Shown here one piece after another: positions 1 to 48,215 of a DNA stretch of 48,215 nucleotides. The position numbers were made by a program, and so were the translations under genes. The DNA comes from Gammaproteobacteria bacterium. Its GTDB lineage: Bacteria; Pseudomonadota; Gammaproteobacteria; Steroidobacterales; Steroidobacteraceae. The notes under the pieces are model-generated. The model was given only the letters and a program-made list of their open reading frames with translations, was not told the origin of the DNA and did not search any database. Each line of letters opens with the position of its first letter. Positions within the stretch are counted from its first letter, which is position 1. The stretch lies in contig PKWJ01000034.1 of assembly GCA_003132025.1 (NCBI GenBank), positions 1 to 48,215 on the forward strand, written 5' to 3'.

Positions 1-213
1 ACTGCTGCGGCATTGAGCCACGCATAGGCCTCTCGACGTACCTTCAACCGAAGAGTGCGCGTGAACGAGAGCGGCATGAGAGTAATTATCCCTCCTCATG
101 GGCTTTGCTACGCGGGTGTTTCTGCTCACTTCGTTGAGAAACTCGCTGGCGGGTCGTGACCTCCTTGTCGCTTACGTCGGCGGCAGCCAGGCGCGCTGCT
201 GGCTCGCCGCAGG
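1..213. other. left edge, no gene assigned
   Basis: I see no convincing coding region in this stretch. Short open frames exist on both strands, but none has a ribosome binding site, a recognisable domain or a natural end. It lies downstream of the minus-strand gene ending at 268 and may hold the tail of a gene outside the window. Confidence 0.3.
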
Positions 214-246
214 CGGCATGCACCCGGACGGCCCGGGCGCATGCCG
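214..246. terminator. strong stem-loop downstream of the 268-735 gene
   Basis: CGGCATGC (214-221) pairs perfectly with GCATGCCG (239-246). After one mismatch, inner CCCGG (223-227) pairs with CCGGG (233-237), leaving a five-base loop. It sits 21 bases past the stop of the minus-strand gene. There is no T-run, so it may be a 3' stabiliser or a Rho-type end rather than a classic intrinsic terminator. Confidence 0.35.
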
Positions 247-267
247 CGTTTCGATCATGCCAATCGA

Positions 268-735
268 TCAACGACCATGTTCGACGTCAAAAATCGTGCG
301 CTCCGTCTGATGAATGGCGGCATCGATATGACCGACCGCGCGATCGCGCAGACCGCGGGTCGCCGGATCGTCTTCCTCGCGCGCGACATCGGAATGCACC
401 TTGCGCAGCAATTCGAGCGCCTTGTGCAGTCGCCCCGGCCGATCGGGTGCCATATCCATCGGCGGATGGTCGTGGATATCCTTACCATCATCGATCGCCG
501 CGTGCTTGATCTCGCCGATTGCCTTATCGATCTCCATGATCGCCATATCTTCGTGTTCACTGACCGCGGGGTCGCCGGGACGATGCTCCAGCATCCATCG
601 CGCAGTGCGCAGATCGCCCAACGCGTGCAGGTACGCCGGGTGCTTTCCTGGCAGGTCGGCATTGGCCGCAAACGGCAGCGCCAGAAACACCAGTAAACCC
701 GACACCCCCAACCATGTCCGGTACTTGAAGTTCAT
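268..735 (-). CDS. secreted hypothetical protein
   Basis: A 155-residue protein with a clear signal peptide: a basic start, a hydrophobic core around residues 9-22, and a likely cut after AANA at residue 26. The mature part is highly charged, rich in His, Asp and Glu, and looks helical (HPAYLHALGDLRTARWMLEH, then several Asp/His runs). Small periplasmic proteins beginning HPAYLHAL are common in proteobacteria and acidobacteria, but no function is assigned as far as I know. The ATG start at 735 is preceded by AAGGAG at good spacing. The His/Asp-rich middle (DDGKDIHDHPPMD) could bind metal, which is only inference. Confidence 0.75.
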   Translation of the reverse strand: MNFKYRTWLGVSGLLVFLALPFAANADLPGKHPAYLHALGDLRTARWMLEHRPGDPAVSEHEDMAIMEIDKAIGEIKHAAIDDGKDIHDHPPMDMAPDRPGRLHKALELLRKVHSDVAREEDDPATRGLRDRAVGHIDAAIHQTERTIFDVEHGR

Positions 736-896
736 CTGTCTCGCTCCTTACAGAAAGAATAAAGCGCCACTCGCTATAACGAGTATCGCGATGCGAAGCT
801 GACAGGAAACTGAATGGTCGCGTCGATGCGCTGGGTCACACTACATAACTTGGCTAGCCGATTACTTGCGGCCGGTGCCCAGGATCTCAGGCTTCG

Positions 897-1247
897 TCAG
901 CGCTTCTTGGCCGGGCGCCGCTTCACTCGCCTGACTGCCGCACGTTTCTTCTTCTTGCTCTTGCGCGCTACCGGCGGCTTGACCACTTTGTGTATCTCCA
1001 GGACGCTCAGCTGGCCAGGATCGACGCCCAGTTCCTGGAGAATAGGCATCAGCGTCTTGCCAAATTTGTCGAACGCTGCCTGCGACGACCAGACATCGAA
1101 TACCGCGAGCTTGTCCGATGGCCCAAAGGCCGCGTGATAGGAGCGTCCCGGAGGGTGCGCCGCCCCGGCCTGCTTCAACCGCTTGGTGCATTCGTTGTAT
1201 TTGTCGGTACTCATCCCGGAAAGGGCAACATAGACTCCGATAGCCAT
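897..1247 (-). CDS. small dimeric alpha/beta-barrel-like protein with basic tail
   Basis: A 116-residue protein. Residues 1-90 resemble small proteins of the dimeric alpha/beta barrel type: an N-terminal strand (MAIGVYVAL), a GRSYHAAFGP segment, DVWSSQAAFDKFG, then a helix and a closing LPILQELGV-like stretch. No catalytic residues are evident. The last 25 residues are almost all Lys, Arg and Ala (KSKKKKRAAVRRVKRR), like histone-H1-type tails, which suggests nucleic acid or membrane-surface binding. The ATG at 1247 has AGGAG eight bases upstream. The function is unknown; the barrel assignment rests on pattern memory. Confidence 0.7.
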   Translation of the reverse strand: MAIGVYVALSGMSTDKYNECTKRLKQAGAAHPPGRSYHAAFGPSDKLAVFDVWSSQAAFDKFGKTLMPILQELGVDPGQLSVLEIHKVVKPPVARKSKKKKRAAVRRVKRRPAKKR

Positions 1248-1306
1248 TGTCCGATCTCCTCGTTATTCGACTTTGTTCGATCAGGATCCCGTAGGAGACT
1301 ATCACG

Positions 1307-1322
1307 ACGGCGCTGGCGCCGT
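1307..1322 (-). terminator. possible hairpin after flavodoxin gene
   Basis: ACGGCG and CGCCGT form a six-base stem around a CTGG loop, 20 bases past the minus-strand stop at 1343. No T-run follows on the minus strand, so this is a weak candidate. Confidence 0.25.
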
Positions 1323-1342
1323 TGCCGTCCGTGCCGCCGGGG

Positions 1343-1834
1343 TCAATATATGCCGAGTGCGAGGCCGGCAGCGATCGTGGCTCCAAGTTCCTCACAGCGC
1401 GCCAGGTCGATTGCACTGATCTGCTTCGACTTTAGGATTTCCTCCGGGGTCTGCGCGTGCGTGCAGACGATAAGCGGTGCCGCTATCGGCCGCAGCCGCC
1501 ATCCGGTGACGATGCGCTCGATCTGTCGGGCCGCATTACTGCCATCACTACCCGCGCAGATGAGAGTTGCGTACGGGCGTCCTTGAAGCCGGTCCAGCAC
1601 CGGGTAGTAGCTGCGGTCGAAGAAATCCTTCATCAGCCCCGACATCGCGCCAAGATTCTCCGGGCAGGCGAACAGGTACCCGTCCGCGTCGAACAGCTCG
1701 TCCGGTCCGGCCGCGGTGGCTGTCTCCAGGTGCAAGGCAACTTCCGGGTGACGGACGCCTCCGGCCGCGGCGGCCCGTGCCATCTGGCCGGTACCGCCGG
1801 TGAGCGTGTGGTAGACGATCAGCAGGCTCTTCAT
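1343..1834 (-). CDS. flavodoxin / NAD(P)H-dependent FMN reductase-like protein
   Basis: A 163-residue protein of flavodoxin fold. The N-terminal strand and FMN-phosphate loop are visible as LLIVYHTLTGGTGQMA. YLFACPENLGAMSGLMKDFFDR is the usual second flavin loop of the flavodoxin/WrbA-like oxidoreductases. It probably binds FMN and acts as a cytoplasmic electron carrier or quinone/nitro-type reductase; the substrate is not evident. I chose the ATG at 1834 because it starts directly at the conserved first strand; the upstream extension in this frame overlaps the neighbouring hydrolase gene. That gene ends 17 bases upstream on the same strand, so the two are likely co-transcribed. Confidence 0.8.
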   Translation of the reverse strand: MKSLLIVYHTLTGGTGQMARAAAAGGVRHPEVALHLETATAAGPDELFDADGYLFACPENLGAMSGLMKDFFDRSYYPVLDRLQGRPYATLICAGSDGSNAARQIERIVTGWRLRPIAAPLIVCTHAQTPEEILKSKQISAIDLARCEELGATIAAGLALGIY

Positions 1835-1851
1835 TTTCGCTTCACGCCGAC

Positions 1852-2922
1852 CTACTGTCCCGGCGTAATCCTCTCGTCGAGGAATTGCTGCACCGCCTGG
1901 AACAACTGCATCCGGTTCTTCTCCATCATGATCGAGTGCGTACCTTCTCCGATCTGCACGTAGCGCTTGTACGGCGCGTTGGTCAGCCTGGCGAAGTACT
2001 CGTACACCATGTAGCTCGGCAGGTCGGCGTCCCACTCGGCGTGCGCCAGCAGCGTGGGAACACGGATCCCGGCAGGGTCGTACAGAATCTTTCCTGCACT
2101 CCAGAACTCGCGTCCGTCCTGCACCGCGCCATTGGGTGCACGCAGCACCGGCGGAGTTTGCCTCGCACTCACCGGATCGGTGGCAAATGTGGCATCCGCC
2201 CAGGCGTCGAACCAGCCGGCGGGAATCAGCTCGGCCTTCCTGTCCTCAGGTACGTCCCTGAGCCAACGAATCCTGGCGGCTTCGCGTGTGACAGTCCGGT
2301 AGGCACCCAGCGTGACGTTCGGGCTGACGAGCGGCGCACTGGTAGAGATCCACATCGGCGCGTACAGCACCAGGCGATTGACCTTGTCGTTGTGCTGCGT
2401 GGTGTACCAACCCATGATGCTGGTGCCCCATGACCAGCCCATCAGGTTGAGCTTCGAGGCGCCGCGACGCTTGAGGATGAAGTCGACCGTCGCACCGACG
2501 TCCTTGACCGCGGTATCCGTGCGGACAATTGGCGCATTGTCCTCGGGCGGCTGGTCCATCTCCGGCGGCCGCGTGGATCTACCGAAGCCGCGAACATCGA
2601 CCAGATACACGTCGTAGCCGTGTTGCGCAATGTAGTCCATCCAGGACAGACCGTTCAGCTTCAGATCAAACGTCGTCTCGGAAGGGTAAGTCGCACCGTG
2701 CACGAACAGCAGAATTTTATCCGCCGTGAATCTTTTCACGCCCTGTGGATGTTTGTTACGTACGTAGAGTTCAATGCCTGGATCGACCGCGGGAACCGTG
2801 AACTCCTCCATGTCTATTGCCGGCTCCTTGGCCATGTCCGCGGGTGCGCGGAGCAACATCAAGGCGAACGCGCCGAGTAGATGCCATGCCCGCTTAGGCT
2901 TTAGTTTGCCAGCCCGGTCCAT
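1852..2922 (-). CDS. exported alpha/beta hydrolase
   Basis: A 356-residue alpha/beta hydrolase. The nucleophile elbow is G-W-S-W-G (LNLMGWSWGTS), the oxyanion region is HGATYPSETTFD, and the later AEWDADLP and GEGTHSIMME supply the acid and the histidine. An N-terminal hydrophobic stretch (WHLLGAFALMLL) after several Lys/Arg suggests export or membrane anchoring. The ATG at 2922 is preceded by GGAGAGG; an upstream in-frame start lacks such a site. The substrate is unknown: esterase, lipase or haloalkane-type activity is possible. It is the first gene of a pair with the flavodoxin-like gene. Confidence 0.82.
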   Translation of the reverse strand: MDRAGKLKPKRAWHLLGAFALMLLRAPADMAKEPAIDMEEFTVPAVDPGIELYVRNKHPQGVKRFTADKILLFVHGATYPSETTFDLKLNGLSWMDYIAQHGYDVYLVDVRGFGRSTRPPEMDQPPEDNAPIVRTDTAVKDVGATVDFILKRRGASKLNLMGWSWGTSIMGWYTTQHNDKVNRLVLYAPMWISTSAPLVSPNVTLGAYRTVTREAARIRWLRDVPEDRKAELIPAGWFDAWADATFATDPVSARQTPPVLRAPNGAVQDGREFWSAGKILYDPAGIRVPTLLAHAEWDADLPSYMVYEYFARLTNAPYKRYVQIGEGTHSIMMEKNRMQLFQAVQQFLDERITPGQ

Positions 2923-3020
2923 TTCCCAGTCCTCTCCGCCTTCCTGCTGGCACCGAAAATCGATAAATGCTATACGCAAAGCCTCGCCGCGAGTATCAAT
3001 TATTAAAGGGAGAACTCACG

Positions 3021-3101
3021 ATGCGCTTGCACGACATTCCAGGCGCCTGGTTCTACCAGGATAAGGACACCGGTAAGTGGGCGATACGGCCGCGGTTCTG
3101 A
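3021..3101 (+). CDS. 26-residue small ORF with good ribosome binding site
   Basis: ATG at 3021 is preceded by AAAGGGAG at ideal spacing and reads 26 codons to TGA: MRLHDIPGAWFYQDKDTGKW and then six more residues ending RPRF. It is rich in Trp, Tyr, Phe and charged residues with no membrane segment. It ends 12 bases before the GNAT gene, so it is either a small protein co-transcribed with it or a leader peptide that couples translation. I do not recognise a family. Confidence 0.45.
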   Translation: MRLHDIPGAWFYQDKDTGKWAIRPRF

Positions 3102-3113
3102 TGACTCGATAGC

Positions 3114-3656
3114 ATGGCGGCGGCGCCGGGCATGCGAGTCTTGCAAACGGCGCGGCTCACCGTGCGCCACTTCGAGCGTGCCGACGCACCCTTCATTCTC
3201 GAATTGTTGAACGAACCGTCCTGGGTGCAGTACATCGGCGACAAAAACATCAAGACCTTGGATGACGCCGAACGCTACATTCAGGATGTTCTATTAGCCA
3301 TGTATGCCCGACTCGGCTTCGGCCTATACCTGGTCGAAGTGACAGCGAGCGGCGAAGTCCTGGGTATGTGCGGTCTCGTCAAACGCGATAGCCTGCAGGA
3401 TATCGACCTCGGGTTTGCTTTCCTGTCACGCTTCTGGGGCCATGGTTACGCTTACGAATCCGCGGCGGCAGTCATGTCGCATGCGAAAACGCGTCTTGGT
3501 CTCGATCGGCTTGTGGCCATCACCTTGCCGACGAACGAGGCGGCCAGCAAGCTACTGCGGAAACTGGGATTCACATTTGAGCGCATGATTACCGCGAAAA
3601 CCGAGGATCTGATGCTGTATTCGATCGCGTTACCAGGGAGCGAGGTCGCCTCGTAG
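3114..3656 (+). CDS. GNAT family N-acetyltransferase (RimJ-like)
   Basis: A 180-residue acetyltransferase. It has the typical RimJ/RimL-like layout: LQTARLTVRHF strand, PFILELLNEPSW, then YLVEV and GMCGLVKRD strands, and FWGHGYAYESAAAVMSHA replacing the acetyl-CoA pyrophosphate loop (R/Q-x-x-G-x-G/A). It ends with NEAASKLLRKLGF, common to enzymes acting on N-termini or small amines. The likely reaction is acetyl transfer from acetyl-CoA; the acceptor is unknown. No strong ribosome site precedes 3114, and the ATG at 3132 is an alternative; coupling to the small ORF just upstream is plausible. Confidence 0.85.
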   Translation: MAAAPGMRVLQTARLTVRHFERADAPFILELLNEPSWVQYIGDKNIKTLDDAERYIQDVLLAMYARLGFGLYLVEVTASGEVLGMCGLVKRDSLQDIDLGFAFLSRFWGHGYAYESAAAVMSHAKTRLGLDRLVAITLPTNEAASKLLRKLGFTFERMITAKTEDLMLYSIALPGSEVAS

Positions 3657-3664
3657 TGCATCAG

Positions 3665-3681
3665 GGCCAACTTTGCTGGCC
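3665..3681. terminator. short hairpin between convergent genes
   Basis: GGCCA and TGGCC form a five-base stem with a seven-base loop between the GNAT stop (3656) and the minus-strand stop of the cyclophilin gene (3686). It could end transcription from either side, but the stem is short. Confidence 0.25.
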
Positions 3682-3685
3682 ACAG

Positions 3686-4333
3686 CTACTGTACGCGCCG
3701 GGCCGACAGGATCTTCACCGGCGTGGCGAGCATCTGGCCCTGCATCACCCCCTTGCCCGCCGTCGGTGAGCGCGGCTGCCCGAAGATAAGGTGCACCACA
3801 TCCATGCCATCGACCACGTGGCCGAAAACTGCATAGCCGGGATCACCCCCATTCGGATGTGCGTCCAGCGAGACCAGGTCGCCGATCACGATGAAGAAAT
3901 CCGCCGTTGCGGTGCCGGGGTCGGCGCGCGCCATTGAAATCGCTCCGTTGACATGGCTCAAACCGGTGACGGCGGTCGACTCGTGGGCGATCGGCTTGAA
4001 GACGCGCTTGGGGTTGCCGCGTACCCCGCCCTGGACCAGACCAAATTGGCCATCCTCACCCACGGCCATCGAGCGATAGAATTCGCTGCCGTCCAGGCGC
4101 TTCTGATCGACGTATCGCAGGAAATTGGCAGCCGTGACGGGTGCCCGCTGCGTCTCCACCGCGATCACGATGTCGCCCAGCGCCGTCTTGAGAATCACCT
4201 TGACGGTCGCGGGAGCCGGCGCAGTTCCTGCATCCGGCTGCGACGCGGAGTCCTGGGCCACGGCCACCCCGACCCAAAGGCTGGCACAAGCCACCAGCCA
4301 TCCCGGGCCTGCAAACACCCGACTGCGTTTCAT
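3686..4333 (-). CDS. periplasmic peptidyl-prolyl cis-trans isomerase, cyclophilin type
   Basis: A 215-residue protein with a signal peptide (hydrophobic WLVACASLWVGVAVAQ) and a cyclophilin domain from about residue 45. Visible cyclophilin landmarks are TALGDIVIAVETQRAPVTAANFLRY-type start, FYRSM, GQFGLVQGG, NGAISMARADP, ADFFIVIGD, AVFGHVVDGMDVV. It should catalyse proline isomerisation in the periplasm, helping envelope proteins fold. The ATG at 4333 has GGAGGT five bases upstream, so the longer frame is not used. It lies 35 bases after the porin gene on the same strand, so the pair may be one transcript, which fits a folding helper for the porin. Confidence 0.88.
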   Translation of the reverse strand: MKRSRVFAGPGWLVACASLWVGVAVAQDSASQPDAGTAPAPATVKVILKTALGDIVIAVETQRAPVTAANFLRYVDQKRLDGSEFYRSMAVGEDGQFGLVQGGVRGNPKRVFKPIAHESTAVTGLSHVNGAISMARADPGTATADFFIVIGDLVSLDAHPNGGDPGYAVFGHVVDGMDVVHLIFGQPRSPTAGKGVMQGQMLATPVKILSARRVQ

Positions 4334-4368
4334 TCCGTACCTCCGCTGACCACGGAGGACTATACCAA

Positions 4369-5784
4369 CTAGAACACGAATCGCAGGCCGATGGTCGGAT
4401 TCACGTTGGTGGTAAACAGGTAACCGTTGGCCAGCCCGTCTGACACGCCGCTGTACATGATGCCGGCGTAGGCATCGAGGCGCCTGGTAAATCGGAAGTC
4501 GAAGTCCAGTGAATACGCCTCGAAGCTGCCACTGCAAGCTGAGTGCGCATTGGTCGAGCAGCCTGCCTGGGTGCCGATGCCATAGGCATTCTGACGGTAG
4601 CCATAATACGCCGCCGTGATATCCAGCTTCGGAATGACGCTGTAGCGCATGCCGGCCCAATAGACATCGAGTTTCTTGTCATCCGGATAGGCGTCGTTAT
4701 TGACGTAGGCCAGTATGTAGCCCCCGAGACCGGGGGTGCCGGCGGTCACATCGTGCACCGGATTCGCATATTGAATATGCTCATAACCGGCGTAGAGCTT
4801 CACCGGAACCGGAGCGAATTTGTACGAGGCCATGACCGCATAGGTGGTGTTGTCGGAGATGGTCGCCGCCACGGAATTGCTCGACGAGAAGCCCAGCGCT
4901 GGCAATCCGGTGACCTGCGCGGCGGTGAGTACGGCCGCCGAGGCCGCATCATTGATCCTGGAATAGTAGCCATCGATCGCAAGGCCGGCGTATTGGGCGC
5001 CGATATTCCCCTGGTAGGCCATGCCGCCGGCGCTGCCGTTGGATTGATTGAATTTATACAGAAGCCCGAGATGAATCGTATCGGCAAAGCCTATGCGGTA
5101 CTTCAAAGTCGAATCCATACGCTTGTCTTCGGTAGAGCCGGCGCCCGCATACGCTCCGGATGCCCCGAGCAGCGAAAACGCCGGCGCGGCCTGATTCGGG
5201 TCGAGGGCATTGACGCCGTCGGCCACCAGGTTCTGCTGGCGGCCAAACGTCAGCGTACCGAAGGTCTTTGAACTGAGGCCCACATAGGCGATCTGAAATA
5301 TCTGGCCGGCGCTGGCGCCGTCGTTATTGGTCGCTTGCTTGGCCGCGGGGAGGCCATTGTTCAACGTCAGCGATTTCACCGAATCGGCGAGAACGCCGGA
5401 CTGCGGATTGAACCAGGTTTCAAGCGCGAACACCCCGGACCAATCTCCCGCAATCGGCTCCAGGCCCCGCAAGCCAACCTTGGTCTGGCTCAGGTTACTG
5501 CCGGTGGCGCCGATGACGGATTCATGGCCAGTCTTCTGAATAATATTAGTGCTGGCCGGCGTGTAGTAATCGCTGAACGTGGCGCCATGGGACTCGTATT
5601 GAAGCCCAACATCGATCGTTCCGTATAGCGTGATGCCGTGCCACGTCAGAGCATCATCGGCCGGCGCAGGCGTGCCGGCAGTTTGCGCGTGTGCGACTCC
5701 GACGGCGCTCATCGCGGCCAGCAGTAGTACCGATCGAAGCGGACGCGGTCGCTCGTGCCCGACCGAACGACGGGGGATTGGCAT
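4369..5784 (-). CDS. Gram-negative porin, outer-membrane beta-barrel
   Basis: A 471-residue outer-membrane porin. A signal peptide (SVLLLAAMSAVGVAHA) is followed by LTWHGITLYGTIDVGLQYES, the usual first strand of the general-diffusion porins of beta- and gammaproteobacteria. KVGLRGLEPIAGDWSGVFALE and FGTLTFGRQQN are the matching second and later strands. The chain ends in Phe after GLRFV, the usual barrel-assembly signal. It likely forms trimers and passes small hydrophilic solutes. The ATG at 5784 has GAGGAG eight bases upstream; a TTG two codons earlier is too close to that site. The cyclophilin gene follows at 35 bases. Confidence 0.88.
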   Translation of the reverse strand: MPIPRRSVGHERPRPLRSVLLLAAMSAVGVAHAQTAGTPAPADDALTWHGITLYGTIDVGLQYESHGATFSDYYTPASTNIIQKTGHESVIGATGSNLSQTKVGLRGLEPIAGDWSGVFALETWFNPQSGVLADSVKSLTLNNGLPAAKQATNNDGASAGQIFQIAYVGLSSKTFGTLTFGRQQNLVADGVNALDPNQAAPAFSLLGASGAYAGAGSTEDKRMDSTLKYRIGFADTIHLGLLYKFNQSNGSAGGMAYQGNIGAQYAGLAIDGYYSRINDAASAAVLTAAQVTGLPALGFSSSNSVAATISDNTTYAVMASYKFAPVPVKLYAGYEHIQYANPVHDVTAGTPGLGGYILAYVNNDAYPDDKKLDVYWAGMRYSVIPKLDITAAYYGYRQNAYGIGTQAGCSTNAHSACSGSFEAYSLDFDFRFTRRLDAYAGIMYSGVSDGLANGYLFTTNVNPTIGLRFVF

Positions 5785-5913
5785 GCACAAAGCTCCTCAA
5801 GAGTGTGTGGGATCGACTTTTTTGAGCGTCGATTTGTGCACTATCGTGGCCGACCGCGGTAACAATGTCAGTCGCAGGCCAATAACATTCCGGTCACTTT
5901 GCCCGTGATCGGG

Positions 5914-7467
5914 CTAATGGCTGGTGGCGCCACTGTCATTTGTGACTATGAGGCTCGAGACATTCACTGGCTCGAAATCCGCCAAAGTCAGGCTGGTAAG
6001 GCACGAAAGATCATCGTCGTTCCAGCGCGCGTCCGGCGTGCCGATCAGGCCGCCGCTTTGCCCGTTGTCGGCCAGGATGATTCCATAATCCCGAAATGCG
6101 GTGATGATAATCGCGGCCTGTGGACTGACTGACGCACAGGCGGGAGTCGCGACCGAGGCCTTCAGTCGGTATATCTCGCCGGCCGGTCCGCTCATGGTGC
6201 AGCTGGCCGGCGGAGAGGACTGCGAAATCTCACTCTCGGTGCCAATTGTGGCACCCCCGGTGGCGGTACAGCTCCCCACGCCGGCGGTCTGTGTAGCGGG
6301 CCAGACCCAGTAGTTCACCATGTGGTTGAGTGTGAATCTTGTGGGATGAAGAACCGTGCCGTTCGGTGAACTGGCTGTGCCGGTGCCGATCACTTCGTCG
6401 GCATTGACGAGCAGCGGCGCGACCGGAAGTCCGGCAGCATCCGACGTGCCGTCACCCTGAGGCGTCAAGGCATTCGACGATGCGTTGGGCCAAAGTGCGT
6501 TTGAAGAATCTGTCCAGGAGCCCCCTTGGTAGATTCCCTGCCACATCTCGTAAAGCGCGGCGTTGTTCCCGCCGCCGGGTTCGAGATACACCAGAACGTG
6601 CCGATCTCCGGTCGAGTTGCTGGTGCCTTCCACCGGAGCGTTGGCCGGAATCGGTCCAGAGGTGAAGTACGATTGGTACAGGGTGGTCGCGACCGGGACC
6701 TCTGCCTGGTTGTACGGGACTTCGATCGCCGGAATGCCGTTTGGAAAGGGGGCGTTCGACGTGTTGCCGAAAAATGGCTTGATCGTCTCCGACAGATAGC
6801 CACTGTAGATGGGCGCCGCGGGTGAGGTGTCGACGGGCAGACTGGTCGACGCCGCATCCACTCGATGATGAAAGATCGAGGTCGACGGAAATATGCTGGC
6901 CAGAAACGCGTTGTTGCCGCCTATTGCGATGCTGATCTGCTGACCGGCCTGGGCGCCGGTACTGTCGGTGACCACGAACAGCGGGCCGTACGTCCCCTGA
7001 CCGCCAATCTGCGGACTGCCAAGCGCTCCCGTAGCCGCGACCAGCAACATCCCTTCGGGGAGCGGCGGATAGTTCGGATTGGTGCTGATCATAAAGGTGT
7101 ACGGCGGAGAGCCGCCGCTGGCAGATATCGTGCAGCCGCTGTAAGCCATCCCCTGGGTTCCGCCGGGACACGATGTGGTTGTTATCCTCAACGAACCGCC
7201 ACCGGAGCCGCTGCTGGAGGAAGAGCTGCTGCGACCGCCACTGGAAGATGTAGATCCGCTACTGCCAGATGAGGACGAGCTGCTGCTGCTCGTAGCACCG
7301 GATGATGACGAGCTGCCTCCGCTAGAACTCGAGCTGGAACTCGAGCCGGCGCCCGAACTGGAGCTGGTAGTGACGTCGCTATTGTTACTGCTGCCTCCGT
7401 TGCAAGCGGCCACAGTCAGACACGAGATTGCGGTCAGCAAGTTGAGCAGCAGTGTCGAGCGACGCAT
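5914..7467 (-). CDS. lipoprotein with Ser-rich linker, Ig-like domain and large C-terminal domain
   Basis: A 517-residue predicted lipoprotein. The lipobox is LTVAAC with Cys near residue 22. Residues about 27-97 are almost pure Ser/Gly, a flexible stalk. Residues about 95-200 look like a putative Ig (He_PIG-type) domain: CPGGTQGMAYSGCTISASGG, PPYTF, then PPLPEGMLL and a TGALG turn. The C-terminal 300 residues carry segments I associate with a recurring secreted domain of unknown function (PIPANAPVEGTSNSTGDRHV, LYEMWQGIY, DAAGLPVAPLLVNADEV, ..HPTRFTLNHM). It probably stands on the outer membrane and meets an extracellular ligand. No function can be assigned. The ATG at 7467 starts the basic signal sequence. 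Confidence 0.8.
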   Translation of the reverse strand: MRRSTLLLNLLTAISCLTVAACNGGSSNNSDVTTSSSSGAGSSSSSSSSGGSSSSSGATSSSSSSSSGSSGSTSSSGGRSSSSSSSGSGGGSLRITTTSCPGGTQGMAYSGCTISASGGSPPYTFMISTNPNYPPLPEGMLLVAATGALGSPQIGGQGTYGPLFVVTDSTGAQAGQQISIAIGGNNAFLASIFPSTSIFHHRVDAASTSLPVDTSPAAPIYSGYLSETIKPFFGNTSNAPFPNGIPAIEVPYNQAEVPVATTLYQSYFTSGPIPANAPVEGTSNSTGDRHVLVYLEPGGGNNAALYEMWQGIYQGGSWTDSSNALWPNASSNALTPQGDGTSDAAGLPVAPLLVNADEVIGTGTASSPNGTVLHPTRFTLNHMVNYWVWPATQTAGVGSCTATGGATIGTESEISQSSPPASCTMSGPAGEIYRLKASVATPACASVSPQAAIIITAFRDYGIILADNGQSGGLIGTPDARWNDDDLSCLTSLTLADFEPVNVSSLIVTNDSGATSH

Positions 7468-7692
7468 GGAGTCCGTCCTGATTTAGAAAGGCACGCGCAG
7501 GAGGACGGTTATAGCCGCAATAAACTTTTCGGAAAGATGTCGCTTTGGCACGACGGGAGTTTCGGGACTCCAGTCACACTTTCCGCTTGATACGAGGGAG
7601 TTGATGGGGTGATTCTACCGGCGGCAAAATGAGACTACGGCAAGTGGTATTACAAAGCGGCCCGATGCTGCACCTGTCGAGTCGGAGAACAA
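7468..7692. other. intergenic region between divergent genes
   Basis: About 225 bases between the divergent lipoprotein and the 7693 gene. It contains one short inverted repeat, GGAGT (7556-7560) and ACTCC (7567-7571). I see no convincing promoter boxes or RNA gene. The AT-richer stretch near 7525-7545 may hold promoter elements. Confidence 0.3.
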
Positions 7693-8100
7693 ATGATGCG
7701 CAGCCGAATTATCCACGTCATCGCATTAAACCTTTGCGGGCTCATCGCCTGCGGCTCTTCGAGCGCTCAGCGCATCGGAAACAACGCTCCCAGCTCCAGG
7801 ACTGAAGCTTCTCTTCGTCGTTACATCGATGCTTTGGAGAACGGACAACCGAACTACAACGAAATGTCACCAGGACTAGCAGCGGCTGTACGCCAGCAAC
7901 TACCGGCAATCCTCGAGATTATTAAAAAAGTAGGTGCGTTCCAATCATTGACGTTCATAGGCGTTGGAAGCGATGGCTGGGATGTCTACGACGCAAAATT
8001 TGCGAACGACGTACTCGAATGGCGCGTGAAACCCCTCGCCGCCGACGGCAAGGTCGAGGGTCGGCGTTTTAATGTCTTGTCCGAATCGCCCGTGTCGTGA
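7693..8100 (+). CDS. small exported protein resembling a hydrolase accessory domain
   Basis: A 135-residue protein. The start HVIALNLCGLIACGSS is a signal peptide, possibly a lipoprotein type with Cys near residue 20. The mature part (ASLRRYIDALENGQPNYNEM, then SPGLAAAVRQQLPAI, FIGVGSDGWDVYDAKFAN, LEWRVKPLAADGKVEG) matches a domain I recall at the C-terminus of secreted serine hydrolases and alpha/beta hydrolases. Here it stands alone. It might be a substrate-binding or regulatory module, or a remnant of a longer enzyme. GGAG lies at good spacing from the ATG at 7693; a second ATG follows immediately. Confidence 0.72.
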   Translation: MMRSRIIHVIALNLCGLIACGSSSAQRIGNNAPSSRTEASLRRYIDALENGQPNYNEMSPGLAAAVRQQLPAILEIIKKVGAFQSLTFIGVGSDGWDVYDAKFANDVLEWRVKPLAADGKVEGRRFNVLSESPVS

Positions 8101-8210
8101 CGTTCATTTAAAGTGCAGTCCGCAATGCGGCCGTTCGCGCGATCCAGTTGCGGAGGGCAGCAGGCAAGCGCTACGCTCAGACGTCACAAGATACTGGTGG
8201 AAACGCCGTC

Positions 8211-8463
8211 ATGAAGCGCAGAAGTGTCGTCGCGATCGGATTCTCCTTATCGATGCTCACTGTCCTGTCTACGATCGCGCTTGCCGAAAGCCCGCGGTAC
8301 CGAGGACGATCAGACGTTCTATGTCGTGGAGCATTGGGCGTCACCGGCGGCCCTAGCCGAGCATGAGCGCACTGAGGCCTTTATCCACTTCGGGCAGGGC
8401 GTGTTGGTGAAATACGCGACGCTTCACGATACAGTCACGTCGCGCGCGTTTGACGTGGGCTAA
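8211..8463 (+). pseudogene. decayed secreted monooxygenase-like (ABM fold) gene
   Basis: Two gene parts lie in different frames. From 8211 one frame encodes a good signal peptide (MKRRSVVAIGFSLSMLTVLS, then TIALAES) and then nonsense. From about 8296 a different frame reads DDQTFYVVEHWASPAALAEH and on to SRAFDVG with a stop at 8463, the second half of an antibiotic-biosynthesis-monooxygenase-type domain (Y-V-x-E-x-W ... A-x-x-x-H). The first half of the domain is missing, so an internal deletion with a frame change is the simplest explanation. No intact protein can be made. It lies just before an FAD monooxygenase gene. Confidence 0.6.
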
Positions 8464-8544
8464 AGCCGGCTGTGGCGACTGCTGCGTGCAACAACGGGTA
8501 ATCGGGCCCGAAGAGCCGTCGGTAACGCTCGAAGACTTCCCCCG

Positions 8545-9735
8545 ATGGAAGACGTGATTATCATCGGAGGCGGTCCGGTCGGCATGATCTGCGCGCTCGG
8601 GCTCGCGCAAGCCGGCGTTCGCGTAAGCGTTATTGAAGCTGACCCGCAGATCACCGACTCCCCGCGCGCAGCGGTGTACTTCTGGTCGGTTCTGGAGGGT
8701 CTCGAGCGATTGGGAATACTGCAAGAGGCCGAGGCCGCCGGCGTGCGCAAGCAGGACTATACCTACCTGGTACGCCGCAGTGGCGAGCGCATCGTCTATT
8801 CGATGGAATTACTGACCGGGCACACGCCGCACCCCTATAACCTGCATCTTGGCCAGCATCGGCTCACCGATATTGCGATGCGCCGACTGAAGGCTTTCTC
8901 AAACGCGACGGTCCGATTTGGCACTCGACTTCAGAAGCTTCACCAGAATGCCGACGCCGTAACGCTCTCCGTGGTGACGGAGCACACGACGGAAGAGCTG
9001 CGCGCCAGGTGGGTCATTGGCGCGGACGGCGCCGGGAGCACAGTGCGCCGGCTGCTCGGCCTGTCTTTCGACGGAATCACCTGGCCGGAGCGGTTTGTGG
9101 CCACCAACGTCTACTACGATTTCGAGCGCCATGGCTACGCGCGCGCGACGTTCGTAATCGATGATGGTTTTGGCGCGGTCATCGCCATTTTGAACAATGA
9201 GGACCTCTGGCGCTGCACCTATATGGAAGACGCAGCGCTTCCAGAGGAGGCCTTTCTCGAGCGGCTACCTCAGATGTATAAGGCGATACTGCCGGGTGAG
9301 GGCCCCTACCAGCTCGAACGAGCATCCCCTTATCGGATGCACCAGCGCTCGGCGCCACGCTATCGTGTCGGACGCGTCCTTCTTGCGGGCGATGCGGCGC
9401 ATGTTACCAACCCAACTGGCGGTCTTGGACTGACGTCCGGCCTGTTTGACAGTTATGCGCTCTACCCTGCGCTGGCCGCGCTCATTCTGGAGGGCGCCGA
9501 TGATGAAGTGCTGGATCGTTACTCGGCGACGCGTCTCGACATCTTCCTCAACCGGGTCTCTCCACAAGCGACTGCAAACAAACAGCTGATCTATCACGCG
9601 AATGGCGGCGGGCGAAAGCTCGAGGAGGCCCTGGCGAGCCTACGCCGGCTAGCCACGGATCCGGAGTTCCTGTGGCAGCGTCTGATGTTTACCAAGTCAC
9701 TGGAGACGCCGCTGCTTGGCCATGTTTCACTGTGA
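8545..9735 (+). CDS. FAD-dependent aromatic monooxygenase (PHBH/UbiH type)
   Basis: A 396-residue group A flavoprotein monooxygenase. The Rossmann start is DVIIIGGGPVGMICALGLAQ, with the acidic end of the second strand as SVIEADP. IGADGAGSTVRRLLG is the conserved DG motif, and RVLLAGDAAHVTNPTGGLGL is the GD motif that binds the FAD ribityl chain. It should hydroxylate a ring substrate using NAD(P)H and oxygen; the substrate is unknown. It lacks the long C-terminal extension of phenol hydroxylases. No strong ribosome site is visible before the ATG at 8545. The decayed ABM gene directly upstream suggests a former small aromatic-oxidation cluster. Confidence 0.85.
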   Translation: MEDVIIIGGGPVGMICALGLAQAGVRVSVIEADPQITDSPRAAVYFWSVLEGLERLGILQEAEAAGVRKQDYTYLVRRSGERIVYSMELLTGHTPHPYNLHLGQHRLTDIAMRRLKAFSNATVRFGTRLQKLHQNADAVTLSVVTEHTTEELRARWVIGADGAGSTVRRLLGLSFDGITWPERFVATNVYYDFERHGYARATFVIDDGFGAVIAILNNEDLWRCTYMEDAALPEEAFLERLPQMYKAILPGEGPYQLERASPYRMHQRSAPRYRVGRVLLAGDAAHVTNPTGGLGLTSGLFDSYALYPALAALILEGADDEVLDRYSATRLDIFLNRVSPQATANKQLIYHANGGGRKLEEALASLRRLATDPEFLWQRLMFTKSLETPLLGHVSL

Positions 9736-9787
9736 GCAGAGGCCGATCCGACAGTGGCGTCCATCCTACAGACTGCGCGGCGCGCTT

Positions 9788-9802
9788 TGCGCATCATGCG
9801 CA
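9788..9802. repeat. 15-base palindrome upstream of BON gene
   Basis: TGCGCAT-C-ATGCGCA is a perfect inverted repeat with one central base, 52 bases before the ATG of the BON-domain gene. It has the shape of a dimeric repressor site, but it sits in a GC/CG-rich stretch where such palindromes arise by chance. Confidence 0.3.
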
Positions 9803-9853
9803 GAGCGCTGAAACATCAATCCGCATGAACGATTAACGAGAGAGGACATTTCA

Positions 9854-10168
9854 ATGAAGACCATCGCCGTTGTGGCGTTAGCTGTTATGGGGGCCATTGG
9901 AGCGCCGGTGCTGTACGCCGCAGATTCGGACGCGTCCTATCCGGGCATGTATATCAAGGACTCGGCTATTACGACCAAGGTAAAGACCAAGCTTTTGGCT
10001 AAGGGGCCGACGACGCTGACTAACGTAACGGTCAATACCGATCGTGATGGCGTCGTTTGGCTCAGCGGCACGACGCCCACAAAGGAAGCCAGCGACCGTG
10101 CCGAAACGATCGCAAAGGAAACCGATGGAGTTAGAGGGGTGCACAACAATATCGTGGTCGCACCGTAA
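9854..10168 (+). CDS. periplasmic BON-domain protein (OsmY-like)
   Basis: A 104-residue exported protein: signal peptide (VVALAVMGAIGAPVLYAA) and a single BON domain. The domain reads IKDSAITTKVKTKLLAKGPT, then LTNVTVNTDRDGVVWLSGTT, ASDRAETIAKETDGVRGVHN and a closing NIVVAP. BON domains bind phospholipid or envelope surfaces and are typical of stress-induced proteins such as OsmY, which carries two. The ATG at 9854 has GAGAGGAC at good spacing. A clear hairpin with T-rich tail follows at 10225, so it is probably a single-gene transcript. Confidence 0.9.
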   Translation: MKTIAVVALAVMGAIGAPVLYAADSDASYPGMYIKDSAITTKVKTKLLAKGPTTLTNVTVNTDRDGVVWLSGTTPTKEASDRAETIAKETDGVRGVHNNIVVAP

Positions 10169-10224
10169 GGCGGCCTAAACCAGAGGGTCTGCCATACCCG
10201 GCCGAATGGTGGCTTTCGCCCTCG

Positions 10225-10255
10225 ACGCGGCCAGGTGCCGCGTGGCGTTTCTTTT
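10225..10255 (+). terminator. intrinsic terminator after BON gene
   Basis: ACGCGGC (10225-10231) and GCCGCGT (10237-10243) form a perfect seven-base stem with a five-base loop, followed by GGCGTTTCTTTT. This ends the BON-gene transcript. On the other strand the following small ORF stops at 10255. Confidence 0.65.
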
Positions 10256-10407
10256 CAAGCCGCCTGGGTTTCCGTGGCAAGATACGGTTCGACATTGCGC
10301 ATAGCACGCGCGACGTATTCTTCTTTTTCTCCCACCGGCGCGACGTAATGAAGGGCGGCCTCTGCCGCCTTGACTCCTGCAAGCCTGGCAATCTTACAGT
10401 CCGCCAT
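10255..10407 (-). CDS. 50-residue small protein overlapping the membrane-protein gene
   Basis: Reads from ATG at 10407 for 50 codons to a stop at 10255: starts MADCKIARLAGVKAAEAALH and ends ATETQAA. It is Ala/Glu/Lys-rich and likely helical, with no membrane segment. Its ATG lies inside the last codons of the upstream membrane-protein gene (stop at 10394), a 14-base overlap in another frame that suggests translational coupling. I do not recognise a family; the frame could be chance, but composition and the coupled start favour a real gene. Confidence 0.4.
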   Translation of the reverse strand: MADCKIARLAGVKAAEAALHYVAPVGEKEEYVARAMRNVEPYLATETQAA

Positions 10408-10708
10408 GGAAGCGTCCGAATGCACGAGCAAGCATCAGCGACATGAGCAGGACGCCGGCTCCGAGAGTGAGCACGTGCGTGGTTTTGCGCAGCTGGAAGC
10501 TGCCGACGCGACAGATAAGCAGATATGCCACGGCAAGGTTGAACAGGCCCCAGAGGACGTTGATCGTTGAGGAGGACAAGCCCTCGCCGGGCGGTGATGC
10601 AAAGGGACTTTGAAAGGCGTTGCCCGAGATTCCATTGACAAAATGGGGCGCAGTGTTGGCCAGGAATGCGCCCCCGAAGAAGTAGGCCACGTAGTGATAC
10701 CAGCGCAT
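10394..10708 (-). CDS. small conserved membrane protein
   Basis: A 104-residue integral membrane protein. It starts MRWYHYVAYFFGGAFLANTA and continues PHFVNGISGNAFQSPFA. Three hydrophobic segments are visible (about residues 5-18, 48-66 and 75-92). Proteins with this opening and the NAFQSPFASPPG loop recur in proteobacteria and actinobacteria without a known function. The ATG at 10708 is preceded by GGGGAGC five bases away, so the longer upstream frame is not used. A 50-residue ORF overlaps its end. Confidence 0.75.
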   Translation of the reverse strand: MRWYHYVAYFFGGAFLANTAPHFVNGISGNAFQSPFASPPGEGLSSSTINVLWGLFNLAVAYLLICRVGSFQLRKTTHVLTLGAGVLLMSLMLARAFGRFHGGL

Positions 10709-10837
10709 GGGAAGCTCCCCTGCCGTTTGACGGCATCGCTCCACACTATTGGCAGCGCCGTGAAGGGTCAAGATCCGTCTATGGACGGCAGCGATGGTCG
10801 CTGCCAGAATTTAAGCCAGACTCGGCGGGGAAATCTA

Positions 10838-11272
10838 ATGAGAGCAAGGCTTCTAGCCGTAGCGTCCACATTGGCACTGGCGTCTTGCATTGTCATCAAC
10901 TCAAACAACCCTGCCGCCACGACAGCACGACAAGCCACGGAGAAGCCGATGATCCGTGGCGCACTCAGCGGCCAAAGGCAGATTATTGCCAGTTTCTATG
11001 CAACAGCATCTGATTGCACGAGCTTGGGATACCCGACCTTAAAAGTCGCGAAAGCGCCCAAGCATGGAGAGGTCTCGGTCGAACAGGGGACCGCACTCGC
11101 GGACTTTGGAAAGGACGATGCCCGCAACATCTGCAACGGGAGAAGTGTACCGGCGACGGTCATTTACTACACGTCAGAACCGGGTTTCATTGGCACCGAT
11201 TCGGCGGAGTTCGAGCGAATTGGCGTTCGTGGTGCCTACGGTTACCACATCTTTAGCATCAATGTTCGATAG
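10838..11272 (+). CDS. hypothetical lipoprotein
   Basis: A 144-residue protein. The start MRARLLAVASTLALASCIVI is a lipoprotein signal with Cys at residue 17 (LASC). The mature part has two further Cys pairs (SDCTSLGYPTLKVAK; ICNGRSVPATVIYYTSEPGF) and looks beta-rich; IGTDSAEFERIGVRG near the end resembles cadherin/Ig-like closing strands. The function is not recognised. GGGG lies before the ATG at 10838. The stop sits inside a hairpin shared with the convergent gene. Confidence 0.65.
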   Translation: MRARLLAVASTLALASCIVINSNNPAATTARQATEKPMIRGALSGQRQIIASFYATASDCTSLGYPTLKVAKAPKHGEVSVEQGTALADFGKDDARNICNGRSVPATVIYYTSEPGFIGTDSAEFERIGVRGAYGYHIFSINVR

Positions 11273-11282
11273 GGCGCTATCG
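11267..11282. terminator. hairpin enclosing both convergent stop codons
   Basis: CGATAG-GGCG-CTATCG forms a six-base perfect stem with a tetraloop. It holds the plus-strand TAG (11270-11272) and the minus-strand stop (11277-11279). A wider repeat, GTTCGATA (11264-11271) with TATCGAAC (11291-11298), surrounds it. It is probably a bidirectional terminator, though no long T-run follows. Confidence 0.45.
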
Positions 11283-11438
11283 CAGATTGTTATCGAACCA
11301 TTTATTACCGTAGTACAGGCCGACACCACTCGCGACGCCCCCAAGCACCACGGCCGCGCCGAGATTCCACAGTCCGCCGAGCCACCAACCCAACGCTCCC
11401 AATAGCGATGCGCACCCCAAACCGATGATCATTCTCAA
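11277..11438 (-). CDS. small glycine-rich membrane protein
   Basis: A protein of about 53 residues, or 51 from the ATG at 11432. It is almost entirely hydrophobic with many Gly (IIGLGCASLLGALGWWLGGL, then NLGAAVVLGG) and a polar end NKWFDNNLR, giving two membrane helices. I favour the TTG at 11438 because GGAG stands eight bases before it, directly after the stop of the MFS gene at 11453; the ATG six bases later is the alternative. It is likely co-transcribed with the MFS carrier. The function is unknown. Confidence 0.55.
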   Translation of the reverse strand: MRMIIGLGCASLLGALGWWLGGLWNLGAAVVLGGVASGVGLYYGNKWFDNNLR

Positions 11439-11452
11439 TGACGCGGCTCCTA

Positions 11453-12778
11453 CTAGAGCGGATCCATGTGCGCTCCACCGGGCTCTCGAGGAACTCCACC
11501 GCCACCCGCGTCCGCATGATCCATGATGAATCCCGGCAGCAGAAAAACCAGCGGCAACGCGATCAAAGAGACCAGACCATTCGCGATTGCCATCGTACTG
11601 AATTGAAGGTGATAGCTTTCCATCGCTTTGGCGCCGAGCCAGTCGGCTCCAAACAGGGAGAGATTGCGGACACTGACCATCAGCGAGAAGCCGAGCGCTT
11701 CGCTTCCGGCTGGTGTCGCGCGCAGGTAGAGATCGGTTAAGGCCATGTCCGCAGACGCCCAGCCCAATCCCCAGAGACTTTCGATGATGTAAGCCTGTGT
11801 CATCGAGTTGTAGAAGGCGTAGGACAGCTGCGCGACAGCCCCGGCGAGGATGCACCAAAAGAGAAGCCTTCGCAGGGTCCAGCGCTTTGCCGCATAGGTG
11901 CCATAAATTACTGCGGTCGCCGTCGCAAAGATGCCGTTTAGAAAGAACATCAGTCCTTGTTGGTTGGTGCTCATGTGCAGCACGTCCTGCTGCCGATAGA
12001 ACAGTGCGGTCTGAATGCCCGGCGCGAAATAAAACAGGAAGCTGAAGCCAGCTGCGGCCCACATTGTCTTGGCCTTGGCGATCTTCGTGAGCTGCTTTCG
12101 GGCATCGCCTAGAAGCTTTTTCGAATCGACGTGGGTTCGTCTTTCCTTGAGGAAGAAATACGTCGCCGGTATGGGCAGGAACATGATCGCGGCGCTGACC
12201 GCCCCGGTCCATCCGAATGCCATGCCGGCCAGGATTCCTCCGAGCGGCCCTCCGAGGACGCCTGATGTCTGGTACGCGATCTGGAAGATGGACGCGAAGC
12301 CGCCGGACGCTTTCAGCTCTTGCGCCTTCTCTGTCATATAACCGCCGACGGCGGTGCTGCAGACGACCATGAAAACGTTGATCCCGATGCACACAAAAAA
12401 TAAGGGCGCGTATCGGTGCGGCGTGTAGATGAGCGCGATGAAACTCAGGACGGAGAGACTCGCCCCCGTCAGGATGTAGCTCTTTCGGTGGGTACCGAAA
12501 AACGGAAACGCGTCCGTGAAGATTCCGAAGAACGGCTTGACGTACCAGGCCAGCCCAGTCCAGAAGAAAAACGCCGCGGTAACGGCCGTGCCTTCGTGCA
12601 GTTCGTTTTTGAGAAGATTTTTAAGCGGGATCAGCGCGATGGCGGTCTGCTGGCTGAGAGTAACCGCCGTGATCCCAAAAAATACGACCAGGGCCGCGAA
12701 GAGAAGCTCGCGCTTACGCTTCGTCGCGTGCGCGTCGACGGCGGGCCCGGCTTTCGGTTGCTTGACTGCTTTGGCCAA
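11453..12778 (-). CDS. MFS carrier of the folate-biopterin (BT1/FBT) type
   Basis: A 441-residue membrane carrier with about 12 hydrophobic segments. The loop YVKPFFGIFTDAFPFFGTHR followed by KSYI matches the BT1 family signature (KP-x-x-G-x-x-S/T-D-x-x-P-x-x-G-x-x-R-x-x-Y). GGYMTEKAQELKASGGFASI is a second conserved loop. Family members move folates, biopterins or, in some bacteria, unknown solutes across the inner membrane. The start is a TTG (12778) with a purine-rich stretch before it; no ATG is near. A 53-residue membrane protein follows immediately. Confidence 0.8.
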   Translation of the reverse strand: MAKAVKQPKAGPAVDAHATKRKRELLFAALVVFFGITAVTLSQQTAIALIPLKNLLKNELHEGTAVTAAFFFWTGLAWYVKPFFGIFTDAFPFFGTHRKSYILTGASLSVLSFIALIYTPHRYAPLFFVCIGINVFMVVCSTAVGGYMTEKAQELKASGGFASIFQIAYQTSGVLGGPLGGILAGMAFGWTGAVSAAIMFLPIPATYFFLKERRTHVDSKKLLGDARKQLTKIAKAKTMWAAAGFSFLFYFAPGIQTALFYRQQDVLHMSTNQQGLMFFLNGIFATATAVIYGTYAAKRWTLRRLLFWCILAGAVAQLSYAFYNSMTQAYIIESLWGLGWASADMALTDLYLRATPAGSEALGFSLMVSVRNLSLFGADWLGAKAMESYHLQFSTMAIANGLVSLIALPLVFLLPGFIMDHADAGGGGVPREPGGAHMDPL

Positions 12779-12889
12779 TTCTTTCTTCTCGCACCGTCAC
12801 ATCGGCTGAAAGCAACCTGCAGCATAGCAGACTTACGACGATGTGAATCTGAACGACCAAGGCGCCTGATCCGCGCGTAGCGAAGTCGA

Positions 12890-13783
12890 TCACACCTCGC
12901 GACGAGGCAGCGCGAACCGGGCAATGAGCGCCAGCGCCAGGAACGCGGCGAGTGCGAGTACGCTGGCCTCCGGACCGGCGTCGCCGCCGGTGAGCCAAAC
13001 GGGCCCGTGCAGCGTCGTATGCAACATGGCGTTTGCAGGGACCACGCCGCTGTCGGGCACGCCGAAAACAAAATCCTCCACAAAGTCGTAAGTAGTGTGG
13101 AACCCAATTGCAAACCACAGGGCGCCCGAGCGCCAGAAAGAGTAGGCGAGGACCAGGCCGGCCAAACTTGCCACGAGCAACCCTAGCGGAGCTTCGTTGA
13201 TGTTCCCTGCATGGGCCAATCCGAACAGGAGGGCGGTAACGATCGCAGCCGGCCAGAAGCTGATCGCCCGCGAAAGCTGTACGAGGATGAAGGATCGGAA
13301 AAGGGTCTCCTCGAAGACTGCGACCGCGAAATCCAGAAGGACGTAGTAGGTTGCGAAACGCAGGATCCGGTCAGGCGCAAGCTCGACGCCTCCGAATTCG
13401 CAGGCACCCATGGCCGACATGATGCCGAGAGGGGCCGCCACCAGCACCAGGCCTGCGGCGAGTCCAGTAGCGACGTCTCTCCATGCGCCCTTCCCTGCAA
13501 AGCCCATTCGAGAGATCGACTCACGGGTCAACCTGGCTAGCGCCAGTAGCGCGAGCACGACGCCGGCTGCGTAGGCCGACTCACGCATAAACTCCTGGGC
13601 CAGCGAAAGACTGCTGATATGGGCGGCGGGCGCGAGGCCGGTCTTCGCTAACCCGAAGATGAATGCCGCTATCAACAGAGTGGCGGCGGCCAGATAAAGA
13701 ACGGCCAATCCTAAGGCCTTGGCCCGCCCGCGCAGGTTCGGCCGGATCTCAAATGATGCGCCGGTCGGCGACGTTGCGGTCAT
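12890..13783 (-). CDS. CPBP-family intramembrane metalloprotease
   Basis: A 297-residue multi-pass protein. The Abi/CPBP motifs are intact: E-E-x-x-x-R as FEETLFRSF, F-x-x-x-H as FGLAH, and H-x-x-x-D as HTTYD in the next helix. These Glu and His residues hold the catalytic zinc in Rce1-type proteases. Eight or so membrane helices are visible. The substrate is unknown; relatives act in CAAX-like processing, bacteriocin immunity or anti-sigma cleavage. The ATG at 13783 is 11 bases past the end of tRNA-Gly, so the gene may be read from the tRNA transcript. Confidence 0.85.
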   Translation of the reverse strand: MTATSPTGASFEIRPNLRGRAKALGLAVLYLAAATLLIAAFIFGLAKTGLAPAAHISSLSLAQEFMRESAYAAGVVLALLALARLTRESISRMGFAGKGAWRDVATGLAAGLVLVAAPLGIMSAMGACEFGGVELAPDRILRFATYYVLLDFAVAVFEETLFRSFILVQLSRAISFWPAAIVTALLFGLAHAGNINEAPLGLLVASLAGLVLAYSFWRSGALWFAIGFHTTYDFVEDFVFGVPDSGVVPANAMLHTTLHGPVWLTGGDAGPEASVLALAAFLALALIARFALPRREV

Positions 13784-13794
13784 ACCCGAAGAAA

Positions 13795-13868
13795 TGGAGC
13801 GGGTGATGGGAATCGAACCCACGTTAGCAGCTTGGGAAGCTGCAGTTCTACCATTGAACTACACCCGC
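13795..13868 (-). tRNA. tRNA-Gly (anticodon CCC)
   Basis: The minus strand folds as a 74-base cloverleaf with CCA encoded. The acceptor stem is GCGGGTG paired with the CACCCGC end. The D arm contains AGTTCAATGGTAGAACT. The anticodon stem GCAGC/GCTGC holds the loop TTCCCAA, giving anticodon CCC. The T arm is GTGGG-TTCGATT-CCCAT. It decodes GGG. It lies 18 bases after the aceK stop. Confidence 0.95.
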
Positions 13869-13886
13869 TTTGGATAGCAGATTCTA

Positions 13887-15689
13887 TCACTCGTTGGCCA
13901 CGGTCTCGACGCCGGGATCGCTCAGGTAGCAGGACTCGGGAAAGGTGTGGATGCCGGGTATCTCGCCGGCACGCAATTCCTGCTGCAGGCGCTCCCAGTA
14001 TTCGACCGTCATCAGCTCGCCATGCGCCGCCCGGAATGCCCGGCGCAGCGCCCGATTGCCGACGCGCAAGCCGGCCTCGATTTCTTCTGGCAGGAATACC
14101 ACGCCGTCCTCGAAGAACCAGCCGGGAACTTCCTCTTCGCCCTCGAGCCGGTCGCGATTGGTGCGCACTTTCACGTCGGTCAGCGTCTCCACCGCATCGT
14201 AGTCGTAAAGAAACACTTTCAGATAGCGACTGACGCCGTAGTTGCGGGCGTCGAAATCCTTGTTGAAGACGTTTGCCGCCGCGTTGTTCCTGATGCAATA
14301 GCCCAGATTCACGATAGCGCGCGTGGCTCTGTCCTCCGGCGCGGTCGCCAGGAATACATTCAGCGGCGTGAGCTTTCGCTGCACCACCAGGTATTTGAAT
14401 ACCAGCGCATCGTCCTGCAGTTGCACCGCGTTGGTCGCAGCGGTGCGCAGTTCCTGCAGCAGCTCGGGCTTGAACCAGGAGCAGTCCAGCTTCAGATTGT
14501 AGTAGAGGATGTTGTCGAGCATGCTGCCGGTACGGTTGATCTCGTGAACACGCTTGTATTTCTCCAGCACCACATCGGCGCCTTCGAAGCTGTCCCATTT
14601 GTAGCCCGTCGTGGGGCGGTCGCGAATAACCTTGAGGATGTAGTCCGAGTGCGGTGAGGTAAATGCGATGGCGACCGTTCCCGGAAACCCCGGCGCGGTG
14701 TCGAGCAGTTCGCCATCGGTACCCAGGTGGCGCCTGACCTCGTTCATCACCGCGACCTTGCTGACGTGATGAAACCCGAAGGTGGAGTAATGCAGTCCGA
14801 GCGGGCGCCGCGGCATGATGCTGTGCAGGAAGGCGCTGAGCTCGTGATAGTGCAGGTTCGTTACCTGGCAAGGCGCTTCGGTGGTGTTGAACAGGTTGTG
14901 CACGTGCGATACCACGTGCAGTACCGCCGCGGCCGCGACGCCCTCCGGCTCGTTCACCAGGGCGATCACGAACGGCTTGTATTCCTCCCCGGTCAGTACC
15001 AGGCGACCGACCAGATACGCCCCGCGATTGCGGAAAAACCCGCCGCGGATCATTTCAATCGCGATGAGTTTCGCGCCGCCCGAAGTCCCGGCCAGTACGT
15101 CGTTGAGCCTCCTGGCGATGCGCATCGCATCCGACGCCGGGGCGCGGAACGGCACCGACAGCTCGGCCACCTCCAGGATCCTCTGTATCACCCGGTGATC
15201 TACCGGCCACGTACAGGTAAACCTTTCGAACACCGCGTTGCCGGAACTCGTTGGGGGGCGTTGCTCGCCGAAGCCGTACTCGACCGGTCTCCATTCCCCG
15301 TGATACACCCGGCGGCGCACGGAATGGATATAGGCCAGAGCCAGATCCGCTTCGTAGCGTCCGGCAACCGCCGGCAGATAGGCGGCTTCCACCTGGGTCC
15401 ACAATGATTCGCGCTGTGCGAGCGCCGCGAACGCCGCGCGCAGGTCCCAGGCCAGTGCATACACCGTGGCGTTGTACAGTCCCAGGCGCTTCTTTGCGCA
15501 AGCAACCGACTCCGGGTAATCGCGATTTTCGAAAGCGGTCTTTGCGCTCCAGGTGAGCTTCAGGAATTCCTCATAGAACTGATCGAACACCCGGCGGATC
15601 CATGCGGCAGCGAGTTCGACCCGCGCGCGTTCGGATTTAGTGGCGGCGATCAGTTGCGGATAGTCGGAAGCCTGGACGACGCTGTTCAT
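13887..15689 (-). CDS. aceK: isocitrate dehydrogenase kinase/phosphatase
   Basis: A 600-residue protein, close to the usual AceK length (about 580-600). AceK phosphorylates and dephosphorylates isocitrate dehydrogenase and so switches flux between the TCA cycle and the glyoxylate shunt. The family pattern is clear: an N-terminal regulatory half, the nucleotide-binding stretch APGFPGTVAIAFTSPHSDYI with Lys in LKVIRD, the YDYDAVETL catalytic segment and the conserved ending EYWERLQQELRAGEIPGIHT. The ATG at 15689 has GGCGAG upstream. aceA and aceB are not beside it, unlike the enterobacterial operon; the S10 peptidase gene lies 41 bases upstream on the same strand. Confidence 0.95.
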   Translation of the reverse strand: MNSVVQASDYPQLIAATKSERARVELAAAWIRRVFDQFYEEFLKLTWSAKTAFENRDYPESVACAKKRLGLYNATVYALAWDLRAAFAALAQRESLWTQVEAAYLPAVAGRYEADLALAYIHSVRRRVYHGEWRPVEYGFGEQRPPTSSGNAVFERFTCTWPVDHRVIQRILEVAELSVPFRAPASDAMRIARRLNDVLAGTSGGAKLIAIEMIRGGFFRNRGAYLVGRLVLTGEEYKPFVIALVNEPEGVAAAAVLHVVSHVHNLFNTTEAPCQVTNLHYHELSAFLHSIMPRRPLGLHYSTFGFHHVSKVAVMNEVRRHLGTDGELLDTAPGFPGTVAIAFTSPHSDYILKVIRDRPTTGYKWDSFEGADVVLEKYKRVHEINRTGSMLDNILYYNLKLDCSWFKPELLQELRTAATNAVQLQDDALVFKYLVVQRKLTPLNVFLATAPEDRATRAIVNLGYCIRNNAAANVFNKDFDARNYGVSRYLKVFLYDYDAVETLTDVKVRTNRDRLEGEEEVPGWFFEDGVVFLPEEIEAGLRVGNRALRRAFRAAHGELMTVEYWERLQQELRAGEIPGIHTFPESCYLSDPGVETVANE

Positions 15690-15730
15690 GACAATCTCGC
15701 CGCCCCTGTCGGCACAGGCGGCATGGCCGG

Positions 15731-17383
15731 TTACGACGACTTTGGCCCCTGGGTGCGCCGGATGAAATCAGCCACCTTGCTGTGCAACTCCTTGAGCGAC
15801 GCATCGTGGGCGTAGACCATGTGTCCCGACTGGTATTGCGCATACTCGATGTTCTTCTGCAGCATCGCAGGGATCGGCAGATGCTGCATCTCGTAGATGC
15901 CTTCGTAGAATGGGGTCGCCGCGTCGAAATAACCCCCATTGAGCAGCACGTGCAGGCCGGGGTTGTATTTCATCGCGCTCGCCAGATCGGGCATCACATT
16001 GATGTTTCGCGACAGCACCTCGGTTTCGCCAGGCGGCCGATGCGAGGTAATCCAGATCCTTTCGGCATCCGTGAGCGCCTTGAACTCCTTATCCTGACCG
16101 TACTTGAGCTCCTTGCGTACGTAGTCGTTGTAGGCGGAGACGTAGGCCGAGCCTATCGCAGCGTTTTGCGGGTCGTAGTCGGCCTCCTGGCTGAGCGGAT
16201 CCAAGGTCGGGCCGGCGAAGCGCGTATCGTAGCGCCCGGTGGTCAGGCCGGCGTCTTCCAGCAGGGTCTTCTCGAATTCCCCGCCGTTGATGCGCAGATC
16301 CGCCTTCAGAATATAGGCCACCGGCAGGCCGGTGTATTCGTGCAGCTTCGCGGCAACCGCATCGCGTTGTGCCGCGGGCAAAGTCGAGCCGGCCGCGAGC
16401 GCCGCCGCGTAGTCGTTCATCGCGAAATGCTCGACTTCGATCAGCAGCGCCGCAAGATCCGGTGGCGCAGTCGGCAGCTTGTGGTGATACCACGCCGTGG
16501 CCGCGTAGGTTGGCAACGCCACCTCATACGGCAGGTCGATGCCGGGATTGTCCTGCGGCCCGTCCGGACTGGCATCGAAATTGAGTACCTGCGAGAGCAT
16601 GATGACGCCGTTGAAGTCGACCATGCGCTCGGTCTCGAGCCTGCCGATCAGCACCGCGGCGCGCGTGGTGCCGTAGCTCTCGCCGAACAGGTATTTGGCC
16701 GAATTCCAGCGGCCGTACTTCGACAGAAACTGCACGATGAAATCGGCAAACGCCTGTGCGTCCTGATCCACGCCGAAGAACGCCTTCTCGCGCTCGGTGC
16801 CGGCGATGCGCGAGAAGCCGGTTCCCGGCGCGTCGATGAACACCAGGTCGCTAGCATCGAGCAGGCTGTAGTCGTTGTTGATTATCGGGTACGGGGCCGC
16901 GGGCGTGTGCGAATCATCCACGGTAACCACCCGGCGTGGGCCTAAGGCACCCATGTGCAGCCAGACGGTGGACGAGCCGGGGCCGCCGTTGAACACGAAG
17001 GTCACTGGCCGCGTCGCCGCGCCCTTGTCGGTGCCACCTTTGTCGGCACCACCCTTATCGGCGGTTTTGAAATAGGCGACGTAGAACATGCTCGCCTCGG
17101 GCCGCGGATTCTTGTCCTCGTCCTTCGGCGCATTTTGCGGTACGTCGTCCCAATCCTTGGGATGCACGACGATCGTTCCGGCATAGGCGTCGTAGTCGAT
17201 GTGACGGCCTTCGACCGTCACCGAACCCTTGCTGCTTTGCTGCTCCGGCACGAAATGCGTCGGGGCCTTGGTGTCCGCAGCTTTGCCTGCGTCCATGGCA
17301 TCGGTTGCGTGCACCGCGACCGACAGCAGCAGCCAGGGCAACGTCCACCACAGGGCATTGCGGGGTATGCGGGTTCGATACAA
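15731..17383 (-). CDS. S10 family serine carboxypeptidase-like protein, exported
   Basis: A 550-residue peptidase. The S10 landmarks are present: FVFNGGPGSSTVWLHMG (substrate-binding loop), FGESYGTTR (nucleophile Ser in G-E-S-Y-G), LLNGGYFDAATPF (Asp) and SGHMVYAH (His). A signal peptide (ALWWTLPWLLLSVAVHATDA) sends it to the periplasm. I chose the TTG at 17383 because TAAGGAG lies six bases upstream; an ATG at 17434 would give a 17-residue longer start without a site. It probably trims peptides from the C-terminus. It sits between the trehalose-phosphate-synthase-like gene and aceK, all on one strand. Confidence 0.85.
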   Translation of the reverse strand: MYRTRIPRNALWWTLPWLLLSVAVHATDAMDAGKAADTKAPTHFVPEQQSSKGSVTVEGRHIDYDAYAGTIVVHPKDWDDVPQNAPKDEDKNPRPEASMFYVAYFKTADKGGADKGGTDKGAATRPVTFVFNGGPGSSTVWLHMGALGPRRVVTVDDSHTPAAPYPIINNDYSLLDASDLVFIDAPGTGFSRIAGTEREKAFFGVDQDAQAFADFIVQFLSKYGRWNSAKYLFGESYGTTRAAVLIGRLETERMVDFNGVIMLSQVLNFDASPDGPQDNPGIDLPYEVALPTYAATAWYHHKLPTAPPDLAALLIEVEHFAMNDYAAALAAGSTLPAAQRDAVAAKLHEYTGLPVAYILKADLRINGGEFEKTLLEDAGLTTGRYDTRFAGPTLDPLSQEADYDPQNAAIGSAYVSAYNDYVRKELKYGQDKEFKALTDAERIWITSHRPPGETEVLSRNINVMPDLASAMKYNPGLHVLLNGGYFDAATPFYEGIYEMQHLPIPAMLQKNIEYAQYQSGHMVYAHDASLKELHSKVADFIRRTQGPKSS

Positions 17384-17421
17384 GACTTGCTCCTTAGCGG
17401 GCGGCCATTTTAGTCGATACC

Positions 17422-17444
17422 CGGCCGCAGTCACCCGGCGGCCG
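17422..17444 (-). terminator. GC-rich hairpin between TPS-like and S10 genes
   Basis: CGGCCGC (17422-17428) pairs with GCGGCCG (17438-17444) around a nine-base loop. It follows the stop of the upstream minus-strand gene by seven bases. There is no T-run, so it may weaken rather than stop read-through into the S10 gene. Confidence 0.35.
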
Positions 17445-17450
17445 CCTCGG

Positions 17451-19679
17451 CTAGGTCAGTGACAGCACGTCCTGCCCCATCGACAGCGCCTGTCGCTGGC
17501 GGATGCGCCCGGCATCCGTCAGCATCCGTCCGGCCCAGCGGTAGACGTTATTCTCCTTGATTGTTCGGCGCATCAGCTGCATACGCAGCAGCCGCTGCTC
17601 GCGCGGCATCTCCAGGGCGCGCCGGATCGCAGCGGCGGTCTCTGCCACATCGAATGGATTGACCAGGAGCGCTTCCACTAGTTCGCGCGCCGCGCCGGCG
17701 AAGGTACTGAGGATGAGTACACCGTCTTCGTCGTCGCGCGCGGCGACGAACTCCTTGGCCACGAGGTTCATGCCATCGTGCAGGCTGTTGACGATGCAGA
17801 AATCGGCGGCGCGGTACAGTTCGAACACCTGTTCCGGTGGCTGGTGCTTGCCGATCAGCACGATCGGTTTCCACTCGGCGGTCGCAAAGCGCGCGTTGAT
17901 GCGTTCCACCTCCGCCAGCGTTGCGCGCTGCAGCGCCTGGTAGGCCGGCAGTTTGCTGCGCGACGGCGCCGCGATCTGCAGCAATGTGACCTGGCCGCGC
18001 AGACGCGGGTTCTGCTCCAGCAGCAGCTCCAGCGCCAGGCAGCGCTCGATCACGCCTTTGGTGAAGTCCCAGCGCTCCACGCCCAGACCGAGCGTGACAT
18101 GTTCGGCGATACCAAATCGCTCGCGTACCGCGCGCCGCGACTGCTGTATGTCGGGCAGCGCCTTCAGCCAGCGTGGCGGCCACTCGATCGAAATCGGATA
18201 CGCCGCCACGTGGCAGATGTGGCCCTGCAGAGCGACCGTCATGCGCTCGTGATCGACCTGGCACTCGATGAAGCGGTCGAGCGCCGCCAGGAAATTCTGG
18301 CAGTGATAGAGCGTGTGAAAGCCCAGGATATCGGCCATCAGCAGGTGCGACAGCATCTCGCGCTTCCATGGGCAGACGCCGAAGGTCTCGGCGTTGGGCC
18401 AGGGAATGTGCCAGAACAGCATGATGGTCGCCTTCGGTCGCCGCGCGCGCAGGTAGCCCGGCAGCATCGCGAAGTGAAAATCCTGGATCAGGATCACCGG
18501 GTTATCGGACTGCGCCTCCTGCGCGACTATGTCGGCGAATTTGCGGTTCACCGACTGGTACACCACCCAGTCCTCGGCGCGGAAGGTCGGACGCACATAC
18601 GCCAGGTGGCACAGCGGCCACAAGCCTTCATTCGACAGGCCGTAATAGAACCCCTGCTCCTCCGACTCCGACAACCACACGCGCCGCAGCGTGTAGGAAG
18701 GATCATCGGGTGGCACGCGCACGTGGTCCGACCGATCCACCGTTTCGCGATCCGCGGTACCGCTGCCATGCGCCACCCAGGTGCCCGAGCAGGCCCGCAT
18801 CACCGGCTCCAGCGCGGTCACCATGCCGCTGGCCGGCACCCGCACTTCGATCGCACCATGGTCGTCGAACTCGTGCGCATACGGCTCGCGGTTCGACACC
18901 ACGATCATCTGCGGCGAATGCAGCTGATCACGCACCACCAACTGCAGCGCCTGCGGCGTCCAGTTCTCGCGGTAGTCGATCTCCAGCCGCTGGGTCTCCT
19001 CCATCTCGCTCAAGACCTTGCGTACCTGGCGCAGGATCGGCAGCGACAGCGGCCCGGACTCGGCGTTGTCGAAAAAACGACGGCCCCTGATGTCGCCGAT
19101 CAGGATCTTGGCCCAGCGCCGCACCACCAGCCATGCCGCCAGCACCAGGAACAGCGCCAGGATGACCAGCGATATGCCCCCGAACGCGAGCATGTAATCG
19201 CGCGCGGTGCTCTGGCGGCTGTCGACGAAACTCAGGTCGTACAGGATCGCCACCCGATACGGCGGCTGGTCCGAAGGCTTCTGGTCGAACACCGACACCA
19301 GCACCGACCCCATGGGCGCGCGGCGTGCCACGCTCTCGCCATCGGTGAGATCCGCAGTGCTTTCGCAGCTCACCGCCGTGGGCACCAGTTCGGTCTTGAA
19401 CACGGTACCGCCATGCGGCAGGCAGATCAGGATACCCAGCACACGTTGGTCGGCGATGATCTTTGCGGTGTACCTGCGCAGTCCCTGCTGATCGCCCTTG
19501 GCGATCAGCGTCGGCAGCGATTCGTCCATCGAGCTCATCAACAGCCGCGCGCGCAGCTGGACATCGGAACGAAACCACTCGGTCAGCAGCCGGTCGATGT
19601 ACGGCAGCCCGAAGTACGCGACTACGCCCGCCGCCAGCAGCAGCGGCAACACGGTACGTGTAACCAGGGAACGGAACAT
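17451..19679 (-). CDS. membrane-anchored trehalose-6-phosphate-synthase-like GT20 fusion
   Basis: A 742-residue protein. Residues about 8-28 and 172-196 are membrane helices flanking a predicted periplasmic domain of 140 residues, the layout of a sensor receptor. Residues about 255-725 are a GT20 domain like OtsA. Key residues match E. coli OtsA: Arg in VVSNREPY, Trp in GLWPLCH, Asp in LIQDFHFAMLP, His in FWHIPWP, Arg/Lys in GVERWDFTKG, and LHDGMNLVAKE. The AGGL loop is replaced by ASGM. It probably joins UDP-glucose to glucose-6-phosphate, but another acceptor (e.g. glycerol-3-phosphate) is possible. No trehalose phosphatase is nearby. No strong ribosome site is seen before the ATG at 19679. 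Confidence 0.85.
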   Translation of the reverse strand: MFRSLVTRTVLPLLLAAGVVAYFGLPYIDRLLTEWFRSDVQLRARLLMSSMDESLPTLIAKGDQQGLRRYTAKIIADQRVLGILICLPHGGTVFKTELVPTAVSCESTADLTDGESVARRAPMGSVLVSVFDQKPSDQPPYRVAILYDLSFVDSRQSTARDYMLAFGGISLVILALFLVLAAWLVVRRWAKILIGDIRGRRFFDNAESGPLSLPILRQVRKVLSEMEETQRLEIDYRENWTPQALQLVVRDQLHSPQMIVVSNREPYAHEFDDHGAIEVRVPASGMVTALEPVMRACSGTWVAHGSGTADRETVDRSDHVRVPPDDPSYTLRRVWLSESEEQGFYYGLSNEGLWPLCHLAYVRPTFRAEDWVVYQSVNRKFADIVAQEAQSDNPVILIQDFHFAMLPGYLRARRPKATIMLFWHIPWPNAETFGVCPWKREMLSHLLMADILGFHTLYHCQNFLAALDRFIECQVDHERMTVALQGHICHVAAYPISIEWPPRWLKALPDIQQSRRAVRERFGIAEHVTLGLGVERWDFTKGVIERCLALELLLEQNPRLRGQVTLLQIAAPSRSKLPAYQALQRATLAEVERINARFATAEWKPIVLIGKHQPPEQVFELYRAADFCIVNSLHDGMNLVAKEFVAARDDEDGVLILSTFAGAARELVEALLVNPFDVAETAAAIRRALEMPREQRLLRMQLMRRTIKENNVYRWAGRMLTDAGRIRQRQALSMGQDVLSLT

Positions 19680-19762
19680 GTTTCGACGCTAGCCGTGCCG
19701 GTGCGCGCTCGTCAATACGCCGGGCGCCCAACCATTCTGAATATTTTTCAATGAGAAAACCG

Positions 19763-20779
19763 CTAGGCGCCGCCGGCCTCGCCCGCCTTGCCCGCCAGTC
19801 GGTCGCGGATCGCGGCCGTCAGTGTCAGCGAGTGGCGGCGCGCGACCTGATCATAGACGTGCACATTGACCATCAGCTCCTCGACCGGCACCTGATGCAG
19901 GAACGCCCGCAGCCCCTGCTCAACAGCCGCGCCGGAGCCGACGAAGGAATAGCGCATGGCCTGCCCGAGCTGCGCCTTCTCGCCGCTGGACCAGAAACTG
20001 TCGATATCGTCGATCGGCGGCGGCAGCTGGCCAGGCCGGCCGCGGCGCAGATGGGTGAACGCCTGCTGATGTGAGGTAAACAGCCGGCGTGCCCCGACAT
20101 CGGTGTCGGCGACGATCACATTGACGCACACCATCGCGTACGCGCGCTCGAGCTCGCGCGACGCCTGGAATCGCTGGCGATACACCGCAAGCGCCGGCAG
20201 CAGCAGCTCGGGCGCAAAATGCGCCGCGAACGCGAACGGCAATCCGAGCGCCGCGGCCAGCTGCGCGCTGAACAGACTCGAGCCCAACAGCCAGATCGGC
20301 ACCGCCAGTCCCGCCCCGGGTATCGCGCGCGTCGACTGGCCCGCCGGCGCCTCGAAATAGCTTTGCAATTCCTGCACGTCCTGCGGAAACTGATCGGCGC
20401 TGCCGGCCAGGTCGCGCCGCAGGGCGCGCGCCGTGACCGGATCGGTGCCCGGTGCTCGGCCCAGGCCCAGGTCGATGCGGCCGGGAAACAGCGACGCCAG
20501 CGTGCCGAACTGCTCCGCGATCACCAGCGGTGCGTGATTGGGCAGCATCACGCCGCCCGAGCCGACGCGTATGCTGCGCGTGCCCGCCGCCACGTGACCG
20601 ATCACCACCGCGGTCGCAGCCGAGGCGATACCGGGCATATTGTGATGTTCCGCCAGCCAGAATCGCCGATAGTCCAGGGCTTCGGCGTGCCGCGCCAGCT
20701 CCAGCGAGTTGCGCAGCGCGTCGGCCGCACTCGCGCCTTCCACGATCGGCGACAGATCAAGTACGGAAAACGGCGTCAT
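19763..20779 (-). CDS. LLM class flavin-dependent oxidoreductase (YhbW-like)
   Basis: A 338-residue luciferase-like monooxygenase. The start [12 protein letters not shown], then [20 protein letters not shown] and [20 protein letters not shown] with [15 protein letters not shown] are the pattern of the E. coli YhbW subgroup. It is a TIM-barrel enzyme that should use FMNH2 and oxygen; the substrate is unknown. The ATG at 20779 is 71 bases from the divergent trmB start. Confidence 0.88.
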
Positions 20780-20850
20780 GCCGCGGATGATGGCCGCTCG
20801 CGCCGGTGGTTGCCAGCGGTGGCGCTGCCCTTGGATGCGATAATGCCCCG

Positions 20851-21528
20851 ATGCACCGGGCCATCCGCTCCTATGTCGTCCGAACCGGCCGTATCACCCC
20901 GGCGCAGGAGCGCGCCCTCGGCGAGCATTGGCCGCGTTTCGGGGTTGAATTCGAGCCGCAGGTGCTCGATCTGGCGCGGCTGTTCGGCCGCGTCGCCGCC
21001 CGCACGCTGGAGATCGGCTTTGGTAACGGCGAGCATCTGCTGGAGCGGGCGCTGGCGCAGCCCGGGCAGGACTTCATCGGCGTGGAGGTCCACCGTCCCG
21101 GCATCGGGCATCTGCTGCTGGCGGCGGCCAGGGCCGACGTCGCCAACCTGCGCGTCATCGCTCACGACGCGGTCGAGGTGCTGGAGCAACAGATTGCGCC
21201 GGCCAGTCTCAACGAGGTGCAGCTGCTGTTTCCCGACCCGTGGCCGAAGAAACGCCATCATAAGCGCCGCATCGTGCAGCCCGAATTCGTGGCGCTGCTC
21301 GCCTCGCGCCTCACCGCCGGTGGTCGGCTGCATCTGGCCACCGACTGGGAGCCTTATGCCGAGGAGATGCTGCTGGTGCTGAACGGCTGCGGTCTGCTGG
21401 CCAATTGCGCCGACGCCGGCGGCTTCATCGACGTCGATGCCGTCCTGGCTCGCAGCGCGACGCGCTTTCAGCGCCGCGGCGAACGCCTGGGGCATCGGGT
21501 ACGCGAGCTGCTGTTCCGGCGCCAGTGA
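20851..21528 (+). CDS. trmB: tRNA (guanine-46-N7)-methyltransferase
   Basis: A 225-residue SAM-dependent enzyme that methylates G46 in the tRNA variable loop. Family landmarks: [15 protein letters not shown] start, [12 protein letters not shown] for the SAM loop, [12 protein letters not shown], and [20 protein letters not shown] (catalytic DPWP-x-K-x-x-H-x-x-R). The end ([20 protein letters not shown]) is typical of TrmB. The ATG at 20851 begins the usual N-terminus; a further upstream start in this frame has no support. Confidence 0.95.
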
Positions 21529-21532
21529 CGCG

Positions 21533-22144
21533 TTAGCCGCCGAAACTGCCGCGCAGGCCGTCTACGATGAACTGCACCGCGAGCGCACCCAGCAGCACGC
21601 CGGACATGCGATTGATGACGTGGGTACCGGTCACTCCCAGCACCCGCATCGCCGGAGTCGCAAGGTACAGCACCCCCAGCGTGATCAGCAGCACGCCGTA
21701 CACGCACAGCAGCAAACCTAAAAACAACAGCGGCTTACCGGCAGTCGGACTGAACGCCAGCAGGATGGTTGCCATCGCCCCGGGGCCGGCAATGAACGGG
21801 AACGCCAGCGGAAATACCGAGATGTCCCCGCGCTGACGGCTCTCGAGTTCCTCCTGGGAGGAGGTGCGAGTGCCCGAGGTGCGCGCGAACACCATCTCGA
21901 GCGAGATCAGGAATAGCAGCAGGCCGCCGAAAATGCGGAACGAGTCGAGACTGATGCTCATCAGGCGCAGGAACGGGCCGCCGCCGACCGCGAACAGCGT
22001 CAGGATAATCGCCGAAATGACCACCGCGCGCCGCGCCATGTGCCGCCCCTGCGCCGCGGTCCCGTCCTTGGTCAAGGACACGAATACCGGAATCAGCGAG
22101 ATCGGTTCCACCACTACCAAAAAGACTACAAAAAACTTGAGCAA
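21533..22144 (-). CDS. MarC family inner-membrane protein
   Basis: A 203-residue protein with about six membrane helices. FFVVFLVVVEPISLIPVF at the start, LRLMSISLDSFRIFGGLLLF, FPLAFPFIAGPGAMATI and the closing GVLLGALAVQFIVDGLRG are MarC (UPF0056) hallmarks. The function of this family is unsettled; older links to multiple antibiotic resistance were withdrawn. The start is uncertain: TTG at 22144 is the only start codon after an upstream in-frame stop, with no clear ribosome site. It converges with trmB, four bases between the stops. Confidence 0.85.
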   Translation of the reverse strand: MLKFFVVFLVVVEPISLIPVFVSLTKDGTAAQGRHMARRAVVISAIILTLFAVGGGPFLRLMSISLDSFRIFGGLLLFLISLEMVFARTSGTRTSSQEELESRQRGDISVFPLAFPFIAGPGAMATILLAFSPTAGKPLLFLGLLLCVYGVLLITLGVLYLATPAMRVLGVTGTHVINRMSGVLLGALAVQFIVDGLRGSFGG

Positions 22145-22299
22145 CTGCTGACTCGTTCGGGCTTCACAAATTTAAAAAATGATCTTGATCTACGCCCTGC
22201 GGCAGGAGCAACATGATTGCGGATCGCGGGTATCGTCAACGGGTATCGTCAAGCGGCAGGGTAGAGCATTCCGCCGCGGCTGAATACGGGAGCATTTCA

Positions 22300-22638
22300 A
22301 TGAGCGCGCAACCCGACATCGGCGAGTGGTATCGAGTACGCGGCGGCGAGCTGCTGGAAGTGGTGGCGATCGACGAGGACGACGGCACCATCGAGGTGCA
22401 GTATTTCGATGGCACCGTGGAGGAACTCGATCTCGCCGACTGGCAGGCCCAGCGCACCAAGGGCGAGATCGAAGACGCCGATGCTCCGGAGGATTGGAGC
22501 GGCTCGGCCGACGTCGAAGGCGATGAGGACACGCTCGCGCCCAGCGCATCTCTCGATGGCGATCCGCGGATGGCCGGCGGCCTGGACGGCCTCGATCTGT
22601 TCGAATCAACCGACCTGGAATCGCCCGACCCTGCCTGA
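22300..22638 (+). CDS. DUF6763-type acidic small protein
   Basis: A 112-residue, strongly acidic protein. The opening IGEWYRVRGGELLEVVAIDE with DGTIEVQYFDGTVEELDLADW and PEDWSGS is the pattern I recall for DUF6763, a small family of gammaproteobacteria. It looks like a short beta-rich fold followed by an acidic, disordered tail. The function is unknown. The ATG at 22300 has GGGAG eight bases upstream; a longer start at 22213 lacks one. Confidence 0.8.
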   Translation: MSAQPDIGEWYRVRGGELLEVVAIDEDDGTIEVQYFDGTVEELDLADWQAQRTKGEIEDADAPEDWSGSADVEGDEDTLAPSASLDGDPRMAGGLDGLDLFESTDLESPDPA

Positions 22639-22646
22639 CCGATGGG

Positions 22647-24680
22647 CTACGGCGGAAACTTCATCCGCGCCTCGATCGCCTTGAATTGCGGCTCATTACG
22701 GATCGGGTCGAGTATCCATGCGACCCTGATAACCTGGAATGCCGAGTTGCGCTGCTGCTCGGCCCGTGTCAGCTCCCGCAGCGCCGCCGCGGTATCGCCC
22801 AATTGTGCGTACACCCCGGCAAGTTCCAGCGTCGCCCCCTCCTTGTGAAGAGCCTGGTATTGCGCCACCTGCTCTTGCGCCTCCTGCTCTCGCTTAAGTC
22901 CGTGGTAGGCGAGCGCCAGCATCAGATGGCGGCCGGGGCTCTGTGCTGGCATTGCTGCCGAGTCACACAGCGCTCGCGCCTGCTCGAATTGGCCCGATGC
23001 AAGCAGGACATTGGCGATATTGAAGCTGATGAAGTTTGAGTGCGGGCGCAGCACTTTGGCGGCCTGCAAGGCGCTCAGCGCCTCCCTGTAGTGACGTCCC
23101 CAGCTTAGAACCTGTCCTAGAGTGACCTGTGCGTTGGCATTCTGCGGATCGAGATCGACTGCGCGACGAGCGGCCTTGATGGCAGCGTCGAAGTGGCCCA
23201 GTTGACCGGCGAAACCGGCGAATCCCATCTGCACGCGCGCACTGCCCGGCGACAGATCCAGCGCCCGGTCGAACTCCGGTGCCGCGTCGGCGAAATCGAG
23301 CAAGCCATTGGACAGTACGCCCGCCAGAGCCTGGTGCGCGTCACCGAGTTCCGGCGCCAGCGCGACGGCGCGTTCACCCGCCAGGCGTGCCTGCTCGCGC
23401 ACCCGCGCCAACTCCTCAGGTTTGAGGTCAACAAATATCGAGATGTCGGCCAGGGCGCTAGCCCGCCTGGCGTGCGCCTGAGCGTAGTTCGGATCGAGCG
23501 CGATGGCCTGATCGAACGCCGCCAACGCGGCACGCAACTCCGCCTCCCCGGTGTCCGTATCCGACAGCAGCTCGGATCCGCGCAAGTAGGCCTCGTACGC
23601 CTGCGCATTGGTGGTACTGCCGAGCTCCAGCACCGCCGTTTCATTGCCTGCGAGTCTGACCTCCAGCTGCTGCGCGACCGAGGTCGCCACCTCAGTCTGG
23701 AGCTTCAGAATGTCGCTCAGTTGCCGGTCATAGGTCTGCGACCAGATATGAAAACCGCTCACGCCATTGACCAACTGCACGGTGATGCGCACCGTGTTGC
23801 CGGCGCGCCGCACGCTGCCTTCGAGGATGGCGCCAACATTCAGCTTGTGCGCAATGGTGGACACATCGACGTTCTGCCCCTTGAACGAAAACGAGGAAGT
23901 TCGAGCGACCACCTGCAGGTCATTCAGGCGCGACAGTGAGTTGAGCAGCTCCTCGCTAATCCCGTCGGAGAAATAGTCCTGCTTGGCATCGCCGCTCATG
24001 TTCACAAACGGCAGCACTGCAATCGAATGCGGCGGCGGAATAAAGTCTGGGGCGGCGGCGGCCGGAATGCGCGGCGCAGCACTGTGTTTCGAAAGCCAGA
24101 ACCGGTCGACAACCACAAAGCTCAGCGCGATTGCGACCGCGACGCCCACCGCAACAGTCAGACGGTAGTGCTTGCGTTTGGGCGCTGGCCGACCGGCGGG
24201 CGTCGGAACAGAGCCGCCCGTGGGCTCCGAGCCCAGCCGGCTGCGCACCGCCTCGAGGAGTTTAGGGAACAGGCGATCGGCCGGTGCCGCACTGGCATCG
24301 ATCCATTGCGACGTACTCAGGAAGTATTCCAGTCCCGGCGGCAGAGCGGCAGCGTCGATCCTGAAGGCGATGACCGGCCGGCGCTTGGCGCTGGCGCGCT
24401 CCACCTCGCGCAGCACGTGCGGTGAATCGATCGCGCTTTGGGACAGCAGCAGCACCAGCACCGCGCAGCCGTTGATCGCCTGCACGATCGAGTCGGCATA
24501 AAAATCCCCGGGCCGCACATTGCGCGGCGCCAGCCAGCAGGCCACTCCGCCCTGCTCCAGTGCCGAGCACAGTTCCTCGGCGATCGGCGCGTCTTGCGAG
24601 GCATAGCTGATGAATACGGCAGCGGAAGGCACGGCGCGCTGCGCGCCCCCGAGCTGGTCCGATCCATCGCCTTCAGCCAC
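22647..24680 (-). CDS. TIR domain - TM - TolB-like - TPR protein
   Basis: A 677-residue protein. Residues 20-150 are a TIR domain (AVFISYASQDAPIAEELCSA; VLLLSQSAIDSPHVLREVER), with Glu92 in the place of the NADase glutamate. A single membrane helix follows (about 174-194). Residues about 222-345 are the TolB-like/FlgO-type domain seen in many adenylate-cyclase and CadC-type regulators (SIAVLPFVNMSGDAKQDYFS, GAILEGSVRRAG, FHIWSQTYDRQL). TPR repeats fill 365-660. Thus an intracellular TIR faces the cytoplasm, with TolB and TPR domains outside the inner membrane. GTG start at 24680 with GGGAG upstream. Signal transduction or defence is inferred. Confidence 0.85.
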   Translation of the reverse strand: MAEGDGSDQLGGAQRAVPSAAVFISYASQDAPIAEELCSALEQGGVACWLAPRNVRPGDFYADSIVQAINGCAVLVLLLSQSAIDSPHVLREVERASAKRRPVIAFRIDAAALPPGLEYFLSTSQWIDASAAPADRLFPKLLEAVRSRLGSEPTGGSVPTPAGRPAPKRKHYRLTVAVGVAVAIALSFVVVDRFWLSKHSAAPRIPAAAAPDFIPPPHSIAVLPFVNMSGDAKQDYFSDGISEELLNSLSRLNDLQVVARTSSFSFKGQNVDVSTIAHKLNVGAILEGSVRRAGNTVRITVQLVNGVSGFHIWSQTYDRQLSDILKLQTEVATSVAQQLEVRLAGNETAVLELGSTTNAQAYEAYLRGSELLSDTDTGEAELRAALAAFDQAIALDPNYAQAHARRASALADISIFVDLKPEELARVREQARLAGERAVALAPELGDAHQALAGVLSNGLLDFADAAPEFDRALDLSPGSARVQMGFAGFAGQLGHFDAAIKAARRAVDLDPQNANAQVTLGQVLSWGRHYREALSALQAAKVLRPHSNFISFNIANVLLASGQFEQARALCDSAAMPAQSPGRHLMLALAYHGLKREQEAQEQVAQYQALHKEGATLELAGVYAQLGDTAAALRELTRAEQQRNSAFQVIRVAWILDPIRNEPQFKAIEARMKFPP

Positions 24681-24712
24681 GCCGCACTCTCCCTGACCGA
24701 GCGTGAGTCATG

Positions 24713-25108
24713 TTACGCGTAGCGCGCCGCCAGTTCCTCGGGATCGGCATCATCGGCCAGCAGCACGTAGCCTTGTCGTATGCGCACCGGCAGGCCGATC
24801 AGCGAGCGGCCGCTGCACGGTCCGGCAACACAGTAGCCGCTCTGCTTTTCAAACAGCGCGCCGTGCACCCGGCACAGGATCAAGCTTCCGTCAGGGGTGA
24901 GGAACTCGTGCGGCCGGTAGTTGAGCGCGAACTGCTGGTGTGCGCAGCGGTTCACATACGCGCGCACGCCGTCGGCCACGCGCACCACGAAACCGCGCAG
25001 CGGCCAGTCGCCGCGCCCGAGCTTAAATTCCCGGCATCCATCCGCCGGCAGATCGCTCAAGGCGCACAGCACCCGAGCCCGATCGATTTCCGGCGGCGGC
25101 AGCGTCAC
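24713..25108 (-). CDS. Rieske [2Fe-2S] domain protein
   Basis: A 131-residue cytoplasmic protein with a single Rieske domain. The cluster ligands are Cys55 and His57 in NRCAHQQF and Cys79 and His82 in ILCRVHGALF. GYCVAGPCSGRSL follows, as in Rieske ferredoxins. It likely acts as an electron carrier; no oxygenase is adjacent. GTG start at 25108, six bases after the AmpG-like gene ends, so the two are co-transcribed. Confidence 0.88.
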   Translation of the reverse strand: MTLPPPEIDRARVLCALSDLPADGCREFKLGRGDWPLRGFVVRVADGVRAYVNRCAHQQFALNYRPHEFLTPDGSLILCRVHGALFEKQSGYCVAGPCSGRSLIGLPVRIRQGYVLLADDADPEELAARYA

Positions 25109-25114
25109 AAGCGC

Positions 25115-26509
25115 TCAGGTCACCGTTGCTGTACGCAGCGGCTGAAAATCGGCGCGCCGCGACAGCCAGAACAGCAGCACCAGCGCCGGGATGCTCAGTG
25201 CCGCGGTATATAAGAAGAACGGCGGATAACCGATGTGGTCGACCACGATCCCGGAGGTTCCCATCAAAAGCTTGCCGGGCAGCGCGTACAGCGAGGACAG
25301 CACCGCGTACTGGGTCGCGGTGTACGACACGCTGGTCAGCGATGACATGAATGCGATCAGCGCCGTGCCGTGCACGCCCTGCGCAAAATTATCCAGGCTG
25401 ATCACGCTCGCCAGACCGAGCAGGCTCGGCTCGCCGTGGGCCGCCAGAATGCCGTACGACACGTTCGAGATGATGACCAGCGCGCTGCCGAGTACCAGTG
25501 AGCGCATGCGGCCGAGCCGGGCCACAGCCAGGCCGCCGACCAGAATGCCGACCACGCTGAGCGCGGTGCCGTAGATCTTCGCCACCGCGGCGATCTGCTT
25601 CAGGGTAAATCCCAGATCGAGGTAGAACGGATTGGCCATCGAGCCCATGGTGTAGTCGGTCAGGCGATAGGTGCCGATGAAGGCGAAGATCAGCAGCCCG
25701 AGAGTCGCGCCGTAGCGGGCAAAGAAATCCAGCACCGGGCACAGCACCGCGCCCAGGAACCAGGCCCCGGCGTGACGCAGCGAGTCGGGCCAGTGCGTTC
25801 GCCGCGCCAGCCAGTCGACCACGCGCTGCTCGGTCAGCACCGAGGTCAGCGGCGCAATGCGCTGCGGCTCGCGTACCAGCAGCGTGGTGACCACACCGAC
25901 ACCGACCAGCGCTGCCATGGTGGAGTAGCTGCGCGCCCAGCCCAGATCGTCCGCGATCCATAGCGCGCCAGCCTGACCCACCAGGATCGCCAGCCGATAG
26001 CCCAGCTGATAGGCCGCGGCCATTGCGCCCTGCTCGCGCACCGGGGCCGACTCGATGCGCCAGGCATCGATCGCCACGTCCTGGGTGGCGGCTGCGAATG
26101 CCAGCAACAGCGCCAGCAACGCCATGTGGCCCACCTGGGTTCTGGGATCGCTGCCCGATAGCGCCAGCAACGCGCTGGCGATTCCGGCCTGCGCCAGCAG
26201 CATCCAGCTGCGGCGCTGGCCGAGCAGCCGGCCGATGACCGGCAGGCGCCACCGGTCGACCACCGGCGCCCACAGGAATTTCAGCGTATAGACCAGGCTC
26301 ACCCATGACAGCATGCCGATGGTCGCGCGCTCGATCCCGCTCTGGCGCAGCCAGGCCGACAGGGTGCTGTAGATCAGCATGAACGGCAGCCCGCTGGAAA
26401 ATCCCAGCGCCAGCATCGACAGCATGCGCGGCTGGCCGTAGACCAGCACCGCACCGAGCCAGCCGCGCGCCGGGCGCGGCGCGACCGGCGCCTCCGGGTC
26501 GCCGTTCAA
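25115..26509 (-). CDS. ampG: AmpG-like muropeptide MFS permease
   Basis: A 464-residue carrier with about 12 or more membrane helices. The AmpG pattern is clear: MLSMLALGFSSGLPFMLIYS, TLSAWLRQSGIERATIGMLS, KFLWAPVVDRWRLP, QRRSWM, AFAAATQDVAIDAWRIE, AAAYQLGYRLAILVGQAGAL. AmpG imports GlcNAc-anhydroMurNAc peptides for peptidoglycan recycling. Its ATG overlaps the stop of the ExoIII-like gene by four bases (ATGA), so translation is coupled. No beta-lactamase or NagZ/AmpD is nearby. Confidence 0.88.
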   Translation of the reverse strand: MNGDPEAPVAPRPARGWLGAVLVYGQPRMLSMLALGFSSGLPFMLIYSTLSAWLRQSGIERATIGMLSWVSLVYTLKFLWAPVVDRWRLPVIGRLLGQRRSWMLLAQAGIASALLALSGSDPRTQVGHMALLALLLAFAAATQDVAIDAWRIESAPVREQGAMAAAYQLGYRLAILVGQAGALWIADDLGWARSYSTMAALVGVGVVTTLLVREPQRIAPLTSVLTEQRVVDWLARRTHWPDSLRHAGAWFLGAVLCPVLDFFARYGATLGLLIFAFIGTYRLTDYTMGSMANPFYLDLGFTLKQIAAVAKIYGTALSVVGILVGGLAVARLGRMRSLVLGSALVIISNVSYGILAAHGEPSLLGLASVISLDNFAQGVHGTALIAFMSSLTSVSYTATQYAVLSSLYALPGKLLMGTSGIVVDHIGYPPFFLYTAALSIPALVLLFWLSRRADFQPLRTATVT

Positions 26510-27273
26510 AGCCGATAATCCATGATCAGTGGCGCATGATCGGAGAAACGCGGCTCCTTGTGGATGTGCGCGCGCTGCGGCGTGCCGGCAAGCCCAGGGC
26601 TCAATATCTGGTAATCAATCCGCCAGCCGACATTCTTCGCCCATGCCTGCCCGCGATTCGACCACCAGGTGTAGTGATCCGGCTCCGGCACCAGCGAGCG
26701 AAAGGCGTCGATGTACTTTTCCGGCCCCAGCAGCTGGTCCATCCAGGCCCGCTCCTCGGGCAGGAAGCCCGAGTTCTTCTGGTTCGATTTCCAGTTCTTC
26801 AGGTCGATCGGCTTGTGGGCGATATTCCAGTCGCCGCAGATGATGTATTCGCGGCGCGCGCGCCGCAGACGTCGCAGGTGTGGCATGAACGCCTCGAGAA
26901 AGCGGAATTTCGAGGCCTGTCGTTCCGGTCCCGCCGACCCCGAGGGCAGATACAGCGAGATGACAGACAACTTATCAAACTGCAGCTCCAGATACCTCCC
27001 CTCACGATCGAACTCATCCACCTTGAAGCCGCGCAGCACGCGCTTTGGCTCGTGCCGCGACAGCGCGGCGACGCCGGCATATCCCAGGCGTTCCGCCGCA
27101 TAGAAGTGGTTCAGATAGCCCGGCAGGCTGCACTCGTGGCCCTCGAGCTGGTGCTCGAGCGCGCGTGTCTCCTGCAGGCAGATCACGTCGGCCTTCTGCG
27201 TCTCCAGGAACGGAAACAGGCCGCGGCGCGCGGCCGAACGGATGCCGTTGACGTTAAGAGTGATGATGCGCAT
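26506..27273 (-). CDS. xthA: exodeoxyribonuclease III family AP endonuclease, Crc-like
   Basis: A 255-residue ExoIII-family protein. All catalytic residues are visible: Asn in TLNVNGIRS, Glu in CLQETRA, Tyr in SLYLPSG, Asp and Asn in CGDWNIAH, Asp in WRIDYQI and His in FSDHAPL. It should cleave DNA at abasic sites. Its closest likeness is Pseudomonas Crc ([37 protein letters not shown]), which also lies next to pyrE but has lost the Glu and Asp/Asn residues. The ATG at 27273 begins the first strand; a start eight codons earlier is possible. Confidence 0.92.
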
Positions 27274-27326
27274 GCAGCAATGATAACCTGCGAACATTAT
27301 CTGCAGGATCCGTCAGGATCGATGCC

Positions 27327-27995
27327 GTGCGCGATTATCAACGCCAATTCCTCGATCTTGCGCTCGCGCGCCAGGCGCTGCGCTTCGGCGAATTCAGGCT
27401 CAAGTCCGGCCGCGTCAGCCCGTATTTCTTCAATGCCGGTCTGTTCAGCGACGGCGTTTCGATAGCAACCTTAGGGGCCTGCTATGCCGGCGCACTGGTG
27501 CAATCCGGGCTGCAGTTCGACATGCTGTTCGGTCCGGCCTATAAGGGCATCCCGCTGGTCACGGCGACCGCGATGGCCCTGGCCGAGCGCCACCAGCGCA
27601 ATGTGCCCTGGGCGTTCAACCGCAAGGAGGCCAAGGATCACGGCGAATCAGGCCTCGTGGTCGGCAGCCCGGTCACCGGCCGCGTGGCGATCGTCGACGA
27701 TGTCATCACCGCCGGCACCGCCATACGCGAGTCTATCGAGCTGATTCTGCAGGCTGGAGCGCAGCCAGTCGCGATAGTGCTGGCGCTGGACCGCGAGGAA
27801 CGCGGCCAGGCCGAGCGCTCGGCGGTCCAGGAGCTTACGGCCGTGTACGGGCTGCGCTGCATTACGATCCTGACGCTCAGCGAACTGATTGCCGCGCTTG
27901 AGGCGGCCGGCGCCGGACCATCCGGGGCCCCGAGCGCCGAACAGCTCGCCGCGATGCGCAGCTACCGGCTCAAATACGGCGTCGCCGCAGTCTGA
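27327..27995 (+). CDS. pyrE: orotate phosphoribosyltransferase
   Basis: A 222-residue enzyme of de novo pyrimidine synthesis that joins orotate to PRPP giving OMP. Landmarks: [56 protein letters not shown] and the PRPP loop [16 protein letters not shown]. The GTG at 27327 gives the usual N-terminus ([13 protein letters not shown]). Divergent from the ExoIII/Crc-like gene with 53 bases between. Confidence 0.95.
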
Positions 27996-28034
27996 ACTGC
28001 GCCCGCTTGCACTGCGGCGGCCCTGCCGTGGACA

Positions 28035-28691
28035 ATGCCGTCACCGATGCTTCGCGGGCGGGACATTCTTCTGAACCTGATGGCACTGTGCGCCGCGACC
28101 GCGGCCGCGCCGGCCAATGGCGCGTCCTCCCTCACTCCCGGCCAGACCTACCGCTGGACCGACGACAAGGGCGTGGTGCATTACGGGGATAGCGTGCCGT
28201 CGGAGTACTCCGGCAAAGAGCGCTCGGTGCTCAACGGCGAGGGGGTGGAAGTCCAACACGTCGAGGGCCACAAGAGCGGTGCGGAACTGGTGCAGCAGAC
28301 CAAGGCCGAGGAACTTGCCCGCCAGCGCGCCCAGCACGACCAGACCCTGCTGTCGACTTATGTGTCGGCCAAGGATATCGAGGCACTGCGCGATGAACGC
28401 ATGGCGCAGCTCGACGGCCAGCTTAAAGCCTCGTCCACCTACATTGAATCCCTGGCCACCCGGCTCGGCGCTTTGCAGGAGCGCGCCATGCAATTCAAAC
28501 CCTACAGCAGCGAGCCGAACGCGCGCCGCATGCCGGACGAATTGGCCGAGGAACTGGTGCGCACCTCGAACGAGGCCCGCAACCAGCGCAAGGCCCTCGA
28601 AGCCAAGCGCGCCGAGGAGGCGGACATGCGGGTGCAGTTCGAAGCCGACATTCAGCGCTTCCGGGAGCTGACGGCGAGAACGCACTCCTGA
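28035..28691 (+). CDS. DUF4124 domain-containing exported protein
   Basis: A 218-residue protein. A signal sequence (ILLNLMALCAATAAAPANGA) is followed by a DUF4124 domain: YRWTDDKGVVHYGDSVPSEY, the usual Y-x-W-x-D-x-x-G-x-x-H-Y-x-D pattern. The rest is a long charged coiled coil (AEELARQRAQHDQTLL, VRTSNEARNQRKALEAKRAE). It is probably a periplasmic scaffold; the exact role is unknown. The second ATG at 28047 may be the true start. Confidence 0.82.
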   Translation: MPSPMLRGRDILLNLMALCAATAAAPANGASSLTPGQTYRWTDDKGVVHYGDSVPSEYSGKERSVLNGEGVEVQHVEGHKSGAELVQQTKAEELARQRAQHDQTLLSTYVSAKDIEALRDERMAQLDGQLKASSTYIESLATRLGALQERAMQFKPYSSEPNARRMPDELAEELVRTSNEARNQRKALEAKRAEEADMRVQFEADIQRFRELTARTHS

Positions 28692-28702
28692 CGCCGCACC
28701 GC

Positions 28703-28714
28703 GCCCGCGCGGGC
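28703..28714. terminator. palindrome between convergent genes
   Basis: GCCCGCGCGGGC is a perfect 12-base palindrome between the DUF4124 stop (28691) and the dut stop (28722). It could form a short hairpin, but the loop is tight and no T-run is seen. Confidence 0.2.
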
Positions 28715-28721
28715 TGCGCCT

Positions 28722-29192
28722 TCAGTGTTGGCCGGTGTGCCCAAATCCGTGCGTCCCGCGGGAGGTGGCTGCAAATTCGCTGACGATCGTAAGCTCCACC
28801 TGCACCACCGGCACCACCACCAGTTGCGCGATGCGCTCGCCGGGCTGGATCTGGTAGCGTTTGGCGCCGCGATTCCAGCACGACACCATCAGCGCGCCCT
28901 GATAGTCCGAGTCGATCAGTCCCACCAGGTTGCCGAGCACCAGGCCGTGCTTGTGGCCGAGGCCCGAGCGCGGCAGCATCACGGCCGCCAGGGCTGGATC
29001 GGCAATATGAATCGAAAGACCGGTAGCAATCAGCTCCACCTGACCAGGCTCGAGCGTCAGCGGTGCATCGATGCAGGCGCGCAAATCCAGGCCGGCGGAA
29101 CCGGTGGTCGCATACTGCGGCAGCGGAAATTCGGCTCCTAGGCGCGCATCAAGAATCCGGACCTGTAGCGATCGGCGGGTGCAGGCATCCAT
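28722..29192 (-). CDS. dut: dUTP diphosphatase
   Basis: A 156-residue trimeric dUTPase that hydrolyses dUTP to dUMP, keeping uracil out of DNA. All five motifs are present: [37 protein letters not shown] and the flexible C-terminal [10 protein letters not shown]. Its ATG (29192) is three bases past the coaBC stop, the classic dfp-dut pair. Confidence 0.96.
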
Positions 29193-29195
29193 GCA

Positions 29196-30464
29196 CTAGG
29201 ATGCCCGAGCGCCCTCGCGAGCCGCAAGCTCCTCGGAAGCCAGTTCCCTGGCGCTGTCGCGTTCGCGTGCCGCGTTCTGCTCCAGGTACTGCTCGACGAT
29301 CAGCCCGGTCAGCGCCTGCGCCAGCTCGCGTTTGCTGGACACCGGCAGCTCAACCCGGCCGCCCCGCCACAGCACCAGCAGCGAATTGTCGTCACAGTCG
29401 AAGGCTTTGGTGTGACCGACCTCGTTGGCCGCAATCAGGTCCAGGTTCTTCGCCAGCAGTTTGGCGCGCGCATAGTGTTCGACCGAGTTGGTCTCGGCCG
29501 CGAATCCCACCATGAAGGGGCGCGGCGTGCTGGCGCTGACCTGCGACAGGATGTCCGTGGTGCGCGTGAGTTCGAGCGCCAGAGTCTCGCTGGTCTTCTT
29601 GATCTTCTGCTCGGCGCAGGCGAGCGGCCGATAGTCGGCCACGGCCGCGGTACCGACGAAAATCGCGGTGCCGGGCAGCTCGCGCTGTACCGCGGCGTAC
29701 ATCTGCTCGCAGCTCTCGACATCGATGCGCCGTACGCCCAGCGGCGTCGGCAGCGTCACCGGGCCGCTGATCAGCACCACATCGGCGCCAACGTCGCGCA
29801 GCGACTGTGCCAGCGCGAATCCCATCTTGCCGGAGCTGCGGTTGCTGACGAAGCGCACTGGATCGATGCATTCGCGCGTCGGGCCCGCGGTCACCAGGAT
29901 GCGCCGACCGGCGAGCGGCCCGGCGGGCGACAGCAGCGGCGCGATCTGCGACGCGATGTCGGCCGGCTCGACGAGGCGCCCGGGCCCGTGCTCGCCGCAG
30001 GCCTGATCGCCCACGCCGGGCCCGATCATGCGAACGCCACGCGCCGTGAGCAGTTCGACATTGAAACGCGTGGCGGCATTGCGCCACATCAGTTGATTCA
30101 TCGCCGGCGCCACCGCGATCGGCGCCGCGGTTGCCAGGCACAGCGTGCTCAGCAGATCGTCGGCCAGTCCGTGCGCCAGCCGCGCGAGGAAATCGGCGCT
30201 GGCGGGCGCCACCAGCACCAGCTCGGCCCAACGTGCCAGCTCGATGTGCCCCATGGCCGCTTCGGCGGCGGCGTCCCACAGGTCGGTGCGCACCGGGCGT
30301 CCCGACAGTGCCTGGAACGTGGTCGGCGTGACAAATTCCCGCGCGGCGCTGGTCATCACGACCTGCACCTGCGCGCCATGCTCGATCAGCCGGCGTACCA
30401 GCTCCGCGCTCTTGTAGGCCGCGATACCGCCGGTCACCCCGAGCAGAATGCGTTTGCCCTGCAT
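29196..30464 (-). CDS. coaBC: bifunctional phosphopantothenoylcysteine decarboxylase / phosphopantothenate-cysteine ligase
   Basis: A 422-residue flavoprotein for two steps of coenzyme A synthesis. The N-terminal CoaC half shows LLGVTGGIAAYKSAELVRRL, a PASAD flavin loop and the APAMNQLMW substrate clamp. The C-terminal CoaB half shows ILVTAGPTRECIDPVRFVSN, RSSGKMG and the KIKK lysines. The ATG at 30464 starts at the first strand; a GTG 25 codons upstream would add an unlikely leader. dut follows at three bases and radC is divergent, as in many gammaproteobacteria. Confidence 0.95.
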   Translation of the reverse strand: MQGKRILLGVTGGIAAYKSAELVRRLIEHGAQVQVVMTSAAREFVTPTTFQALSGRPVRTDLWDAAAEAAMGHIELARWAELVLVAPASADFLARLAHGLADDLLSTLCLATAAPIAVAPAMNQLMWRNAATRFNVELLTARGVRMIGPGVGDQACGEHGPGRLVEPADIASQIAPLLSPAGPLAGRRILVTAGPTRECIDPVRFVSNRSSGKMGFALAQSLRDVGADVVLISGPVTLPTPLGVRRIDVESCEQMYAAVQRELPGTAIFVGTAAVADYRPLACAEQKIKKTSETLALELTRTTDILSQVSASTPRPFMVGFAAETNSVEHYARAKLLAKNLDLIAANEVGHTKAFDCDDNSLLVLWRGGRVELPVSSKRELAQALTGLIVEQYLEQNAARERDSARELASEELAAREGARAS

Positions 30465-30544
30465 CGGCTGATTATCGGCCTTTTGACCTATGCGCGCACG
30501 ATATGTCGATCGCACGCCGCCGTCATATCCCTGCACCATAAAGC

Positions 30545-31237
30545 ATGAGCATCCGGGATTGGCCAGTCAACGAGCGGCCGCGGGAAAAACTGCTTGCCAA
30601 TGGCGCGCATTCGCTCTCGGACGCCGAGCTGCTGGCTGTGTTATTGGGCGGCTCGGGGCGCCCGGGCCTCGATGCCGTGGCCATGGCGCGCGAACTGCTG
30701 CGCCGCCACCAGTCGTTGCGCGGCCTGCTGTCGGCACCGCGCACTCCGGGCACCACCAGCCTGGGTCCGGCCTGTCCGGGGCTGGGGATCGCCGGCTACT
30801 GCCGGCTGCAGGCCGCCGTGGAACTGGCGCGACGCCACTACGCCGAGGCGATGCGGGCCGGACCGCCGCTCGACTCGCCCCAGGCGACACGCGATTTCCT
30901 GATCCGCCGGCTGCGCGACACACCGCACGAGCTGTTCTGCTGCCTGCACCTGGACAACCGCCATCGCCTGATCGCCTTCGATGAATTGTTCCGCGGCACC
31001 ATCGACGGCGCCAGCGTGCATCCGCGCGAGGTGGTGAAGCAGGCGCTGGCCCGCAACGCCGCCGCTGTGATCCTTGCGCATAACCATCCGTCCGGCGTCG
31101 CCGAGCCGAGCCAGGCCGATGAGCTGGTCACGCGCCGGCTGCGCGAAGCACTGCAGCTGGTCGACATCCGCGTGCTCGATCACATGATCGTCGCCGACAA
31201 TGGCTGTCTTTCGTTTGCCGAGCGCGGACTACTCTGA
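30545..31237 (+). CDS. radC: RadC family JAMM-domain protein
   Basis: A 230-residue protein. The N-terminal part has [20 protein letters not shown] and [11 protein letters not shown], the helix-hairpin-helix-like UPF0758 region. The C-terminal JAB/JAMM domain has H-N-H-P-S-G-x(4)-S-x-x-D ([15 protein letters not shown]). The metal-dependent activity is unproven; the old DNA repair role of RadC is doubtful. Divergent from coaBC with 80 bases between. Confidence 0.92.
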
Positions 31238-31280
31238 GTCTGCAGATCGGGCGTCATCTCCCGCAAGCATGCTTCGTAAT

Positions 31281-31297
31281 AATTGACTCCGTCAACT
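31281..31297. promoter_or_regulatory. palindromic operator candidate, MarR type
   Basis: TTGAC-TCC-GTCAA (31283-31295) is a perfect inverted repeat, extended with one mismatch to AATTGACTCCGTCAACT. It lies 42 bases before the MarR-GNAT gene. MarR-family proteins commonly bind such TTGAC-N3-GTCAA repeats in their own promoter, so auto-repression is likely. A TAATAT (31297-31302) box lies at its edge. Confidence 0.6.
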
Positions 31298-31338
31298 AAT
31301 ATTGGCACGATCGATCGAGCGGCCCCGGAGAGAGATTT

Positions 31339-32274
31339 ATGGACGCAAATACGAAAACGCAGGTGGCATCCGTCCGGCGATTTAGTCGGTTCTTCACGCA
31401 GCGCATGGGCGTCTTGGAAGAGGGCCTGTTGGCAAGCCCCTTTACGCTTGCCCAGGCACGCGTGCTTTATGAACTTGGGACCAGGCAGCATCTGACGGCT
31501 AAGGACTTGATCGATAGCCTCGGCTTGGATCGCGGGTATCTCAGCCGGATTCTCCAAGGCTTTGTGAAGTTGCGGCTACTTGCCACAAAACAATCAGCGA
31601 TAGACGCCCGACGTGCCGATCTGTCGCTCACACCAAAGGGGCAGAAAGCATTCATGGAGCTTGATCGCGGGTCGCAAAGAAGCGTCGGTGGTCTGATCAG
31701 GCCTCTATCGGCGGCCCAGCGCCAGCGTTTGCTGCGCGCAATGCAAGACGTCCAGCAAACCCTGCAGCTACAGCGCACGCCGCGCAACCCAAAGATTCTT
31801 GTTCGTCCTTACGCAATAGGCGACGTGGGCTGGGCCATTGAGCGCCATGGACAACTGTATGCCGATGAATTTGGGTGGAACGAGGAATTCGAAGCTCTGG
31901 TCGCCGTGCTCTTTGCAAAGTTTGCCACTCAGCATCATGCGGGCTTTGAGCAATTCTGGGTCGCCGAGGTCGACAATCAACGGGCAGGCTGCGTGTTTGT
32001 AGTGCGCTCTGAAAAGGACCCGCACGCGGCCCAGCTACGCTGTCTCTTAGTGGACCCCATTGCACGGGGACTCGGGATTGGTCGACGGCTCGTGGACGAG
32101 TGTATTGCATTCTCAAAAGCGGCCGGCTATCGACGAATCATCTTGTGGACCAATGATGTGCTGGTGTCGGCACGACGAATATACGAGGCCGCCGGCTTCT
32201 CACTCATCGAGGAATCGTCTCACCATAGCTTCGGTCATGACCTGGTCGGACAGCTCTGGGGTCGGGATCTATAG
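31339..32274 (+). CDS. MarR-type regulator fused to GNAT acetyltransferase
   Basis: A 311-residue two-domain protein. Residues 1-140 are a MarR winged helix (QARVLYELGTRQHLTAKDLI, YLSRILQGFVKLRLL, ADLSLTPKGQKAFMELD). Residues about 155-311 are a GNAT fold (FWVAEVDNQRAGCVFVV; LRCLLVDPIARGLGIGRRLV with R-G-L-G-I-G for acetyl-CoA; ARRIYEAAGFSLIEE). Such fusions are frequent in proteobacteria; targets are mostly unknown. The codon use looks AT-richer than the flanking radC. A palindrome is placed just upstream. ATG at 31339 has AGAGA near. Confidence 0.88.
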   Translation: MDANTKTQVASVRRFSRFFTQRMGVLEEGLLASPFTLAQARVLYELGTRQHLTAKDLIDSLGLDRGYLSRILQGFVKLRLLATKQSAIDARRADLSLTPKGQKAFMELDRGSQRSVGGLIRPLSAAQRQRLLRAMQDVQQTLQLQRTPRNPKILVRPYAIGDVGWAIERHGQLYADEFGWNEEFEALVAVLFAKFATQHHAGFEQFWVAEVDNQRAGCVFVVRSEKDPHAAQLRCLLVDPIARGLGIGRRLVDECIAFSKAAGYRRIILWTNDVLVSARRIYEAAGFSLIEESSHHSFGHDLVGQLWGRDL

Positions 32275-32286
32275 CTTCAGCGCCTT

Positions 32287-33228
32287 TCACGCGGGAGTCG
32301 GAAAGCCCGCCGCCTGCTCCATGAGCCAATCGCGCAACGCGCAGATTTTCTTGACCTGCGCCATGCCGGGCAGGCAGACGAAGTAATAGCGGCGCGCCCA
32401 CGGCGTGATCTTGTCGCTCGCGAGACTGAGTTGGCCCGCGCGCAGCTCTTCGCCGATGAGACTCCAGCGCGCCAACGCCAGCCCCGCGCCTTCAGCCGCC
32501 ACCCGCACCACCGCCGCTGAGTCGTCCAGACCCAGACCGCTGTCGGGCCAGTAATTCGCCGGCAGTCCCGAGAGCCACGAACTCCACGGCTCCGTGGTGC
32601 TGTGGATCAGTGGATAGCGCTTGAGGTCTTCGGGGCAAGTGACTGGGCCCCATTTGCGCAGCAGATCCGGCCGGCACACCGGCACCAGCCATTCGTTGAG
32701 CAGCAGCTCATCATGCAGTCCGGGCCAGTTGCCGGTGCCGACACGCACCGCGGCGTGAATGCCACTGGTGCTGAAATCCGCCATCACGCTGCTGGCCTCG
32801 ACGCGCAGATGCAGCCGCGGATAGCGCGTATGGAAATCCGGCAGACGCCGCGACAACCACTGCAGCCCAAACGACGGCAGCACGCTGATGTAGAGCGCGC
32901 CGCTACCGCGCGCGACGCGCGCCTGCTCGATCGCCTCCTGCAATCCTGACAGGCCGTCACGGATTCGAGGCAGCAGCGGTAGCGCGTCTTCACTCGGCTG
33001 GACACGCCGGCCATCGCGCGTGAATAGTTTCAGCCCGAGGTACTGCTCGAGCGAGCGAATCTGCATGCTCACGGCGCTCACCGACACGCCGAGCATATCG
33101 GCGGCCACGGTGAAGCTGCGGCAGTCGGCAACGGCGACGAACACACGCAGACTGCCCAGTGGCAATCTGCGTGTGAGCTCCGGCCGCATTGCCGCCGTGC
33201 GCCACCGACTCCGCCGTTTTGCCGCCAT
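32287..33228 (-). CDS. LysR family transcriptional regulator (GcvA-like)
   Basis: A regulator of 313 residues. The winged helix is LPLGSLRVFVAVADCRSFTV, AADMLGVSVSAVSMQIRSLE, QYLGLKLFTRDGR; the effector domain follows (LYISVLPSFGLQWLSRRLPD, FHTRYPRLHLRVE). The order of LPLGSLRVF and AVSMQIRSLE is that of the GcvA/AmpR subgroup. Effector and targets are unknown. The start is uncertain: 33228 has GGGGAGG but only one base away; the ATG at 33189 (MRPELTRRLPLG) is the usual start position. It converges with MarR-GNAT; UrcA lies upstream on the same strand. Confidence 0.85.
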   Translation of the reverse strand: MAAKRRSRWRTAAMRPELTRRLPLGSLRVFVAVADCRSFTVAADMLGVSVSAVSMQIRSLEQYLGLKLFTRDGRRVQPSEDALPLLPRIRDGLSGLQEAIEQARVARGSGALYISVLPSFGLQWLSRRLPDFHTRYPRLHLRVEASSVMADFSTSGIHAAVRVGTGNWPGLHDELLLNEWLVPVCRPDLLRKWGPVTCPEDLKRYPLIHSTTEPWSSWLSGLPANYWPDSGLGLDDSAAVVRVAAEGAGLALARWSLIGEELRAGQLSLASDKITPWARRYYFVCLPGMAQVKKICALRDWLMEQAAGFPTPA

Positions 33229-33259
33229 GCCTCCCCACTTTGCGCCGCACGATCAGAGC

Positions 33260-33619
33260 TCACCGGATGGGTGTCGAGGATGAGACCACGATGGCTGCCG
33301 CGCTCGGCCGGGTTTGAGACTCATGGTACAGCGTCAATCGCTCATCGTGCACCTGCCCCACCGCGCGCGCGAGACTCTCGTCCACACAGCGGTCGAAAAC
33401 CTGGCGGCGCGCCAGCTCCATTGAGTCGTAGCGATCGCACACCAGCTTGGCCGCGGTAATGAGCCGCGAGTAGATGCGATCGATCCCTACAGGCGAGGAA
33501 AGATCGGTCTGGCTATAGTGCACCACCCGGCTGGGAATGTCGGAATCGGCCCGGGCCGGCGCGCCGGCCACAAACGTGCAGGCGCTCGCCAGCGTCAGAA
33601 CCACGAGGATGCTTTTCAT
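33260..33619 (-). CDS. UrcA family protein, exported
   Basis: A 119-residue protein. A signal peptide (ILVVLTLASACTFVAGAPARA) precedes the UrcA pattern: RVVHYSQTDLSSPVGIDRIY, LITAAKLVCDRY and a second Cys in FDRCVDESLARAVGQVHDERL. The two Cys may bridge. UrcA proteins occur in sphingomonads and related orders with no known function. The ATG at 33619 has GGGAG at seven bases. It ends 31 bases before the LysR gene, so the two may share a transcript. Confidence 0.82.
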   Translation of the reverse strand: MKSILVVLTLASACTFVAGAPARADSDIPSRVVHYSQTDLSSPVGIDRIYSRLITAAKLVCDRYDSMELARRQVFDRCVDESLARAVGQVHDERLTLYHESQTRPSAAAIVVSSSTPIR

Positions 33620-33655
33620 GATGAATCTCCCGTTGCAGCAGCGGTCGCGATTGAC

Positions 33656-33667
33656 CGTGCATGCACG
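33656..33667. repeat. 12-base palindrome between UrcA and EamA genes
   Basis: CGTGCATGCACG is a perfect palindrome in the divergent promoter region, 37 bases upstream of the UrcA ATG. It could be a regulator site, perhaps for the nearby LysR protein, but it lacks the T-N11-A form of LysR boxes. Confidence 0.3.
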
Positions 33668-33825
33668 ATGCAACGATCGAGACTCGATGGATTTCGAACT
33701 GCTGGGCGGAGCTTCAGTATTCCTTAACCTCGCCGCGCCACAATGGTCGCCGGCAATGGCTGCCGCTCGTTCTCCGAACGCGGTTTGATGTAATCTCGCC
33801 CGCTGCTGTAGCCATCCATCGATCC

Positions 33826-34770
33826 ATGAGCAAGCACCCGCGACCTGCGCTGGCGCAGATCGTGCTGGCATTTGCCGGCATCTACATCATCTGGGGCACG
33901 ACGTTTGTCGGCAACGCGCTGGTGATTCGCAGCATCCCGCCGTTTTACAGCGGCGCGACCCGCTTTCTGATCGCATCCGGCCTGATGTACCTCGTGCTGC
34001 GTGCGCGCGAACCGCGGCCGTTCTCCGGGCTGAACATCGGCGGCAGCATGCTGTGCGGCGTGCTGATGACCGGCATTGGCAACGGCTTCATCATCTGGTC
34101 GCAGCAGGGACTGCCCTCCGGGATCTGCGCCCTGTTCGTGGCCATACTGCCGGTGACGACGCTGATCCTGGATTGGCTGTTTTTCTCCAGGCGCCCGCCC
34201 AGCTACCAGTCGGCGCTGGGTGTCGCGGTGGGCCTGTCGGGCGTCGTGGTGCTGACGCTGCATACGCATTCGTTCTCGGGCGCGATCCGGCCGGTGCACG
34301 TGATCGCGGTACTCGTCGGCGAGCTGGCCTGGAGTGCCGGCACGCTGCTGCAGCCGCGCTATGTCGGCGCCGACCGGGTGCTCAATTTCGGCTGCCTGCA
34401 GATGCTCACCGGCGCGGTATTTCAGCTGTTGATGGGATTCCTCGATCGCGAGTGGATCGGCTTCACGCCGGCGCACATTTCATTGCAGTCGGCACTCGGG
34501 GTGCTGTACCTGGTGATATTCGGCAGCATGATCGCGGTCAATTGCTACGCGTTCCTGATAGCGCACGTGCCGGCACAGAAAGTGACCACCTACGCGCTGG
34601 TCAACCCGGTGATCGCGCTGGCCCTGGGCGCCATCGTGCTGCACGAGAAAATCGGCCCCATGGCTATACTGTCGGCGGTACTGGTGCTGGCGGGCGTGGC
34701 ATTGATCCTGTTTCAGCGCCGGGCGCTCGCAGCGCCCGGTGCCGGCAACCTCCGGCGTGCGGCGGCGTAG
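33826..34770 (+). CDS. EamA/DMT family exporter
   Basis: A 314-residue carrier with ten membrane helices in two EamA repeats. The first repeat starts IVLAFAGIYIIWGTTFVGNA with GATRFLIASGLMYLV, the second is near LGVLYLVIFGSMIAVNCYAF with NPVIALALGAIVLHE. Members export amino acids, metabolites or drugs; the substrate is unknown. The ATG at 33826 starts the usual N-terminus; the frame is open further upstream but without support. Confidence 0.85.
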   Translation: MSKHPRPALAQIVLAFAGIYIIWGTTFVGNALVIRSIPPFYSGATRFLIASGLMYLVLRAREPRPFSGLNIGGSMLCGVLMTGIGNGFIIWSQQGLPSGICALFVAILPVTTLILDWLFFSRRPPSYQSALGVAVGLSGVVVLTLHTHSFSGAIRPVHVIAVLVGELAWSAGTLLQPRYVGADRVLNFGCLQMLTGAVFQLLMGFLDREWIGFTPAHISLQSALGVLYLVIFGSMIAVNCYAFLIAHVPAQKVTTYALVNPVIALALGAIVLHEKIGPMAILSAVLVLAGVALILFQRRALAAPGAGNLRRAAA

Positions 34771-34771
34771 C

Positions 34772-34801
34772 TTGCACAGGGCCCCTTGGGGCTGATATAA
34801 A
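34772..34801 (+). promoter_or_regulatory. probable sigma-70 promoter of rpmB-rpmG
   Basis: TTGCAC (34772-34777) and TATAAA (34796-34801) are separated by 18 bases, with TGA before the second box giving an extended -10. Start of transcription would be near 34808, about 64 bases before the rpmB ATG. A GCCCCTTGGGGC palindrome fills the spacer. Confidence 0.55.
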
Positions 34802-34871
34802 GCGGCCCCTTCGCCCGCACGCAAGCTTGGGCGATGTGTTTGTAAGTAATTGATTTTCCAAGGTGAAGCTC

Positions 34872-35108
34872 ATGTCCCGCGTCTGTCAGATCACCGGCAA
34901 GCGCCCCATCACGGGCAATACCGTCTCGCACGCCAACAACAAGCGGCGGCGCCGTTTCCTGCCGAATCTGCATGTGCAGCGCTTCTGGCTCGAGGGCGAG
35001 AAGCGCTGGGTGTCGCTGCGCGTGTCCACCAACGCCATGCGCACCATCGAGAAGAACGGGCTGGAAGCCGTGCTGGCCCAGTTGCGCGCCCGCGGCGAGA
35101 AGATCTAA
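34872..35108 (+). CDS. rpmB: 50S ribosomal protein L28
   Basis: A 78-residue protein, the usual L28 length. [20 protein letters not shown] with [18 protein letters not shown], then [19 protein letters not shown] are the full family pattern. The ATG at 34872 begins at the conserved MSRVC; an earlier in-frame start adds three residues and is not needed. GGTGA precedes it. rpmG follows at 12 bases. Confidence 0.97.
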
Positions 35109-35120
35109 AGGGCCACTGCC

Positions 35121-35276
35121 ATGCGCGAAAAGGTCAAACTGTTGTCGTCGGCCGGAACCGGTCACTTCTACGTGGCGATGAAGAACAAGCGGCTGCATCC
35201 GGACAAGATGGAAGTGCGCAAATTCGATCCGAAAGTGCGCAAGCACGTCGCCTACAAAGAGACCAAGATCAAATAG
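35121..35276 (+). CDS. rpmG: 50S ribosomal protein L33
   Basis: A 51-residue protein: starts [20 protein letters not shown] and ends KETKIK. It is L33 of the zinc-free form, with no C-x-x-C pairs, as in most gammaproteobacteria. ATG at 35121, 12 bases after rpmB, so both come from one transcript. The next gene starts 16 bases after its stop. Confidence 0.96.
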
Positions 35277-35292
35277 GCTCGCGCGTGAGTGC

Positions 35293-37317
<2,025 letters not shown>

Positions 37318-37373
37318 ACAACGTTTAATTGGCGATCGCCGCTGTGCCGGGGTACATCTACCGCAACTAAAGA

Positions 37374-38381
37374 GTGCGGCATCCCCTGGCAAGCAAACCG
37401 TCGTCGCCGGTCACCTGGATAATCTTTTCGGCCACGGCGGCACTGCCAGCGACAGCAGGCGCGCAGAGCCTGGCCGTGCTCGCCGGGCTGACTGAGAGCG
37501 ACAACCACCAGACCGACACCTACGCCTGGCAGATCGAGTTCCAGCAGCAGCTGACACCGCTGCTGTCCGGCTCGCTGTCCTGGCTCAATGAAGGCCACGT
37601 CCCGGACCATCATCGCGATGGCGCCGCAGCGCAGCTGTGGCTCAATTCGCCCAGATGGCGCGACCGGATCGTGCTGAGCGTGGGCGCCGGCCCGTACGTG
37701 TATTTCGACACCGAGTCGGCCTCGTCAGTTCGCGGTTTCAGCGATGTTCACAGTGTCGCCGCCCTGTTGTCTGTCGCGGCCACGCTGGATCTGGGCGCCG
37801 GCTGGTTTGTCAGGCTCAATTTGAATGATGTCTGGGCGCCGGCGGACCTTGGCACCTATGCGGTGCTGCTGGGCGGCGGTTATCGTTTCGGCAATTCCGA
37901 TCGCAGCGCGCCGTCGTCGCCCGACCTGACCGGCGGTGGTTACCCGGCACAGGAGATTCAGCTGTTCGCCGGCCAGATGATCCTGAGCGATCCCTCGTCC
38001 AACAGCGGCCGCACCTATGGTGCCGACTACCGGCTGGAACTGGCGCGCTGGGCAGCCTGGTCCGCCACCTGGTACTACGATCCCGGCAGCCCGAGCGGTC
38101 GACGCGACCGGGCCGCCACCCAGCTGTGGCTGGTCGAACCGCTGGCCAACGATCGGCTGGCGCTGAGCGTTGGACTGGGCGTGTATTCGGAGGTGGGCTC
38201 AGAAACCCGGCCGACCACTACCAACCCCAATCCGGTCTCGGGTCTGTCCGGCCTGCGGGCGGAGTGGCTGTTCAGCCGCCGCAGCAGCCTGGTGCTGACC
38301 TGGCAGCGCACCTTCACCAACGACGATGACGATCGCGACATCATCGCGCTCGGTTACGCGTTTCGGTTCGGCGCCTGGTGA
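37374..38381 (+). CDS. outer-membrane beta-barrel protein with tandem internal repeat
   Basis: A 335-residue exported protein. Signal peptide (WIIFSATAALPATAGA) then two related halves. Half one (about 30-174) reads LAVLAGLTESDNHQTDTYAW, HHRDGAAAQLWL, LSVGAGPYVYFDTE, GGGYRFG. Half two (about 190-334) repeats the same order: IQLFAGQMILSDPSSNSGRT, RRDRAATQLWL, LSVGLGVYSEVGSET, LGYAFRFG. Short amphipathic strands and the closing aromatic residues suit a barrel. It may be a barrel formed from two duplicated units. The function is unknown. The GTG at 37374 has no strong ribosome site. Confidence 0.7.
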   Translation: MRHPLASKPSSPVTWIIFSATAALPATAGAQSLAVLAGLTESDNHQTDTYAWQIEFQQQLTPLLSGSLSWLNEGHVPDHHRDGAAAQLWLNSPRWRDRIVLSVGAGPYVYFDTESASSVRGFSDVHSVAALLSVAATLDLGAGWFVRLNLNDVWAPADLGTYAVLLGGGYRFGNSDRSAPSSPDLTGGGYPAQEIQLFAGQMILSDPSSNSGRTYGADYRLELARWAAWSATWYYDPGSPSGRRDRAATQLWLVEPLANDRLALSVGLGVYSEVGSETRPTTTNPNPVSGLSGLRAEWLFSRRSSLVLTWQRTFTNDDDDRDIIALGYAFRFGAW

Positions 38382-38407
38382 CCCTTGGTGACTCCCGGTG
38401 ACCGGCC

Positions 38408-38424
38408 GCTGGCAATGTGCCGGC
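38408..38424 (+). terminator. hairpin after the barrel-protein gene
   Basis: GCTGGC and GCCGGC form a six-base stem (one G-T pair) with a five-base loop. It lies 27 bases after the stop and ahead of mutM. No T-run follows, so read-through is likely. Three copies of GGTGAC near 38378-38402 precede it. Confidence 0.25.
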
Positions 38425-38496
38425 CGTGAGCCCGATAATGGGTGATTCCAACTCTCCGCCACCGCCGTGCGACCGGACGCACGGCCAACGCCCGTT

Positions 38497-39312
38497 ATGC
38501 CTGAATTACCCGAAGTCGAATCCACGCGGCGCGGCATCGAGCGCGAAGCCGACGGCAAGCGCATTCTCGAGCTGCGCATCTACGATCACCGGCTGCGCTG
38601 GCCGATCGAAGGCGAAATGCCGGCGCGGCTGGCCGGCCAGCGCATCGTGTCGGTCGGCCGACGTGCCAAGTATCTGCTGCTGCGGCTCGAGCGCGGGACC
38701 ATGATCCTGCATCTGGGCATGTCGGGCAGCCTGCGCATCCTTCCCGGACACACCGAGCGTCTGAAGCACGATCAGTTCGACCTGCTGCTCGAATCGGGCC
38801 TGAGCCTGCGGCTCAACGACCCGCGCCGCTTCGGCAGCCTGCACTACACCACCGAGGATCCCGAGCACCACAAGCTGCTGCGCGCCTTGGCGCCCGAGCC
38901 GCTGGAACCCAAGTTCGATGCCGAATATCTGCATCGCATCACGCGCAAGCGTCGCGCCGCCATCAAGCAGGTGCTGATGAACGGGCGCCTGGTCACCGGC
39001 GTCGGCAACATCTACGCCAGCGAAGCGCTGTTTCGCGCCCGCATCAGCCCGCGACGCGCGGCGCGACGCCTGTCGCGTGCCGATTGCGCCCGGCTGGTAC
39101 GCTCGGTGCGCGCAACGCTGAACACGGCCATTCGCGCCGGCGGCACCACGCTGCGCGATTACGTCGGCACCGACGGCAACCCCGGGTATTTCCGCCAGCG
39201 CCTGTATGTCTATGAACGCGATGGCCGGCGCTGCCGGGTGTGCGGCACCAGCGTGCGCCGCATAAAACAGGGCCAGCGCTCCACTTATTACTGTCCGAGC
39301 TGTCAGCTGTGA
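38497..39312 (+). CDS. mutM: formamidopyrimidine-DNA glycosylase
   Basis: A 271-residue base-excision enzyme that removes 8-oxoguanine and formamidopyrimidines and nicks the strand. The N-terminal Pro2 and Glu3 (MPELPEVES) are the catalytic pair; the Lys in GRRAKYLLL, the MNGRLVTGVGNIYASEALF helix-2-turn-helix and the C-terminal zinc finger (CRVCGT ... YYCPSCQ) are all intact. The ATG at 38497 must be the start because Pro follows it. Its stop overlaps the alkA start (GTGA). Confidence 0.96.
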   Translation: MPELPEVESTRRGIEREADGKRILELRIYDHRLRWPIEGEMPARLAGQRIVSVGRRAKYLLLRLERGTMILHLGMSGSLRILPGHTERLKHDQFDLLLESGLSLRLNDPRRFGSLHYTTEDPEHHKLLRALAPEPLEPKFDAEYLHRITRKRRAAIKQVLMNGRLVTGVGNIYASEALFRARISPRRAARRLSRADCARLVRSVRATLNTAIRAGGTTLRDYVGTDGNPGYFRQRLYVYERDGRRCRVCGTSVRRIKQGQRSTYYCPSCQL

Positions 39313-40076
39313 CCGCGCGCGCCGCCTATCGGGCCCTGAGCGCCGATCCGGTCATGGCCGGGCTGATTGCCGCCGCCGGCCCTTATCGCCCCGAACCGAT
39401 GCCCGATCAGCCGCCGTTTGAAGTGCTGGTGCGCGCCATCGCGCATCAACAGCTGCACGGCGTTGCTGCCCAGCGCATCCTGGCGCGCTTCGTCGATGCC
39501 TTCGGTAATGGCTGCTTTCCTTCGCCGCAGCAGGTCATCGATGCCGAGGATGCGCGCCTGCGCGCCTGCGGTTTGTCCTACGCCAAGATCGCGGCCGTAA
39601 AGGACCTGGCGGCCAAGACCATCGCCGGCATCGTGCCGGTGCGCTCCGAGCTTGACGCGCTGCCGGATCTGGAAATCATCCAGCGCCTGACCGAAGTGCG
39701 CGGCATCGGCCGCTGGACGGTGGAGATGATGCTGATGTTCCAGCTGCAGCGGCCCGATGTGTTGCCGGTGGACGATTTCGCGGTACGTAACGGCTTTCGT
39801 CTCGCCTATCGTCTGCGCGGCATGCCACGGGCGCGCGCACTGGCGCTGTTCGGCGAGCGCTGGAAGCCGCATCGCAGCCTGGCCGCCTGGTACCTGTGGC
39901 GCGCCAACGATCTGGCACGCCGCAAGCTGCTGCCGCACGGCGGCCGCCCGCCGCGCATCGCGCTGCAGCCCGCGCCGAAGCCGGCTGCGAAAAAATCTGC
40001 GTCCAGGAAAAAGACGACAACGGCTACGGCCACCCGGTCGCGCCGGCGGCGCGCACCTAAGAGCGCACATAAGTGA
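39309..40076 (+). CDS. DNA-3-methyladenine glycosylase II-like (HhH-GPD) with basic tail
   Basis: A 255-residue glycosylase of the AlkA class. FEVLVRAIAHQQLHGVAAQR starts the domain; LTEVRGIGRWTVEMMLMFQL is the helix-hairpin-helix with Gly/Trp, and LPVDDFAVRNG carries the catalytic Asp. It removes alkylated purines. The last 33 residues (PAAKKSASRKKTTTATATRS, then RRRRAPKSAHK) form a Lys/Arg-rich tail that probably helps bind DNA. GTG at 39309 overlaps the mutM stop by four bases, so both repair enzymes are coupled. Confidence 0.92.
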   Translation: MTARAAYRALSADPVMAGLIAAAGPYRPEPMPDQPPFEVLVRAIAHQQLHGVAAQRILARFVDAFGNGCFPSPQQVIDAEDARLRACGLSYAKIAAVKDLAAKTIAGIVPVRSELDALPDLEIIQRLTEVRGIGRWTVEMMLMFQLQRPDVLPVDDFAVRNGFRLAYRLRGMPRARALALFGERWKPHRSLAAWYLWRANDLARRKLLPHGGRPPRIALQPAPKPAAKKSASRKKTTTATATRSRRRRAPKSAHK

Positions 40077-40117
40077 TCGGCAGCAGCAGCGCACCGACAG
40101 TGTTATATGTTGCCAAC

Positions 40118-41884
40118 ATGCTCAGATCCGTACGCGTCCTTCTTGCCGCCACGGTAGCGCTGGCGCTGCTGCCGGCGGTGCCTGCCTGCCGCGGTGCGCC
40201 GCCGCCCGCACCTGCAGCGGCTGCCACGCCGGCCGCGCCCGCCGCGACCACTGTCGCCAGCGCATCGACGCGCCATGCCATCGTCGTCGCCGCGAATCCG
40301 CTCGCGGCGCAGGCCGGTATGCGGGTGCTGCAGGCGGGCGGTTCGGCCGCGGACGCGGCGGTCGCGATGCAGGCCGTGCTCGGGCTGGTGGAACCGCAAA
40401 GCTCGAGCCTTGCGGGCGGCGCGTTCATCACCTACTACGATGCCCGCAAGAAACTGGTGCTGGCCTATGACGGTCGCGAGACCGCGCCGGCCGGCGCGCG
40501 TGCCGATATGTTCCTGGGCAGCGACGGCCGGCCGCTGTCGTATGCGACCGCGGTGCTCAGCGGCCGCTCGACCGGCGTCCCCGGCGCGATCGCGGCGCTG
40601 GGGCTGCTGCACCATGAGCATGGCAAGCTCGCCTGGCGCAAGCTGTTCGACGATGCCGAGCACCTGGCCACCGACGGCTTCGTGGTCAGCCCGCGCCTGG
40701 CGGGCATGATCGCAAGCCGTGCGCCGCAGACCGCCGCGCCCGATGTGGTGCGCTATTTCAGCAAGATCGATGGATCGCGCTATAAGAGCGGCGACCTGCT
40801 GCGCAATCCGGACTACGCCGCCACGCTGCGGCTGCTGGCCGAGAAGGGCCCGGGTGCGCTGTATCGTGGCAAGCTGGCGCAGGACATCGCCGAGCGCGTG
40901 CATCAGGGTGAGCTGCCCGGTACGCTGTCGCTGCCCGATTTCGCCCACTACCGGCCGATCGAATCCCCGGCACTTTGCCGCGACTGGCAGCAGTATCGCG
41001 TCTGCACGCCGCCGCCGCCCTCCGGTGGTGTCGACGTGCTGCAAGGCCTGCTGCTGCTCGCGCACACCGACATCGGCGCGCGCGGACCCAACGATGCGCT
41101 GGCCTGGGTGGAGCTGGGCGAAGCCGAGCGGCTGATGTATGCCGACCGCGACCGCTACGTGGCGGATCCCGCGTTTGTCGACGTGCCGCTGGCAGGGCTG
41201 CTCGACCCCGGCTATCTGCAGGCGCGAGCGGCGCTGATCGGCCAGCGAATTACCGACCCGCCGCCGCAGGCCGGCGTGCCGCCGGGCGCCAAGCGCTACG
41301 GCCTGGATCAGACGCTCGAACCCGGCGGCACCTCGCACCTGGTGATCGTCGACGAGGACGGTAACGTGCTGTCGATGACCACCACGGTCGAGAGCATCTT
41401 CGGTTCGGGGCGCATGGTGGACGGTTTCTTTCTCAACAACCAGCTGACCGATTTCAGTTTCTCGCCGCAGGAGCCCGATGGCCGCCCGGCGGCCAATGCG
41501 GTCGCACCCGGCAAGCGGCCGCGCTCGGCCATGGCGCCCACCATCGTGTTCGATCGCGACGGGCATTTCCTCGCCGCCACCGGGTCCGCCGGCGGACCGG
41601 CGATCATCGCCTATGTGCTGAAAACACTGATCGGCGTGCTCGACTGGCACATGACGATGCAGGCCGCGATCAGCCTGCCTAACCTGGTGGCACACGGCGG
41701 CTCCTTCAGCGCCGAGACCGCAAAATTCCCGCCGGAACTGCTGACCGGGATGAATCAGCGCGGCCTGAATCCGCAGCCGGCCCAATATGAAGACTCGGGA
41801 CTGCAGGGGGTGCTGGCGCACGCCGACGGCAGCTATGAGGGCGGCGTCGATCCGCGCCGCGAGGGTGTCGCCCTCAGTTACTAG
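40118..41884 (+). CDS. ggt: gamma-glutamyltransferase / glutathione hydrolase
   Basis: A 588-residue Ntn-hydrolase precursor. Thr405 in PGGTSHLVIVDEDGN is the autocatalytic nucleophile that splits it into two subunits; VEPQSSSLAGGAFITYYDAR, YDGRETAPAG and FLNNQLTDFSF are other family stretches. It cuts gamma-glutamyl bonds of glutathione in the periplasm. The signal MLRSVRVLLAATVALALLPA ends in VPAC, so it may be a lipoprotein. A GTG at 40073 would overlap the alkA stop (GTGA) but adds 15 residues before the signal. It is read after alkA. Confidence 0.92.
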   Translation: MLRSVRVLLAATVALALLPAVPACRGAPPPAPAAAATPAAPAATTVASASTRHAIVVAANPLAAQAGMRVLQAGGSAADAAVAMQAVLGLVEPQSSSLAGGAFITYYDARKKLVLAYDGRETAPAGARADMFLGSDGRPLSYATAVLSGRSTGVPGAIAALGLLHHEHGKLAWRKLFDDAEHLATDGFVVSPRLAGMIASRAPQTAAPDVVRYFSKIDGSRYKSGDLLRNPDYAATLRLLAEKGPGALYRGKLAQDIAERVHQGELPGTLSLPDFAHYRPIESPALCRDWQQYRVCTPPPPSGGVDVLQGLLLLAHTDIGARGPNDALAWVELGEAERLMYADRDRYVADPAFVDVPLAGLLDPGYLQARAALIGQRITDPPPQAGVPPGAKRYGLDQTLEPGGTSHLVIVDEDGNVLSMTTTVESIFGSGRMVDGFFLNNQLTDFSFSPQEPDGRPAANAVAPGKRPRSAMAPTIVFDRDGHFLAATGSAGGPAIIAYVLKTLIGVLDWHMTMQAAISLPNLVAHGGSFSAETAKFPPELLTGMNQRGLNPQPAQYEDSGLQGVLAHADGSYEGGVDPRREGVALSY

Positions 41885-41929
41885 GTGGCGCGCTGACAGA
41901 CGTCACCTCGCTCATCACGATCACTTGAG

Positions 41930-42763
41930 TCACTCGAAGAACTCTAGCGCTTGCCCATTCAACCGCTGGAGTTGCACTACGGTACCCAGGCACGCGCCCT
42001 TCGCAAAATCGAAGGCGACGACCTCGTCCTGAGCGACGCAGTAGAGGTGCCCGTCAGGACCAAACCGAAGACCGCGCGGTTTCCGAAACTCGGCCAACTT
42101 GGTGGCAGAGAAGACTCGCACAATGCGTCCATCCGTAGTGTCGTATTCGCGCACGCTCGTCACGGCATCTGCCGCACCGAACGGATGTTCACTTGACACC
42201 ACGACGTTACCGTTGGGCGCGATCAGGAGATCCAAAGGACTTAGGTCTGGGTCGCTCACGAGTCGAAAGGGCCGTGTACCCTCGCTGGGAGTGATCGCGA
42301 CAATCGCGTTGTCGCCCTCGCCATTCGGCCCTATCCCAGATGCGAGAAATAGCCTTCCATCGTGACCAAAAGCAAAGCCGCGAGGAAATGGAACGATTCC
42401 CGGCGGCACGAAATGCTCCCCCGCCGCATCGAGTAAGACTGGAAACGCCATAACCGTGCGCGCGCTTCGAAGCCCAACGTAGTAGCGTCCATCTGGGCCG
42501 AAAGTGCCACCACCTGGGTTTAATCTTGCGATCGGGCCTGTGTCGCGAACGATAGTCCCGTTTGGACCGAGTGCCAGTACCCGATCGGCGCCGCTGTTGA
42601 GAAACAGCAACCCTTCTTTTTGATCCACGGCAAGTCCCCGGGGATCAACAATCCGGCTGTCATCGTTGAAGGGACCGATCAGCGTGCCATCGCGCTTGAA
42701 CGCCAGAAGCGCGCCATATCCATTCCCATTGATGCCTGATGCACTCGTAACGAGGATAAGCAT
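41930..42763 (-). CDS. NHL/SMP-30-like beta-propeller protein
   Basis: A 277-residue protein made of repeated propeller blades: DPRGLAVDQKEGLLFLNSG, ADRVLALGPNGTIV, GGTFGPDGRYYVGL, PRGFAFGHDGRLFLASG, PLDLLIAPNGNVVVSS, KPRGLRFGPDGHLYCV. These are NHL or SMP-30-type turns (G-x-x-F-x-P-D/N-G-x-x-Y). No lactonase metal site stands out. No clear signal peptide is seen, although the N-terminus is mildly hydrophobic. The codon use looks AT-richer than its neighbours, hinting at transfer. The ATG at 42763 is used; a GTG three codons earlier is an alternative. It converges with ggt. Confidence 0.75.
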   Translation of the reverse strand: MLILVTSASGINGNGYGALLAFKRDGTLIGPFNDDSRIVDPRGLAVDQKEGLLFLNSGADRVLALGPNGTIVRDTGPIARLNPGGGTFGPDGRYYVGLRSARTVMAFPVLLDAAGEHFVPPGIVPFPRGFAFGHDGRLFLASGIGPNGEGDNAIVAITPSEGTRPFRLVSDPDLSPLDLLIAPNGNVVVSSEHPFGAADAVTSVREYDTTDGRIVRVFSATKLAEFRKPRGLRFGPDGHLYCVAQDEVVAFDFAKGACLGTVVQLQRLNGQALEFFE

Positions 42764-42884
42764 AGTAATCACGCTACTACGGCGTCATCTGCAAGGTCTC
42801 ACCACCAGGGGCGCGAAGTGCAGCGCCGGCCAGATGCGGTTCTCTGGTCTGGGCACCAATAGACCGATCGGTGCGGCAGTCGCT

Positions 42885-43373
42885 TTAACTCTTGCGCTTC
42901 AGCTTGCGCTTGAACGCCGCCTCGACCAGCGGATGCACGAAGGGGCTGACGTCACCGCCCAGAGTCGCGACCTCGCGCACCAGCGTCGAGGAAATGAAGG
43001 TGAATTTTTCCTTCGGCACCATGAACACCGTTTCCACATCCGGCTGCAGGTGCCGGCCCATGCTCGCGAGCTGAAACTCGAACTCGAAATCCGACACCGC
43101 CCGCAGTCCGCGCACGATCACGGCCAGGTCGTGCTGGCGTGCGAAGTCCACCGTCAGTCCGGTATAACCGGTGACTTCGACGTTTTTCAGATCCGCCAGT
43201 ACCGCGCGCGCCAGCTCGACGCGCTCGTCGACGTCGAACATCGGCGCCTTGTTGGTAGTGGCAGCGACCGCGACCACCACGCGGCCGAAAATACTCGCCG
43301 CGCGGCGCGCGATGTCTTCATGACCGCGAGTCAGAGGGTCAAAGGTCCCCGGATACACCGCCGTGGATCTCAT
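42885..43373 (-). CDS. coaD: phosphopantetheine adenylyltransferase
   Basis: A 162-residue enzyme of CoA synthesis that adenylates 4'-phosphopantetheine to dephospho-CoA. Landmarks: AVYPGTFDPLTRGHEDIARR (T/HxGH nucleotide site), NKAPMFDVDERVELA, VIVRGLRAVSDFEFEFQLA and the ISSTLVREVA end. ATG at 43373. It follows rsmD by 30 bases on the same strand, a usual pair. Confidence 0.96.
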   Translation of the reverse strand: MRSTAVYPGTFDPLTRGHEDIARRAASIFGRVVVAVAATTNKAPMFDVDERVELARAVLADLKNVEVTGYTGLTVDFARQHDLAVIVRGLRAVSDFEFEFQLASMGRHLQPDVETVFMVPKEKFTFISSTLVREVATLGGDVSPFVHPLVEAAFKRKLKRKS

Positions 43374-43403
43374 GTTGATTGCGCCCCCGATGCGTGCTGC
43401 CGA

Positions 43404-44006
43404 TTATTGTGCTGCGTACAGATGATACCTGACCTCGCCCGCCTTGCCGGTGCGCAGTTCGTGCCAGGCGGCCGGCAGCGCCGGCGGCAGCTCATCGTCG
43501 GCGTGCTCCACGTAGATGCGGGCCTCGGGCGAGAGCCCGCCGCGCGCCAGTGCCGCCGCCGCCGCGGGCAACTCGCCGGAATCATAGGGCGGATCGAGAA
43601 ATACCAGGTCGAAGCCGCGGCCGCCATCGGGCTGCGGGCCGGGCGAGCGCGCCGCGGCCAGGTAGTGCAGGGCCTCATCGCGCACCACCGTGGCGCCGCT
43701 CGCCTGCCAGTCGCGCAGCAGCTCTCGCAGCGCGTTGACTGCGACGCGCTGATGCTCAACGAACACCACCGAGGCCGCGCCGCGCGACAAGGCCTCCAGG
43801 CCCAGCGCACCTGAGCCGGCATACAGGTCCAGGCAATGCGCGCCTTCGATCCGGTTCTGCAGCCAGTTGAACAGCGTTTCGCGCACGCGATCGGGAGTCG
43901 GCCGTATGTCGAGTTCCGGGAAACGAAATCTCTTGCCGCGCCACTGCCCGGCGATGATGCGCAGCTGACGCTGCTGCCGGCCCCGGCCCTGGTGTATGGC
44001 GCTCAT
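43404..44006 (-). CDS. rsmD: 16S rRNA (guanine-966-N2)-methyltransferase
   Basis: A 200-residue SAM-dependent enzyme acting on G966 of 16S rRNA. LRIIAGQWRGKRFRFPE, RPTPDRVRETLFNWL, CLDLYAGSGALGLEALSRGA (SAM loop) and LVFLDPPYDSG (NPPY-type catalytic motif) identify it. The ATG at 44006 is preferred over a TTG three codons earlier. Divergent from ftsY with 60 bases between. Confidence 0.95.
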   Translation of the reverse strand: MSAIHQGRGRQQRQLRIIAGQWRGKRFRFPELDIRPTPDRVRETLFNWLQNRIEGAHCLDLYAGSGALGLEALSRGAASVVFVEHQRVAVNALRELLRDWQASGATVVRDEALHYLAAARSPGPQPDGGRGFDLVFLDPPYDSGELPAAAAALARGGLSPEARIYVEHADDELPPALPAAWHELRTGKAGEVRYHLYAAQ

Positions 44007-44066
44007 GGGCGACAAGCCTACCGCAGCCTAAGCCGTGGCGTGCGCGCCGTGCGACAATGTCGGGCC

Positions 44067-45044
44067 ATGCCAGACCCGGATGAACCGCAGGGCTTTTTCG
44101 CCCGCCTCAAGGCGCGCCTCAATCGCGGCGGCGCCTCGATGGCGCGTGAGCTGCGCGGCCTGCTGCGGGGGCGCAAGATCGACGCGGCGGTGCTCGAAGA
44201 CCTGGAGACGCGTCTGCTGAGTGCCGACGTTGGCGTGGAGGCGACGGTCGACATCCTGGCCGACCTGAATCGCCGCGTCGCGCGCCACGAGCTCGATGAC
44301 GTCGAGGCGCTGCTCAATGCGCTGCGCGATCGCCTGACTGAGATGCTGGCGCCGTGCGAGCAGCCGCTGCAGATCGAGCGCAGCACCAAACCATTCGTGG
44401 TCCTGATCGTCGGCGTCAACGGCTCGGGCAAGACCACCAGCATCGGCAAGCTGGCGCGCGAGCTGCGCCAGCAGGGCCGCTCGGTAATGCTCGCTGCCGG
44501 CGACACCTTCCGCGCCGCCGCGATCGAGCAGCTGCACGTCTGGGCCGAGCGCACCGGCTCACTGTTCAGCGCGCAGCAGACCGGCGCCGACCCGGGCGCC
44601 GTGGTATTCGATGCACTGAAGTCGGCGCAGGCGCGCGGCATCGACGTGCTGCTGGCCGATACCGCCGGCCGGCTGCACAGCCAGACGCACCTGATGGACG
44701 AGCTCAAGAAGGTCAAGCGCGTCATCGCGCGCGTGCTGCCCGAGGCGCCGCACGAAGTGCTGCTGGTGCTCGATGCCAACCAGGGCCAGAACGCGCTGGC
44801 GCAGGCGCAGCAGTTCCACGCCGCGCTGGGCGTCACCGGACTGGTGCTGACCAAGCTGGACGGCACCGCGCGCGGCGGCATCGTGGTGGCGATCGCGCGC
44901 AAGCTCCAACTGCCGATTCGTTTCATCGGTGTCGGCGAGAAAGCCGAGGATTTCGGCGCCTTCAATGCGCGCGCGTTTGCCAGTGCGCTGGTGGACGGCG
45001 CCGCCGACGCCGGCGGCGTGGCGCGCGAGGCCTCGGTCTCGTGA
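44067..45044 (+). CDS. ftsY: signal recognition particle receptor
   Basis: A 325-residue SRP GTPase that docks ribosome-SRP complexes at the membrane. NG-domain motifs: GVNGSGKTTSIGKLA, AAGDTFRAAAIEQL, LLADTAGRLH, TKLDGTARGGIV. It lacks the long acidic A domain of E. coli FtsY and starts soon before the N domain. The ATG at 44067 has no strong ribosome site; a longer upstream frame overlaps rsmD. Its stop overlaps ftsE (GTGA). Confidence 0.95.
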   Translation: MPDPDEPQGFFARLKARLNRGGASMARELRGLLRGRKIDAAVLEDLETRLLSADVGVEATVDILADLNRRVARHELDDVEALLNALRDRLTEMLAPCEQPLQIERSTKPFVVLIVGVNGSGKTTSIGKLARELRQQGRSVMLAAGDTFRAAAIEQLHVWAERTGSLFSAQQTGADPGAVVFDALKSAQARGIDVLLADTAGRLHSQTHLMDELKKVKRVIARVLPEAPHEVLLVLDANQGQNALAQAQQFHAALGVTGLVLTKLDGTARGGIVVAIARKLQLPIRFIGVGEKAEDFGAFNARAFASALVDGAADAGGVAREASVS

Positions 45045-45724
45045 TCAGCTTCGAGCACGTCAGCAAGCGCTATCCCAATGGGCGCGAAGCGCTGACCGAT
45101 CTGAGCTTCGACATTCACGACGGCGAGATGGCGTTCCTCACCGGCCGTTCCGGCGCCGGCAAGAGCACCGTGCTCAAGCTGATCGCACTGCTCGAGCGCC
45201 CCACGCGCGGCCAGGTGCTGGTCAATGGCGACAACACCGCCAAACTGCCGTTGCGGCGCGTGCCGCTGTTTCGCCGCGGCCTGGGAGTGGTGTTCCAGGA
45301 TCACCGGCTGCTGATGGATCGGCCGGTGTTCGACAACGTGGCGCTGCCGCTGATCGTCGCCGACACCTCATTCCGCGAAATCGAAAAACGCGTACGCGCC
45401 GCTCTCGACCAGGTGGGCCTGCTGGGCAAGGAGCGGGTCGCGCCGCTGGAGCTGTCGGTGGGCGAGCAGCAGCGCGTCGGCATCGCGCGCGCCATCGTCA
45501 GCAAGCCGCCGCTGCTGGTGGCCGATGAACCCACCGGCAATCTCGACGCCACGCTCGCCGCGGAGGTCATGGGCCTGTTCCGGCGCTTCAATGAAGTCGG
45601 TGTCACCGTGGTGGTGGCGACTCACGACCTGCACCTGGTGCGCGAATCCGGGTTGCGCGAAATCGTGCTCGACGACGGCCGCAGCCAGACGCCGCCGATG
45701 CCGCCGATGCAGGCGTTGCGATAA
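45041..45724 (+). CDS. ftsE: cell division ATP-binding protein FtsE
   Basis: A 227-residue ABC ATPase that pairs with FtsX and controls septal peptidoglycan hydrolases. Walker A is GRSGAGKST, the Q loop VVFQDHRLL, Walker B LLVADEPTGNLD, and the switch His is in VVATHDLHLV. The signature reads LSVGEQQRVGIARA: Val140 stands where nearly all FtsE have Gly (LSGGE). GTG at 45041 overlaps the ftsY stop by four bases. Confidence 0.95.
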   Translation: MISFEHVSKRYPNGREALTDLSFDIHDGEMAFLTGRSGAGKSTVLKLIALLERPTRGQVLVNGDNTAKLPLRRVPLFRRGLGVVFQDHRLLMDRPVFDNVALPLIVADTSFREIEKRVRAALDQVGLLGKERVAPLELSVGEQQRVGIARAIVSKPPLLVADEPTGNLDATLAAEVMGLFRRFNEVGVTVVVATHDLHLVRESGLREIVLDDGRSQTPPMPPMQALR

Positions 45725-45737
45725 TAGACGCGCCCAC

Positions 45738-46670
45738 ATGCCCGGCAGTCTCTCCAACTGGATCGCACGCCATGCACACGCGCTGGTGTCCACCACCGGC
45801 CATCTCGGGCGCCACGGATTCGCCACCGTACTTACCGTGGCGGTGATGGGGCTGGCGCTGGCATTGCCGCTGGCGCTCAACGTACTGGTGCGCAACGTTC
45901 GCGACGCCACCGGCGATTTCTCCGAGGCGGTGGGACTGTCGGTCTACCTCAAGCCCGAGGTGCCGGAACAGAAGGCGCGCCAGCTGGCGAAGAGCGCCGG
46001 TGAGCGCACCGGCGTCGCCAGCGCGACGCTGATCACCGCAAGCGAAGCGCTGGCGGAATTTCGAGCCCAGTCGGGCTTCGGTGCCGCGTTGGACGCATTG
46101 CCGGATAATCCGCTGCCTAATGTGCTGACCATTCGCCCGGCGCCCGATGCCGCCTCACCTTCCCAGCTCGAGGCGCTGCGCAGCTACCTGCTGTCCTGGC
46201 CCGAGGTCGATTCGGTGCAGCTCGATCGCGACTGGGTGCTGCGCTTCAGCGCCATCCTCGAACTGCTGCGCCGCGTGGTGCTGATCACCGCGGTACTGCT
46301 GGGCGCCGGCGTGATCGCCGTCGTCGGCAACACCATCCGGCTGGAGATATTGAACCGCCGCGCCGAGATCGAAGTCACCAAGCTGGTCGGCGGCACCAAT
46401 GCCTTCGTGCGGCGGCCGTTTCTTTATGCCGGGGTGTTGTATGGGATCCTCGCGGGCTCCATCGCCTGGAGCATCGTGGCGCTGGCGCGTGCGAGCCTGG
46501 CGCCGGCGGCGATGCGGCTGGCAACGGCCTATGGCAGCGGGTTCACGCTCGAGGGCCCGAGCTTCTCCGAACTGGGCATCCTGCTGCTGTCCGGCATGGT
46601 CCTGGGCTGGCTCGGAGCCTGGATCGCCGCGGCGCGGCAGCTGGCTCGGATTGAGCCGCGAACGGCCTGA
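45738..46670 (+). CDS. ftsX: cell division protein FtsX
   Basis: A 310-residue membrane protein with four helices and a large periplasmic loop. HGFATVLTVAVMGLALALPL starts the first helix; the loop (LSVYLKPEVPEQKARQLAKS, LPDNPLPNVLTIRP) contacts EnvC-type activators; IAVVGNTIRLEILNRRAEIE, VTKLVGGTNAFVRRPF and GILLLSGMVLGWLGAWIAA close it. ATG at 45738, 13 bases after ftsE. Confidence 0.95.
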   Translation: MPGSLSNWIARHAHALVSTTGHLGRHGFATVLTVAVMGLALALPLALNVLVRNVRDATGDFSEAVGLSVYLKPEVPEQKARQLAKSAGERTGVASATLITASEALAEFRAQSGFGAALDALPDNPLPNVLTIRPAPDAASPSQLEALRSYLLSWPEVDSVQLDRDWVLRFSAILELLRRVVLITAVLLGAGVIAVVGNTIRLEILNRRAEIEVTKLVGGTNAFVRRPFLYAGVLYGILAGSIAWSIVALARASLAPAAMRLATAYGSGFTLEGPSFSELGILLLSGMVLGWLGAWIAAARQLARIEPRTA

Positions 46671-46723
46671 ACCACTCCTGGAATCGGCGGTCCAATGCTG
46701 CAGAAGATCTCCTACCCCGCCCG

Positions 46724-46764
46724 CTCTAAGTCCTTGAATATACGTCCCTCTAAGTCATTGAATA
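46724..46764. repeat. two 17-base direct repeats upstream of rpoH
   Basis: CTCTAAGTCCTTGAATA (46724-46740) and CTCTAAGTCATTGAATA (46748-46764) differ at one base and lie 24 bases apart, about two helical turns. Each contains TTGAAT, a -35-like box. They lie 28 to 68 bases before the CIRCE element and could be activator sites or tandem promoters. Confidence 0.55.
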
Positions 46765-46791
46765 GTAGAGATAGATTTTCTGTCTGGAGGC

Positions 46792-46818
46792 TTAGCACTC
46801 TGCCCATGAGAGTGCTAA
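46792..46818. promoter_or_regulatory. perfect CIRCE element (HrcA operator) in the rpoH leader
   Basis: TTAGCACTC (46792-46800), nine bases, then GAGTGCTAA (46810-46818): an exact copy of the CIRCE consensus. CIRCE is bound by the heat-shock repressor HrcA, classically before groE, dnaK or hrcA. It ends 32 bases before the rpoH start codon, so it lies within or at the start of the leader. Confidence 0.9.
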
Positions 46819-46850
46819 ACTATGTCCCTATCTACTAGGAGGATCGCGGA

Positions 46851-47729
46851 GTGACTAATTCACAGACTGCGCTGATCGCCCAACCCGCCGCCTTCGGACT
46901 GGCCGGTCCCATTGGCAGTTTTGATGCTTACCTGGATCGGGTGAGCCGGATTCCCGTGCTCAGCCGCGAGCAGGAGCAGGAGCTCGCGCTGCGTTTTCGG
47001 CGCGATGATGACCTGAGTGCGGCACGCGAGCTGGTGCTGTCGCACCTGCGCTTCGTGGTGCACATTGCGCGCGGCTATTCAGGCTATGGCCTGCCGATGA
47101 ACGACCTGGTGCAGGAGGGCAATATCGGCCTGATGAAAGCCGTCAAGCGCTTCGACCCCAACGTCGGGGTGCGCCTGGTGTCGTTCGCGGTGCATTGGAT
47201 CCGCGCCGAAATTCATGAGTACGTGCTGCGTAACTGGCGGCTGGTGAAGGTCGCCACCACCAAGGCGCAGCGCAAGCTGTTTTTCAATCTGCGCCGCATG
47301 AAGCCGAATCTCGCCTGGCTGAGCGCGGACGAAACGCGCGCGGTGGCCGAGGATCTCGGCGTGACCCCGGCCGAAGTCACCGAGATGGAGCGCCGGCTGT
47401 CGGCGCGTGATCTGTCATTCGACGTCGGCCCGGAAAACGACGAAGAGGAAAGCTTCGGGCCGGCGGCTTATCTGCCGGCGGCCGACGCCGATCCGGCCGA
47501 ACAGGTCGAGGCTGAAGAGTGGACCAGCTCGTCGAACGAGCGGCTGTCGGACGCAATGAAGCGGCTCGACGATCGCAGCCGGACCATTCTGCAACGCCGC
47601 TGGATGAGCGACGACAAGGCTACGCTGCACGAACTGGCGGCCGAGTACGGCGTGTCGGCCGAGCGCATCCGCCAGATCGAGGCCGGCGCCATGACCAAGC
47701 TCAAGGCGCTGCTGCCGGCTCCGGCCTGA
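46851..47729 (+). CDS. rpoH: RNA polymerase sigma-32 (heat-shock) factor
   Basis: A 292-residue group 3 sigma factor that reads heat-shock promoters. Region 2: [60 protein letters not shown]; the RpoH box QRKLFFNLR; region 4: [14 protein letters not shown] and [23 protein letters not shown] start at 46851 with AGGAGG eight bases upstream. It follows ftsX by 180 bases, the classic ftsYEX-rpoH order, but has its own upstream CIRCE. Its end overlaps the convergent OmpA-type gene by 29 bases. Confidence 0.96.
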
Positions 47730-48215
47730 ACTCGATCTCGATCCGGCGATTCTCCACCCGTCCCGGCGGCGTCTGATTGCTCGCCACCGCGTCGCTGGCG
47801 CCGGCACCACGCTGTTGCAGGCGTTTGGCGGCAATCCCGGCGGCGCTAAGTGCGTCGCTGATCGCCTGCGCGCGCTGGTCCGACAGGCTCTGATTCGCAC
47901 TCGCGCCGCCGATGCTGTCGGTATAGACCACCACCTGCGCCCGCAGCCGGCGGCGTTTCTTCAGCAGCTGCACGCTGGCGGCCAGCGCCGCCGCCGCGGC
48001 CGGGTCGCGTTTCAGATCCGCGCTGTCGAACTCGAACACTAATCGCGCCGGGATACGCAGGATCACCCGCTCGGGCTCGCGCAGCACCAGCACCCCGCTG
48101 TCGTCCGGCAGGCGCGCCAGCGCTACCTGCAGCTGCGCCTGGTCGCGGTCGAGCTCGCGGCGCACCGCCGGCTTCGGCGGCGGCGGCGCAGCCTCGCCGG
48201 CCGCGGACGCGGAAA
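47701..48215 (-). CDS. OmpA-domain protein, partial (start outside window)
   Basis: The C-terminal part of a peptidoglycan-binding protein; the frame stays open to the right edge. The OmpA-like domain shows [54 protein letters not shown] and [12 protein letters not shown] (the R-x-x-N-R-R-x-x-I end). Upstream is a Pro-rich linker (APPPPKPA), so a signal or lipoprotein start probably lies beyond 48215. It converges with rpoH, overlapping its last 29 bases. Confidence 0.88.

Follow-up and report, generated by a model that had tools for sequence, protein, structure and literature searches.

A perfect CIRCE element upstream of rpoH in a Steroidobacteraceae genome: a predicted HrcA operator, its conservation and its overlap with promoter elements

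The CIRCE element, its target gene and the predicted HrcA circuit of the same genome

The window (i.e. the whole 48,215 nt stretch of DNA that was analysed) contains the gene order ftsE-ftsX-rpoH, as is also the case in E. coli. Within the 180-bp gap between the end of ftsX and the GTG start codon of rpoH, an inverted repeat, TTAGCACTC-N9-GAGTGCTAA, was identified which matches the CIRCE consensus without a single mismatch (Table 1). The full 27-mer reads TTAGCACTCTGCCCATGAGAGTGCTAA, and its arms measure 10 bp each when one extra pair is included. The first-pass annotation had described a perfect CIRCE element 32 bases ahead of the gene for a heat-shock sigma factor, and both parts of this description were borne out: 32 nt separate the end of CIRCE from the GTG, and the deduced protein was assigned to RpoH by full-length profile match (TIGR02392 equivalog, 407.1 bits against a cut-off of 323.1; NF005143, 425 bits against a cut-off of 241). 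As ftsX and rpoH are both located on the + strand, rpoH represents the gene that CIRCE can serve; a role as operator of a divergent gene was ruled out, no such gene being present at the element.

Table 1. Features of the CIRCE-rpoH locus (positions refer to the window)
Feature	Position	Strand	Basis
ORF with ftsX, upstream gene; true start probably further in	45525..46670	+	ORF, profile match
Position of the σE -35 (GGAACT) in most relatives; the window has ATTTTCT	46775..46781	+	Leader alignment
CIRCE, predicted HrcA operator	46792..46818	no strand	Perfect match, conservation in relatives
TTAGCA, CIRCE left arm; possible weak -35 (4/6 of TTGACA), 18 bp 5' of the -10-like hexamer	46792..46797	+	Inference from sequence
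TAAACT, -10-like hexamer, TAA in common with the CIRCE right arm	46816..46821	+	Leader alignment
AGGAGG, Shine-Dalgarno, 8 nt 5' of the GTG	46837..46842	+	Sequence
rpoH, heat-shock sigma factor 32, GTG start	46851..47729	+	ORF, profile matches

The nearest named relatives of this RpoH are encoded by MAGs titled Gammaproteobacteria, Proteobacteria or Steroidobacteraceae, with the RpoH proteins of Steroidobacter agaridevorans (69%) and of Woeseiaceae being further removed than those of the nearest MAGs. RpoH proteins close to the window group (66-72% identity) were also observed in three MAGs titled Klebsiella pneumoniae, Burkholderiaceae and Janthinobacterium lividum (L130, L144 and L156), record titles which are probably wrong. 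Two further features flank the gene, i.e. a 17-nt direct repeat, CTCTAAGTC(C/A)TTGAATA, at positions 46724-46740 and 46748-46764, with a spacing of 24 and immediately 5' of the rpoH promoter region, and an OmpA-family ORF (47701-48165, - strand), which runs opposite to rpoH and shares 29 bases with its 3' end.

A pattern scan revealed a single CIRCE copy in the window, and no match was obtained in 100 dinucleotide shuffles of the same sequence. When the genome (4.2 Mb, 61 contigs, 97% complete) was searched with up to 3 mismatches, two CIRCE elements were found, both perfect, one at rpoH and one at groES, while a backward control pattern gave 0 matches genome-wide. A chance origin of the match was ruled out by the shuffles and the backward control. 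The additional copy (C23:53764-53790) is located 66 nt upstream of groES (PF00166, 123 bits). The first-pass annotation had noted that hrcA itself lies outside the window, and the gene was indeed located elsewhere in the genome, at C59:134825-135841 (TIGR00331, 331 bits against a cut-off of 197.2), followed by grpE (PF01025), dnaK and dnaJ. No CIRCE within 3 mismatches was found at this hrcA-grpE-dnaK-dnaJ cluster. The genome also encodes RpoE (285 bits against a cut-off of 236).

Conservation of CIRCE on rpoH

To place the element in context, a set of relatives was analysed which comprises 60 genomes, including that of the window (G000), and in which the rpoH leader was readable in 55, the remaining five (G003, G010, G015, G021 and G032) being outside the count. 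CIRCE was found within 500 bp upstream of rpoH in 54 of the 55 readable leaders, 43 of these elements being perfect and 11 carrying one mismatch; the first-pass annotation had made its proposal dependent on such a presence in close relatives. Among 80 named loci, which overlap partly with the 60-genome set, 78 were shown to carry CIRCE upstream of rpoH (56 perfect, and 14, 7 and 1 with one, two and three mismatches, respectively). The two exceptions are a locus whose stored stretch begins inside the gene (L124) and one whose best match has 8 mismatches (L136). At the Steroidobacter agaridevorans locus (L126), rpoH is preceded by a CIRCE with one mismatch and by a σE promoter.

CIRCE on rpoH is present in every one of the 49 relatives that combine an hrcA match with a readable leader, and in five of the six that have a readable leader and no hrcA match. 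The only readable relative without CIRCE on rpoH, G047, was shown to possess neither hrcA, according to two models, nor any CIRCE within 3 mismatches genome-wide. Relatives with CIRCE on rpoH and no detectable hrcA include three genomes of 72-83% completeness (G008, G012 and G014), as well as G039 (rated 100% complete, in 340 contigs) and G048 (92% complete).

A wider draw of 143 genomes from the class, almost every one representing a separate family, was screened for CIRCE, rpoH and hrcA. CIRCE within 1 mismatch was present in 104 of the 143 genomes, rpoH in 128 (E<=1e-90) and hrcA in 102 (E<=0.001), 98 of the latter scoring above cut-off. Where both hrcA and rpoH were detected at these thresholds, CIRCE (up to 3 mismatches) was located upstream of rpoH in 87 of 93 genomes, leaving six hrcA-bearing genomes without it (G171, G130, G084, G179, G095 and G072). 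G090 encodes a pair of rpoH genes, only one of which is preceded by CIRCE (1 mismatch). Among the class genomes with rpoH and no hrcA match, CIRCE on rpoH was observed in 8 of 35, a count based on 18 leaders that were read and 17 genomes without CIRCE within 1 mismatch anywhere, in which a weaker site may be present. Four of these eight genomes are 62-85% complete, three (G193, G075 and G186) are 97-98% complete, and one (G133) carries a weak site with 3 mismatches. The association between hrcA and CIRCE on rpoH was significant by plain counts (Fisher p 1e-5, 110 leaders) and weak on independent branches, where a tree-based test at class level yielded only one supported pair (88 of 109 rows usable, the other 21 being dropped for a premature stop in their translation). 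No HrcA was found by TIGR00331 or PF01628 in G039, G048, G193, G075 and G186 (92-100% complete); CIRCE without HrcA in these five genomes may be explained by loss of a contig or of the gene, or by a different protein that recognises the site.

For comparison, 41 genomes from a second class within the same phylum (probably Alphaproteobacteria) were analysed. In this class, rpoH was detected in 36 genomes (E<=1e-60) and some CIRCE within 3 mismatches in 31, and CIRCE adjoins rpoH, by coordinates, in only 3 of the 36 genomes with rpoH. With 87/93 in the window's class and 3/36 in the second, the link between rpoH and CIRCE represents a trait of the former, being sporadic in the other class sampled. 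Judged by these sequence matches, rpoH is a near-constant member of the putative CIRCE gene set across the class. The possibility that the feature is private to the window's genome was ruled out by its conservation in both order and class.

Unlike in the window's genome, CIRCE was seen to adjoin hrcA directly, by coordinates, in at least two relatives (G051 and G043, up to 3 mismatches) and, within 1 mismatch, in at least 12 genomes of the class draw.

Promoter elements overlapping the palindrome

To explore the surroundings of the element, 123 non-identical rpoH leaders from the order were aligned in register on the palindrome, excluding duplicates, leaders with less than 75 bp upstream and leaders without the site. 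Three conserved blocks were identified outside the CIRCE arms. The first, GGAACT, is located ~16 bases upstream of the palindrome, and we take it to be the -35 of σE promoters. The second consists of AA at spacer positions 2-3, which combines with the TC that ends the left arm to give TCNAA, a σE-like -10; among leaders with GAAC at the -35 place, GAACNN is separated from this TC by 16 nt in 72, 17 nt in 30 and 15 nt in 2. The third is a -10-like TAANNT, which has its TAA in common with the right arm and the final T of which is present in 123/123 order leaders and in 83/93 class leaders.

A strict rule for σE promoters (GAAC[TC]-N16..18-TCN[AG]A) matched 93 of the 123 order leaders, compared with 0.5 expected from base shuffles, and in all 93 the -10 was found at one fixed place inside the palindrome. 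Among the class leaders with CIRCE, the same rule matched 40 of 93 (0.2 expected from base shuffles); 30 of these promoters are embedded in the palindrome, 9 have their -10 upstream of it and 1 lies elsewhere, while GAAC alone at the place of the σE -35 was observed in 60 of the 93. The GAAC -35 and the spacer -10 were shown to occur together, with 96 order leaders having both, 13 neither and 14 being discordant (p 3e-8, plain counts). On independent branches, 10 supported pairs were obtained, of which 5 changed in the same way, 0 in the opposite way and 5 were undecided (median p 0.06), the reverse test giving a median p of 0.125. The pairing is thus strong by plain counts and, on independent branches, only suggestive.

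Furthermore, the relationship between these elements and RpoE was assessed. No RpoE above cut-off was found in eight relatives, two of which (G041 and G048) lack both σE elements and one of which (G047) lacks CIRCE; the other five (G045, G043, G014, G019 and G054) keep one or both elements, three of them being 72-88% complete and two containing RpoE fragments. Among the relatives with RpoE, 8 of 47 lack both elements. The tie between a missing rpoE and missing σE elements is weak.

The window itself departs from this pattern. The σE promoter GGAACTT-N16-TCNNA was not found in its leader, ATTTTCT and TCTGC being present at the two places, and the spacer AA of CIRCE is absent. A search of the same leader for a σ70 promoter with at least 9/12 consensus letters in two hexamers gave 0 hits; TTAGCA-N18-TAAACT holds 8/12. 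The window and the four rows closest to it by path (L093, L086, L084 and L173), presumably a supported five-row set in the tree, have GAAC at the σE place in 0/5 and lack the spacer AA/GA in 4/5, while all five palindromes are perfect and retain the final T of TAANNT. Perfect arms in five rows without the σE GAAC indicate that the arms do not exist for a σE promoter alone. In this clade, the σE input to rpoH seems to have been lost and the predicted HrcA operator kept, RpoE still being encoded in the window's genome; this persistence of the operator argues that HrcA binding itself would be under selection.

As a control, the CIRCE copies at groES were compared, i.e. 34 sites with groES, made up of that of G000 and 33 others among the matches listed; three further fetched loci (L233-L235) have no groES and fall outside the 34. 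Among the matches listed, spacer AA/GA was found in 0/34, GAAC in 1/34 and the final T of TAANNT in 1/34, whereas TTGA was present 24-27 bases upstream of the palindrome in 32/34 and an A four bases upstream of it in 34/34. These boxes look as in a CTTGAAA...CCCCTAT promoter of the σ32/σ70 type. With the groES sites lacking the rpoH-type blocks, the latter are a property of rpoH rather than of CIRCE itself. The groES elements among the matches listed were perfect in 13/34, with 4 carrying one mismatch and 17 carrying two or three, so that the rpoH element (43/54 perfect, none with more than one mismatch) looks better kept in the order than the groES copy. An altered left arm, TTAGCAGCC, was seen in 14 of the 34 groES sites among the matches listed (L199 and most of L217-L232), in many members of the window's family, whereas the rpoH copy is perfect or carries one mismatch.

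The overlap bears on the foremost alternative to an operator, namely that the palindrome is kept mainly as promoter sequence, supplying the σE -10 and parts of a σ70-like promoter, with HrcA binding being incidental. Such a reading would account for the single fixed position of the σE -10 inside the site in 93/123 leaders and for the fusion of TAANNT to the right arm in 123/123, but a promoter has no need of an 18-letter palindrome, and the arms are perfect in all five rows of the window's clade, where the σE GAAC is missing. Moreover, the groES copies among the matches listed combine the same kind of arms with quite different promoter letters, and 9 class leaders have their σE promoter upstream of the palindrome rather than inside it. 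We consider this explanation improbable.

Interpretation and comparison with known systems

The palindrome is very probably an HrcA operator on rpoH, at which HrcA would cover the promoter core and through which chaperone status would gate σ32. The first-pass annotation had proposed a repressor circuit placed atop the activator of the σ32 circuit, and this appears to be the best-supported reading, given that the genome has hrcA and that almost every close relative has the element on rpoH. From the sequence we infer HrcA binding, repression and coupling to GroEL, as well as the start sites and the holoenzyme transcribing rpoH. HrcA bound to the palindrome would block RNA polymerase at the promoter of rpoH, where it would cover the σE -10 and the σ70-like -10, which are partly made of operator letters, in most of the order-level relatives, and the σ70-like -10 alone in the window. 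In Bacillus, GroEL keeps HrcA active. In the unstressed cell, free GroEL would keep HrcA active and rpoH expression low, and rpoH and groESL would be derepressed together as soon as GroEL is engaged by unfolded protein or HrcA loses its activity in the heat. Newly made σ32 would then drive transcription of groESL, and probably of other chaperone genes too, and the σ32-like boxes beside the groES CIRCE in the order would fit such an action on groESL. GroEL in excess would finally reactivate HrcA and close rpoH again. In Xylella under nitrogen starvation, hrcA was reported to rise 4-fold (2 h) and rpoH 2-fold (8 and 12 h) in the available part of PMC3224663, a co-rise which does not fit simple repression there, CIRCE on Xylella rpoH being an assumption.

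It is very unlikely that the site represents a relic or serves a protein other than HrcA, with HrcA acting only on groESL. The near-complete genomes G039, G048, G193, G075 and G186, which have the site and no detectable hrcA, would agree with this; however, the rpoH copy looks better kept than the groES copy in the order (43/54 versus 13/34 perfect, the latter among the matches listed), and CIRCE on rpoH is associated with hrcA across the class. An action in the mRNA, as a hairpin governing stability or as a thermosensor rather than as a DNA operator, is equally improbable and was rejected: in Bacillus, CIRCE copies inside leaders influence the stability of the mRNA, and E. coli rpoH mRNA is a thermosensor, but, judged by spacing, a start directed by the hexamer at 46816-46821 would lie near 46828, past the palindrome, and the σE starts of the relatives would fall in its right half, while most spacer letters (promoter letters excepted) are free to vary and positions 46828-46950 of the window fold no better than shuffles (z -0.29).

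The element looks functional and recurs more widely than the first-pass annotation could have recognised: a class-wide predicted HrcA operator on rpoH, usually fused to a σE promoter in the window's order. Its kind is known, and its extent and fused architecture appear to be new in the open-access literature searched. The class-wide recurrence suggests that a repressor switch is commonly placed atop the sigma-factor switch, unlike in E. coli. A broader proposal is advanced tentatively, as a real possibility rather than an expectation: in hrcA-bearing Gammaproteobacteria, a main task of HrcA may be to gate rpoH, with the 27-bp palindrome acting as a three-way hub (HrcA operator, σE -10 and half of a σ70 promoter) at which chaperone status, sensed through GroEL and HrcA, could veto the σE envelope-stress and housekeeping inputs; E. 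coli would then represent a derived state in which the σE input was kept and the repressor veto lost. Proteobacterial heat shock is taught from E. coli. If HrcA gated rpoH directly in most hrcA-bearing families of the class, the two heat-shock systems would be stacked rather than parallel, with GroEL as their common sensor, and transcription of rpoH would be a main control point. A repressor palindrome that doubles as a σE -10 would also lead to a direct, testable prediction on how two stress sensors are combined.

In the open-access literature searched, as far as its available text extends, no description of a class-wide or σE-fused CIRCE on rpoH was found. CIRCE on rpoH is mentioned in the available part of PMC545781, and not in those of PMC1978210, PMC10696704, PMC3135505, PMC11764788, PMC3224663 and PMC3989490. 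The arrangement is therefore, going by that part, not without precedent: in Geobacter sulfurreducens, a perfect CIRCE was reported at -51 of rpoH (Rodionov et al. 2004, PMC545781). As described there, this species resembles the window's genome in having a further CIRCE on groESL and in combining hrcA and rpoH in one genome, and differs from it in that hrcA-grpE-dnaKJ carries CIRCE too. The Geobacter case is a computational prediction for one species of those studied, and the part of PMC545781 available mentions no fused σE promoter.

The window's genome agrees with the classical HrcA/CIRCE regulon (groESL, hrcA-grpE-dnaKJ) in the sequence and spacing of the operator, the presence of hrcA and the copy at groES, and departs from it in having a sigma factor gene as a predicted target. 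Agrobacterium tumefaciens, like the window's genome, possesses both RpoH and HrcA, which reportedly (by the title of a 1999 study by Nakahigashi et al.) have differential and independent roles in this species. Its groE is under the control of both RpoH and HrcA, according to the available part of a review (PMC11764788). In the second class analysed here, probably that of Agrobacterium, CIRCE adjoins rpoH in only 3/36 genomes.

The E. coli control gave no hrcA match by profile search, and HrcA is not known from this species. Its σ32 is controlled mainly by translation and proteolysis. The E. coli rpoH leader analysed shows no CIRCE, whereas in the relatives the σE -10 lies inside CIRCE and the window is without a σE promoter. 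In E. coli K-12 MG1655, this leader contains GAACTT-N16-TCTGA, the σE-dependent promoter P3, and N16 is the commonest spacing in the relatives of the window too.
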